A stretch of 47,081 bases of DNA from an uncultured Ignavibacteria bacterium. Lineage in GTDB: Bacteria > Bacteroidota > Ignavibacteria > Tepidaquicellales > OLB5. The position numbers were made by a program, and so were the translations under genes. The notes beneath the pieces were generated by a model, which saw only the letters and a program-made list of their open reading frames with translations, searched no databases and was not told the DNA's origin. The DNA lies in contig CALMYL010000026.1 of the NCBI GenBank assembly GCA_937873695.1, forward strand, positions 1 to 47,081, written 5' to 3'. This document shows, one piece after another, positions 1-47,081 of this stretch; position 1 is the first letter of the stretch, and each line of letters begins with the position of its first letter.

Positions 1-53
1 AAAACTTAAATTATCACTCTTAATTTTTTGTCCATTTTTTTGAGGGCATTCCA
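1..53 (-). mobile_element. Terminal inverted repeat, left copy (IS3-like insertion sequence tip)
   Basis: The first 53 bases are the exact reverse complement of the last 53 bases of the window. Read inward from position 53 on the minus strand, the repeat starts TGGAATGCCCTC and contains TGGACA about 20 bases in, resembling the tips of IS3/IS150-group elements (TG...CCC...TGGACA). Identity stops at position 54. The rest of the element, including any transposase, is outside the window. The family call rests on terminal resemblance only. Confidence 0.6.
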
Positions 54-778
54 GTTACACCATAGCTTGAAAACCAAACAAAATTACCGTTTTGATTATA
101 TTTTAATACAAGATAATTTGATTGGTTCATGTTCACCTGATGAACACCTGCTGTGTACACATTAGCCGAATCATCAATTACAAGGTTCCGGGTGTATGAA
201 TACTGGAATTGTGTAAATTTTCTTACCCATAAAGAATCTCCGTTTGAATTATATTTTACCGCTAAAGCATAAGAAATATTATTATTTACAGATGAGCCAC
301 CGCAAATAAGTATATCCCCGTTTTTATCAATTTTTAGGTCATTTGCTGCATCGCCATAACCACCGTTATATTCTTTTGCCCACTGTAATATACCGCTTGA
401 ATTAAATTTTATAGTCAGAATATGATATTCAAAATTTATTCCGCTGGAACCGGTAATATAAACATCACCCGCTTTTGAAACATCAAATGCTTTTGGTGTT
501 TCATCAAGGTTTCCGGGGCTGTTATATTTTACACTCCATAATAAATTACCTCCGGGGCTGTATTTTAACAGTCCATAATCTCCATAAGATGAATCTGATC
601 CTTGTCTTACCAGCACATAAACATTCCGGGATGAATCCTGTTTGACCGATAATCCGCTTGCGGATAAATTAGCTCCTGGGCTGTATCTTCTAACCCATTC
701 CTGTGTTGGCTGTTGAGCAAATAAGCCAAATGTAAAAAGGCAAAAGTAAAAAATCACAAATGTGTATTTTTTTATCAT
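20..778 (-). CDS. Secreted SBBP-type beta-propeller protein, C-terminus cut off by the terminal repeat
   Basis: The product opens with a signal peptide (residues 1-21, ending LFAQ) and continues with four propeller-blade repeats of roughly 50-60 residues. Each carries a core like LLKYSPGGNLLW, ILTIKFNSSGILQW, ALAVKYNSNGDSLW or LVLKYNQNGNFVW, with D-x-x-x-N-[IV]-Y type strands between. This matches the SBBP/NHL-like propellers of T9SS cargo elsewhere in the window. Native coding ends at about position 54: the last ten residues (GMPSKKWTKN) are read from the insertion-sequence tip, so the expected T9SS sorting domain is missing. The truncated product should be exported to the periplasm but could not be anchored or released by T9SS. 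It is probably a broken gene. Confidence 0.75.
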   Translation of the reverse strand: MIKKYTFVIFYFCLFTFGLFAQQPTQEWVRRYSPGANLSASGLSVKQDSSRNVYVLVRQGSDSSYGDYGLLKYSPGGNLLWSVKYNSPGNLDETPKAFDVSKAGDVYITGSSGINFEYHILTIKFNSSGILQWAKEYNGGYGDAANDLKIDKNGDILICGGSSVNNNISYALAVKYNSNGDSLWVRKFTQFQYSYTRNLVIDDSANVYTAGVHQVNMNQSNYLVLKYNQNGNFVWFSSYGVTGMPSKKWTKN

Positions 779-957
779 TACACTTTTTTAAATTTTAAAC
801 CAATTTTTCTTAATCACCAACGCAAAGGTGGTTATGGGTAGTCGTAAAACTATATTTTCTCAAATCATTTCAAAAATGAATAAATATTTATTAATAAGTC
901 AAGGGATAATTTGATGTATAACGTAATTGGAGCAATACTACCGAAACCGTATTAATT

Positions 958-3438
958 TTATATCAGCTGTTCTAGCTGGGCTTCGGTTTCTACAAGGACT
1001 TCGCGGGCTTTGGAGCCGTCGAAGGGTCCGACTACATTGGCTGATTCAAGTTCATCAACTATGCGCGCGGCGCGGGCATAGCCAATTTTTAATTTACGCT
1101 GAAGCAAAGAAACTGAGCCCTGCTGGTAGCGCACAATAATCCTTGCGGCTTCTTCAAACAGGTCATCTCTTTCATAGCTTTCTTCATATGCTTTCTTTTT
1201 CTTCTGGTTCACAGAAGGCAGCTCATAGTTACGCGTGAATCCTTTTTGTTTACCAATATACTCCGCGACCTTTTCAACTTCTTCGCCTGTTATAAACGGG
1301 CTTTGTATCCTGATAGGCTTACCAACGCCGGGCGGGGTATAAAGCATATCGCCCTTGCCAAGCAGAGTTTCGGCGCCGTTCATATCAAGTATCGTGCGGG
1401 AATCAACCTTGGAATTCACAAGGAAGGCTATCCTTGCAGGGAAGTTGGCTTTTATAACGCCGGTTATTACATCTACCGAAGGACGCTGTGTAGCGAGAAT
1501 TAAATGTATGCCCACTGCGCGGGCAAGCTGCGCAAGCCTTGCGATAGGTTCTTCCACTTCCTTTGAAGCGGTAATCATAAGATCTGCAAGCTCATCAATG
1601 ATAACTATAATATACGGCATCTTGCCGTGTTTTATGTTTTCATCATCTTTCAGTCTGCCATCTTTAAACTTTTTGTTGTAGTCTGCAATATTACGGACAG
1701 TCGCGTTGGCAAGCCGTTCGTAACGTTTTTCCATTTCTATTTCAAGACCTTTAAGCGCCATTACCGCATTCTGCGGTATTGTGATAATTTTTTCGGTGTA
1801 ATCCTTTGATATGGCAAGGTAATGATTTTTAAGCTGGTCGTATAAGTTAAGCTCGATCTTTTTAGGATCAATAAGTATGAATTTAAGATCAGTTGGGTGC
1901 AGTTTATACAACAGGCTTGTTACAATTACGTTTATACCAACACTCTTACCGGAGCCGGTTGAACCGGCGACAAGCAAATGCGGCATTTTAGCCAGGTCAT
2001 CAACAAACACATCACCTGAAATTGTTTTGCCAAGCGCAATTGGCAGCGCATGGGTTGATTCCGCGAACTTCTTTGAGCCAACTACACTGCGTATCTTAAC
2101 AGTCACGGGGTTATGATTCGGAATTTCAACTCCAACGGTACCTTTGCCGGGTATTGGTATTATCATCCTGATACCTTTTGCCTTCATGGCAAGCGCGATA
2201 TCATCCTCGAGGCTTTCGATTCTGCTAAGCTTCACATCTTCCGCGGGTACAAGCTCATATAGTGTAACCACCGGACCCGGGGTTGCAATAACTTTTTCTA
2301 TCTTAACGCCAAAGTTAAGCAGCTTCGCCTGAAGTAGTCTGCCGTTTTCTTTGAGCTCTTCATCACTTATAACATCAAGCTCTTCTTTTAAGGGTTCATC
2401 AAGCAGGTCAAGCGGCGGCATTTTGTAATCTTCAAGCAATTCCACAGGGAAAACCGTTTCCTCCGCGGGTTCATCGGGGATAACGTCGCCAATCTGCGGC
2501 CTTTTGTTTGATACCTTAACAGGCGGGTTAACTACGCCTGCATCAATAGCAGGGATAATTTTTTCGACTTCAAGCGGCAGGTCACCAGCGGGCAGAACCT
2601 CTTTAACGGGAGGCTTTACCTTCGACTTCTCGTCAACTATCATTTCATTATCAACCGGGCGGTTTATCTTGGTATCTTTTATGACGGGTTCATCATCCGA
2701 AATTTCATCATCTTTGATGAACTTTTTAGATTTGACAATTTTTTCACGCTCACCGCGAATCATCTCACGTTTGGATTCACGCCCCAGTTCTTCTTCTCTG
2801 CGCTGTTTTTCTTCCTCGCGTTTTTCTTTCATCTCTTCCATTGAAGAGCGGAATTTCTCGCGGAATGACTCAATGAGCATTTTAAGCCGTGCAAATGATT
2901 TGGCTATATCGCGGTCAACAAGCAGGAAACCGAAAATTGCAACAAGTCCGAATAGAAGAATATAGCTGCCAAGCGAGCCAAGCATAAGGTAGAAAATAGA
3001 TGAGAAATATTCGCCGCTTGTGCCAACAAGCGTGTATGGAATTTTATCAACGCCAAGCGTAGTTCTGAACATTCCGAAAAGCGCTGAAGAAAAGATCATA
3101 AGGAAGAGCATGTAAACCGATAGCTGCATCAAAGATAGCAAACTGCGTTTGCGCATCATTTGTAAACCGAAAATTATGAACAGTACGGGAATGATAAGCG
3201 AAAAGTAACCGAATGCGCCGCGTACAAATACACCGGAAATGACAACACCAATAATACCCAGCCAGTTTGAAGTTGTGAAGTTTGAGGACTGATTTTCTTT
3301 TTTGAAAAGTTCGGTGATGCTGAGTGATTCAAGGCGGGTTTCATCTGCGGCGGAGTATGATACAATGCTGAGTACTATCAGTACACTGAATATAATGAGA
3401 AAGAAGCCGAGTATCTGCTTTTTGTTCGATATCGGCAA
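958..3438 (-). CDS. ftsK: DNA translocase FtsK/SpoIIIE
   Basis: This is a septum-located, ATP-driven DNA pump that clears chromosome ends during division and activates XerCD dimer resolution. The 826-residue product has an N-terminal membrane domain (hydrophobic segments near 8-30, 58-95, 103-125 and 143-175) and a charged K/E-rich linker (about 190-330). The RecA-like motor has a Walker A motif GSTGSGKS near 490-497 and a Walker B motif IIVIIDELADL near 615. A C-terminal winged-helix gamma domain (about 760-826, VSLLQRKLKIGYARAARIVDEL) reads KOPS-like sites. The chosen start is TTG. The frame stays open for about 100 nt upstream without an ATG, so the true start is uncertain. It is transcribed alone, downstream of a hairpin that ends the comB operon. 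Confidence 0.95.
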   Translation of the reverse strand: MPISNKKQILGFFLIIFSVLIVLSIVSYSAADETRLESLSITELFKKENQSSNFTTSNWLGIIGVVISGVFVRGAFGYFSLIIPVLFIIFGLQMMRKRSLLSLMQLSVYMLFLMIFSSALFGMFRTTLGVDKIPYTLVGTSGEYFSSIFYLMLGSLGSYILLFGLVAIFGFLLVDRDIAKSFARLKMLIESFREKFRSSMEEMKEKREEEKQRREEELGRESKREMIRGEREKIVKSKKFIKDDEISDDEPVIKDTKINRPVDNEMIVDEKSKVKPPVKEVLPAGDLPLEVEKIIPAIDAGVVNPPVKVSNKRPQIGDVIPDEPAEETVFPVELLEDYKMPPLDLLDEPLKEELDVISDEELKENGRLLQAKLLNFGVKIEKVIATPGPVVTLYELVPAEDVKLSRIESLEDDIALAMKAKGIRMIIPIPGKGTVGVEIPNHNPVTVKIRSVVGSKKFAESTHALPIALGKTISGDVFVDDLAKMPHLLVAGSTGSGKSVGINVIVTSLLYKLHPTDLKFILIDPKKIELNLYDQLKNHYLAISKDYTEKIITIPQNAVMALKGLEIEMEKRYERLANATVRNIADYNKKFKDGRLKDDENIKHGKMPYIIVIIDELADLMITASKEVEEPIARLAQLARAVGIHLILATQRPSVDVITGVIKANFPARIAFLVNSKVDSRTILDMNGAETLLGKGDMLYTPPGVGKPIRIQSPFITGEEVEKVAEYIGKQKGFTRNYELPSVNQKKKKAYEESYERDDLFEEAARIIVRYQQGSVSLLQRKLKIGYARAARIVDELESANVVGPFDGSKAREVLVETEAQLEQLI

Positions 3439-3603
3439 GCCCTCTTCAAATTTCCGGGAAGAGCCTTGAGAGCTGCCCCTGCTCTCTCTACGGGAGGGAC
3501 TTTTTTTATCCTTAATCCTGCTGATAGTCTTTTGGCTGTTTAATTATTTATAAATAAAAAATATTTCCTCAAAAAAGAAAGCTACGCCACCAGTACAAAA
3601 CCG

Positions 3604-3624
3604 GCGCCGGTAATTAACCGGCGC
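3604..3624 (-). terminator. Hairpin at the end of the comB operon
   Basis: An 8-bp GC-rich stem (GCGCCGGT / ACCGGCGC, loop AATTA) overlaps the comB stop codon. On the minus transcript it is followed by CGG and then TTTTG. The T-run is short, so termination may be inefficient and some transcripts could continue into ftsK. Confidence 0.5.
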
Positions 3625-4438
3625 TCTTTTGAGATACTTTTTTCATCGTAAGTTTAGGGTCTGAAGCAAACGCTTCGATCGATTTAATAACACCGTTCCT
3701 TAAAACGGGAAGTATATTATACTTATCAACTTCGCCGCAGGCTGCAAGGTCATCGCCAAACCCTATGGATTCAAGGAACCTGCCGTGTTCTGAATCATGC
3801 AGCATTTTGTTTATATCATTTTTATATGCCGAGTACAGCTTAGAGGCTCCCCTCGAGGAATCGGTAAGTACATACTTTCCCCTGCCGGCAAGTTTTTTAA
3901 GCCGGCTTACAAGCATACCGCCGCATACGGTATCTTCCAGTGAGAATTCGCCGTTTGTGCCTGCGCAGAGAATTATAAAATCCTCGTTTAGCTCAAGCAG
4001 GTAATTTGCAACGCGCTCCATATTCACAAAGCCAAGCACAACGCAGTTGTGCGCGAACTTTGATTTGATAAGGGATGGTGTACCGTTTGTACTGTGGAAC
4101 ACAAGAATTTTTCCTTTTACGGTTTCTTCACTGTATTCCTTAATTGAGTTGCCAAGGTTGAAGCCCTGTATAATTTTGGCGTTCTTTTCGCCGCATAAAA
4201 GGGCCTGGCCTTCGGAGTTTCTGCCTATCATTCCCGCCGAAGCGATGCTATCGGTGGGGATAATTTCCTTCGCCCCGTTTGAAAGTCCCGTTATCATGGT
4301 TGTAGATGTTCTTAGAACATCTATTACCACAACATTTTTATCTTTTAAAACAAGCTCTGACTCAACATAATCATGCGCAAAATACAAGCTTATCTTAAGG
4401 GGTTTGTGTTCCATTTTAGATTGCTCTGATATTTCCAT
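3614..4438 (-). CDS. comB: 2-phosphosulfolactate phosphatase (ComB family)
   Basis: ComB is a Mg-dependent acid phosphatase that removes phosphate from 2-phosphosulfolactate in sulfolactate / coenzyme M synthesis; in bacteria its substrate is often unproven. Family hallmarks are present: VVVIDVLRTSTT near residues 34-45, CGEKNAKIIQGFNLGNS near 82-98, HSTNGTPSL near 114-122, and CAGTNGEFSLEDTVCGG near 158-174. The length (274) is normal. ATG at 4438 is used; a second in-frame ATG at 4414 gives a more typical N-terminus (MEHKPLK) and is a plausible alternative. It is the last gene of the transaldolase-hicB-hicA-gcvT-comB run, 56 nt behind gcvT. No other coenzyme M gene is present here. Confidence 0.88.
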   Translation of the reverse strand: MEISEQSKMEHKPLKISLYFAHDYVESELVLKDKNVVVIDVLRTSTTMITGLSNGAKEIIPTDSIASAGMIGRNSEGQALLCGEKNAKIIQGFNLGNSIKEYSEETVKGKILVFHSTNGTPSLIKSKFAHNCVVLGFVNMERVANYLLELNEDFIILCAGTNGEFSLEDTVCGGMLVSRLKKLAGRGKYVLTDSSRGASKLYSAYKNDINKMLHDSEHGRFLESIGFGDDLAACGEVDKYNILPVLRNGVIKSIEAFASDPKLTMKKVSQKSAG

Positions 4439-4494
4439 TAATTCTTAACTGCTTTTAACCTTTCGTTTTTGAATCCTGCTCAAAAAAACACTGT

Positions 4495-5589
4495 TTATTC
4501 TTTACCTACGAACGGAATTTTCACAACTTCCGCTTCAATAAAATCGTTTCTTACTTTGATTTTTATCTTTGTTCCCGGGGTCGAGTATTTTGTTTCAACA
4601 TACCCAAGCCCGATATTTTTATTCAGGCAGGGAGAAATACTGCCGCTTGTAACATGTCCTATCCTATTGCCATCCGCGTATATTTCATACCCGTGTCTTG
4701 CGGCAAGCCTGCCTTCGACTATAAAGCCTGCAAGTTTCCTTGCGGAGCCGTTTGCAAGTTCTGAATCAACTTTGGCTTTACCGTTAAACTCACCTTTTTT
4801 AGGTTTTGTTATCCAGCCTAAACCGGCTTCGATGGTATTGGTAGTTTTATCAATATCGTTACCGTATAAGCAATATCCTGCCTCAAGTCTTAATGTATCA
4901 CGCGCGCCAAGTCCGATGGGCTTTATATTAAATTCTTCACCCGCTTTAAAAATTTCTTTCCATATTTTCTCTGATGTCGCCTTATCAGAAGGTATATATA
5001 ATTCAAAACCAATGCCTTCTCCGGTATAACCTGTGCGTGAAATAATTGTATCAACACCTGCGATCTTACCTTCGGTGAAGGTATAATATTTCATTGGTTC
5101 AAGCTCTGTATCGGTAAGTTTCTGCAATGTTTTAATTGCGTTCTTACCCTGTACAGCAAGCAGCGAAAAATCATCGCTGCGGTTGGTAAGCTCAACATCA
5201 AATCCGTTTATGTTTGATTGAAGCCAGTTAAAATCTTTTTCAATATTTGAAGCGTTTACCACCAGCATGAAGTACTCACCGTAGCAGTAAACCAGCAGAT
5301 CATCAACAACGCCGCCATCTTCATAGCACATTGCTGAATACTGCACTTTGCCCGGTGTGAGCTTTGAAGCATCGTTTGTTGTGCATTTCTGTATGAATGC
5401 AAGGGCATCTTTTCCTTTAACGAAAAACTCGCCCATATGAGAAACATCAAATACGCCTACTGAGTTGCGAACTGCCATGTGCTCGGCAATGATCCCGTCA
5501 TATTGTACGGGCATTTCAAAGCCGGCGAAATCCACTATTTTAGCATTGTATGCTTTGTGTAAATCGTAAAAAGCTGTTTGTTTAGCCAA
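4495..5589 (-). CDS. gcvT: Aminomethyltransferase (glycine cleavage system T protein)
   Basis: GcvT transfers the methylene group from the aminomethyl-lipoyl arm of the H protein to tetrahydrofolate, releasing ammonia, in the cytoplasmic glycine cleavage complex. The 364-residue product is full length. Recognisable segments are the N-terminal H-x-x-x-x-A-K-[IM]-V-D-F-A-G-[FW]-E-M-P-V-Q-Y type block, [10 protein letters not shown] near 46-55, the folate-site region [11 protein letters not shown] near 110-120, [15 protein letters not shown] near 186-200, and the [20 protein letters not shown] block near 226-245. The start is TTG, one base after the hicA stop, with AAAGGA upstream. The H and P proteins are not in the window. 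Translation is probably coupled to the hicBA genes in front. Confidence 0.96.
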
Positions 5590-5590
5590 T

Positions 5591-5815
5591 TTATTTTAAG
5601 TCCTTTAATTCCTCTTTTTTAATTCCTGCCTGTTTAAGTATTTCCATAAATGTTCCTTTTGGCAGATCTTTTTTATGATAAGGAACAATTGTCATTTTTC
5701 TTGTTTCAAAATTTCTGTAAATGTAATGACTGCCTTTGACTCTGACAAGTTTGAATCCTTTTTTCACCAAAACTTTAATGATCTCATCCGGATTAAGAAT
5801 CAAACTTTTAGACAT
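5591..5815 (-). CDS. hicA: HicA-type mRNA interferase toxin
   Basis: HicA toxins are small dsRBD-fold ribonucleases that cut mRNA and are held inactive by HicB. From the ATG at 5815 the product is 74 residues and shows the HicA core: a helix (DEIIKVLVKKGF) then KGSHYIY with the catalytic His30, then a basic strand and PYHKKDLPKGTFMEILKQAGI. A TTG nine bases upstream (5824) would add three residues. The ATG is preferred because it overlaps the hicB stop in ATGTCTAA, a translation-coupling arrangement. The next gene, gcvT, starts one base after the hicA stop. Confidence 0.88.
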   Translation of the reverse strand: MSKSLILNPDEIIKVLVKKGFKLVRVKGSHYIYRNFETRKMTIVPYHKKDLPKGTFMEILKQAGIKKEELKDLK

Positions 5816-6041
5816 TAGCTTCAAGTCTTAAAGTATATTCAAGTATGTCATCTTCTGTCGGAATAGGTTCATTGAATTCTTTCAGCGTTTCCACATACAG
5901 CTCGATCGCTTCCCTGGCATTCTTTATGCAATCATCGACTGTTTCACCGTAGGTTACACAGCCTTCCAGCGAAGGAACAGTAACTGTATAACCGCCTTCG
6001 GGTTCTTTCTTCAGCAGCAATCTATAGTTTAGTATTCTCAT
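5808..6041 (-). CDS. hicB: HicB-type antitoxin (short form)
   Basis: The 77-residue product has the partial RNase-H-like HicB fold: a strand pair Y-R-L-L-L-K-K-E-P-E-G-G-Y-T-V-T-V-P, then LEGCVTYGET and a helix ending in AREAIELYVE. There is no recognisable C-terminal DNA-binding domain, as in short HicB_lk proteins, so autoregulation by this protein alone is doubtful. It starts one base after the transaldolase stop and overlaps hicA by 8 nt. It is therefore probably expressed from the transaldolase promoter rather than from its own, which is unusual for a toxin-antitoxin pair. Confidence 0.85.
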   Translation of the reverse strand: MRILNYRLLLKKEPEGGYTVTVPSLEGCVTYGETVDDCIKNAREAIELYVETLKEFNEPIPTEDDILEYTLRLEANV

Positions 6042-6042
6042 T

Positions 6043-6690
6043 TTATCCCTGGTTCTTTTTCCAGTCAGCGAGGAATTTTTCCAGACCGAGATCGGTCAAC
6101 GGATGTTTCACAAGCTGCTTAATAACGTTGAACGGTATGGTGCAGATATCCGCGCCAATTAAACATGAATCAACAAAATGCATAGGGTGGCGAACGCTTG
6201 CAACAAGTATTTCTGTTTCATAACCATAGTTGCCGTATATCTGAACTATCTGCTCAATTAACTGCATGCCATCCTGTGAGATGTCATCGAGTCTGCCAAT
6301 AAACGGACTGATTATAGTAGCGCCTGCTTTTGCAGCCAGGACTGCCTGTGATGGCGAGAAGCATAATGTTACATTAGTGCGGATGCCTTCATCTGCGAAT
6401 GTTTTTACGGCTTTGAGGCCTTCCATAATTAACGGAACCTTAACATAAATGTTCGGTGCAATTTTTGAAAGCTCTCTGCCTTCTTTTACAATTCCTTCGT
6501 AATCTGTTGAAACAACTTCCGCGCTCACGGGACCGCTTACCATTTTGCATATTTCTTCATAGGTCTTGCGGACATCTTTGTGTCCTTCTTTGGCCATCAA
6601 TGAGGGATTGGTTGTAACACCATCCAGAATACCAAAACTTGCAGCTTCTTTTATCTCGTTTAAATTAGCGGTATCAATGAATATTTTCAT
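6043..6690 (-). CDS. tal: Transaldolase (short TalC/Fsa type)
   Basis: This enzyme transfers a dihydroxyacetone unit between sugar phosphates in the non-oxidative pentose phosphate pathway. The 215-residue length is that of the short transaldolase / fructose-6-phosphate aldolase family. Seen are DTAN (6-9), GVTTNPSL (24-31), the Schiff-base lysine K84 in [15 protein letters not shown], and PFIGRLDD. The SAEV segment and PFIGRLDD resemble the Bacillus-type transaldolase more than E. coli FsaA, so transaldolase is favoured. AAAGGAATTTCTT precedes the ATG, and a strong promoter lies about 30 nt upstream. It is the first gene of the operon with hicBA, gcvT and comB. Confidence 0.93.
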
Positions 6691-6721
6691 AAGAAATTCC
6701 TTTAAATTATTTGATTATCTA

Positions 6722-6752
6722 CAAATATAGCTAAAATTTAGGGTCTTTTCAA
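6722..6752 (-). promoter_or_regulatory. Bacteroidota-type promoter of the tal-hicBA-gcvT-comB operon
   Basis: On the minus strand, TTG (6750-6752) is followed by exactly 20 nt and then TATATTTG (6722-6729), which fits the -33 TTG / -7 TAnnTTTG consensus of the Bacteroidota primary sigma factor. The predicted start of transcription is about 6716, leaving a leader of about 26 nt before the ATG at 6690. Confidence 0.7.
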
Positions 6753-6770
6753 TTTAATGAGAGGTGACAA

Positions 6771-7220
6771 TCAGTGGTGATGACCGTATAAAATGTTCAA
6801 AATCCACATTAATACGAGAAATAACACGGGAATATACCATAGCTTGAGTGCCGGCTTTTTGAGGACAATTTTCTTTTTCAGGAAAGCAAGAAAAAAAACT
6901 GTAAAGAAAAAGAAACCAAAGATGATATAGAATATCAGCCCAAGGGGATTATAATAGAAGCTTTCGGCAAAATGAAGATCTGTGATGCATGAAAATACCC
7001 TGCCTGTTCCGCAAAATGGACACGGCACTCCCGTAAAAGTTAACAACGGACAGCCGTTAACGCTTTTGACACCGGCAACATCATTTAAAAATGATTTTAG
7101 CGGCGCGAAGTAAACGTTAACTAATCCGAGAGCCATAAGCAGTAAAAGAATGTAGATCGTTTTCCTGCTTTGCTGCGGAGTGGTTTGGGATATGGAGAAA
7201 TAGCTATTATCTAAAGACAA
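6771..7220 (-). CDS. DUF2752 family membrane protein
   Basis: A 149-residue inner-membrane protein of unknown function. Hydrophobic segments lie near 21-40, 94-115 and 127-145. Between the first and second is the family signature G-C-P-L-L...GVPCPFCG (residues 56-71), with paired cysteines C67/C70 that could bind a metal or form a disulfide. The C-terminus ends in three histidines (GHHH). The start is TTG; no better ATG is in frame upstream. It lies downstream of two other small membrane-protein genes on the same strand, separated by a hairpin repeat. Confidence 0.75.
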   Translation of the reverse strand: MSLDNSYFSISQTTPQQSRKTIYILLLLMALGLVNVYFAPLKSFLNDVAGVKSVNGCPLLTFTGVPCPFCGTGRVFSCITDLHFAESFYYNPLGLIFYIIFGFFFFTVFFLAFLKKKIVLKKPALKLWYIPVLFLVLMWILNILYGHHH

Positions 7221-7280
7221 TATTATGAAGTTATATTTAGTACAAGACTGTAATTACACATTAATGTACAATCAATAAAG

Positions 7281-7300
7281 ATTCCTGCTTTCGCAGGAAT
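7281..7300. repeat. Short palindrome ATTCCTGC-TTTC-GCAGGAAT
   Basis: A perfect 8-bp stem with a TTTC loop lies between the DUF2752 gene and the upstream 169-residue membrane-protein gene. There is no T-run on either side, so it is not an ordinary intrinsic terminator. Hairpins of this kind occur as dispersed REP-like repeats in many bacterial genomes. Confidence 0.55.
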
Positions 7301-7307
7301 GACAACT

Positions 7308-7817
7308 CTAAAGGGTTTTTGAATTCCGGCGTTTGTTGAAAATTGATGCGACAAGAAGTCCCCCGATTGGACCGAAGATACAATGCGAAACTATACGGGA
7401 AAATAATTCAACCCCTATCATAATGGGACTAAAGCCATTCTTCTGGTAATCTTCATATACGGTGCGGAGCATTTTTTCTGATTCAGGCGGTATGCTGAAT
7501 CCCCATTGTTCCGTCATTTTGTAAACCAGCTCAACGGGATTCTGTTTGGCGATCATCATTATAGTAGTGGAATATATCACATACACTATGGCAGAAATAA
7601 TTCCGGCTAAGAGTCCTACCATAATTCCGTCTTTGTTCTGTATGAACTGCCCCGCTTTTTCAAGCTGGCGCGCGTAATACCATGTGCCTGCGGCACCGCC
7701 CAGGATAATTCCTGCGCAGCATAACAGGTTCAGTATGTTAAGCACAGGAAAAATGGAAATGAATACCATTACAAATGTGCTTATAAGTACAGGTGTAAAT
7801 TTACTTGGATGGTTCAT
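7308..7817 (-). CDS. Small integral membrane protein, unknown function
   Basis: A 169-residue protein with four predicted membrane segments (about 9-30, 32-50, 66-90 and 143-162) and a soluble loop at 95-140 (VELVYKMTEQWGF ... MLRTVYEDYQKNGFSP). The glycine-rich second segment (GIILGGAAGTWYYARQ) and the overall layout are reminiscent of DUF4199-type Bacteroidota membrane proteins, but I cannot confirm the family. It sits between DUF2085 and DUF2752 genes on the same strand, with a repeat cluster in front of it. Confidence 0.65.
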   Translation of the reverse strand: MNHPSKFTPVLISTFVMVFISIFPVLNILNLLCCAGIILGGAAGTWYYARQLEKAGQFIQNKDGIMVGLLAGIISAIVYVIYSTTIMMIAKQNPVELVYKMTEQWGFSIPPESEKMLRTVYEDYQKNGFSPIMIGVELFSRIVSHCIFGPIGGLLVASIFNKRRNSKTL

Positions 7818-7823
7818 AATTTT

Positions 7824-7875
7824 GACCTCACCCCCCAGCCCCTCTCCTTTAAGGAGAGGGGAGCAATGTGGGATA
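7824..7875. repeat. Intergenic palindromic repeat, copy A
   Basis: A 52-nt unit running from GACCTCACCCC to GCAATGTGGGATA, with a central near-perfect hairpin (CCCCTCTCCTT / AAGGAGAGGGG, 7839-7861). The same outer sequence recurs at 7908-8018. It lies between two membrane-protein genes and has no coding potential. Confidence 0.75.
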
Positions 7876-7907
7876 GATTATTCTTTTTTGTGAAAAATTA
7901 TTTTAAA

Positions 7908-8018
7908 GACCTCACCCCTAACCCTTCTCCTACTTATAATCCCGCTAAGCAGAAAAGCGGGACGGCTCCGAGAGAGTCCCTTCGGGACAGACTGCGCCGG
8001 AGGAGGCAATGTGGGATA
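7908..8018. repeat. Intergenic palindromic repeat, copy B, split by a second palindromic element
   Basis: It has the same flanks as the unit at 7824-7875 (GACCTCACCCC ... GCAATGTGGGATA), but the hairpin tip is replaced by about 70 nt. That insert carries two further palindromes: TCCCGCT/AGCGGGA at 7940-7962, and GTCCC-TTC-GGGAC at 7976-7988. It looks like one repeat inserted inside another. Confidence 0.65.
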
Positions 8019-8042
8019 AATTGTTTACATTAAAAAAAGCAT

Positions 8043-8546
8043 TTACTTTTTCGGAATCACATCGGGGGGAGTAAAGTACTCATAAAATACCCTGATGGTA
8101 CCGGGAATAATGAAAAACGGCAGCACTACACCGATAACAGCACCCGTAATTTCACGGGTTATGAATGAATTCTTCTGCACATCGGCAATATCAAGTCCAA
8201 CATCGAGAAGCATGAGTCCGACAGGGATGAATAGCCATAACAAAGATGGCAGATCGATATTACTCAGCTTGCGGATGAAGGGATATAGAATCACTCCCAG
8301 CAGAAATGCAAAGTATATTGCAGTGCAGCGTGAGCATACTCCCAGCTTTTCACCGAACAGATGATGCGAGCGCTCGCTTACCTGGTGGCATGATTTGGCA
8401 TAGAATGAATAAATTCCTTCGGAGATATCACCTTTTATGCCCTCATGACCAGCCCAGTACGGAGCAATGATTATACCCGCGCACCATAATACTGCTATAG
8501 CGAGTATGACTGAGAATATTACTTTTTGGTATCGTTTGGTTTGCAT
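8043..8546 (-). CDS. DUF2085 family membrane protein
   Basis: A 167-residue membrane protein of a widespread family without an assigned function. Diagnostic features are CHQVSERSHHLFGEKLGVCSRC (residues 53-74), where C53, H54, C71 and C74 are the conserved putative metal- or redox-site residues, and a membrane segment with aspartates (LMLLDVGLDIADV, near 111-123). Hydrophobic segments lie near 8-30, 76-92, 102-120 and 133-152. ATG at 8546 is the chosen start. It is the first of three small membrane-protein genes (DUF2085, unnamed, DUF2752) on the minus strand. The recurring cysteine motifs suggest a shared role at the membrane, which is inference. Confidence 0.82.
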   Translation of the reverse strand: MQTKRYQKVIFSVILAIAVLWCAGIIIAPYWAGHEGIKGDISEGIYSFYAKSCHQVSERSHHLFGEKLGVCSRCTAIYFAFLLGVILYPFIRKLSNIDLPSLLWLFIPVGLMLLDVGLDIADVQKNSFITREITGAVIGVVLPFFIIPGTIRVFYEYFTPPDVIPKK

Positions 8547-8555
8547 AGACTTTTA

Positions 8556-8581
8556 GTATCCCAAACCGGAGTTTGGGATAC
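8556..8581. repeat. Perfect 11-bp palindrome GTATCCCAAAC-CGGA-GTTTGGGATAC
   Basis: An 11-bp perfect stem with a 4-nt loop lies just upstream of the DUF2085 gene. There is no T-run. With the CGTGGCACGA repeats that follow, it makes the 8556-8760 gap a cluster of palindromic elements rather than a simple promoter region. Confidence 0.6.
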
Positions 8582-8593
8582 AGGTGTTAAAAT

Positions 8594-8760
8594 CATTTCG
8601 TGGCACGAGTATCTTTTATGACAATAGCTGCATTGTTTCGAAATTATTCGTGCCACGAAATGAGTGTTATAAATTGAGTATTGAATATCCAAACATGCCG
8701 GAATTTATTTTCCTGTATGAATACTCTATTCGTGGCACGAGAACTAGAAGCCGGCACGAA
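8594..8760. repeat. Cluster of CGTGGCACGA inverted repeats
   Basis: CATTTCGTGGCACGA at 8594-8608 pairs perfectly (15 bp) with TCGTGCCACGAAATG at 8648-8662. A third copy, TTCGTGGCACGA, lies at 8729-8740, and a decayed copy, CGGCACGAA, at 8752-8760. Spacers are AT-rich and non-coding. It could be a nested palindromic repeat element or a multi-site operator; the long perfect arms favour a repeat element. Confidence 0.65.
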
Positions 8761-8770
8761 CACTATTTCC

Positions 8771-8800
8771 AAAAAAAATGTCCCGCAAAATTACGGGACA
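8771..8800 (-). terminator. Intrinsic terminator of the PorV-like gene
   Basis: On the minus strand a stem TGTCCCG(T)/(A)CGGGACA with a loop of about 7 nt is followed by eight T residues (A-run at 8771-8778). It lies about 30 nt past the stop codon of the gene at 8828. Confidence 0.85.
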
Positions 8801-8827
8801 TTTATTCAAAATTCTATGATATAAATT

Positions 8828-9886
8828 TTATTTTTCACCTTTGCGCTTGAACTTCTCATCATCAAGCGTGAAAGTAACTGAAATTCTGTGTGTATTGCCA
8901 AGCTGATCCGAGCCATCGAATTTAGCGAATGAGTAATCTAAATTAAGCTTGGGCAATTTTACACCTGCGCCGAAAGTTAACTGTTTAACATCATTGTAAC
9001 CTACTCTTAAAGCAAACAGGTCCTTGAAACCGTATTCAAGTCCCGCATGCATATCAAAACTTACGGGTCCGACTGAAGCCAGTGATGCGAATTTTCTGTT
9101 CTCAAACCTTACGTCAAAATCCAGTGCAGGTGTAATCCTGCCAGTTTTGAAGAAAGGAATATCGTATGAACCGCCAATTTTGGCGGTTGGGGTTATCAGT
9201 TCTTTGCGGCCTGTATTCCATGCAAGCAGAGTTGTGGTAATATCCTGCAGGTTAGCACCTATGCGGAACTTAGGCGAAACGCTGTAAATCGCACCGATAT
9301 CAAAGCCAATTCCCCAGGCAGAGCCTTCATCAATTGAGCGTGAAATTACTTTCAAGTTCACACCGTATGAAAGCTTATCGCTGTGTTTTTTGGAATAAGT
9401 TGCAATGAAAGCCCAGTCAGCCGCGTTAAAGAATCTTATTTGGCTGTAATCAAGCCTGTCACCGTTATCAAAATAGCCGTTATTGTTCAGGTCAACCCAT
9501 GCATTTTTTGTGTTGGGCACATCATCAACACCAAGCCTAATAACGCTTAATCCAAGAGAAGCGTTAACACCCCAGGGAACTGCCACGGAACCATAGTCGT
9601 AATTGACAAGGTTACCGAAGCGTTCATCGTGCATTAATGAAAACTGAGGATAATTCATCATGGCAAGCGCACCGGGATTCCAGTAGCCTGCGGTTACATC
9701 ATTTACCAATGAAACGTAAGCTCCGCCCATGCCAAGGGGTCTGCCCCCAACGCCTATAGCTAAGAACTCACCTGCGTACTTATTTCCTGTACCCTGTGAA
9801 AGGAGATTTACTGATGAAGCAAAAAATAATAGAAGGAACAGAATTCTTCTGTGATTCATTAAGGAAGCAATTTTTGTTTTTTGCAT
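8828..9886 (-). CDS. PorV/PorQ family outer-membrane protein
   Basis: A 352-residue outer-membrane beta-barrel of the PorV/PorQ (UPF0164) family. PorV escorts secreted T9SS cargo from the translocon to the attachment complex by binding its C-terminal sorting domain. Seen are an N-terminal signal sequence (hydrophobic 14-30, ending LLSQ) and the family block FLAIGVGGRPLGMGGAYVSL near 40-59 followed by DVTAGYWNPGAL. The rest is alternating beta-strands ending in the short C-terminal strand typical of this barrel. An internal ATG at residue 10 (position 9859, MNHRRIL) is an alternative start. Whether it is PorV, PorQ or another paralogue cannot be told, but its position beside ten T9SS cargo genes fits a cargo-handling role. 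Confidence 0.85.
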   Translation of the reverse strand: MQKTKIASLMNHRRILFLLLFFASSVNLLSQGTGNKYAGEFLAIGVGGRPLGMGGAYVSLVNDVTAGYWNPGALAMMNYPQFSLMHDERFGNLVNYDYGSVAVPWGVNASLGLSVIRLGVDDVPNTKNAWVDLNNNGYFDNGDRLDYSQIRFFNAADWAFIATYSKKHSDKLSYGVNLKVISRSIDEGSAWGIGFDIGAIYSVSPKFRIGANLQDITTTLLAWNTGRKELITPTAKIGGSYDIPFFKTGRITPALDFDVRFENRKFASLASVGPVSFDMHAGLEYGFKDLFALRVGYNDVKQLTFGAGVKLPKLNLDYSFAKFDGSDQLGNTHRISVTFTLDDEKFKRKGEK

Positions 9887-10039
9887 TATTTTGCGAATAT
9901 TTGATTGGATAATAGTTAAAACAGAAGAATTTTCTCTATAATTCCCTTTCTATTTGCTGTAAATAACGAGAAATTTTTAAGTAAGTCAAGGAAGAATTTA
10001 AGGATAATTCTTAAAATAATGCAAATAATCATCAAAACT

Positions 10040-10942
10040 TCAGAATCTAACAGGTTTTACAGTGTATCCCTGCTTTTTCAGCAGGTTTAACAGGCCATAT
10101 TCACCGGGTAGATGCCCCGCCCCAACAGCAATAACAGCAGACTTGTAATTGATATAAGAAGGAAGCTTTTTCATCCAGAGCAGATTGCGGTTTTCAAGAA
10201 ACAAACTGTTTTCATTTCTGAACCTGCTGCCAAATATCCCGAAAGTACTCATACAGGAAAGGTCCTGCGACAGGTAACATGTATCCAAAGTATTCTTTGC
10301 AAGATCCATTTCTTCGCGTTTAATCCTGATAGTACTGAGGAGTATGGCCAATTGAGAATTAATAGAAATACTATCCATAAAATAACTTATTTGTTCTTCC
10401 ATGGTTTCAAGTCCTGCCAATTCTTTGTTTCGCTTATTCGCTTCAGTCATAAAATAGGTATCAAGAGTAGAGATGCCTGTATTATCCGAAGGCGCGCCTT
10501 TGACATAATTGCTGTAGAAGTAGATCAGCCAGTAAGCCATGGGTTTCAGAATAAAGTAGTTATCTGCGAAAGCTTTCAGCATTGGATTATTTCTGAAAAA
10601 ATTCACCATATATTCTTCATCATCAGGATCAGAAAAGCTGTAATAGTCATTTTTCTTCATTGTCATAGCCTTCACAAGGAACGCGGTATCAATTTCCATG
10701 CTCTCCACTTCTGTTATAATTACATCTGCGCTATTAATGCAGTTCAGCATAACCGAAGAAGTATCTACGAAAGCGCCGCTGACAAGGTGATTTGTACCAA
10801 ACAGATAAGACCTGAACGAAACATCACTGCGTGATATTTCCCACAAAAGGGAACTTGCGGGTTCATTACCTGTTGAATCTTCCTGCGCCATTAACCAGGA
10901 AGGTAATACTATAATGAATAATAAATATAAAAATGATCTCAT
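10040..10942 (-). CDS. TraB/GumN (Tiki-like) family secreted protein
   Basis: A 300-residue exported protein. After a signal peptide (1-19, ending LMAQ) it shows the TraB/GumN fold markers: SYLFGTNHL near 46-52 (GTNH at 49-52) and an acidic IITEVES strand soon after. A second G-x-x-H motif near the C-terminus (AVGAGHLPGEYGLLNLLKKQGY) completes the pair. In animal Tiki relatives these residues form a metalloprotease site; bacterial members are largely uncharacterised. It lies between the PorV-like gene and a small secreted protein gene on the same strand, with gaps of 150 and 40 nt, and could be co-transcribed with the latter. Confidence 0.85.
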   Translation of the reverse strand: MRSFLYLLFIIVLPSWLMAQEDSTGNEPASSLLWEISRSDVSFRSYLFGTNHLVSGAFVDTSSVMLNCINSADVIITEVESMEIDTAFLVKAMTMKKNDYYSFSDPDDEEYMVNFFRNNPMLKAFADNYFILKPMAYWLIYFYSNYVKGAPSDNTGISTLDTYFMTEANKRNKELAGLETMEEQISYFMDSISINSQLAILLSTIRIKREEMDLAKNTLDTCYLSQDLSCMSTFGIFGSRFRNENSLFLENRNLLWMKKLPSYINYKSAVIAVGAGHLPGEYGLLNLLKKQGYTVKPVRF

Positions 10943-10982
10943 ATTATTGAAGGATAATCAGTCAGTCAATGAAACTCACTAT

Positions 10983-11567
10983 CTAAAACTGCACATCTGC
11001 AGGAACGGTGAATTCATCGGCCGTAAAGGCCGGGTCTTCATTGATCAGAGTTGAAACTGTTTCATAACCGGGAGCTGTTGACCTGAGCATAATTCTATCC
11101 CACAGATAATACTTTGAGCTCTGCTGAAGTATGCTTACGGGTCCCTGGTAAACATCACAATCTTTACCATTCACAGTTTCAGTACCCTCAACTTTTTTAT
11201 AACTCATATATGCTTTACCCGGCGGAATACCCCTGAAGAAAACAGGGTACTGCAGGAACAGGGATACATAATCATCATCCCATGCGGATCTAAGCCCTTT
11301 TTTAACACCGTCTTTTTCGGTAACTGAAACAACTGTGCGTTCTGTAATATCTATATATGTTGTTACAATGCCGGTTTCATCAGGTGAATCACTGAGTTTT
11401 CTGACAAGCTTGTATTTATCGCCATCTTTATACAATTTAAAAACCATTTTGTTAGCTGAGTTTTTGTTTGAATGCTCATACTCTATATAAACCTTAACCG
11501 GATCAGCGTATACACTAACAGCGCAAATAAAGAAAAGAGCGAAAAGCAGCTTTTTGGATGGATTCAT
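10983..11567 (-). CDS. Small secreted protein, unknown function (DUF4412/LolA-like?)
   Basis: A 194-residue protein with a signal peptide (1-21, ending VYAD). The mature part is mostly predicted beta-strand: KVYIEYEHSNKNSANKMVFKLYKDGDKYKLVRKL, then TYIDITERTVVSVTE, then a NGKDCDVYQGP ... KYYLWDRIML strand pair. That order resembles DUF4412 or LolA-type periplasmic lipid-binding sheets, but similarity is only at the level of pattern. No catalytic motif is visible. It lies 40 nt upstream of the TraB/GumN gene and probably shares its transcript. Confidence 0.6.
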   Translation of the reverse strand: MNPSKKLLFALFFICAVSVYADPVKVYIEYEHSNKNSANKMVFKLYKDGDKYKLVRKLSDSPDETGIVTTYIDITERTVVSVTEKDGVKKGLRSAWDDDYVSLFLQYPVFFRGIPPGKAYMSYKKVEGTETVNGKDCDVYQGPVSILQQSSKYYLWDRIMLRSTAPGYETVSTLINEDPAFTADEFTVPADVQF

Positions 11568-11624
11568 GGCGGCTATAAATTAGTTTGATATTATTTTCTG
11601 TAATTTAAGGGCACTTTAATAAAT

Positions 11625-11650
11625 AAAAAAGGCGGGGTTTTTGACCCCGC
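11625..11650 (-). terminator. Intrinsic terminator of the SBBP/T9SS gene at 11676
   Basis: The stem GCGGGGT / ACCCCGC (11632-11638 and 11644-11650) is followed on the minus strand by CC and six T residues (A-run 11625-11630). Confidence 0.85.
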
Positions 11651-11675
11651 ACTTCAAATTACATTCAGTTTCCTG

Positions 11676-13307
11676 TTACTTAAGTAATATCATTTTTTTA
11701 ACTTCTGAAAAATGTTCAGATGAAAGTCTGTAGAAATAAGTTCCTGAGGCAAGCTGTGAACCTTCAAAGACATATGAGTACTTTCCCGCTTTTAAAACAT
11801 CATTAACCGGGACCGCAATTTCTTTACCAAGCATATCATATACTGCAAGTTTCACATGCGCGTTTACGGGAACCGAAAAAACAATTTTTGCAGCCGGGTT
11901 AAACGGATTTGGATAATTTTGCATAAGCTCAAACCGTTCGGGTATTTCGTTACCAATGAACTGAATACCAATGGGAGCCTGTACATATTTGATAAGAATA
12001 CCATCGGAGGCATCGTTGACGCCTGCAACAAAAACATTATTTATATTATCAACAGAAATACAGCGGCCGTTTTCTGAGTATGAAGTATTTACGCTTCCAT
12101 TTTGTTTCATTGCCCACAGCAGCGTACCTACAGTATTATATTTTACGGTAACAATATCAGAGCCTGTTGAGGATTCTCTTGAACCGCCGGTTATATATAC
12201 ATTCGCTGAGTCATCCAGGGCAATACCGGTAGCTACATTATCACCAGCCAGGTAATTGCCGATATATCTTGCTGCCCATAGTAAACTTCCTGCAGTATTA
12301 TATTTAATGGTTATATAATCCAGGTTAGAAACAGAACTGAATGAATAACCCGTCATGTAAATATTTCCGGCCGGGTCAATTTTCATATCCCTTACGGCAT
12401 CATTTCCGTTAGATGTGCCGTTATAGTATCTAACCCATTGCTGTATGCCGGCATTGTTATACTTTATCAAAGCAATATTCAAACCCTGGTTCAGGGTTTC
12501 CACATAACCCGCTGTGTACACATTTCCCTGTGCGTCTATAGCTATTTTGCTTGCGGCATCGCTGCTATCTATACCATTTTCAATGTACTCCTGCATCATT
12601 TGTGTGCCGTCAGGCTGGAACTTCATTGTGACAATTTTTGAAAAGACGTTTGTAAAAACGTCTGTTCCGCAGGCAAAAACATTCCCTGAGTTATCTATCT
12701 TAATATCAATTCCCCTGTCAAATCCTGCCTGTCCACCGGTAAAATCCCATTGAAAACCCCCTGAATTATTGTATTTAACTATAAGAATATCAAAGTCGGT
12801 TGTATTATTGCGGCTCATACCGCATATGTAGATATTACCGGCATTATCAAGCGTTAATGAAGAAACGTGATCATTACCATTTCCTGTGCCGTTATATGTT
12901 TTGCTCCAGACTAAACTGCCTGTGGCAGCATCTCTTTTCATTACAATAATATCTTTGACATTAAGAGATGATTCAACGTCACCTGTAATATAAACATAAC
13001 CATCCTTATAAAGGATGGCTACTCCGCCATCCTGTCCATCAGGAGTAACTGAGCTGTAATCGTGCTGCCAAACAAGCTCGCCGGAGGAGTTGTATTTTCT
13101 GAATATAATATCCCTCCCTGTAGTTGAATTGTAGATTGTACCCGTCAGATAAACATTACCGGAATCATCAACTGCTGATTTCGTGAAATAATCCTCGTTG
13201 TTTATGGAACCGTTTACGGTTTTTTCCCATTGCTTATATACCTGGGCATTAAGACCCGTAAGCATTAAAAGAGACATTAGAATTAAACTTAAAATTCCTT
13301 TTTTCAT
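11676..13307 (-). CDS. Secreted SBBP-repeat beta-propeller with T9SS sorting domain
   Basis: A 543-residue cell-surface or secreted protein. Signal peptide at 1-22 (ends GLNAQ). About eight blade repeats of roughly 50 residues follow, each with the pattern D-x-x-G-N-V-Y-[LIV]-T-G ... (D)-[IL]-x-[TIV]-[LIV]-K-[YF]-N-x-x-G-x-x-x-W. The last ~90 residues form a type A T9SS sorting domain: ELMQNYPNPFNPAAKI near 460-475, then the YDMLGKEI turn, KAGKYSYVFEGSQLASGTYFY, and a terminal MILLK. Family knowledge says such domains are removed on export or used to attach the protein to the surface. No ligand can be predicted. It is monocistronic with its own terminator. Confidence 0.9.
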   Translation of the reverse strand: MKKGILSLILMSLLMLTGLNAQVYKQWEKTVNGSINNEDYFTKSAVDDSGNVYLTGTIYNSTTGRDIIFRKYNSSGELVWQHDYSSVTPDGQDGGVAILYKDGYVYITGDVESSLNVKDIIVMKRDAATGSLVWSKTYNGTGNGNDHVSSLTLDNAGNIYICGMSRNNTTDFDILIVKYNNSGGFQWDFTGGQAGFDRGIDIKIDNSGNVFACGTDVFTNVFSKIVTMKFQPDGTQMMQEYIENGIDSSDAASKIAIDAQGNVYTAGYVETLNQGLNIALIKYNNAGIQQWVRYYNGTSNGNDAVRDMKIDPAGNIYMTGYSFSSVSNLDYITIKYNTAGSLLWAARYIGNYLAGDNVATGIALDDSANVYITGGSRESSTGSDIVTVKYNTVGTLLWAMKQNGSVNTSYSENGRCISVDNINNVFVAGVNDASDGILIKYVQAPIGIQFIGNEIPERFELMQNYPNPFNPAAKIVFSVPVNAHVKLAVYDMLGKEIAVPVNDVLKAGKYSYVFEGSQLASGTYFYRLSSEHFSEVKKMILLK

Positions 13308-13339
13308 TTCCTTTTATATTTGTAGTTCCGAGAAAAAAT

Positions 13340-13609
13340 TTACAGTTGTTTCATTACTGATTCGCTCCACAATCCGCCTGAGTTACTTTCAACCGCAGAT
13401 ACTCTGAACAAGTAAGTAGCTGAAGTATTTAGACCGGAAATTGTGCACTTAGGGTTAATAACATAGTCGACCTGTTCCCATTCATTTTTTTCGCCACCGG
13501 CATTCAACTCTACAATATATCCGGCAGCTTTACTTACGGCGTCCCACACCAAAATTATCTCACCATTTAACTCACCATCAATCGCCTTCAGATTACCGCC
13601 TGTTTTCAT
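13340..13609 (-). CDS. Orphan fibronectin type III domain protein
   Basis: An 89-residue protein made of one FnIII domain: strand B contains I-I-L-V-W-D-A-V (W near residue 22), then GYIVEL (strand C), ISGLNTSATYLFRVSAV (the conserved L...Y-x-[FY]-x-V signature near 57-74), and ESNSGGLWSESV. There is no signal peptide and no sorting domain, so it is predicted to be cytoplasmic, unlike typical FnIII modules in this group. It sits head-to-tail 30 nt upstream of the SBBP gene at 13307 and divergent from the gene at 13889. Confidence 0.65.
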   Translation of the reverse strand: MKTGGNLKAIDGELNGEIILVWDAVSKAAGYIVELNAGGEKNEWEQVDYVINPKCTISGLNTSATYLFRVSAVESNSGGLWSESVMKQL

Positions 13610-13888
13610 GAATTTTACCGTATGTTGAATAGATCCGTGCTGCTATTGCAATAATAGCTTTAAATAACCGCGACTAAAAAGAAACTTTTTAAAGTTTGTT
13701 CCTTTGAAATAAACAAAATCACTCAATATTTCCGAAAAAATTAATATCTTAAAGAATAATTTTTCTTTAAAAGGGCATAAATGAAAATTTTAACAAATTG
13801 TTTTGTAAAGCAGTGCTTTTAAAACAAAAAAAGCTTAAATTTAACAACTATTATTTTTTTATTTCCAAATCAATACAGTTTAAGTAAG

Positions 13889-15340
13889 TTGAAAAACAGC
13901 AATCTACTGGAAATATTCAGAACTTTTTCACCTAAGGAAATGAAGGAGTTCAAATATTTTGTTTCCTCTCCGTACTTTAACACCAATGAAAGTGTGATTT
14001 TATTATTCGAATTTATCAGGAAACATTTCCCTGATTTTCCGGATGATAAAATTGAGAAGAAATATGTTTATTCAAGAATTTTCGGAGGTGCGGATTATAA
14101 CGACGGTTTTATGAGAAAGGTAATGCACAGCCTTTTCCAGCTTGCTGAAAAATATATTTCGATACTCGGGTTCACAAAAAACAGCCCTGCAGTTAACGAT
14201 GTGCTTCTGCAGGAGTATTTTTCAAGGAACAGTTCGTCGCTTTTTTTGAAGACCTGGAAAAATACTTCTCCTGCCGGCAATAAAAATAATTTAATGAGTT
14301 CTGAACAATTCTATTACAGTTTTTTATCTTCATACCGTTATCTTGCATACGGAGCCGAGCATAAGAATGTTGACTTCATAAAATTCGCAGGCAAAAACGA
14401 TCTGCTGGAGCCTTTTGAATACCTGCAGGGGCATTATTATAATTCCATGATGAATTTATATGAATATTACCTTAATACACAAAGGATGGCGAAATTTGAA
14501 ATTGATGACCCTTATTTTGAGAACATTTTTAATTCATTTGATCAAAGAGTAATATCAAAATACCCATTCCTGAAGCTGCACAGTAATCTGATAAAAATGC
14601 TTAAAGAACCTTCAGCTGAAGAATACTTTTTCGAGAATAAAAAACTTCTCAGTGAAACCGCTTCTCATATAGCCGGAACAGACCTTGAAAACATATATAT
14701 AAATATGCAGAACTACTGCATGCGAAAAATAAGAGCCAACCGTGAAGAATATTCGAGAGAGTTATTTGAGTTATATAAAATGGAGCTTCGAGACAATGAT
14801 TTTTCTGCTGATAAACAGATCTCTGTCATATTATACAGAAATATAGTATTTACATCGCTTCAAATCTCAGAAACTGAATTTGCCGAAAGGTTTGCAGAAG
14901 ATCATAAAGATTTTCTTCCGGAAGAAGGAAAAGCAAGTTATTTCTATGCAAAGGCTCATATTTCTTTAAAAAAGGGTGACCTTGAATCAATAGGAAAATA
15001 CCTGAGCAGAATAAAAAGCGCAGATGAAATGCTTAAAGCCGATATCAAATCGATGTATATATTGCTTTACTATGAATCAGAGGCATATCACCAGTTTTAT
15101 TCTATGATAGACACATTCAGACACTTCCTCAAAAATAACACAGGCATATCAGATGAAAGAAAGGATATATACAGTCAGTTTGTGAATCTTGCTGCAAAAC
15201 TTTCCGCGGTTAAGGAAAATTTTTCTGCAGATAAATTATCCCGTTTAAAAGACGAGATCGGGAATAAAGAAAACCTCATAAATAAAAAATGGATTACAGA
15301 AAAGATAAACGAGCTTGAAAAGAATAATCTGAGCACCTGA
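13889..15340 (+). CDS. Unrecognised helical protein, SPYFN family paralogue 1
   Basis: A 483-residue, probably cytoplasmic protein (no signal peptide or membrane segment) that I cannot assign to a known family. It aligns without gaps with the products at 20348 and 35006 over residues 1-95: F13-S14, E17, F21, F24, SPYFN at 27-31, P48, F50, G67, Y70-N71-D72 and M75 are shared by all three. The remainder is rich in amphipathic helices with TPR-like spacing and ends with a shared N-K-K-W-I-x-x-K signature. Near the C-terminus a block like MIDTFRHFLKNNTG matches HIDSYRHFLINEKR of paralogue 2. The start is TTG; no ATG is in frame nearby upstream. It is convergent with the VWA gene across a shared hairpin. 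Confidence 0.8.
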   Translation: MKNSNLLEIFRTFSPKEMKEFKYFVSSPYFNTNESVILLFEFIRKHFPDFPDDKIEKKYVYSRIFGGADYNDGFMRKVMHSLFQLAEKYISILGFTKNSPAVNDVLLQEYFSRNSSSLFLKTWKNTSPAGNKNNLMSSEQFYYSFLSSYRYLAYGAEHKNVDFIKFAGKNDLLEPFEYLQGHYYNSMMNLYEYYLNTQRMAKFEIDDPYFENIFNSFDQRVISKYPFLKLHSNLIKMLKEPSAEEYFFENKKLLSETASHIAGTDLENIYINMQNYCMRKIRANREEYSRELFELYKMELRDNDFSADKQISVILYRNIVFTSLQISETEFAERFAEDHKDFLPEEGKASYFYAKAHISLKKGDLESIGKYLSRIKSADEMLKADIKSMYILLYYESEAYHQFYSMIDTFRHFLKNNTGISDERKDIYSQFVNLAAKLSAVKENFSADKLSRLKDEIGNKENLINKKWITEKINELEKNNLST

Positions 15341-15343
15341 TAT

Positions 15344-15371
15344 AAAAAAAGGCGGGGTTTTTAGCCCCGCC
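15344..15371 (-). terminator. Terminator of the VWA gene, shared hairpin with the convergent gene
   Basis: The stem GGCGGGG / CCCCGCC (15351-15357 and 15365-15371) has seven A residues on its left, which give a strong T-run on the minus transcript. On the plus strand only two T residues follow, so termination of the 13889 gene is weaker. Confidence 0.8.
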
Positions 15372-15395
15372 TTAGAAAATTAAGTTAATTATCGT

Positions 15396-16841
15396 CTAAT
15401 CATTCTTTTTACGTGTATTGTAGTTATCATATTTACCTGATTTCTGCATTTCATTCCGCTCCTCTTCAGATTTGGTTTCCACAGATTCAACATCTTTTGA
15501 GTACCTGTCAATATTTTCAGACTGGCGTTTCATTTCGGGAGAAGGTGCAACATCATTCATCTGTTTATCCATGTAGTCTCTTGCACCGCTCATCAGCTCC
15601 TTAGCTCTTGTAAAGTTGCCTTCATCAACATTCTTCAAAGCTTCTTCCATTATTTCGTTGGCTTCAAACATCGCAATATTCTGCACTACTGTTTCATTTT
15701 TGCTGCTGTTATACTTATCAATGCTTGATGTCTGTTCAGCATTATTGGTGTTCTTTTCTGATACCAGCCGGAAATCGGCGGTTACATCTTCGTATGTAAG
15801 CTCATTTTCAAATACAAGCTTCCTGGCAGAAGGATGAGTAATATCGAATTTTATTAAAACTGATTTTTTCTGACCGGAAAAGACATCTTTAAAATCAATG
15901 GTTACTTCATCGCCTTCAACATCATACGGATAGCCGAAAACCTTGCTAACCTTTAAGTTATCTTTGGGGAAACGTACTTTCATTTTAGTATTCTGCCCTA
16001 CCAGATTTTTCATATTGCGCAGCTCTGTAGCGAAAATTTCAGGGATATCGCTGGAATTTTTTATATAATAGTAGTTTCCTTTTCCATAATCCGCAATATC
16101 GGTCATCATGTTCTCGTTAAACTCTGTGCCAACGCCAAAAGTAGATATTGTTACCCCATCTCTGCGGTTCTTTTCTCTTACCATGTTCGAAAGTTTGTAC
16201 CTGTCTGTAATACCGCGGTTGGCAAGGCCATCACTTAACAGGAATACTTTATTGACATACCCGCGCATATAGTTATTGTTCACCTGGTCATATCCTTCAA
16301 ACATACCGCCGCTCAGGTTTGTAAATCCGCCGGGCTGTAAGGCATTTATTTTTTCTCGGAGTTCATATTTTTCGCGCACTATCATTGATTTCTGCAGTAC
16401 ATCCACGTAATCATCGTAAGTAACAATTGATACGTAATCATCTGTTCCGGCTTCATCAATAAGGTAATCAACCGCTTTTTTCACATATTCAAGTTTGTTT
16501 TTTTCACCCATCGAGCCGCTTCTATCTATAACGATAGAAATGTTCATCGGTGTTCTTTGTTTGGTTTCGCTGATCTTATCGGCTTCAAGATCAATGTAAA
16601 GATACACACTGTTCTTATCGTAGAAATAATTGTTATCAAGTGAACTTGTGAACTTGATGGGTCCGCTGCCTATTTTTCCGTTAGCCTGCGGAGTTGTGTT
16701 TATATTCCTGGCATTTGTCTGCTGCACTTTAACGGGATCACCTGTATTAAAAAATACAAGATAAGCTGAAACAGATAATGCTGTTAAAATGGTAATGACT
16801 GCCATCAGAGGTAAAAATGGTTTTTTTGCGTGTTTTTTCAT
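15396..16841 (-). CDS. Membrane-anchored von Willebrand factor A domain protein (YfbK-like)
   Basis: A 481-residue protein with an N-terminal membrane anchor (residues 10-32) and a periplasmic VWA domain. The metal-ion-dependent adhesion site is intact: D106-R-S-G-S (in SIVIDRSGSMG), a threonine/serine segment GGFTNLSGGM, and VFLLSDGLANRG. After the VWA fold come a beta-rich region (about 290-350) and a charged low-complexity tail (about 370-481, many K/E/N/D). This is the architecture of YfbK/BatA-like proteins whose partners are usually unknown. There is no T9SS domain. It is monocistronic, convergent with paralogue 1 of the SPYFN family. Confidence 0.87.
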   Translation of the reverse strand: MKKHAKKPFLPLMAVITILTALSVSAYLVFFNTGDPVKVQQTNARNINTTPQANGKIGSGPIKFTSSLDNNYFYDKNSVYLYIDLEADKISETKQRTPMNISIVIDRSGSMGEKNKLEYVKKAVDYLIDEAGTDDYVSIVTYDDYVDVLQKSMIVREKYELREKINALQPGGFTNLSGGMFEGYDQVNNNYMRGYVNKVFLLSDGLANRGITDRYKLSNMVREKNRRDGVTISTFGVGTEFNENMMTDIADYGKGNYYYIKNSSDIPEIFATELRNMKNLVGQNTKMKVRFPKDNLKVSKVFGYPYDVEGDEVTIDFKDVFSGQKKSVLIKFDITHPSARKLVFENELTYEDVTADFRLVSEKNTNNAEQTSSIDKYNSSKNETVVQNIAMFEANEIMEEALKNVDEGNFTRAKELMSGARDYMDKQMNDVAPSPEMKRQSENIDRYSKDVESVETKSEEERNEMQKSGKYDNYNTRKKND

Positions 16842-16903
16842 GGCTTTTAGAAGTTTATTTGGCTGTTATAATTTTTACTATAATAGTAAGATAAATGTTC
16901 CAT

Positions 16904-16930
16904 AAAAAAAGCGGCCTTTAGACCGCTTTT
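16904..16930 (-). terminator. Intrinsic terminator of the T9SS gene at 16953
   Basis: The arms AAAAGCGG (16907-16914) and CCGCTTTT (16923-16930) are followed on the minus strand by a T-run (A-run 16904-16910). Confidence 0.8.
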
Positions 16931-16952
16931 GGGAAAAAAAGAAATTGTAATT

Positions 16953-18293
16953 CTATTTTACAAGTATCATTTGTTTGGTTCCTGCGAAACCTTCTGTTTC
17001 AAGCCTGTAGAAATACACACCGCTTGAATAATTTGCCGCGTTCCAATCGACTTTATAGGTACCTGCTGAAAGCTCTTCTTTTACTAGTATTTCAACTATC
17101 CGTCCCGTAATATCAAATACAGCAAGCCTAACAAATGACTTTTCAGGAACTGAAAATTCAATATTGGTAACCGGATTGAACGGGTTAGGATAGTTTTGAG
17201 AAAGAGAAAACTGCCGTGGTATTTCAGAGCTGATATTACTTATGCCAATTGGCATTGTACGTTTAAAAACAGCAGCGCCGTTATTTGTATTGTTAAAAAA
17301 ACCGGCAATAAGTTCCACTGACGTTGGACCGGGAATCCCTGTTATAGAAGACGTAACCGGATTTTGAGGCAAACCGCCGTTTATCTGCGTAAAAGTGTGG
17401 CCGTTGTTGGTACTTTGGAAAATGCCTCCGCCTAATTCTAAACCATCTTTAGGCCTTGCGCCCAAACACATAAGAACAGATTCCGGACTCATTAATATAT
17501 ACCCGTCTTCGATATATGAATTGTTACCCAAAATTGCCGAAATAACTGCTGTTGCATATAGAGTATTTCTTTCTGCTTCCAAAACTTTACCGTCATCAGT
17601 ACCGCAAACAAGCATATCTGTTACACCGTTATCAGTCTGTGTCCTGTAGAATCCAATAAATCTTACTGTGTCTCCTGCAGGAATACCTGAAGTTAACTGC
17701 CATGAATCGCCAAAGTTTGACGAAATGAATAACCCGTTACTTGTTGCAGCTGCAACAATTCCGTTTGAATCTATTGCAATATCCCACACCCAGCTGTTTG
17801 CAGTCATACCGCTGTTTGAAAATGCAAAAATTGCCCCGAAATTTGTACTTCTTAGAATTCCGGTTCTGGTGCCCGCTAAAATTAATGTATCAATATTCAG
17901 AAGTGAAAATATATTATTTCCACCTGCCGGAAAATTATACATACCGTACCATTCCTGTCCACCGTTTGAACTGTAGTAAATTCCTTCATTGAATGAAGGG
18001 TAATACCATAAACTTGCGAACAGGTATCCGTACGCTCCCTTTGTTATTGTACGACCTATATAACAATTGACATTGTTTGTCCAGGTTTGGCCTCCGTCAT
18101 ATGATGTTCTTACTCCGCCAGATTGGCCACCGCTGACACTCCCCGTTGTTACAACTATATAATTGTTATAGGGCGGGTCTGTGATGACCATTCCTGTAAT
18201 TCCGCTTCCCTGCGGAGTAGCCGGAGTTTGCAGCCATTGGGAAAAAACAGGGATTGTGAATGCTAACAATAATGCCGTTAAAATAGATTTCAT
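16953..18293 (-). CDS. Secreted Ycf48/VPS10-like beta-propeller with T9SS sorting domain
   Basis: The ATG at 18293 is preferred over the one at 18311: it has GAAAGGAAA eight bases upstream and starts the signal peptide directly (MKSILTALLLAF...FSQ). The mature protein has repeated blades with S-x-[DN]-G-G-x-x-[WF] turns (TSYDGGQTWTNN, YYSSNGGQEWY, STNFGAIF, SSNFGDSWQLTSG, STNNGHTFTQING), as in Ycf48/BNR-type propellers. The last ~85 residues are a type A T9SS domain with SLSQNYPNPFNPVTN and ending MILVK. Its 3' end is 96% identical at DNA level to the 24059 gene, while the part just upstream matches the 21845 gene, so this sorting domain looks mosaic. Confidence 0.9.
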   Translation of the reverse strand: MKSILTALLLAFTIPVFSQWLQTPATPQGSGITGMVITDPPYNNYIVVTTGSVSGGQSGGVRTSYDGGQTWTNNVNCYIGRTITKGAYGYLFASLWYYPSFNEGIYYSSNGGQEWYGMYNFPAGGNNIFSLLNIDTLILAGTRTGILRSTNFGAIFAFSNSGMTANSWVWDIAIDSNGIVAAATSNGLFISSNFGDSWQLTSGIPAGDTVRFIGFYRTQTDNGVTDMLVCGTDDGKVLEAERNTLYATAVISAILGNNSYIEDGYILMSPESVLMCLGARPKDGLELGGGIFQSTNNGHTFTQINGGLPQNPVTSSITGIPGPTSVELIAGFFNNTNNGAAVFKRTMPIGISNISSEIPRQFSLSQNYPNPFNPVTNIEFSVPEKSFVRLAVFDITGRIVEILVKEELSAGTYKVDWNAANYSSGVYFYRLETEGFAGTKQMILVK

Positions 18294-18398
18294 TTTGTAT
18301 TTCCTTTCCATCTCACTTTGGAGAATATATTTTAAACCTTTTCCGGCTTTTAGCCCCCATCAATCAAAATTGATTTTCTGAGGGCTTTGATTGCCTGC

Positions 18399-18441
18399 CC
18401 TGTGAGATGGTTTTATCATATTGAAATCACTTTCTCACAGG
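18399..18441. repeat. Inverted repeat CCTGTGAGA ... TCTCACAGG
   Basis: Nine-bp perfect arms (18399-18407 and 18433-18441) separated by 25 nt lie between the 18509 gene's 3' end and the 18293 gene's start. There is no T-run. It may be an operator for the downstream T9SS gene or a decayed palindromic repeat. Confidence 0.45.
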
Positions 18442-18508
18442 TAATTCCTATCTGCTGCAATGACAAAGCACTTTTGAGTCAGCCCATTTAAGTAACCCTG
18501 TATTAGGC

Positions 18509-20125
18509 CTATTTAACCAGCATCATCTTCTTAGTTTCAGTAAACCCTTCTGCTTCAAGTTTATAAAAATACACTCCGCTTGGTAAGTTTGAAGCATTCC
18601 AATCAGCTTTATATGTTCCGGATTTAAGATTTTCATTTACCAATGTTTCAATTTCCCTTCCGGTAATATCAAATACACTTAATTTTACATATGAAGATAA
18701 AGGAAGATCAAAATTAATATTTGTAACCGGGTTAAACGGGTTAGGGAAATTCTGATGCAAAGTAAAACTTTCAGGGATATTGTTTCCTGAAGGTTCTATA
18801 CCGATTGTTCCCGGCGCATATTTAATTGTACAGAAATTATTAAACCCTCCGACATTGCTGCCGCCGGAAACAATTATATTTCCGGATGCATCACGGCTGA
18901 CAGCATTTCCAAAATCATTTAAATTTCCGGATCCCCCATGAGTTGCTCTCCATTGCACAGTTCCAGCCGGATTAATCTTTTCTGTAACAAAATCAAAATA
19001 TGAACCTGCTGCAACTTTACCGGTTACATAAATATCACCCATGTTATCAATTATAAGGCTGTTGGCAATTTCATTTCCTCCTGTACCTGTTATTATCCTG
19101 TTCCACATTAAAGTACCTGAGCTGTTTAATTTGGCGGTAAATCCGGTTGAGCCTGCTGAACCGCAGAATAAAACATTGCCAGCTGCATCAGTTGTGATAT
19201 CCTTTGCCTTGTTAAAAAATCCGGATGTATAAATATATGCCCATTGCTGAACACCTGAAGAATTATATTTCAGAACTGCGAGACTGCCATCGCTTAATTC
19301 ACCTATACAATAAATATTACCTGAGTTATCAAGTGTTAAAGCAACTCCGTATTCAGTTGTATTATTTATCGGCCCGGCATAATCCCTGGTAAACTGCACA
19401 GCGCCAGAGGGATTATATTTGATCAGGAACAGATCATACCAGGTAACCAGCCTGGTTGAGTGTCCGAAAATATAAATATTACCCTGTGCGTCAAGAACCA
19501 TATCCCTTCCGGAATCCTGCTCAGGAGTAGTTCCGGTTCCGTCATGATATACCAACCACATTTGCGTACCATCAGGCGCATATTTTATTGTAACAATATC
19601 ATCATTTCTCTGCGCATCAATATAAGACTGCCCTGTAACTACTACATTCCCTGTACCATCAACAGCAACTTTAAACGGAATATCCCTTCCGGTAGTATTA
19701 CCGCTGTAAATTCTGACCCACTGCTGCTGACCTGAAGAATTATATTTAATTGTACAGTAATCTCCTGTCCATACAGTATTGCTGTAATTAATATTTGCTG
19801 TACCGGTAACATAAACATTACCCTGATTATCAACTGCAATTGATGAAGCCTGGTCACCCAGATCATCAGTACCGTTATATGTAACTGACCATTGCTGAAC
19901 ACCGGAAGAATTATATTTTATTGTACAGAAATCATTAGTTGAACCTGCGTATGTAACCCCTGTTACATAAATATTTCCGGAATTATCCGTTACCATATCA
20001 TTTGCATCCCCTGAAATATTATTTCTAATCCAGTCAACCGGCGGTGCAGGCTGGGAGCGGATCTGCGAAATTGCAGCAATTAATAAAAATACTGCGGTTA
20101 AAATAGTTTTTGTCGAATTTTTCAT
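18509..20125 (-). CDS. Secreted SBBP-repeat beta-propeller with T9SS sorting domain
   Basis: A 538-residue exported protein with a signal peptide at 1-25 (ends QIRSQ). Around eight repeats follow of the type [DN]-x-x-G-N-[IV]-Y-V-T-G ... D-[FY]-x-[TI]-[IV]-K-Y-N-x-S-G-x-x-x-W, the SBBP blade also found at 11676, 45576 and 20. The sorting domain has TLHQNFPNPFNPVTNI near 455-470, a VFDITGREIETLVNENLKSG block, then ASNLPSGVYFYKLEAEGF and ends MMLVK. Surface or secreted location is inferred from the domain. It is divergent from SPYFN paralogue 2 at 20348 and uses its own promoter. Confidence 0.9.
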   Translation of the reverse strand: MKNSTKTILTAVFLLIAAISQIRSQPAPPVDWIRNNISGDANDMVTDNSGNIYVTGVTYAGSTNDFCTIKYNSSGVQQWSVTYNGTDDLGDQASSIAVDNQGNVYVTGTANINYSNTVWTGDYCTIKYNSSGQQQWVRIYSGNTTGRDIPFKVAVDGTGNVVVTGQSYIDAQRNDDIVTIKYAPDGTQMWLVYHDGTGTTPEQDSGRDMVLDAQGNIYIFGHSTRLVTWYDLFLIKYNPSGAVQFTRDYAGPINNTTEYGVALTLDNSGNIYCIGELSDGSLAVLKYNSSGVQQWAYIYTSGFFNKAKDITTDAAGNVLFCGSAGSTGFTAKLNSSGTLMWNRIITGTGGNEIANSLIIDNMGDIYVTGKVAAGSYFDFVTEKINPAGTVQWRATHGGSGNLNDFGNAVSRDASGNIIVSGGSNVGGFNNFCTIKYAPGTIGIEPSGNNIPESFTLHQNFPNPFNPVTNINFDLPLSSYVKLSVFDITGREIETLVNENLKSGTYKADWNASNLPSGVYFYKLEAEGFTETKKMMLVK

Positions 20126-20347
20126 ATTTTAATTCCTTTCATTGAATTATTTAATGTCTGTTTCAAATTTATCTTTTTTTACCGGTACAAACCAAAGAAT
20201 TATTAACAAATTAAGAACCATGGAATTGATATATATTGATGAACAAAATATCGGTTATCTATTGTTTTTGTTAAACTTATGCTTGCACTTGTATATTTTA
20301 TTTGTCATAAGAATATTGTATCTTTTTAAAACAGGGAAACCAACAAA

Positions 20348-21802
20348 ATGATAAAGAGTAAGGCAATAGAACTGATAAAAACATTCAGTGAGGATGAATT
20401 CAGGCAGTTTGGCCTGTTTACTGAATCACCATATTTTAACAGGGAAGTTATCCAGGTAAAATTCTATCAACTTCTAAAGAAGAATTATCCGAAATTTGAA
20501 GCAAAGAGCTTTACCAAAGAAAAAGTCTTTGAAAAGCTTTACCCGGGAAAAGATTATAATGACGGGGTTATGCGGAATATATTATCAAAGCTTCTTGAAC
20601 TTTCACAGGAATTTATTGCATTACACAACTACCGGAAAAAAAAGATACCTTACTATACAGACCTTTTAAATGAATTAAGCATCAGAGATACCAACACTTT
20701 GTTTGATAAAGCTGAAAAGGAAGCCTGGATATTGCTTGATAATGTACAAATTAAAGACGATCATTATTTCAGGAACCTGTATTACCTGAAAAATATAAAG
20801 CTTAACAGGATCCGCAATCAGAAAAGCACGCTATATTTACCGGAAGAGATCCATAAAGAATCATCGGATGCCCTGATCAAATCATTCCTGATAGCAGTAT
20901 TAAAAAACCAGATCAGCCTGGCAAATTCAAACCAGAAAATGTTTTTGCTAGAAGAAGATGAGATGCTTAAAAATCTTGAGTTGTATACTGAAAGTGCGTT
21001 AAATAAGTATAATGATTCTGTTTACCTAAAATACTGTTACTGTTCTTTTCAGCTTGCGCTTACCCGTGAAGAAAAATATTACTTTGAGCTTAAGAAGATA
21101 CTGAATTCATTTTTTACCGAACTGCACGAAAGGGACATAAAGGATATATTTACTATACTTACCAATTTCTGTTATTACAAAATAAATTCCGGTAACACGG
21201 AATACCGGAAAGAACATTTTTATCTTTTTAAAGAAAATATAGAACTGGGGCATTATAAGGGTTTCAGAAGATTCCTGGAACATATCAAGTATCTGAATGT
21301 AACTGTTACGGGTCTGGAAGCGGGTGAAACCCAATGGGTAAAGGAATTCATCGAAAAATATAAACAAGAACTTGACGAACAAAACCGTGAAAATGCATAT
21401 AATTTCTGCAGGGCATTATTGTTTTATAACCAAAAGGAATACGGAAATGCATTAACCGAAGCATCAAAAGTTAAAACAGATGACCTCTCATATAAACACC
21501 AGCTAAAATCACTTTATATGAAAATTTATTTTGATATGAATGAAACAGAGCCGTTTTACAGTCATATAGACAGTTACAGGCACTTCCTTATAAATGAAAA
21601 AAGAATACCGGAACAAACAAAAAAGAATATCAGCAGTTATATAACATTTACAAAAAAGCTGTATGACCTGAAAAACAGGCTCAGAGAAATTTACAAAAAG
21701 GATGAAACAGAATTTAACCTGAGCAAGCTAAAACAGGAAATTACTGATAGTAAAAACCTGATAAACAGGCAATGGCTGCTTGAAAAAGCCTCTAAATTAT
21801 AA
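20348..21802 (+). CDS. Unrecognised helical protein, SPYFN family paralogue 2
   Basis: A 484-residue, probably cytoplasmic protein of the same unassigned family as 13889 and 35006. Its first 95 residues align without gaps with both: SPYFN at 27-31, P48, T-K-E-K at 56-59, G67, Y70-N71-D72, M75. The middle is lysine/glutamate-rich and helical with many Tyr-Tyr/Phe pairs, as in tetratricopeptide-like solenoids. The C-terminus has HIDSYRHFLINEKR and then NLINRQWLLEK. The start is ATG, directly after ACCAACAAA; the ribosome site is weak (AGGGAAACC). It is divergent from the T9SS gene at 18509 and convergent with the T9SS gene at 21845. Confidence 0.82.
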   Translation: MIKSKAIELIKTFSEDEFRQFGLFTESPYFNREVIQVKFYQLLKKNYPKFEAKSFTKEKVFEKLYPGKDYNDGVMRNILSKLLELSQEFIALHNYRKKKIPYYTDLLNELSIRDTNTLFDKAEKEAWILLDNVQIKDDHYFRNLYYLKNIKLNRIRNQKSTLYLPEEIHKESSDALIKSFLIAVLKNQISLANSNQKMFLLEEDEMLKNLELYTESALNKYNDSVYLKYCYCSFQLALTREEKYYFELKKILNSFFTELHERDIKDIFTILTNFCYYKINSGNTEYRKEHFYLFKENIELGHYKGFRRFLEHIKYLNVTVTGLEAGETQWVKEFIEKYKQELDEQNRENAYNFCRALLFYNQKEYGNALTEASKVKTDDLSYKHQLKSLYMKIYFDMNETEPFYSHIDSYRHFLINEKRIPEQTKKNISSYITFTKKLYDLKNRLREIYKKDETEFNLSKLKQEITDSKNLINRQWLLEKASKL

Positions 21803-21824
21803 AAAAGCCCGGCATTTGCCAGGC
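21801..21824 (-). terminator. Terminator between SPYFN paralogue 2 and the T9SS gene at 21845
   Basis: The stem GCCCGGCA / TGCCAGGC (21807-21814 and 21817-21824, one mismatch) has an A-run at 21801-21806, which gives the T-run for the minus-strand gene. It overlaps the plus-strand stop codon. Confidence 0.7.
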
Positions 21825-21844
21825 ATTATTCCATTTAAAGGTCA

Positions 21845-23962
21845 TTATTTAGCTAAAATCATTTTCCTTGTATCAGCAAAACCCTCAGTTTCAAGCCTGT
21901 AAAAATACACCCCGCTTGAATAATTTGCCGCGTTCCAATCGACTTTATAGGTACCTGCTGAAAGCTCTTCATTTAAAAGTACTTCAACTACCCTTCCTGT
22001 AATATCAAATACAGAAAGCCTCACAAATGACTTTTCAGGAACTGAAAAGTCAATATTGGTAACCGGATTGAACGGATTTGGATAGTTTTGAGAAAGTAAA
22101 AACTTATCAGGAATTTCCGTTGATATATTTATCAGGCCGATCGTTGAAATATTGGTTTTATACAAACCGCCGTAATATGTTCCGGCATATCCATATCCGG
22201 CATTATCAAAATACACTACGGTTATCATCTTATTATAGATACCCGAATTGACTTCGTACCAATTCAAACCGTTATTTGTAGTCCTTAACACTCCCGAGCC
22301 ATAAAACCCGCCGGCAAAAATATGACCGGCTGAGTTACTTTTGACATAAAAATAATCAGTATTGGGCAAACCTACTATGCTCCAGCTGACTCCGTAGTTT
22401 GTTGACCTGTATATCCCGTTCTGTCCCCCGGACACACTATTAAAACATCCGTATACGTAACCGTTTGGAGCAGCTGTAAGTGAAATGACAGATGCGTAAG
22501 GCTGTGCCTGCAGCCATGTGGAGCCGTTGTTAGTTGAACGGTAAACGCCGCCGCCCGCTGTACCTGCAAACAAATTCCCGTTTGGTGTAACACAGAGTGA
22601 ATAAACCGAAGACATAAAGTTAGGATCGGGTATATCCCAGTTCAGCCCATTGTTAGTCGATTTCCATACACCAAATGAGGGGTAAGAGCCTGATGCAAAT
22701 AACACACCGCTTTGATTGCTTACAATATTATTGAATGAAACAAATCCTGCCATAACCATTTGCCAATTGCTGCCGCTGTTTGTTGAGCGAAATAAACCGG
22801 AATCGCTTTGTGCAAGCAGAACATTCCCCGGAGCTGTGAATACGAGTTCGCAGGATGACCCTTTAAAACCGCCTGATAGTTTAAGCCAGGAATTTCCGTT
22901 ATCTGTTGACCTTAACAATCCATTATAAGCAGTACCTGCGAAAAGGTTGCTGCCAGAAACAGAAACGGACGCTATACCGTTACAGTTAAATCCGGCAGAA
23001 GAATTAACCCAGTTAGTTCCGTTATTCGAAGTCCTGAAAATTCCTTCCCCGGTTACTGCAGCTAAAACTACCCCGGAAGAAGTTACGTACACTTCTGTTA
23101 TTCTCTTATTGTCAAATCCAATTTTAGTCCAATTATTGCCATTGTTTGTTGAGCGGAACACACCTGAATCTGTTGCCGCCAATACCTGGATGCTGTTTAT
23201 AGACAAACGATTAATTTTAGTATTCGTTAAACCGTTGTTTACTGGAATCCAATTTGCGCCGGAATTTGTTGTCCTGTATACACCTAAACCATGCGATGCT
23301 GAAAATATATTGCTGCCGCTGGAAACAATTTGAACAGGATAAGTATTTACATGAGTACCCGGGCTCCAGCTTTCGCCATAATTTGTGGAGATATAAACTG
23401 ATAAATTATTGCTGTGAGCGGAACCAATTAATAATTCACCTGCAGCAGTAAGACATATTGTACTTATTTGTATAGATGCAGGCAAACCGTTATTTTTCTG
23501 CACCCAGTTCAATCCATTATTTGAAGTAACTAAAACACCATTGCCCCCGCCAGCCGCAGCATAAACATGTTTATTCTGATCAATTACTAATCCAGTAATG
23601 AATGAATTAGGGATATTTGTGTTAATCCAGCTCTCACCATTATTGGTTGACCTGAATACCCCAATATTAAAACATGAAGCAAAAATATCGCCATCATTTG
23701 CTACAGCTATTGCAACTGTACCATCATCAAAAACGGGACCGGGAAAACCATTTACTTTTTGACTCCACGATAAACCGTTATCAGTTGAACGGAAAACACC
23801 GCCGCCCAACGAGCCCATAAACAAGGTACCTGATGAATTACTTTTTATTTCAGATACCAATCCGCCGCGGGGACCGTTTAACTGCTGCCAAATAAATTGG
23901 GAATAGATATTAACTGACTGGATGGATAGGATAAAACAAATAAGCAGGGATAATTTTTTCAT
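21845..23962 (-). CDS. Large secreted Ycf48/VPS10-like propeller with T9SS sorting domain
   Basis: A 705-residue exported protein with a signal peptide at 1-22 (ends NIYSQ). It has about fourteen short repeats of roughly 40 residues, each with [FY]-R-[ST]-T-[ND]-[NS]-G-x-[ST]-W (for example VFRSTDNGLSW, VYRTTNSGANW, LLRSTDNGNSW, VYRSTNNGSTW). These are BNR/Ycf48-type turns and probably fold into one or two propellers. The sorting domain has LLSQNYPNPFNPVTNI near 625-640 and ends MILAK. DNA of the middle of this domain is nearly identical to that in the 16953 gene. Confidence 0.9.
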   Translation of the reverse strand: MKKLSLLICFILSIQSVNIYSQFIWQQLNGPRGGLVSEIKSNSSGTLFMGSLGGGVFRSTDNGLSWSQKVNGFPGPVFDDGTVAIAVANDGDIFASCFNIGVFRSTNNGESWINTNIPNSFITGLVIDQNKHVYAAAGGGNGVLVTSNNGLNWVQKNNGLPASIQISTICLTAAGELLIGSAHSNNLSVYISTNYGESWSPGTHVNTYPVQIVSSGSNIFSASHGLGVYRTTNSGANWIPVNNGLTNTKINRLSINSIQVLAATDSGVFRSTNNGNNWTKIGFDNKRITEVYVTSSGVVLAAVTGEGIFRTSNNGTNWVNSSAGFNCNGIASVSVSGSNLFAGTAYNGLLRSTDNGNSWLKLSGGFKGSSCELVFTAPGNVLLAQSDSGLFRSTNSGSNWQMVMAGFVSFNNIVSNQSGVLFASGSYPSFGVWKSTNNGLNWDIPDPNFMSSVYSLCVTPNGNLFAGTAGGGVYRSTNNGSTWLQAQPYASVISLTAAPNGYVYGCFNSVSGGQNGIYRSTNYGVSWSIVGLPNTDYFYVKSNSAGHIFAGGFYGSGVLRTTNNGLNWYEVNSGIYNKMITVVYFDNAGYGYAGTYYGGLYKTNISTIGLINISTEIPDKFLLSQNYPNPFNPVTNIDFSVPEKSFVRLSVFDITGRVVEVLLNEELSAGTYKVDWNAANYSSGVYFYRLETEGFADTRKMILAK

Positions 23963-24015
23963 AATTTTAAGATATTATAAATTTATGTACATACAAATAT
24001 TACATTTTATTACAT

Positions 24016-24047
24016 AAAAAAAAAGGACGCTTTTTAAGCGTCCTTTT
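24016..24047 (-). terminator. Intrinsic terminator of the T9SS gene at 24059
   Basis: A 12-bp perfect stem (AAAAGGACGCTT / AAGCGTCCTTTT, 24021-24032 and 24036-24047) is flanked by a nine-A run, giving a strong T-run on the minus strand. Confidence 0.88.
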
Positions 24048-24058
24048 AAATTTTAATT

Positions 24059-26542
24059 CTATTTTACAAGTATCATTTGTTTGGTTTCTGCGAAGCCTTC
24101 TGTTTCAAGCCTGTAGAAATACACTCCGCTGGAATAATTTGCCGCGTTCCATGTAACTTCATAAGTACCAGCGTTGAAGTTTGAATTTACCAGTTCTTCA
24201 ACCTGTTTGCCAACTACATCATACACCGAGATCTTTACATTACCGCTATTTGGCAAGCCAAATTTGATCCTGGTTTCCGGATTAAACGGATTCGGGAAAT
24301 TCTGGCTAAGCTCAAATGTTTTGGGAATAACAGAGTACGGATCCGTTCCAAGTACTGCCCCAAGGTCAAATGTCCAGCATCCTCTGCCATGCGTAGCTGC
24401 AAGTATTAAACCGGCAACCTGTTTATACTTCATGTCGTAAATTTCATTCACAGGCATACCGCTGTTAAAAGAAACCCAGCTTGCGCCTTCATCCACTGAC
24501 TGGAATACACCGATATCAGTACCTACAATTATCATTCTGGGCGTTGCTGTCCTTAGTACAATTGAGTTTGCCGCAATATTAGGCATGTTGCTTGTGATGT
24601 TCACCCAGTTTGTGCCGCCGTTGGTTGTTTTAAGTACATGCGTGCCGCCCGTACCGCCTAATGTAGCATAACATATATTATCGTTAGCCTGGTCAACGGT
24701 AAAATCACTTACATAAGCAAACCCGGTTTGCGTAGCCCAGTTCGTGCCGTTATCAGTTGTAGTTAATATTCTTCCGTTAGATGTGCCAATATAAATTTTA
24801 CCGGTATTTGTCCAGCTTATACCAATTGCCGAAACGCTTCCGCCAACAATTGCTGTAGTTGCAATTTGCGTCCACCCGCTTGTAGTAGTTGCTGTTTGTG
24901 CATTAGAGGTTTTCCATATATCAGCCCTGCCGAATACTATTGTATTGTGATCGCCGGGCGCCATTTCGTATGGATTGTAAAACAAGCCGCCAGTTGAACC
25001 GGATGGTGTAATGTTTGTAAAACTTACACCTGTGTTTGTGGAGCGCTGAATTGAACCGTTTACATACTGTCCGTAAACATAATTGGTATTAACAGGATCA
25101 ACAATTGTGTAGCCGCCATCGCCTGTAGTACGCTGGTTCCAGTCAACCCCCGCGTTGGTAGAGGTCATCTTATTGTTATCCTGCGTGCCGCCCTGTAACA
25201 TCGCGGTATTAGTTATATCATAATCAGCGCTTTGATACTGCAGCGTCGAAAGGTCGTAATTCAGATCGATCCAGTTGTTGCCGTTATTTGTTGATTTATA
25301 AACTCCGCCATCTGACATGCAGTACAGGTTTGTACCGTTATATGCAAGCCTGTGAATATCAGCATGAGTCATGTTTTGCGAGCTTGAAGTTGACCATGAG
25401 CTTTTCTGTACAAGTCCGGTGCCGCCGGTTGTTGATACGTACAGGTCCAGACCGCCGACCACTACAATATTGGGGTCAGTGGGGTGAACAATAACAGCGT
25501 TATCATACCATCCCTGTGAGCCGAGGTAATTTGGTGAAGTTGCCTGCGAGGTCCATGTTGTACCGCCATCTGTTGTTCTGTAAAGCCCCAATAATGAACC
25601 GCCGGAAGCGGCTGCAATACTTGCATATAATATCTGTGAATTGCTTGGAGCCATTGCAAGCTGAATTCTGCCCATACTTCCCGGCAAGCCGCCAGCAAGC
25701 GTTACCCAGGTAGTTCCGCCATCAGTTGATTTTTTTACAGCACCTGCGTTTGTGCCGCCGGTTGTAATATATATTGTTTGGGGAGAAAGAGGATCAATAA
25801 TCAAACAGTTTGCATTTGTACCGCTATTCATATTAACCCAGTTTAAGCCGGCATTGGTTGATTTAAAAATCCCAAGGCTTCCGGCGAAGTAAACATTATT
25901 GTTGTTTACCGGGTCAACAGCCATATATGAACATCTAGTTCCAACAAGGCTGCCGGGTGCAACCTGCAGCCAGGTTAAGCCGCCGTTAGCTGATTTGAAT
26001 ATTCCGTCACCATACTGGCTATCTCCGGAGTAATTAAGCTCACCGGTACCAAGGTAAATTACGTTCGGATTAACAGGATCAACCACTACATCACCGCATG
26101 CGAGTGTAGAAAGATCTTCAGTGAGTGCTATCCAGTTAACACCGCCGTTTAATGTTTTCCATACACCGCCCTGTGCCGCAGCGATGTAAAAAATATTTGG
26201 CTGGCCAACAATAAAAGCAATTGAGTTTGTTCTGCCTGAAATATAGTTGTTGCCTGTTCTTGAATAAAATAATCCCTTGGGATTTGCCGTTTGCCAGTTT
26301 ATCATTCTGGTCTGGCTGCCTTCAAGATCTTTATCCTTAACCATCATACTCTTTTGAATGAGCGCGTTTTCATATGCGTTTGGTGTGTAGAGCATATGCG
26401 GACCGCCTGCGCGGCGTTCATGAATGAACATTTCGCGCTGCTTAATGCTTTCGGGTGTTTCGTTGCCTTCAATGTCATCCTGTGCTATGGCAAACACAGG
26501 AAAAATTGAAGTTAATAATAACAATAGAAGTAATTTTTTCAT
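24059..26542 (-). CDS. Large secreted VPS10/sortilin-like propeller with T9SS sorting domain
   Basis: At 827 residues this is the largest cargo protein in the window. Signal peptide 1-21 (ends AIAQ). A region near 25-110 (ESIKQREMFIHERRAGG...) precedes blades with asp-box-like turns (KSANGGLTWLQ, KSTNAGLNWVN, KSTDGGTTWVT, RTTDGGTTWTS, KSTNNGNNWID) and stretches such as VDPVNPNVIYLGTGE that resemble glycosidase-family or sortilin propellers. The sorting domain begins with ELSQNFPNPFNPETRI near 745-760 and ends MILVK. Its final ~95 coding bases are 96% identical to those of the 16953 gene, then similarity stops abruptly at about 24150. Confidence 0.9.
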   Translation of the reverse strand: MKKLLLLLLLTSIFPVFAIAQDDIEGNETPESIKQREMFIHERRAGGPHMLYTPNAYENALIQKSMMVKDKDLEGSQTRMINWQTANPKGLFYSRTGNNYISGRTNSIAFIVGQPNIFYIAAAQGGVWKTLNGGVNWIALTEDLSTLACGDVVVDPVNPNVIYLGTGELNYSGDSQYGDGIFKSANGGLTWLQVAPGSLVGTRCSYMAVDPVNNNNVYFAGSLGIFKSTNAGLNWVNMNSGTNANCLIIDPLSPQTIYITTGGTNAGAVKKSTDGGTTWVTLAGGLPGSMGRIQLAMAPSNSQILYASIAAASGGSLLGLYRTTDGGTTWTSQATSPNYLGSQGWYDNAVIVHPTDPNIVVVGGLDLYVSTTGGTGLVQKSSWSTSSSQNMTHADIHRLAYNGTNLYCMSDGGVYKSTNNGNNWIDLNYDLSTLQYQSADYDITNTAMLQGGTQDNNKMTSTNAGVDWNQRTTGDGGYTIVDPVNTNYVYGQYVNGSIQRSTNTGVSFTNITPSGSTGGLFYNPYEMAPGDHNTIVFGRADIWKTSNAQTATTTSGWTQIATTAIVGGSVSAIGISWTNTGKIYIGTSNGRILTTTDNGTNWATQTGFAYVSDFTVDQANDNICYATLGGTGGTHVLKTTNGGTNWVNITSNMPNIAANSIVLRTATPRMIIVGTDIGVFQSVDEGASWVSFNSGMPVNEIYDMKYKQVAGLILAATHGRGCWTFDLGAVLGTDPYSVIPKTFELSQNFPNPFNPETRIKFGLPNSGNVKISVYDVVGKQVEELVNSNFNAGTYEVTWNAANYSSGVYFYRLETEGFAETKQMILVK

Positions 26543-26671
26543 TTATGAATTAGTATTATAATTTGCGGGTTTATCAGCAAATATATGAATAATTATGAAT
26601 ATATATTTGGTATTTTGATAACCAAAAAGGTTAATTGATTAATGTTATGGCAGGAAAAGCTTCAAGCAGTT

Positions 26672-26893
26672 CTATTCTTCTACTAAGAATAATTTTTCTC
26701 TGGAAGATTCGCCCCTGATAAGGCTGATCCTGGATTTTGCAATTTTCAGCTCCTTTGCAAGCAATTCAATCACTTTTTCATTTGCTTTGCCCTTTTCGGG
26801 GGGCACTGAAACCCTGGCTTCATAATTGCCGTTTTCAACCTGTTTTATTGAATTTTCCCTGGAATTTGGCTTAACTTTGACTGAAATTTTCAA
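26672..26893 (-). CDS. DUF167 / UPF0235 (YggU-like) small protein
   Basis: A 73-residue cytoplasmic protein of the conserved DUF167 family. It shows the N-terminal strand I-S-V-K-V-K-P-N-S-R, then V-S-V-P-P-E-K-G-K-A-N-E-K-V-I-E-L-L-A-K-E-L and the final strand I-S-L-I-R-G-E-S-S-R-E-K. The length is typical. The molecular role is unknown in the whole family. It is divergent from the metal-binding lipoprotein gene at 26982. Confidence 0.9.
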   Translation of the reverse strand: MKISVKVKPNSRENSIKQVENGNYEARVSVPPEKGKANEKVIELLAKELKIAKSRISLIRGESSREKLFLVEE

Positions 26894-26944
26894 TTTGAAA
26901 TTATTATACTATATATATAGTTATTATAATAGATAAAAATATTC

Positions 26945-26952
26945 TATTTTTG
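26945..26952 (+). promoter_or_regulatory. Possible -7 element (TATTTTTG) of the metal-binding lipoprotein gene
   Basis: TATTTTTG fits the TAnnTTTG box and lies 30 nt upstream of the ATG at 26982. There is no TTG at the expected -33 position, so the assignment is weak. Confidence 0.35.
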
Positions 26953-26981
26953 CCTGAATATAAATCCATTTAAATAATACC

Positions 26982-27359
26982 ATGAAAAGAAAGTTAACAT
27001 TTTTAGTAACCGTTATAGCAGCAGTTTTGGTTATGGGATGCGGTAAAAGCGATGACAAGACAACAACCGAAAACAAAACTGACAGTAAAACCACAAATTC
27101 TCAACAGAAGAATGAAAGTAAGACACTTGAGGTATCCGCTAATGATAAAGCAGTTGAGATACATACATCAGGTATGACATGTACCGGCTGCGAAAACACA
27201 ATTAAGAGCAAGGTAAAAAAAGTTGACGGGGTAAAAGATGTCATTGCTGATTTCAAATCGAACGTTGTAAAGGCATCCTTTGATCCTGCAAAAACAAATC
27301 CCGATGCGATAAAAGAAGCCATCACATCAGCGGGATATAAGGTTGAGAGTGTGAAGTAG
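26982..27359 (+). CDS. Lipoprotein with a heavy-metal-associated (HMA) domain
   Basis: A 125-residue predicted lipoprotein: signal with lipobox VMGC (C20), a low-complexity K/T/S/E-rich spacer (about 22-52), then one HMA domain with G-M-T-C-T-G-C (C67 and C70 as metal ligands) and the usual beta-alpha-beta layout to SAGYKVESV at the end. HMA domains of this kind carry copper or mercury as chaperones; being tethered in the periplasm or outer membrane, it could scavenge or hand over copper. No P-type ATPase is in the window. Confidence 0.88.
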   Translation: MKRKLTFLVTVIAAVLVMGCGKSDDKTTTENKTDSKTTNSQQKNESKTLEVSANDKAVEIHTSGMTCTGCENTIKSKVKKVDGVKDVIADFKSNVVKASFDPAKTNPDAIKEAITSAGYKVESVK

Positions 27360-27399
27360 AAATAATGAGGAATTGTTTAGTCTATGATTTCGAATCAAC

Positions 27400-27430
27400 A
27401 AAAAAGGCGGATAATGTATCCGCCTTTTTT
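27400..27430. terminator. Bidirectional terminator between 26982 and 27462
   Basis: A 14-bp perfect stem (AAAAAAGGCGGATA / TATCCGCCTTTTTT, 27400-27413 and 27417-27430) ends in six T residues in both directions and serves both convergent genes. Confidence 0.92.
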
Positions 27431-27461
27431 GTTTGCACTGTTAACCTGCACCCGTTCCTTC

Positions 27462-27800
27462 TTAACCTGCTATAAACACATGCAGCGCAAATATACCGGT
27501 AATGAATGCAACTATTGAAATTGCGGCGAGAGCTTCAGTACTTATGACTGCTTTCTTTATCCTGAACAGGTAGTTTTTGATTGCATGCCGGTTTAAGATT
27601 ATATGACTGATTGAAAATACTGTGAATAAAATACCAAGGATGTTGTGAACTGACATCCAGAAATGCCTGCTGAGAGTAAGAAGATCAAATCCTAAAAAAT
27701 GATTCATCAAACCCGATACCGGCAGCGCTATACCTGAGGCAATCATCCCGAAAGTTACGAATGCCCGTTTATTGAATTTTTTGTTTATCTCCATATGCAC
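27462..27800 (-). CDS. DUF4405-like membrane protein
   Basis: A 112-residue inner-membrane protein with three hydrophobic helices (about 13-38, 46-68 and 85-109). Conserved-looking histidines lie in FWMSVHNILGILFTVFSISHIILNRH, the pattern seen in DUF4405 and related cytochrome-b-like four-helix proteins where the histidines could bind haem. I see only three clear helices, so haem binding is unproven. It is convergent with the HMA lipoprotein gene. Confidence 0.75.
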   Translation of the reverse strand: MHMEINKKFNKRAFVTFGMIASGIALPVSGLMNHFLGFDLLTLSRHFWMSVHNILGILFTVFSISHIILNRHAIKNYLFRIKKAVISTEALAAISIVAFITGIFALHVFIAG

Positions 27801-28185
27801 CAGATCAACTTATTTGTTTATATGATTCAAATATACTATCTAAATTTCAATTGAACATTAACAATATTTAAATAATTGTAACAATGAAAACCTTCAGAAA
27901 AATAAACAATAAATGTATAATTATTTCAAAATATTGATAGTAGTAATCAAGGCGCACTGTATATAATCCTCCGGCACTTCTACCCCTAAAATTTTTATCA
28001 CGTTGTGTGAAAATCAATATTTTGCAGAACTTTTTTTATTCATTAACAACTACTTACGCAATAACTTCAATTACTTTGAATCTCGGGTAATTTATGAGAT
28101 GTTTATATAACAATTCGCGTTGGTAAATTACGGTTTTCGCAGATTATCAATTTTTTTTCAACTTAATCCATGGAGGTACATCATT
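27801..28185. other. AT-rich intergenic region, no gene seen
   Basis: About 385 nt between divergent genes 27462 and 28186. No ORF with a good start, tRNA or riboswitch-like structure was recognised. It must hold both promoters. TATTTTG near 28018 and TTACTTTG near 28070 are only near-matches to the -7 consensus. Confidence 0.5.
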
Positions 28186-28917
28186 ATGGATAAAGTACAA
28201 AATAATCAATCTTTTCCGGTTTTACCGAAGAAGTACAGAAGCATCATTATTTTATGTCTATCATTTACGTTTCTCCTGATATTCTTCACAGCATGCCAGG
28301 AAAACCAAAGTGATGTAATAACTGCTTCAGGGGATGAAAATAATTTTTCAGCCGGATTCTTTACTGAAGTTTCGGGGGATAATACGCTTCAATTAACAGA
28401 AGCAAAGTTTGTTTTAAGGAAACTTGTTCTGAAACCTGAAACCCACGGCAACGAATGTAATGTAAGAATGGGGCCGTTTATAATTCAGCTTGACCTGACC
28501 CCAAAAGTAATATCAGCAGGTATTGCTAAAATGCCATTCGGCGTTTACGACGAAGTAAAATTCCAGGTACATAAACCAACTCCAAATGACGGTATAACTG
28601 ATCCTGATTTTGTGGAAAGTAATCACAAAAGGTATTCTGTTGCAGTAAGGGGTTATTACAATTCAGTGCCTTTTACTTATAAATCAAGTATAACAGTTGC
28701 CAAAGAAATTGAACTGGAAGGCGCTCCGGTTTCAATAAGTGCCGTACACCAGATGGTATACTTAACTATAAGAGTGAATCCCTATAACTGGTTTTGGGAA
28801 AATGGGAATTTCTTAGATCCTGCAATAGAGAACAATAGACATAAGATCGATCAGAATATCAGGCAATCTTTAAGACGCGCATTCAGGGATATGAACTGTG
28901 ATGGTGAGCCTGATTAG
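28186..28917 (+). CDS. Predicted lipoprotein, DUF4382-like
   Basis: The ATG at 28186 is chosen over an upstream TTG at 28120 because GGAGG lies at 28172-28176. The 243-residue product has a long basic N-terminus and a hydrophobic stretch ending in a lipobox-like FFTAC (C37), so it is probably a lipoprotein. The mature part is beta-rich: LTEAKFVLRKLVLKPE, GPFIIQLDLTP, PFGVYDEVKFQVHKP, FTYKSSITVAKEIEL, VYLTIRVNPYNWF. This resembles DUF4382-type surface lipoproteins, whose function is unknown. The last residues (DMNCDGEPD) are acidic. Confidence 0.68.
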   Translation: MDKVQNNQSFPVLPKKYRSIIILCLSFTFLLIFFTACQENQSDVITASGDENNFSAGFFTEVSGDNTLQLTEAKFVLRKLVLKPETHGNECNVRMGPFIIQLDLTPKVISAGIAKMPFGVYDEVKFQVHKPTPNDGITDPDFVESNHKRYSVAVRGYYNSVPFTYKSSITVAKEIELEGAPVSISAVHQMVYLTIRVNPYNWFWENGNFLDPAIENNRHKIDQNIRQSLRRAFRDMNCDGEPD

Positions 28918-28943
28918 AATATTTTAAATAGGTTAGAGTAATC

Positions 28944-28971
28944 AAAAGGCGGATATAAATATCCGCTTTTT
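28944..28971. terminator. Bidirectional terminator between 28186 and 28990
   Basis: The stem GCGGATAT / ATATCCGC (28949-28956 and 28959-28966) is flanked by A- and T-tracts, giving U-runs for both convergent transcripts. Confidence 0.82.
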
Positions 28972-28989
28972 GATCTTAAAATTTATCAG

Positions 28990-30801
28990 TCACCTTATCA
29001 GAACCATTTTCTTTGTTTCCGTAAAATTATTCGAGAGGAGCTTATAAAAATATACGCCGCTTGAATATTTATCTCCGTTCCAATCAACATTATAACTACC
29101 GGGAGGCAATTCTTCATTTACAAGTACGGTAATTTCTCTTCCAAGGATATCATAAATTGCCAGCTTAACAAAAGCAGCAACAGGAACTGAAAAATTAATT
29201 TTTGTAACCGGATTGAAGGGATTAGGATAATTCTGGTACAGCATGAACTGTTCGGGAATATCTGTGCTGATAGAAAGTATTCCTATAGGAATATTACCTT
29301 TCCCTCCGTAAGCCCCCATATCTGCTCTTGCAAGATTTAAACCCCATGAGCAATTGATGATGCTATCGGTAATATCGGGATTTCCCGCATCAATGCATGG
29401 AGAAAATCGCAGGCTGCCGCAATGAATTGAATCCTGCAAATGAAAATCGCCGCCTGTGGTATCACGGAAATATGGATAGCGGTCAATACACCCTGTACCA
29501 AACCAGGGCTGACCGGAACCCCCTTTTATATCGCAATACCTTGCAGTAACACTTTGCTGCCCGGAAACAGACAGGGAAGGAAGCGAACTGTTATACAGAA
29601 TATTATTTATGAAGTAAGACCTTGCCGAAGAATTATCAAAATACATATTCACGTCACCGCCATCGGAAGCAGTATTTGAAAATAACGTATTATTAAAAAT
29701 ATTAATACTGCCGGTGTTTGTGGAAAAATTCATTCCGCCGCCGGCAAGTACAGAACGGTTGCGGTTAAAAATGTTGTGATATATCTTTGCGGTTCCGTAA
29801 TCAAGAAAAAAATTTGCGCCGGCGCCGGTTTCACCGGCAGTGTTATTAACAAACCTGTTCCGGTAAACATTCATGGTGCCGCCGCTATGCTCTACCCACA
29901 AACCTCCGCCCTGCCACACTGAATTATTACCAGTATACTGGTTATCATAAACATTCATAGAGCCTGATGCGATCTGTACATACGTTCCCCCGCCGTTGCC
30001 GCCGATGGTACAGGAGTTTCCGCTGTGAGTATTATTTCTGTAAATCACCGAAGAGCTGCCGCCGGGACACCTTATCCAGCAGCCGGCACCTGACTCTTTT
30101 GCCGTATTCGAAGTGAATGTATTTGACTCAGCAATTACAGTTGAATTGCCCCCAAGCGGATAGAGCATTGCGCCGGCAGCATCGCGCTGCGATGTATTCT
30201 GAGTGAAGGTACAACCTGAAAGTGTGATGGTTGTTCCCGTTCCGTCTGTCTGGATAAACAAGCCCGCAGCATTACCGTATGGATAGCCTGATGTATTTGG
30301 CGAAGAATTTCTGCTGAAAGAGCATGCAATGACCGATACAGAGCCGGTATTTGAAAACAGGTTAACGCCTCCGGCAACGTAGTTGGCCGCATTATCATTA
30401 ATCGTACAGTTTCTCACAATAATATCAGCACCCTGTGTAAGTATATTAAGTCCACCGCCGTAATCCGCCTTGCCGTGCTGGAATGTAAGTCCATCTATAA
30501 TAATATCAGCAGCAGGTGAGTTTGCTGTCAACTGCAGAATCTGCCTTAAATTTGCGCCATCAAGCACAGGATTACCTGTACCTTTGATAAACAGGGAATA
30601 ATTTTCATTTGAAGTAAACGTAAGAGCGGGATTTACATTATAAGTTCCGGCAAGTACATTGATAGTATCGTTTTGCCCGTTTGCAGCAGCTGAATTTAAA
30701 GCCGCCTGAAACTGGGTAACATTATTTACGGAGAAACTTCCTGAGAAAACAAATTGATGCATTAAGGCAATAAAAGATATAAATCTGATTATTGACTTCA
30801 T
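28990..30801 (-). CDS. Secreted parallel beta-helix protein with T9SS sorting domain
   Basis: A 603-residue exported protein with a signal peptide at 1-20. The N-terminal FQAALNSAAANGQNDTINV and the many short repeats of about 22-25 residues (for example IIVRNCTINDNAA, VSVIACSFSRNSS, ITLSGCTFTQNTS, MNVYRNRFVNNTAGETGAG, SINIFNNTLFSNTAS) are typical of right-handed parallel beta-helix (PbH1) folds like those of pectate-lyase-type proteins. No catalytic site is evident, so it may be a structural or adhesive surface protein. The sorting domain has MLYQNYPNPFNPVTK near 519-533 and ends MVLIR, an Arg instead of the usual Lys. Confidence 0.88.
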   Translation of the reverse strand: MKSIIRFISFIALMHQFVFSGSFSVNNVTQFQAALNSAAANGQNDTINVLAGTYNVNPALTFTSNENYSLFIKGTGNPVLDGANLRQILQLTANSPAADIIIDGLTFQHGKADYGGGLNILTQGADIIVRNCTINDNAANYVAGGVNLFSNTGSVSVIACSFSRNSSPNTSGYPYGNAAGLFIQTDGTGTTITLSGCTFTQNTSQRDAAGAMLYPLGGNSTVIAESNTFTSNTAKESGAGCWIRCPGGSSSVIYRNNTHSGNSCTIGGNGGGTYVQIASGSMNVYDNQYTGNNSVWQGGGLWVEHSGGTMNVYRNRFVNNTAGETGAGANFFLDYGTAKIYHNIFNRNRSVLAGGGMNFSTNTGSINIFNNTLFSNTASDGGDVNMYFDNSSARSYFINNILYNSSLPSLSVSGQQSVTARYCDIKGGSGQPWFGTGCIDRYPYFRDTTGGDFHLQDSIHCGSLRFSPCIDAGNPDITDSIINCSWGLNLARADMGAYGGKGNIPIGILSISTDIPEQFMLYQNYPNPFNPVTKINFSVPVAAFVKLAIYDILGREITVLVNEELPPGSYNVDWNGDKYSSGVYFYKLLSNNFTETKKMVLIR

Positions 30802-30900
30802 GGCAATATTAATAATTTGAGATAAAATAATATTGCAGGGGGCTCATTTTCAATGATTCTACTTAGGAAAATATATGATAAATATCTGGTTAAGACTGTT

Positions 30901-30927
30901 AAAAATGGCGGATAAAATTACCCGCCA
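30901..30927 (-). terminator. Terminator of the T9SS gene at 30948
   Basis: ATGGCGG / CCGCCAT arms (30904-30910 and 30921-30927) with an A-run at 30901-30904 give a short U-run on the minus transcript. Confidence 0.65.
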
Positions 30928-30947
30928 TAAGATAAATTTGGATCTGT

Positions 30948-32087
30948 TTATTTAATCAAAATCATTTTTTTTGATTCAGAATAGTTTTCGGCAGTTAATC
31001 TGTAAAAATAGATCCCGCTCGGCAAATGTGAAGCGTTGAAATCGAAGTTATAAGTACCCGGGTTAAGCTCCTCATTAACAAGCTGCGCAACCTCACTGCC
31101 TGAAACATCATAAATTTTCAGATTAACCATACCTGTTTTGGCAACTGCAAATTTGATATTGGTAACCGGGTTGAACGGGTTAGGGTAGTTTTGATTAAGG
31201 GAAAAACCTCCCGGTACATATGAAGAAACGTTTATTAATCCAAGTGTCACACCTGTGAGCAAACGGAGCGACCTGGTACCATAATCTGAAATATAAAGTG
31301 TATCACCGGTAACCGATCTAACTATTCCGTTGGGATTACTGAATGTAGAATTAAGCGCAGGACCATTAACCTGCCCTGAAGCGCCTGTTCCTGCAACGGT
31401 TAAAGTATCACCCGATAGCGTTGTTTTGTATATTTTGTTCAGGTTAAAAGCTGTAGAATATATTTCATCATTAACAATTTCGAGGAAACCAAGCTGCCCC
31501 GGCAGGTCTTTTATCAATGTAAAAATTCCGGTAGCTGTATCTACTGAAAAGATCTTAGCGTCATTAAAGTTACCAATTATGAGCCTTCCATTTGAGGTAT
31601 ATCTCAGCCCTATCGGGCCGTTCAACCCATTCCCGGTATAGAGCGGCACAAATGAACCGTTTGTATCAACCAGATTGATAGCTGAAGGGGAATAGCAGGC
31701 AACCAGCATTTTACCGTCCGGCCTGAACAGAATTGCTGAAGCGCTGACCATTACCGGAACAAAATTGGTTACAAGACCCGCAGGAGAAACCTTATCTATT
31801 CTGTTGCCTATCGCGTTGGTGACATAAAGATATCCATCTTCTCCAAATGAAGTACCGTTTGGCGAATTGAACCCTCCGGCAAAGATAGTCGCACTGCCTG
31901 AAGGCGTGATCTTTGTAATAACTGACCCGCTGTATCTGGAAGCATATAAGTTTCCGTCAGGTCCCAAAGTCAAACAATCATCAAAAGTTGATGGACCCGG
32001 AATAAGAGTGCTGACCGTTTGAGAGCTTAGCTGTAAAACAAAAAACAGGAAAGTAAAAAGAGGGCATAAGAAGCTGAATTTTTTCAT
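30948..32087 (-). CDS. Secreted NHL/SMP30-like beta-propeller with T9SS sorting domain
   Basis: A 379-residue exported protein with a signal peptide at 1-23 (ends LSSQ). It has six blade-like repeats such as LGPDGNLYASRYSGSVITKITPSG, FGEDGYLYVTNAIGNRIDKVSPAG, FRPDGKMLVACY and SVTGDTLYISDYGTRSLRLL, the pattern of NHL / gluconolactonase-like propellers. The sorting domain contains SLNQNYPNPFNPVTNI near 299-314, an AVAKTG segment and a terminal MILIK. That domain closely matches the 32662 gene (AVAKTG, FDFNASHL, SGIYFYRLT), and the two flank a MarR gene. Confidence 0.88.
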   Translation of the reverse strand: MKKFSFLCPLFTFLFFVLQLSSQTVSTLIPGPSTFDDCLTLGPDGNLYASRYSGSVITKITPSGSATIFAGGFNSPNGTSFGEDGYLYVTNAIGNRIDKVSPAGLVTNFVPVMVSASAILFRPDGKMLVACYSPSAINLVDTNGSFVPLYTGNGLNGPIGLRYTSNGRLIIGNFNDAKIFSVDTATGIFTLIKDLPGQLGFLEIVNDEIYSTAFNLNKIYKTTLSGDTLTVAGTGASGQVNGPALNSTFSNPNGIVRSVTGDTLYISDYGTRSLRLLTGVTLGLINVSSYVPGGFSLNQNYPNPFNPVTNIKFAVAKTGMVNLKIYDVSGSEVAQLVNEELNPGTYNFDFNASHLPSGIYFYRLTAENYSESKKMILIK

Positions 32088-32138
32088 TATTTATTGATTT
32101 GTTTAGTTATTCATATTTCTGCTATTTACATTAATGTT

Positions 32139-32567
32139 TTACATCCCAGAAAGGATAGTTCTGATCTCTTCCATATTTTTGCTCAGAAGAGTACACTGGG
32201 CGGTTGTCAGATTGCTCTCTAATAAACACAGCCTTGAAATCACTTCATCTTCAAGTGATCTTAATTCAGATCTGCCTTTTTCTGTGAGCTGCAGATAAAC
32301 ACTTCTCGCATCAGCATCAGACCTTCGTTTGCTGATCAGTTTGTCCTTTTCCATCGATTTCAATATTCGGCTCAAGTAGCTTTTATCAATATTAAGTATA
32401 GATACAATAGCTCCTGCAGTACAATCAGTTTTGCTGCCGATTTCGAATAATATTCTTGCTGCAGCCGGTGAATATTTGCTGTTTAAGACCCTATTGTTCA
32501 ATGAACCGAGGAAATCAGTGTAAAACCTGTTGAATTCCCTCATTTTTTTGATGAATGCTTTATCCAT
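32139..32567 (-). CDS. MarR family transcriptional regulator
   Basis: A 142-residue winged-helix DNA-binding protein. The DNA-binding core is near 36-98: AAARILFEIG, the recognition helix region DKSYLSRILKSMEKDKLI and the wing K-R-R-S-D-A-D-A-R-S-V-Y-L-Q-L-T-E-K-G. Flanking helices 1-35 and 105-142 form the dimer interface. MarR proteins respond to small aromatic ligands or oxidants and usually repress neighbouring genes. It lies between two T9SS cargo genes on the same strand, 70 nt ahead of the 30948 gene's upstream region, so that gene is a possible target. Confidence 0.92.
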   Translation of the reverse strand: MDKAFIKKMREFNRFYTDFLGSLNNRVLNSKYSPAAARILFEIGSKTDCTAGAIVSILNIDKSYLSRILKSMEKDKLISKRRSDADARSVYLQLTEKGRSELRSLEDEVISRLCLLESNLTTAQCTLLSKNMEEIRTILSGM

Positions 32568-32614
32568 ACTGCAAGTATAATCAAATTAGTGGACTTTGTC
32601 AACTATTAAATATT

Positions 32615-32642
32615 AAAAAAGGCGGATATTTCTATCCGCCTT
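32615..32642 (-). terminator. Terminator of the T9SS gene at 32662
   Basis: The stem AAGGCGGATA / TATCCGCCTT (32619-32628 and 32633-32642) is followed on the minus strand by a T-run (A-run 32615-32620). Confidence 0.85.
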
Positions 32643-32661
32643 CTGATCAATTGGGGTTTGT

Positions 32662-34476
32662 TTATTTAACCAATACCATTTTTTTGGTATCAGTATAGTT
32701 GTTTGAAGTCAATCTGTAGAAATATATACCGCTTGACAGATGCGAAGCGTTGAAATCGAAGTTGTAAGTACCGGCATTAAGCTCCATATTTACAAGCTGA
32801 GCTACTTCCCTGCCGGAAATATCGTAGACTTTAAGAGTAACCAGACCCGTTTTGGCAACTGCAAATTTAATATTAGTAACGGGGTTAAACGGATTTGGAT
32901 AGTTCTGTTCAAGATTGAAAGCATTGGGAACCTCGTTTGAGACAGGTGTAATTCCCGTAACCAAAGATTCCATATTGTAATAGACTCCTGCAGGTCCCAG
33001 TCCGGCATATGAAAATGCCGCATATTTATTATTTCCTTCATTATAAATTGCAGATACCGGGGCAAGTGATCCGGTGCTTGCAACACCGTTCTTTTTGTAC
33101 ATTGGAGCGCCTAAATTACCAAGCTCTCCGTGTCTTACAGTTACTGAATCACCATTGAGGTCAACAAATGCTGAGATAAAATCTTTGCCATTGGCCGCAG
33201 ATGAATCTGAACTGCATGATGTATAATCAACAGGCATAGAAGCAAGCCCAAGACCAAAATCTATGTTCCATAAGGCGCCGCCATCAGTGGAATAGTGATA
33301 AACAGCCCTGTCATTCTTTGTACAAGTTACAAGAATTCTTTGCGGCAGCAGTGCACTTCTTTGCTGAATAGTTATAGCCGGTCTTTCGTATATTGTACCC
33401 GGCGCGGCATCCGTAATATATCTTATGCTGAAATTGTTAGAAGGCACTTCCGTAGCAGCAAACAGCCTGATCTCGCGTTCATTATTGGATACCTCTCTTT
33501 CAACGGCAATATACACCGAGTCATTTCCGGCTTCGTTTGAAAATGCTGCAGCAGGATACCTGTCTTCGTAAGTATTGTTGCTGTAAGTGCCAACTGTATG
33601 AGAGGCTCCCCATGATGTTGAACGGAAATGATGCATTGCGATATACCCACCTGAGTTGCTTTCTTCTCTTACAATAACATGCATAAATGTCAGCTCAGCC
33701 CAGAACATACCATCGCTGCAGGCAGAAGGATAAACAAAACGGTTTCCGGCCGATGGATTGGCAACCGTAACATAACTTGCAGCAGAACCGTCCCTTCTGA
33801 AAGATGAACATATAAGGTACGCATTATCCAGGTTAGAATTAGCGCTTAATGTTGAGTAAACAAGTATCCTTGTTGAATCGGGTACATTGTTGTTTTTACT
33901 TTCTACCAGCATAGTTAAAGAACCGAAATACCCGGTAATAGAAGTAATACTGGCAACAGTATTCCACTCGGCCCCGCCATTGCTTGAGCGGTACACCGTT
34001 ATCTGGCCGTTAACTCCGGGAACGCCGCGCCTGTTCACAGCAAGGTACATCCAGCCATCTTCACCTTTTTTCAGGTCAAGCTGCCTGTAGCCGCCCGCAT
34101 AGGCAACACTTGTGTTTGTGATCTGGATATCAGAGCCATACCAATCATTAATAAAGGGAGGGTTCAGATCTTTAGTGATCTCCACATCGATCGGCTCACC
34201 GGTAAATTCGGCTTTTGTTAAATATTTTTCAATCTCTGAAGAAGTCGTTTTTTTCAGTTCTGAATTTCTGCTGTCAACCGCTTCATTATAATTCTTTAGC
34301 AGCGCCTGAGGAATTGTTACCTGAGGAATATTGTTCATTTCATTTGTGATCTCATTAGGTGATACATTCTTTAATGAGTTCCGGTTAAACTTTGATTCAT
34401 TTGTCGCATCAGTTTGAGCATATACCGATACAACAGTAAAAACAATTGCTGCAATTAAAAATTTAAGCTTTTTCAT
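32662..34476 (-). CDS. Secreted sialidase-like propeller with T9SS sorting domain
   Basis: A 604-residue exported protein with a signal peptide at 1-21 (ends VYAQ). A charged helical segment (about 25-110) precedes a propeller region with asp-box-like turns such as VYRSSNGGAEWNTV and HYSTDGGALWNIDFG. This is like sialidase/BNR folds, but I see no conserved arginine triad and would not call it an enzyme. The sorting domain has NLEQNYPNPFNPVTNI near 525-540 and ends MVLVK. Its ATG overlaps the stop of a small upstream gene (ATGA), indicating coupled translation. Confidence 0.87.
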   Translation of the reverse strand: MKKLKFLIAAIVFTVVSVYAQTDATNESKFNRNSLKNVSPNEITNEMNNIPQVTIPQALLKNYNEAVDSRNSELKKTTSSEIEKYLTKAEFTGEPIDVEITKDLNPPFINDWYGSDIQITNTSVAYAGGYRQLDLKKGEDGWMYLAVNRRGVPGVNGQITVYRSSNGGAEWNTVASITSITGYFGSLTMLVESKNNNVPDSTRILVYSTLSANSNLDNAYLICSSFRRDGSAASYVTVANPSAGNRFVYPSACSDGMFWAELTFMHVIVREESNSGGYIAMHHFRSTSWGASHTVGTYSNNTYEDRYPAAAFSNEAGNDSVYIAVEREVSNNEREIRLFAATEVPSNNFSIRYITDAAPGTIYERPAITIQQRSALLPQRILVTCTKNDRAVYHYSTDGGALWNIDFGLGLASMPVDYTSCSSDSSAANGKDFISAFVDLNGDSVTVRHGELGNLGAPMYKKNGVASTGSLAPVSAIYNEGNNKYAAFSYAGLGPAGVYYNMESLVTGITPVSNEVPNAFNLEQNYPNPFNPVTNIKFAVAKTGLVTLKVYDISGREVAQLVNMELNAGTYNFDFNASHLSSGIYFYRLTSNNYTDTKKMVLVK

Positions 34477-34679
34477 TTTTTTCTCTTTTTTGGTTTATTT
34501 TTTCTTTTAACTGATTTTTCTGTACTGATAATTTCTCTCAGGTACTCTTCTTCAGACCAGAGATAAGGTTCAAGCATCCTGCTTATCAAAATTTCGCTGC
34601 TTATCCGGGAAATATTTTCTTGTCTTCTTTCTCTGTCCTTAAGTTTTGCATTCGATATCTTCTTATTATTAATATTCAT
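34473..34679 (-). CDS. Small basic protein, unknown, coupled to the 32662 gene
   Basis: A 68-residue lysine/arginine-rich protein with no signal peptide. The middle (ISSEILISRMLEPYLWSEEEYLREII) is predicted helical and the end is strongly basic (KRKNKPKKRKK). Its stop overlaps the ATG of the T9SS gene at 34476 in ATGA, and it starts with ATG. It could be a true small protein or a leader ORF that controls translation of the cargo gene. I recognise no family. Confidence 0.5.
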   Translation of the reverse strand: MNINNKKISNAKLKDRERRQENISRISSEILISRMLEPYLWSEEEYLREIISTEKSVKRKNKPKKRKK

Positions 34680-35005
34680 AGCATCTCATTTCTTACACTG
34701 CAAATATATCTATGTTCAGCCGGGCAAAAAAAGAAATGAAATCTCGGAAATAATTATGATTTTATGCATTTTTTAATCGCCGGCTTCGGGGTAGATTCTG
34801 TACGTTGCTGTTATTACATCATTTACAATGCGAAAACAAAATTGAAAAATAACCCGGTATTACTAAACTGATAATTAAACAGTATAGTAATGCCAAAATC
34901 ATCGTTTTCCCGCTGCAATAATCTTTCATAACTGAAATATTATTAGTCAATTACCTTGAATTTTGACTATGCAAAAAGTAACTTTAGAAAAGGTAAATTC
35001 TGTGT
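34680..35005. other. Intergenic region between divergent genes
   Basis: About 325 nt, AT-rich, with no gene or RNA structure recognised. For the plus-strand gene at 35006 there is a TTG (near 34955) 20 nt before TAACTTTA, which is one base off the TAnnTTTG box, so a promoter just upstream of 35006 is plausible. Confidence 0.4.
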
Positions 35006-36463
35006 ATGCACAAAAGTAAATCTGTATTATTGCTGTCATCATTTTCTGCTGATGAGATCCGCAGCTTTGGTGATTTTGTAAGATCGCCCTACTTTAACAA
35101 GAACACAAGGGTAACCGATCTGTTTGATGAACTTAAAAAAGACCACCCTGAGTTCACTTCAAAAAGCATTACCAAAGAAAAAATATACAGCAGACTATTT
35201 AAAGGCAAAGCTTACAATGACCAGGTAATGAAGAACCTCAATTCCGAGCTGTTCAAACTTGAACGGGAATTTCTGGCACATGATATGCTGGACAGGGACC
35301 GCTATGAAAAATCAGTAATGCTTGTAACAAACTTAACTACCAGGGATGCCGGCCAGTTGTTTGAAAAAGAATCGGATGTAATTGAAAAACTTGCAAGAGA
35401 GAACAGGTCAGAGGTAAAAGAGCTGTACCTGCTGCTTTACCGAACAGAAGAAGAAAGATTTACCAATGCCATTATAAACAACAGGCAGGCCGAAGCAACA
35501 GATCATATACTTAAGGCCGGTGAGTATTTAATACAGTATTTCCTGAAACATCTTTTAAGGCTTTCTATAAACAACAGGATAAATGAATTTTCGTTCAATG
35601 TCAGTTCTGAAGTGAACCTTCCTGATACATTTTTGCGGAACCTTGATATGACCTCTTTGCTGGATTATATGGAAAAAAACAACATAGAGCACAGCATACA
35701 TATAAAACTACTCTATTACGCAATGCTATGCAACGTAAACGCCAACGATACTTCTATATACAATACATTCAGGAAACTGCTTTTTGAAAGCAAAGAGAAA
35801 TTCACAAGGGCGGAGTTTCAGCATTTACTGCACCTGCTGGAGTCGATCATAGCGCAAAAGATAAATTCCGGCAAACTTGAATTTTATAAAGACCTGCACG
35901 AAACATATGATTACGAACTGAAAAACGATATGTACAAACCTTCCGGCCGGGCGCCGCTTACAGTTATGAAGTACAGGAATATATACCTTTCTGCAATGAA
36001 AGCGGGAAAGTTTGACTGGGCTGAAAGATTTATTTACGAATACAGAGATGAGCTTCAGAAGAAAGACAGGCAAAGCATTGTGGAACTTTCGATGGCGCAG
36101 TTAAACTTTGAAAAGAAAAATTTTGAGCAGACACTGATGCACCTTCAGAAAGTAAGAACATCGCAGATCTTCTACAAAATAGATGTAAAAATGCTTAGCC
36201 TGATGGCTTTGTATGAACTTTCTCATTTTGAAACGGCAATTGCCGCAATAGAAAGTTTTAAAAAACTTCTGGCAAACAATAAAACCCTGACAGAGCAGTA
36301 CAGGGAAAAGAACAGGAATTTTCTGAGTATCTTAGGCGGCCTTATCAGGGCAAGGCTTGATAATGTGGAGAGCGGAAAAGCTGAATTGCTGAGGAAAATT
36401 GAAGGTACTCCGCAGACAGCAAACAAGAAATGGCTAATTAACAAAACCGAAGAATTAAGATAA
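35006..36463 (+). CDS. Unrecognised helical protein, SPYFN family paralogue 3
   Basis: A 485-residue, probably cytoplasmic protein of the family described at 13889 and 20348. Residues 1-95 align without gaps with both: F13-S14, E17, F21, F24, SPYFN at 27-31, P48, T-K-E-K at 56-59, G67, Y70-N71-D72, M75. The rest is helical and K/E/L-rich with TPR-like periodicity, and the C-terminus ends N-K-K-W-L-I-N-K-T-E-E-L-R. It is less similar to the others in its C-terminal half (AIESFKKLLANNK in place of IDSYRHFL). Start ATG. It is divergent from the 34473-32662 pair. Confidence 0.82.
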   Translation: MHKSKSVLLLSSFSADEIRSFGDFVRSPYFNKNTRVTDLFDELKKDHPEFTSKSITKEKIYSRLFKGKAYNDQVMKNLNSELFKLEREFLAHDMLDRDRYEKSVMLVTNLTTRDAGQLFEKESDVIEKLARENRSEVKELYLLLYRTEEERFTNAIINNRQAEATDHILKAGEYLIQYFLKHLLRLSINNRINEFSFNVSSEVNLPDTFLRNLDMTSLLDYMEKNNIEHSIHIKLLYYAMLCNVNANDTSIYNTFRKLLFESKEKFTRAEFQHLLHLLESIIAQKINSGKLEFYKDLHETYDYELKNDMYKPSGRAPLTVMKYRNIYLSAMKAGKFDWAERFIYEYRDELQKKDRQSIVELSMAQLNFEKKNFEQTLMHLQKVRTSQIFYKIDVKMLSLMALYELSHFETAIAAIESFKKLLANNKTLTEQYREKNRNFLSILGGLIRARLDNVESGKAELLRKIEGTPQTANKKWLINKTEELR

Positions 36464-36503
36464 GATCCGCAATACCTGAGGACATTACCTGGCGTATAAA
36501 TCA

Positions 36504-36531
36504 AAAGCCCGGCTCTACAATGCCGGGCTTT
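36504..36531. terminator. Hairpin after SPYFN paralogue 3
   Basis: The arms AAAGCCCGGC and GCCGGGCTTT (36504-36513 and 36522-36531) form a 10-bp stem followed by TATTGTT on the plus strand. It is likely the terminator of the 35006 gene. The RND gene ends 110 nt further on, so the hairpin may also stop minus-strand transcripts. Confidence 0.75.
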
Positions 36532-36642
36532 ATTGTTCAATTAACATCTGCTCTAACCATCAAAGAGCATTTAATCAAACGGAGGTAATGAAATCAATTA
36601 ACAAATATCAAATAGCAATTAACAAAAATTTTTTAAAAATAC

Positions 36643-39600
36643 TTACGCCTTAGCTGGAGCTTCTTCGCCTGCAACCGGCTTTATGTCTGTTTTTTTCTTT
36701 TTGCCTGTCAATCTAAGCATAACATCATCAACCCAGCTGTAAATTGCCGGGATAACAACAAGCGTTAAGAATGTAGCTACCGAAAGTCCAAAAATGATTG
36801 CAACACCCATCGGTCTCCAGAATGCAGTATTTTCTCCGCCTATAACCCAGCTTAAAGTTCTCCAGTCAAAATCAACACCGGTTGTCAAAGGAACAAGCCC
36901 GAGAATTGTACAAACAGCAGTTAAGAATACAGGTCTTAACCTGATTACGCCTGACTGAACAAGAGCTTCATCACGTGAAAGGCCGCGTTTAACAAGCTCT
37001 TTCTGGAAATCCAGAAGCACGATAGCATTCCTTACCACAATACCTCCAAGAGAAATAACACCTATACCTGTCATCATAATACCAAACGGGGTTTGCGTGA
37101 CAAGCAGACCGAAGAACACGCCGATAAGCGAGAGCAGCACTGAGAACATGATAATAAGCGGAGTTCTTAACGAATTGAACTCCATAACCATGAACAGAAA
37201 GATCAGAAGCAAAGATGTAAGAAATGCTTTTCCAAGGAATGCTGATGCTTCGTTCTGGTCTTCATTTTCACCTGTATAGCTTATAGTATATTCATCAGGC
37301 ATTTTAAAATCCTTAAGTTTTGCCTGTACATCTTTCAGTACATCATTTCCAAGTCTGCCTTCTGCATTTGCCGAAACTGTAACAACACGCTTCTGGTCCT
37401 TTCGGTTGATCTTTTCCAGTCCCCCCGAAAATTCAATGCTTGCAACTGATGTTAAAGGAATATTCGCTCCATCCCTATTTGTAATGAACAGGTTTTCAAT
37501 TGATGAAACGTTATCCCTTTGCTTTTTATCAAGCCTTACGGTAATATCGTATTCTTCTTCGCCAACGCGGAATTTACTTGCTTCTGTTCCGTTAATGGCG
37601 GTTCTGATAGTAGATGCAATAGAAGCGGTGCTAAGCTTGTAGAGCGCAGCGCGGTCTCTATCTATAGTTATCTTAATTTCAGGTCTGGATTCAATGTAAT
37701 CATCTTTCAGATCCGCAAGACCCTGTATATCTTTTATCTCGGCTTTTATCTGGTCAGCCAGGGCTCCCAATTTAACAAAATCATCGCCGGTAATTTCTAT
37801 GTTAACAGGCGGACCTGTCGGGGGGCCATTTGCCTGCTTCTGTATATCTATATCTCCGCCTGCAATGCCTGTAATGGCGCTGCGGATATCATCCATCGCT
37901 TCGAAAGAGCTGCGTTTCCTGTCAAGCTTATCGTAGAAGTTCACTGTAATTGTGCTCTTATTGGAAACGGAACCGCCAAAATCCATAGGATTGCTTGAAG
38001 AACCTACGTTTGAGACATAATACTCAATATCATCAAAAGGTTTTATCTTCTGCTCAAGCAGTTTCGTAAACTCATTGGTTTTATCAATATTAGTACCGCT
38101 TGGCATCACAATGTTTATGTTCGCCTGGCGCGGTTCAACATTCGGGAAGAATTCTACACCGTTATTGAACATTCCGTAAACAATGAATGAAACAATAAGC
38201 AGGCCTACAGTTCCGCCAATAGTTAAGAATCTGTGTTTAAGCGCGTAGCGGAGAGTTTTTTCGTACATATTAAGCACAGTTGAAAAGAATTTCTCGTCAA
38301 AATGCTCAATAAACCGGCTAACCGGCCTAAACTTCTTTTTCGCATCCTTTTCTTTCTGCTTTTTAACATGAATAAATACCGCAGCCTGAACGGGGCTAAT
38401 AACCATTGCTACAAACAAAGATGAGAACAGGCAAACTATAAGCGTTATAGGAAGATAACGCATGAATTCACCAACTATACCCGGGAAAAACAGCAGCGGG
38501 AAAAACGAAGCTATGATAGTAAGTGTAGCAATTGTTACAGGAAATGCCACCTCGCGGGGACCTTCAAGGGCTGAATCATACGGAGAATAATTCTCCTTTT
38601 CCTGCAGCCTGAAAATATTTTCCATTACAACAATTGCGTCATCAACAATAATACCAAGTACAAGTATAAGTGTGAACAGTACAACAATATTAAGGGTAAC
38701 GCCCATAGCATTAAGCACAATGAAAGAGATCAAAAACGAAAGCGGAATTGATGTCGCTGTCAGCGAGGCGATCCTGAATCCAAGGAACAGGAATAATACA
38801 AGCACAACCAGAACGACACCGGTAATAACACCGTTTTCAAGCTCATGCACGGTGTTCTTAATTGATTTTGACTGGTCACCGGTAAGGCTGATCTTCATTC
38901 CCGCGGGAATATTTTTTTCTTCAACCTTTACAATTTCCTTGATATCATCGGCAATTCTAACAAGGTTTTCGCCGCTTTGTTTTTTGATGATAATTGTTAC
39001 CGCGTCCTCGCCGTTTTCACGGGAAAAACTTGTTCTTTCTTTGTAGCCGTAAATAACCTGGGCAACATCCCTTATGTATATAGGATTACCTTTGATATCA
39101 GATTTTACAATGAGATCGCCAAAAATGCGCGGGTCTTCTATTTCGCCCGGTACGCGTATTAGGTAATTCAGGCTGCCAATATCAACACTTCCGCCCGGTA
39201 TATTAAGGTTCTCGGCGCTGATAGCATTGGTTATATCATTTAATCCAAGACTGTAGTACTTAAGCCTGTCACCATCTACATTGATCTTCACTTCACGTTC
39301 CAGTCCGCCTACCACTTCAGCGCTTAACACACCCGGAACGCCTTCAATCTGGTCGCTCATTTTATCGGCAACTTCTTTCAGCTTAGAAAGTCCGTAGTTG
39401 CCCGCAATATTGATATAAAGTATAGGCTGCTCAGAAAGATTCACTTCGGCTATAACAGGTTCTTCGATATCAGTTGGCATATTTGATTTCGCCACTGAAA
39501 CCTTGTCCCTCACTTTTTGAAGGGCGTCATCTATTTTTACATCCGGATTGAATTCAACTGTAATAGAAGAAAAACTTTCGCGGGATACAGATGTGATCTG

Positions 39601-39834
39601 CTTAATATCAGAAATAGCTTTAACCTGTTTTTCAATTTCCATTGTAACAAGCTTTTCAATTTCTTCAGGGGAAACACCGACATATACGGTAGAAATGAAT
39701 ACATATGGTATCTGTATAGAAGGCGAAGCTTCCCTTGGAAGTCCCACGTAAGCAGATATACCGGCAAGCACTATTATAAAAGTGAAGATATATACTACTA
39801 CTTTATTATCTACAAATAATTTGAAAAATTTCAT
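36643..39834 (-). CDS. RND family efflux transporter, inner-membrane pump
   Basis: A 1063-residue proton-driven pump of the resistance-nodulation-division superfamily (AcrB/HAE-1-like). It has two repeats of six membrane helices around large periplasmic loops. The proton-relay aspartate pair lies in helix 4 (GIIVDDAIVVMENI, near 396-409). The start, KLFVDNKVVVYIFTFI, and the second-half pair GVISLGGIVVRNAIVLLDF fit the family. Substrate cannot be predicted. It is the third pump component in a tetR-tolC-adaptor-RND operon with gaps of 22-26 nt between structural genes. Confidence 0.93.
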   Translation of the reverse strand: MKFFKLFVDNKVVVYIFTFIIVLAGISAYVGLPREASPSIQIPYVFISTVYVGVSPEEIEKLVTMEIEKQVKAISDIKQITSVSRESFSSITVEFNPDVKIDDALQKVRDKVSVAKSNMPTDIEEPVIAEVNLSEQPILYINIAGNYGLSKLKEVADKMSDQIEGVPGVLSAEVVGGLEREVKINVDGDRLKYYSLGLNDITNAISAENLNIPGGSVDIGSLNYLIRVPGEIEDPRIFGDLIVKSDIKGNPIYIRDVAQVIYGYKERTSFSRENGEDAVTIIIKKQSGENLVRIADDIKEIVKVEEKNIPAGMKISLTGDQSKSIKNTVHELENGVITGVVLVVLVLFLFLGFRIASLTATSIPLSFLISFIVLNAMGVTLNIVVLFTLILVLGIIVDDAIVVMENIFRLQEKENYSPYDSALEGPREVAFPVTIATLTIIASFFPLLFFPGIVGEFMRYLPITLIVCLFSSLFVAMVISPVQAAVFIHVKKQKEKDAKKKFRPVSRFIEHFDEKFFSTVLNMYEKTLRYALKHRFLTIGGTVGLLIVSFIVYGMFNNGVEFFPNVEPRQANINIVMPSGTNIDKTNEFTKLLEQKIKPFDDIEYYVSNVGSSSNPMDFGGSVSNKSTITVNFYDKLDRKRSSFEAMDDIRSAITGIAGGDIDIQKQANGPPTGPPVNIEITGDDFVKLGALADQIKAEIKDIQGLADLKDDYIESRPEIKITIDRDRAALYKLSTASIASTIRTAINGTEASKFRVGEEEYDITVRLDKKQRDNVSSIENLFITNRDGANIPLTSVASIEFSGGLEKINRKDQKRVVTVSANAEGRLGNDVLKDVQAKLKDFKMPDEYTISYTGENEDQNEASAFLGKAFLTSLLLIFLFMVMEFNSLRTPLIIMFSVLLSLIGVFFGLLVTQTPFGIMMTGIGVISLGGIVVRNAIVLLDFQKELVKRGLSRDEALVQSGVIRLRPVFLTAVCTILGLVPLTTGVDFDWRTLSWVIGGENTAFWRPMGVAIIFGLSVATFLTLVVIPAIYSWVDDVMLRLTGKKKKTDIKPVAGEEAPAKA

Positions 39835-39856
39835 GTTCTCTGGTTTAAGTTAGATT

Positions 39857-40939
39857 TTACTGAACAACCTGCACTTTATCGCCGTCTTTCAAAGCCTGGA
39901 ACCCGTCGGTTATCATTTTTTCACCGGGGTTCAATCCGCTTTCAATCAACACCTGGTTACCGTTCCTTCCGCCAAGTTTAAGCTCGCGTTTCCTGGCAAC
40001 ATCACCATCAAGTACAAACAGGTACTGAACATCACCGTAGTCTACAATAAGATCCTGTGAAACAACCACCGCGTTTTCCTTTGTGAATTCCGAAATCTGC
40101 ACATTGGCATTCATTCCGGGTTTAAGCAGCTTATCGCGGTTATTAATAAGAATTTCAATCTCAAAAGTCCTGCTGGTGCCGGCAAGTGCGGGCGCTATAT
40201 AGCTTATTTTGCCCTCAAACTCAACTCCGGGCAGAACGTCAATTGTAACCTTAACACTTTGTCCCATTTTCACTTTTGTTATATACATTTCAGGCACGCC
40301 GGCTGAAACTTTTACAGTAGATATATCAATAACGCTGAATATGGGTGAGCCCGGCGCAGTCATTTCGCCCTTGTTCATGAACTTATCTTCAACAACACCG
40401 CTAATTGGAGAGCGCACAAAACCGGTCTTCAGCCTGGTTTTCAGAATATCCGCTCCTCTTACGGCAGCTTCATACTGCCATTTTGCAGTAAGATACTGCA
40501 TTTCTGTAGTGGCGTTATCTTCATAAAGCTGCTTCTGTTTTTCATAATTCATTCGCGCAAGCTCTATCTGGGCTTCAGTCTGCTCTAATGTGGCGTTTTC
40601 CACATCCTTTTTAATGCGCGCAACAATTTCGCCCTTACCTACGTAGCTGCCCTTATCTTTGGTAAGATACGTTATCAAACCGCCTTCTTCCGATGATATC
40701 TTCGCGGAAGTAAATGGTTTTATAACTCCGGCAACCTTAAAATTATCTGAAAAAGTGCTGTACTCAACATCACCTACCTTTACGAGCGGAATTTTCTTTT
40801 CGGTGGATTGATCTTTTGTTTCACCCCCGCCCTTGCCGCAGCCTGAAATAATGACCGAAACCAAAAGCAGTATCAAAGTGACGGGTAAAATCATTTTAAA
40901 TTTAGTCATGGATGGTATGTTTAAAAATTTCTCTCTCAT
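39857..40939 (-). CDS. RND efflux periplasmic adaptor (membrane fusion protein), lipoprotein
   Basis: A 360-residue adaptor linking the RND pump to the outer-membrane channel. The N-terminus has a lipobox-like VIISGC (Cys near 33), so it is probably lipid-anchored in the periplasm. The biotinyl-lipoyl half-motifs flank a coiled coil (about 110-175, TLEQTEAQIELARMNYEKQKQ...), with GFVRSPISGVVEDKF as the second half. Then come beta-barrel (KVKVTIDVLPG-like) and membrane-proximal domains. ATG at 40939 is used; an ATG 30 nt downstream (MTKFKMIL) is a possible alternative. Confidence 0.9.
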   Translation of the reverse strand: MREKFLNIPSMTKFKMILPVTLILLLVSVIISGCGKGGGETKDQSTEKKIPLVKVGDVEYSTFSDNFKVAGVIKPFTSAKISSEEGGLITYLTKDKGSYVGKGEIVARIKKDVENATLEQTEAQIELARMNYEKQKQLYEDNATTEMQYLTAKWQYEAAVRGADILKTRLKTGFVRSPISGVVEDKFMNKGEMTAPGSPIFSVIDISTVKVSAGVPEMYITKVKMGQSVKVTIDVLPGVEFEGKISYIAPALAGTSRTFEIEILINNRDKLLKPGMNANVQISEFTKENAVVVSQDLIVDYGDVQYLFVLDGDVARKRELKLGGRNGNQVLIESGLNPGEKMITDGFQALKDGDKVQVVQ

Positions 40940-40965
40940 TTTTATTTTCTTTAGACTAAGCTCTG

Positions 40966-42273
40966 TTATTTCTCCAGTAGCTGTTCCAGTTCACTTCTTG
41001 CATTCAGGTAATCGTAAATAGCCTGAATGTATGCAAGTTTTACCTGGCTTAAAGCAAGCTCGGCATCAACAACATCAATCTGGTTCAGAACACCGCTTTT
41101 GTAGCTGATATTTGCCAGATCGTATCCGCGCTGGGCTGTATTCACGATTTCTTCCTGTGATCTTATCCTGTTCTTAGCGTCTTCTATCTTCAGGATTACG
41201 CTTTGGGTCTGGGTTTTAAGCAATTCCCTGGTTTTTATGATCGTCTCTTCGGTTTTCTTTACTTCTATTAATGACTGATCTTCTTTATATGAATTTTTGA
41301 ATAGGTTAAGGCTCCAGTTAACGCCAATGCCGGCAACAATTGAATTATAGAATCTGTAGCCGGTAAGTGACCTGCCGTCATTTTCATTTGCCTGACTTTG
41401 CCACTGCCCGAAAACATAAAACTTGGGCAGATAGTTAGCGTAATCAACATCAACAAGCTGCTCATTTATTTTTTTGCTCAGCTTCAGCTGGCGAATAGCC
41501 ACATTATTCTCACTGATCTTTTTTATCAGTTCATCGGTTGAGCCCCATACTTCAGTGCTGTCATAGCCCAGGTCACCTATAACATCAATATCGCCGCCAT
41601 CTTTAAGTCCGATGTTATTTTTAAGGAATTTCTTGGCAATTTCCAGGTTATTCTGTGACTGCGTCAACTGCGGTTTTAATGTTTCTACTTTAACCTTTGC
41701 TCTGATATAGTCATACTCCAGCGCAACGCCGGCTTTGTACCTGGCTTCAACAACCCTCAGGTTTTCCGAAGCGTTATCGATGCTCTGCTGGTTCAGTTTT
41801 ATCACTTCCTTAAGCAACAGCACGTTATAAAAAGATTTCTTTACATCCGTTTTAATTCTTGCTTCAACGCTCTTAACATTTTCATCCTGAATGCGCGAAT
41901 AATATTCAGCTATGCGTATACCGTTAAAAACGGGTGTTCCTAAAAAAGGAATAGGCTCGGAGACGTCCAATGTAGTAGTTATACTATTATCCGAGCCTAT
42001 CTCATAGTTTTGCCCGAAGATATTAATGGTCTGTTTTCTGAAAGACCTCGCGTATCTTGAGCTTAACGTTAAACTTGGCACTAAATTTTCGCTGTAAACC
42101 TCTGAAACCTGTTTATCAGCTTTCATTTTATCAAGCTTTGCAATTACATAATCTGAATTGTTCCTTTTTGCAAGGTTTATGGCGTCATACAGCGTAAGAG
42201 TTCTTGTACTCTGGCTGTAAACTGCCGAAGCAAACACAGTAAAAAGGATCAAGGCGGCGATTAGTTTATTCAT
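40966..42273 (-). CDS. TolC-like outer-membrane efflux protein
   Basis: A 435-residue outer-membrane channel of the OEP/TolC family: signal peptide 1-20 (ends VYSQ), then two repeats of long coiled-coil helices and beta-strands. Family features include LTLYDAINLAKRNN near 25-38, the A-[RK]-x-x-A-G-[VIL] type turn (VEARYKAGVALEYDYIRAKV near 173-192) and its counterpart (ANISYKSGVLNQIDVVDAEL near 392-411). It forms the exit duct for the adaptor and RND pump encoded after it, and shares their operon. Confidence 0.92.
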   Translation of the reverse strand: MNKLIAALILFTVFASAVYSQSTRTLTLYDAINLAKRNNSDYVIAKLDKMKADKQVSEVYSENLVPSLTLSSRYARSFRKQTINIFGQNYEIGSDNSITTTLDVSEPIPFLGTPVFNGIRIAEYYSRIQDENVKSVEARIKTDVKKSFYNVLLLKEVIKLNQQSIDNASENLRVVEARYKAGVALEYDYIRAKVKVETLKPQLTQSQNNLEIAKKFLKNNIGLKDGGDIDVIGDLGYDSTEVWGSTDELIKKISENNVAIRQLKLSKKINEQLVDVDYANYLPKFYVFGQWQSQANENDGRSLTGYRFYNSIVAGIGVNWSLNLFKNSYKEDQSLIEVKKTEETIIKTRELLKTQTQSVILKIEDAKNRIRSQEEIVNTAQRGYDLANISYKSGVLNQIDVVDAELALSQVKLAYIQAIYDYLNARSELEQLLEK

Positions 42274-42316
42274 AAATTAATTTATGATTTAATTAAAATT
42301 GTTTTTATTATCGGTA

Positions 42317-42946
42317 CTAATTGTGCAGAACACTTTCAAACAGTTTTTTTGTATTTGAAAATTTTTCCTTGCCAAGCTCTGTCAAAAAGCCGTTAAAGAA
42401 AATTTCCGCAGTGATTCTCATTGCTTCATGGAATGAATATTTGCTGTTGAGGACAAAATCAGCGTGTGTAACTGCTTCAATTGCTCCGTTGAGGGCGGTA
42501 ATAATGATATCAACCGGAACGTGCTCAACAACTTTTTCTTTCTTTCCCTGCTCAAGCAGTTTAGACATGATCTTTGTAACTTTTTCCTGCCTAACTTTCG
42601 CGAATTCCTTGCTTAAATGCGGAGCATGAATTTCAAGATCGCGGAACCAGACCGGTGAGCAGTTCATTGACATGCTCTTTTGCTTGTGAATAATCTTAAG
42701 GAATTTCGTTATCGCGTCTTCATCGCTATTAGCAACTTCATCAAGGAACTCCTCCATCAGGTTCATTCTCATTCCGCAGACATTTTCAAGCAGCTCTTCT
42801 TTTGAATCGAAGTGCTTGTAAATTGTCTTTTTGCTCATTTGAAGGTCACGGGCAATTTCATCCATAGTGGTCTTATAAAAGCCCTCTGTAATGAACTTTG
42901 CATGCGTAAAATACAGTATTTTCTCTTTTTCCGTAACTTCTGCCAT
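42317..42946 (-). CDS. TetR/AcrR family repressor, likely of the efflux operon
   Basis: A 209-residue regulator with an N-terminal helix-turn-helix (residues about 10-55: TEGFYKTTMDEIARDLQMSKKTIYKHFDSKEELL) and a divergent ligand-binding domain. As a TetR protein it should bind as a dimer to palindromic operators and be released by an efflux substrate. It is the first gene of the operon with tolC, adaptor and RND genes (43-nt gap). The upstream region holds four GGAAACT boxes that are good candidates for its operator, so it probably autoregulates and may also control the divergent CDF gene. Confidence 0.92.
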   Translation of the reverse strand: MAEVTEKEKILYFTHAKFITEGFYKTTMDEIARDLQMSKKTIYKHFDSKEELLENVCGMRMNLMEEFLDEVANSDEDAITKFLKIIHKQKSMSMNCSPVWFRDLEIHAPHLSKEFAKVRQEKVTKIMSKLLEQGKKEKVVEHVPVDIIITALNGAIEAVTHADFVLNSKYSFHEAMRITAEIFFNGFLTELGKEKFSNTKKLFESVLHN

Positions 42947-42967
42947 TCTAAACTGTTTTTGCTATAA

Positions 42968-43016
42968 TTGGAAACTATTTTCGTTTCTTAAGTTTCCAAA
43001 ATAATTAACGGAAACT
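42968..43016. promoter_or_regulatory. Candidate TetR operator: GGAAACT boxes upstream of tetR
   Basis: TTGGAAACT (42968-42976) and its reverse complement AGTTTCCAA (42991-42999) form a 9-bp palindrome with a 14-nt spacer. A third box, GGAAACT, lies at 43010-43016. They begin 22 nt upstream of the tetR ATG, within its likely promoter. Confidence 0.65.
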
Positions 43017-43066
43017 AATTTGTCAAGTGTTAAATTAATATTCTGAAAATTAACTGAATTTTAATA

Positions 43067-43090
43067 TATATTTGTGAATTATTGGAAACT
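43067..43090 (+). promoter_or_regulatory. Promoter and GGAAACT box of the CDF transporter gene
   Basis: TATATTTG (43067-43074) matches TAnnTTTG, so transcription should start near 43081, about 33 nt before the GTG start. A fourth TTGGAAACT box (43082-43090) lies on the predicted start site, which would suit repression by the divergent TetR regulator. Confidence 0.55.
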
Positions 43091-43113
43091 GAAATAAAGC
43101 TCAACTTACTTAA

Positions 43114-44142
43114 GTGGATAAAAAAGAGATTGACCTGAAGAAAAAAGCTGCACTAATTTCCCTTTCGATCGGATTCCTGATGTTTTTCGGAAAAATAGGT
43201 GCATACTGGCTGACGGGTTCTGCGGCTGTACTTTCTGATGCCCTTGAATCAATTGTTCATATAGTGGCTACATCATTCGCATTCTATAGTCTGCATTTAT
43301 CAACTAAGCCGGCAGATAAAGAGCATCCTTATGGTCACGGAAAGATCGAGTTTTTCTCGGCAGGATTTGAAGGCGCGATGATAATCATTGCTGCATTTTC
43401 TATCATTGCTTATGCTGTAAGGGATATTGTTTATCCCCGTGAAATATCATCACTTGATGTTGGCGCGGGAATAATCACCGCAGCAAGTGTAATTAACTTG
43501 CTGCTTGGGCTGTATTTGATACGGACGGGAAAAAAGACAAAGAGCCTTATACTAATTGCTGATGGTAAGCACGTGATGACTGATTCAATAACAAGCTTTG
43601 GGGCTGTAGCGGCATTGGTACTTGTTTTAATTACTGATATTAAATTGTTTGATCCGATAGTGGCAATTATACTGGCACTGAACATCTTGTGGACCGGCAA
43701 ACACCTTGTGCGTGAATCAATTGGCGGATTGATGAACGAGAATGATGATAAGATAATAAGTGATATAGGCTCAGGACTTGAATCACAGCGCAAAGAACAC
43801 CCTGACTGGATTGATGTGCACAGGCTCAGGTACTGGAAATCAGGTGATAAGTATATGGTGGATTTCCATCTGATAGTACCCTATTACAAATCAGTAAGCG
43901 AAAGCCATGAAACAGTTGACCAGCTTGAACGCAGAATAATTGACTCGCTTGGCACAAAGCAGGTTGAATCATTAATTCACTTGGACCCGTGTAATCCGCG
44001 GTGCTGCCATATCTGCACAATGCCTGAGTGCGGAGTGAGGAAAGAGCCTAATTCTAAATACATAAAGTGGGAAAGTAAAAAGATTATTTCACTTCCCACT
44101 TACGATATAGATGAAACCGGCGAAGAAATGGTGGCAGTTTAA
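43114..44142 (+). CDS. Cation diffusion facilitator (CDF) metal transporter
   Basis: A 342-residue inner-membrane divalent-metal/proton antiporter. Six membrane helices lie in residues 13-200, with GSAAVLSDALESIVH in helix 2, HPYGHGKIEFF after helix 2 and ADGKHVMTDSITS in helix 5 (H-x-x-x-D). The cytoplasmic domain follows (about 210-290). The C-terminal tail is cysteine-rich, with LDPCNPRCCHICTMPECGV near 291-309 carrying six Cys residues and a His. The helix-2 site differs from the E. coli FieF D-x-x-x-D pattern, so metal specificity (Zn, Fe, Mn or Co) is not predictable. The start is GTG. It is divergent from tetR. Confidence 0.9.
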   Translation: MDKKEIDLKKKAALISLSIGFLMFFGKIGAYWLTGSAAVLSDALESIVHIVATSFAFYSLHLSTKPADKEHPYGHGKIEFFSAGFEGAMIIIAAFSIIAYAVRDIVYPREISSLDVGAGIITAASVINLLLGLYLIRTGKKTKSLILIADGKHVMTDSITSFGAVAALVLVLITDIKLFDPIVAIILALNILWTGKHLVRESIGGLMNENDDKIISDIGSGLESQRKEHPDWIDVHRLRYWKSGDKYMVDFHLIVPYYKSVSESHETVDQLERRIIDSLGTKQVESLIHLDPCNPRCCHICTMPECGVRKEPNSKYIKWESKKIISLPTYDIDETGEEMVAV

Positions 44143-44155
44143 AAAATTATACTGC

Positions 44156-45400
44156 TTACTTTACAAGTACCATTTTCCTGGTTTCAGAAAAACTTCCGGC
44201 GGTTAATGTGTAGAAATATACACCGCTTGAAAGATTCCCTGCTTCAAAATCAATTGAATATGTGCCCGCGGCAAGCTGGCTGCTGATAAGTGTTTTTACT
44301 TCTATACCAGCCGAATTGTATACAACAAGCCTGGCGAAAGACTGTTTAGGCAGATCAAAATTTATCCTGCTGTTTGGATTAAACGGGTTTGGATAGTTTT
44401 GTTTTAACCCGAACGTTTCCGGGATAAAATTTGAAACCGGAGAAATTCCGGTTAAAGCATTTGATGTTTTCCTAATTGTTCCGTTTTTCCCGACAGTATA
44501 GCCAGTATCAGATGAAGGGAAAAAAACAGAATGCAGATCGTTGTTTGTACCTGAATTCAGCGGGATCCAGGTATTGCCTGAATTAACAGTATAAAGTAAA
44601 GTTCCGCCTTCACCGACTGTATATCCAACATCTGACAAAGTAAAATGTATTTCATACAGGTCATTGGTAGTTCCGGAATTCAGCGAAGACCAGTTGAGAC
44701 CGCTGCTGTTTGTCCTTAAAATAACCCCGTTCATACCAACACAGAATAGTGTGCTGAATGATGACAGATTGTTAAACCTGACATCAAGCAGTGTAGTGTT
44801 TACGGAAGATGTTTGAGCTGTCCAGTTTGCGCCGCTATTGGTTGTATATCTTATGGTTCCGTTTGCGCCCACAGTAAAACCCATCCCGTTTGTTAAGAAA
44901 TGCACTTCGTACAAAGAATTGTTCGTACCTGTTGTTTGTGCTGACCACGTGGAGCCGCCGTTGGTGGTTTTCCTGATGTTACCGTTTTCACCGGCGGCAA
45001 AACCGGTATTAGCATTGATGAAGAATATTTCGTATAGAGTAGAGTTAGTACCGGATGACTGAGACGTCCAGCTTGTCCCGGAGTTGGTGGTTTTCCGGAT
45101 AGTGCCATTGGTACCTGAAACAAAACCGGTAGATTGATTAATAAAATTTACTTCATAAAGATCCTGCGAAGTACCTGAAGTTAATGAGCTCCAGTTCGCC
45201 CCGCCGTTCGTTGTCTTGCGGATTAGGCCGTTGAGTCCGACAACGTACCCTGTTTTGCATGAAGTAAAATAGACAGAATAAAGATCCTCATTGGTGCCGG
45301 AAGTTATGGTTACCCATGTAGGCTGCTGAGCTTGTAGAATTCCGGTAAATATTAAAATTAGTATTGCTGCAAGCTTTAAGTAAGTAAATTGATTTTTCAT
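44156..45400 (-). CDS. Secreted Ycf48-like propeller with T9SS sorting domain
   Basis: A 414-residue exported protein with a signal peptide at 1-25 (ends LQAQ). It has seven near-regular blades of about 43 residues, each like [LI]-Y-[ES]-[VI]-x-F-x-x-x-x-x-G-[FY]-x-x-G-x-N-G-x-[IL]-[RL]-x-T-[TNS]-[NS]-[GS]-G-x-x-W. These are typical of Ycf48/photosystem-II-stability-like propellers that many bacteria export. The sorting domain has GLKQNYPNPFNPNSRI near 332-347 and ends MVLVK. Translation starts behind a strong AAGGGGGGA ribosome site (45405-45413). It is convergent with the CDF gene (13 nt apart). Confidence 0.9.
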   Translation of the reverse strand: MKNQFTYLKLAAILILIFTGILQAQQPTWVTITSGTNEDLYSVYFTSCKTGYVVGLNGLIRKTTNGGANWSSLTSGTSQDLYEVNFINQSTGFVSGTNGTIRKTTNSGTSWTSQSSGTNSTLYEIFFINANTGFAAGENGNIRKTTNGGSTWSAQTTGTNNSLYEVHFLTNGMGFTVGANGTIRYTTNSGANWTAQTSSVNTTLLDVRFNNLSSFSTLFCVGMNGVILRTNSSGLNWSSLNSGTTNDLYEIHFTLSDVGYTVGEGGTLLYTVNSGNTWIPLNSGTNNDLHSVFFPSSDTGYTVGKNGTIRKTSNALTGISPVSNFIPETFGLKQNYPNPFNPNSRINFDLPKQSFARLVVYNSAGIEVKTLISSQLAAGTYSIDFEAGNLSSGVYFYTLTAGSFSETRKMVLVK

Positions 45401-45575
45401 TTAATCCCCCCTTGGATTTAAATTTGTCATCTAATTTACTAATGCATTACGGGGATTCCTATAGCTAATATAAGTAGCGAAAACACTGATAAATTCTGTT
45501 ATTTTCTTTTTTTACAATTACTTAGAAATTCTCACTATCTGATAATATGGGGAATAATCCGGTTTAACAGATAGG

Positions 45576-47054
45576 TTATTTAATCAGTATCATAGTTTTT
45601 GTATAAACAAATTCGCCGGATGATAATCTATAAAAATACACTCCGCTTGGCAGTTCTGCTGCACTAAATTCCGCTTCATAAATTCCTGGCTTCAGGTTTT
45701 CGTTAACAAGTGTGTGCACTTCCCTTCCCAGGATATCGTATATTTTTAGCGAAGTGAACACACCCCGACCGGCTTCACCGGACACCCCTCTCAAGAGGGG
45801 AATCTGGAATTTGATTTTTGTGGATGGGTTGAATGGATTGGGATAGTTTTGATGAAGTGAGAAATGTAGCGGTAACTCGGATGAGATAGGCAGGATTCCA
45901 ATCAGTTGCGAATATTTAATAGTCATTAAATCTATGTCAGTATTTAAACTCCTTAATCCACCAAGCACATAAATACTATAATTACTATCAATAATTATCG
46001 ATGCATCAGGGATTACACTCGAATAATGAAAGCTATTTTGATGTTGACTCCAGACTAACATACCATTCTGATTATATTTTAGCGTAGTCAGCCTATAAGA
46101 ATTATCCGAATTTCTGCTATATCCTAAAGAGTAAATATCATTATAACTGTCTACAATAATAGAAGAAACAAAATCATTATCATTTCCCTGATCATTAAAT
46201 CGAGATACCCAAATAGAGTCACCTAATGAGTTATATTTTATTAAGGTAAAATCATAGCCCGAATTTGAATAAGAAGCTGAACCAGTAACAAAAATATTCC
46301 CTAGCTTATCAGTTCTAACTTTTACAGGATAATTTCTTTCTAGCCCATTGCCATCATATTTTCTAATCCATTTTTGATTACCTAAAGAATCATATTTTAA
46401 CAATACAAAAAGATAATTGTTGTATAAAAAAGGAGAACCATCGCTTTCACCTAACACATATATATTATTATTGTTGTCAAAATCTATATCATATGGATGA
46501 TCATAATTTCCTGAATTATACATCCTTGCCCAAAGTGAATCTCCTTGCGATGTGAATTTAACAACCACAATATCATCAAGTGAAAAATATTTGTAATAAG
46601 TTATTATTACATTGCTGCTCTTATCCAGTTTTGATAATTGAAAAGATCCAATACTTACGTCTAAAATCTGTTTTTGCCATAACAACCGTCCATCAATATC
46701 ATATTTTAATATTACAATACCTCCTTCAAAGTTACCCGCAACATAAACATTCATGTTTACATCCAAATCAATTGAGGCATAACTTGCGTAATATCCTCTG
46801 GAAAACTTGTTTACCCAAATTACATTTCCAGTTGAATCAAACTTAATAATTACTATTTTGTTAGAATTTGAACTGCAAACATAAATATTTGAATTTCTAT
46901 CTATTACCAGAGAACCCGGATATTCGGAGCTACTTACATTTGTACTAAAGTTTCTACTCCAAATTAAGTCACCAATTTTAGAATATTTAATTAATGTTAG
47001 TTTTTTTGGTAAATTTAGAGCGTTACTATGGAATGCCCTCAAAAAAATGGACAA
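45576..47054 (-). CDS. SBBP-type propeller with T9SS sorting domain, N-terminus replaced by an insertion-sequence tip
   Basis: The frame starts at a TTG inside the terminal repeat (47054), so the first ~8 residues are not native; native coding begins at about 47028 (SNALNLPKKLTLIKY). No signal peptide is left. The product has about eight SBBP-type blades (for example VIIKFDSTGNVIW, VVVKFTSQGDSLW, TLIKYNSLGDSIW, TTLKYNQNGMLVW) and a sorting domain with SLHQNYPNPFNPSTKI near 405-420 ending MILIK. Within the sorting domain, residues PLLRGVSGEAGRGVF are extra and come from a palindromic repeat (45761-45800). Without a signal peptide it cannot be exported, so it is probably a broken gene. Confidence 0.72.
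   Translation of the reverse strand: MSIFLRAFHSNALNLPKKLTLIKYSKIGDLIWSRNFSTNVSSSEYPGSLVIDRNSNIYVCSSNSNKIVIIKFDSTGNVIWVNKFSRGYYASYASIDLDVNMNVYVAGNFEGGIVILKYDIDGRLLWQKQILDVSIGSFQLSKLDKSSNVIITYYKYFSLDDIVVVKFTSQGDSLWARMYNSGNYDHPYDIDFDNNNNIYVLGESDGSPFLYNNYLFVLLKYDSLGNQKWIRKYDGNGLERNYPVKVRTDKLGNIFVTGSASYSNSGYDFTLIKYNSLGDSIWVSRFNDQGNDNDFVSSIIVDSYNDIYSLGYSRNSDNSYRLTTLKYNQNGMLVWSQHQNSFHYSSVIPDASIIIDSNYSIYVLGGLRSLNTDIDLMTIKYSQLIGILPISSELPLHFSLHQNYPNPFNPSTKIKFQIPLLRGVSGEAGRGVFTSLKIYDILGREVHTLVNENLKPGIYEAEFSAAELPSGVYFYRLSSGEFVYTKTMILIK
45761..45800. repeat. Palindromic repeat inserted in frame in the T9SS domain coding region
   Basis: Two hairpins lie side by side: CCGG-CTTCA-CCGG (45769-45781) and CCCCTCT-CA-AGAGGGG (45785-45800). 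Compared with the other sorting domains here, 10-11 codons are extra at this spot and the reading frame is kept. The CCCCTCT/AGAGGGG stem is shared with the intergenic repeat at 7839-7861. Confidence 0.7.
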
Positions 47055-47081
47055 AAAATTAAGAGTGATAATTTAAGTTTT
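47029..47081 (+). mobile_element. Terminal inverted repeat, right copy (IS3-like insertion sequence tip)
   Basis: Perfect inverted copy of positions 1-53, starting TGGAATGCCC at 47029. The element continues beyond the window. The flank just outside (GTTAC at 47022-47026, then TA) matches the flank of the left copy (GTTAC at 54-58) in the same orientation, which could be a 5-bp target duplication or chance. Confidence 0.6.

Follow-up and report, generated by a model that had tools for sequence, protein, structure and literature searches.

The C-terminal sorting domains (CTDs) of proteins from a genus of Ignavibacteria harbour a short palindromic DNA element that lies in frame within a predicted surface loop. 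The first-pass annotation had claimed that a palindromic repeat became protein-coding inside a sorting domain, and this claim is supported: the element, which we call F1, belongs to a dispersed family with 57 such cases in 13 genomes. With a probability of roughly 0.7, we interpret this pattern to indicate that F1 was tolerated in frame in one CTD loop and was then copied from CTD to CTD by conversion, swapping or duplication. Repeated colonisation of one domain loop by several palindrome families appears to be new.

The window, meaning the whole 47,081-nt stretch that was analysed, is contig C26 of a 3.78-Mb genome in 30 contigs. Translation and profile matches identify the host gene (45576-47054, minus strand) as encoding an SBBP-type beta-propeller protein with a CTD. 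It lacks an ATG start and sits at the contig end, which leaves the position of its real start uncertain. The hosting domain, a T9SS type A CTD (45579-45884, minus strand), is supported by profiles, a structural model and PDB matches. In profile searches, the C-terminus scored 36.1 bits against TIGR04183 (curated cut-off 23) and 33.3 bits against PF18962 (curated cut-off 27). The contig ends (1-53 and 47029-47081) form a perfect 53-nt inverted repeat, which is probably an assembly-graph or repeat edge.

In the window, F1 is 47 nt long (45757-45803, minus strand) and reads ATTCCCCTCTTGAGAGGGG-TG-TCCGGTGAAGCCGGTC-GGGGTGTGTT on the sense strand, the middle part being hairpin 2. Its boundaries are those of the sequence common to non-CTD copies, as defined from a copy alignment and from base frequencies in the flanks of copies inside and outside CTDs. 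Folding confirmed both hairpins proposed earlier. Hairpin 1 (45785-45800, minus strand; stem CCCCTCT/AGAGGGG) was also recovered by stem search and copy alignment, and its exact stem occurs once in the window. Hairpin 2 (45769-45781, minus strand; stem CCGG..CCGG) differs among copies. The 71-nt region around both hairpins folds at -11.8 kcal/mol (z = -2.4 against shuffles). RNAalifold on 14 F1 copies found changes on both sides in two of ten pairs, both in hairpin 2. At the protein level, 13 codons (LLRGVSGEAGRGV; 45759-45797, minus strand) replace the usual three loop residues directly after the conserved F-x-I-P of the CTD. The 10-11 extra residues noted in the first-pass annotation prove to be exactly ten, the sole indel when this domain is aligned with the nine other CTDs of the window (ten with the host gene's own), and the reading frame stays open through the insert, as had been proposed.

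Models of the CTD place strands at residues 21-28 and 42-49 with the insert (a 102-residue model) and at 21-28 and 32-39 without it. In these models the insert is the loop of the beta2-beta3 hairpin, predicted to lengthen from 3 to 13 residues while the strands match. Confidence is low in the insert (pLDDT about 56), which is modelled without strand or helix, and elsewhere is mostly above 87 except at the N-terminal end. The nearest PDB folds include the T9SS CTDs 8glk_D, 8qb1_A and 5m11, and the beta-sandwich is that of solved CTDs, with moderate TM-scores of 0.51-0.58 depending on the query. We refer to the loop that holds F1 as site 1. A second palindrome-bearing loop, in the last beta hairpin, is called site 2.

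Looking beyond the window, a 66-nt F1 query gave 21 BLAST matches in the same genome, and a covariance model gave 46 at E<=0.1, with sibling repeats among the weaker hits of the model. All 13 genomes of the genus contain the exact core, ATTCCCCTCTYRAGAGGGGTG, which is absent from two family members of other genera. A class-wide draw found it in 16 of 391 genomes: the same 13 plus G119 (26 copies), G156 (2) and G302 (1). Named records with a CTD-embedded F1 (38 stretches) come from Ignavibacteria or Chlorobi MAGs, with one labelled Candidatus Brocadia. That contig (L062) carries an Ignavibacteria-typical F1 CTD and is likely mis-binned.

F1 is far from single-copy: its exact core is present 136 times across the 13 genomes. 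Fifty-seven of these lie within CTDs, all at one codon position, in one orientation and in one frame. No CTD motif was found near the remaining 79 in any frame or on either strand; a looser criterion flagged 61 copies as CTD-associated, including the false flags L083, L205 and L210. From ATTCC to GGGGTGTG, the 52 measurable CTD copies span 31-58 nt, and the length is 1 modulo 3 in every one (31, 37, 52 or 58 nt; five copies were unmeasurable). Lengths outside CTDs are spread over the three modulo-3 classes (19, 22 and 30 of 71 measurable copies; eight unmeasurable). Of the 12 exact copies within the genome of the window, CTDs hold six, and two further CTD copies (L027, L028) are degenerate. 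Other coding hosts are rare, namely a homoserine dehydrogenase gene and a beta-helix protein. In the former (L024, 1258-2970, minus strand), F1 sits in frame directly past the catalytic domain of this core metabolic enzyme.

To place these counts in context, we use a sample of 847 kb that was unselected for F1 (400 kb of G000, 400 kb of G007 and the window) and contains 87 CTDs. At site 1, 65 of these have a short loop, four have 10-11 residues, ten carry F1, two carry a second palindrome family, F2, and the remaining six have long loops of other kinds. Four of the CTDs carry F2 at site 2.

F2 (GTAGAGACGACCCGGTGGGTCGTCTC) was found at 79 places in 12 of the 13 genomes, against none for the reversed control. 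It is mostly intergenic, with three of 30 loci, some of them overlapping, in CTDs; among the loci examined by eye, eight copies are in CTDs (nine were flagged, L362 falsely). F8 (CACAGACATTCCTGTCTGTG) has four CTD copies at site 1 and three non-coding copies, and F9 is dispersed, with CTD copies at site 2. Among the DNA examined, F3 occurs only in CTDs (2/2) and F7 only in open frames (3/3). The site-1 loop is thus host to unrelated palindromes in sister genes, clearly so for F2 and in one or two copies for several more. Many long loops are not palindromes, because just 7 of 20 long site-1 loops other than F1 and F2 folded better than every control window of the same CTD (median z -0.07), as did 6 of 49 long loops at site 2; the F1 and F2 part of this test is partly circular. 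The site-2 insert of L056, VVGDNTNNGVIF, is similar by eye to a palindrome adjoining L043.

Comparison of orthologues reveals the loop both empty and filled. For one host gene, the closest orthologues (G005 and G014, 92-93% identical in the body) have a short, empty loop, and further orthologues contain other palindromes. Neither objection foreseen in the first-pass annotation, a single-copy segment or one present in orthologues and unrelated to dispersed repeats, is borne out. The site-1 loop of a SpoIID-like gene is short in G005, G014 and G007, holds F1 in G000, G010 and G006 and a degenerate F1 in G013, and is filled by F2 in G004 and by a GTCAAAGGCATGCCTTTGAC palindrome in G008. In an M14 peptidase gene, the loop carries F1 in G000, G003 and G010, and F2 in G004 and G007. 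A comparable variety is seen in the linker of a beta-helix T9SS protein, where the palindromes vary by species or paralogue (F1, ATCCCGCCAAGGCGGGA, GTCCGTTCGGCGAACGGAC; loci L265, L266, L267, L268, L274, L275, L278 and L288). The beta-helix label is a reading of the sequence, as Pfam matched only the CTD in that protein.

We propose that this Ignavibacteria genus carries, in F1, a REP/MITE-like repeat that is short, non-autonomous and built of two hairpins. Frame-keeping insertions into the beta2-beta3 hairpin loop would be tolerated because they merely lengthen a solvent loop. Hundreds of paralogous CTDs per genome may trade sequence, whether through gene conversion, through swapping of cassettes or through duplication of genes. 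One tolerated insertion could in this way be copied among them, and such copying would account for the constant site, frame and orientation of F1. The hairpin would afterwards decay in situ. Unrelated palindromes would follow the same course in this loop and, now and then, at other tolerant places, such as the last CTD hairpin loop, the beta-helix linker and the stretch past the homoserine dehydrogenase catalytic domain. We infer that the insert is neutral and that the tagged proteins are expressed and secreted.

A rare tolerated insertion followed by copying is favoured because of a conversion tract, exchange of CTDs and a restricted pool of CTD copies. The tract involves two G000 genes 3.5 kb apart (L019 and L020), whose bodies are dissimilar (blastp gave nothing beyond weak matches, the best of them 32% identical over about 100 residues). 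Around the insert, identity is 87-100% per 30-nt step from -30 to +150 and decays on both sides, leaving about 150 nt near-identical, which points to gene conversion among hundreds of CTDs. Exchange is indicated by the M14 gene, where G000 and G005 are 90% identical in the body and 53% in the CTD, and G000 and G003 are 82% and 89% identical, respectively. Body and CTD identities disagree between species, and therefore CTDs have been exchanged. In hairpin 2, 51 CTD copies use 29 distinct sequences, one of them 15 times, compared to 64 distinct sequences in 70 copies elsewhere, a single one of which is common to the CTD pool; this copy list counted one G004 CTD copy twice and omitted three copies identical to others. 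Stem 2 is mostly 3-6 bp in CTDs and mostly 6-7 bp elsewhere. Judged by length and hairpin-2 sequence, we read the CTD copies as a pool of their own, with few lengths and few hairpin-2 variants.

Alternatively, F1 may itself prefer the CTD spot and have inserted there repeatedly, for example if microhomology matched its ATTCC start to the I-P codons and its TGTTT end to the F codon past the loop. All exact-core CTD copies begin at the same ATT CCC codons, and two- and three-hairpin variants both occur at the spot. However, flank base frequencies of non-CTD copies reveal only a weak W-A preference ahead of ATT. The one hairpin-2 variant common to CTD and other copies, and the different families in orthologues across species, which need several separate events, also speak for insertion at a preferred site. 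Counter to this are the restricted lengths and hairpin-2 sequences of the CTD pool, the visible conversion tract and the outgroup G119, where none of ten examined copies (of 26) is in a CTD, the number of CTDs in that genome being uncounted. On balance, we consider repeated site-directed insertion unlikely.

Lower still in our estimation is a role for tolerance without any copying between CTDs, in which repeats insert anywhere and CTD loops happen to be the most numerous harmless coding site. The density of 87 CTDs in 847 kb fits this idea, as does the finding of several families in the two CTD loops and in the beta-helix linker, where orthologues differ in their palindrome. Yet CTDs make up an estimated 2.5% or so of the DNA and hold 57 of the 136 copies (binomial 7e-54, ignoring that copies in one genome, and across species, are not independent). 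A single codon position is used, and the L019/L020 tract already weakens this explanation. Finally, the loop extension could serve the protein adaptively by diversifying the secretion tag, with the palindromic DNA incidental. This would be consistent with the frame being kept throughout and with conservation of the insert between the M14 orthologues of G000 and G003. We regard it as highly improbable, given that the same sequence is found in non-coding DNA, that unrelated peptides from unrelated palindromes fill the loop, that the insert is modelled at low confidence with neither strand nor helix, and that most CTDs are without it.

Returning to tolerated insertion followed by copying, what bears on movement of F1 is its presence or absence in different species, and no two sequences were found that differ by the element and keep the same flanks. 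No clean insertion event is visible because F1 takes the place of about 9 nt of the loop and the closest pair, G000 and G005, differs in the surrounding bases too; the more distant G007 resembles G000 around the loop. For 70 non-CTD copies, taken from the same earlier list as the hairpin-2 comparison, target-site duplications of k = 3-5 showed no excess over shuffles. The initial insertion could have involved a Y1/RAYT-type transposase or template switching. A direct link of F1 to Y1/RAYT transposases was considered and rejected, with F1 adjacent to none of eight Y1_Tnp matches in G000 and adjoining no RAYT gene there. Fuzzy searches with the palindromes that flank some Y1 genes flagged no CTD copy. 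The Y1 transposase genes L038, L040, L041 and L043 of G000 have their own palindromes repeated alongside, in a REPtron-like arrangement.

The first-pass annotation drew a parallel to Rickettsia, which holds in principle, for in-frame palindromes in proteins, and fails as family membership. Rickettsia palindromic elements (RPEs; Ogata 2000, 2002) are described as dispersed and in frame in protein genes (PMC10969869, PMC2996958), typically in non-structured protein segments (PMC2996958). F1 likewise is an in-frame palindrome within protein genes (57/136 copies, all in CTDs); the likeness is one of description. RPEs are about 150 bp long (PMC10969869), whereas the window copy of F1 measures 47 nt and the measurable CTD copies 31-58 nt. 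The RPE hosts described there are unrelated metabolic genes, whereas F1 overwhelmingly occupies one secretion-domain loop, which it has in common with other palindrome families. The bodies of its host genes are varied and the domain is nearly always the same, the exceptions being L024 and the beta-helix protein.

Other short palindromes offer further comparisons. According to PMC3733652, GTAG/CGTC-tagged REPs are mostly intergenic, with some inside ORFs at variable places; the in-gene hosts named are DNA repair and RNA-binding genes, and one site, in recB of two Xanthomonas, is in common. Unlike these, the F1 consensus has no GTAG or CGTC tag, although F2 begins with GTAG, and, in contrast to REPs with RAYT, F1 copies flank no Y1/RAYT gene. 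Wolbachia and Methanocaldococcus jannaschii contain in-frame, stand-alone coding palindromes at assorted positions and in assorted genes, and the relevant parts of that account describe no domain-specific colonisation of the kind seen for F1 (PMC2996958). MITEs are non-autonomous, short, dispersed and hairpin-forming (PMC10969869). F1 resembles them in these respects and differs in having no target-site duplication and, in aligned copies, no terminal inverted repeats. Searches of open-licence papers, without preprints, gave among the matches listed no account of palindromes from Ignavibacteria or from any T9SS sorting domain.

Until now, palindromes that code for protein were oddities of Rickettsia, Wolbachia and scattered REPs. 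The CTD loop, with hundreds of paralogues per genome, 13 genomes and several repeat families, is a replicated natural experiment that bears on the path from selfish repeat to protein, on the tolerance of loop insertions and on their spread by gene conversion. We should consider, tentatively and at slightly less than even odds, that T9SS CTDs act as a vehicle for selfish palindromes, in which unrelated families settle the same two surface loops, conversion among hundreds of tolerant, recombining CTDs per genome spreads them over much of the secretome, and repeats and secretion tags co-evolve. Annotators should be aware that the length of CTD loops here mirrors repeat history, not function.

Two further groups of repeats have resemblances to F1. 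The first-pass annotation related its stem to an intergenic repeat at 7839-7861. The letters CCCCTCT/AGAGGGG are indeed in common, and kinship was rejected: this repeat is of a different, longer-stem class, CCCCTCTCC(N3-7)GGAGAGGGG, without a second hairpin and without GGGGTGTGT. None of nine copies of this class within the 847 kb is in a CTD, and among the places listed in the genome it is commoner than the F1 class. A sibling element, AGCTCCCCTCC..GGAGGGGTG-hairpin-GGGGTGG, is clustered on contig C7 of G000 (L395, L397-L400).
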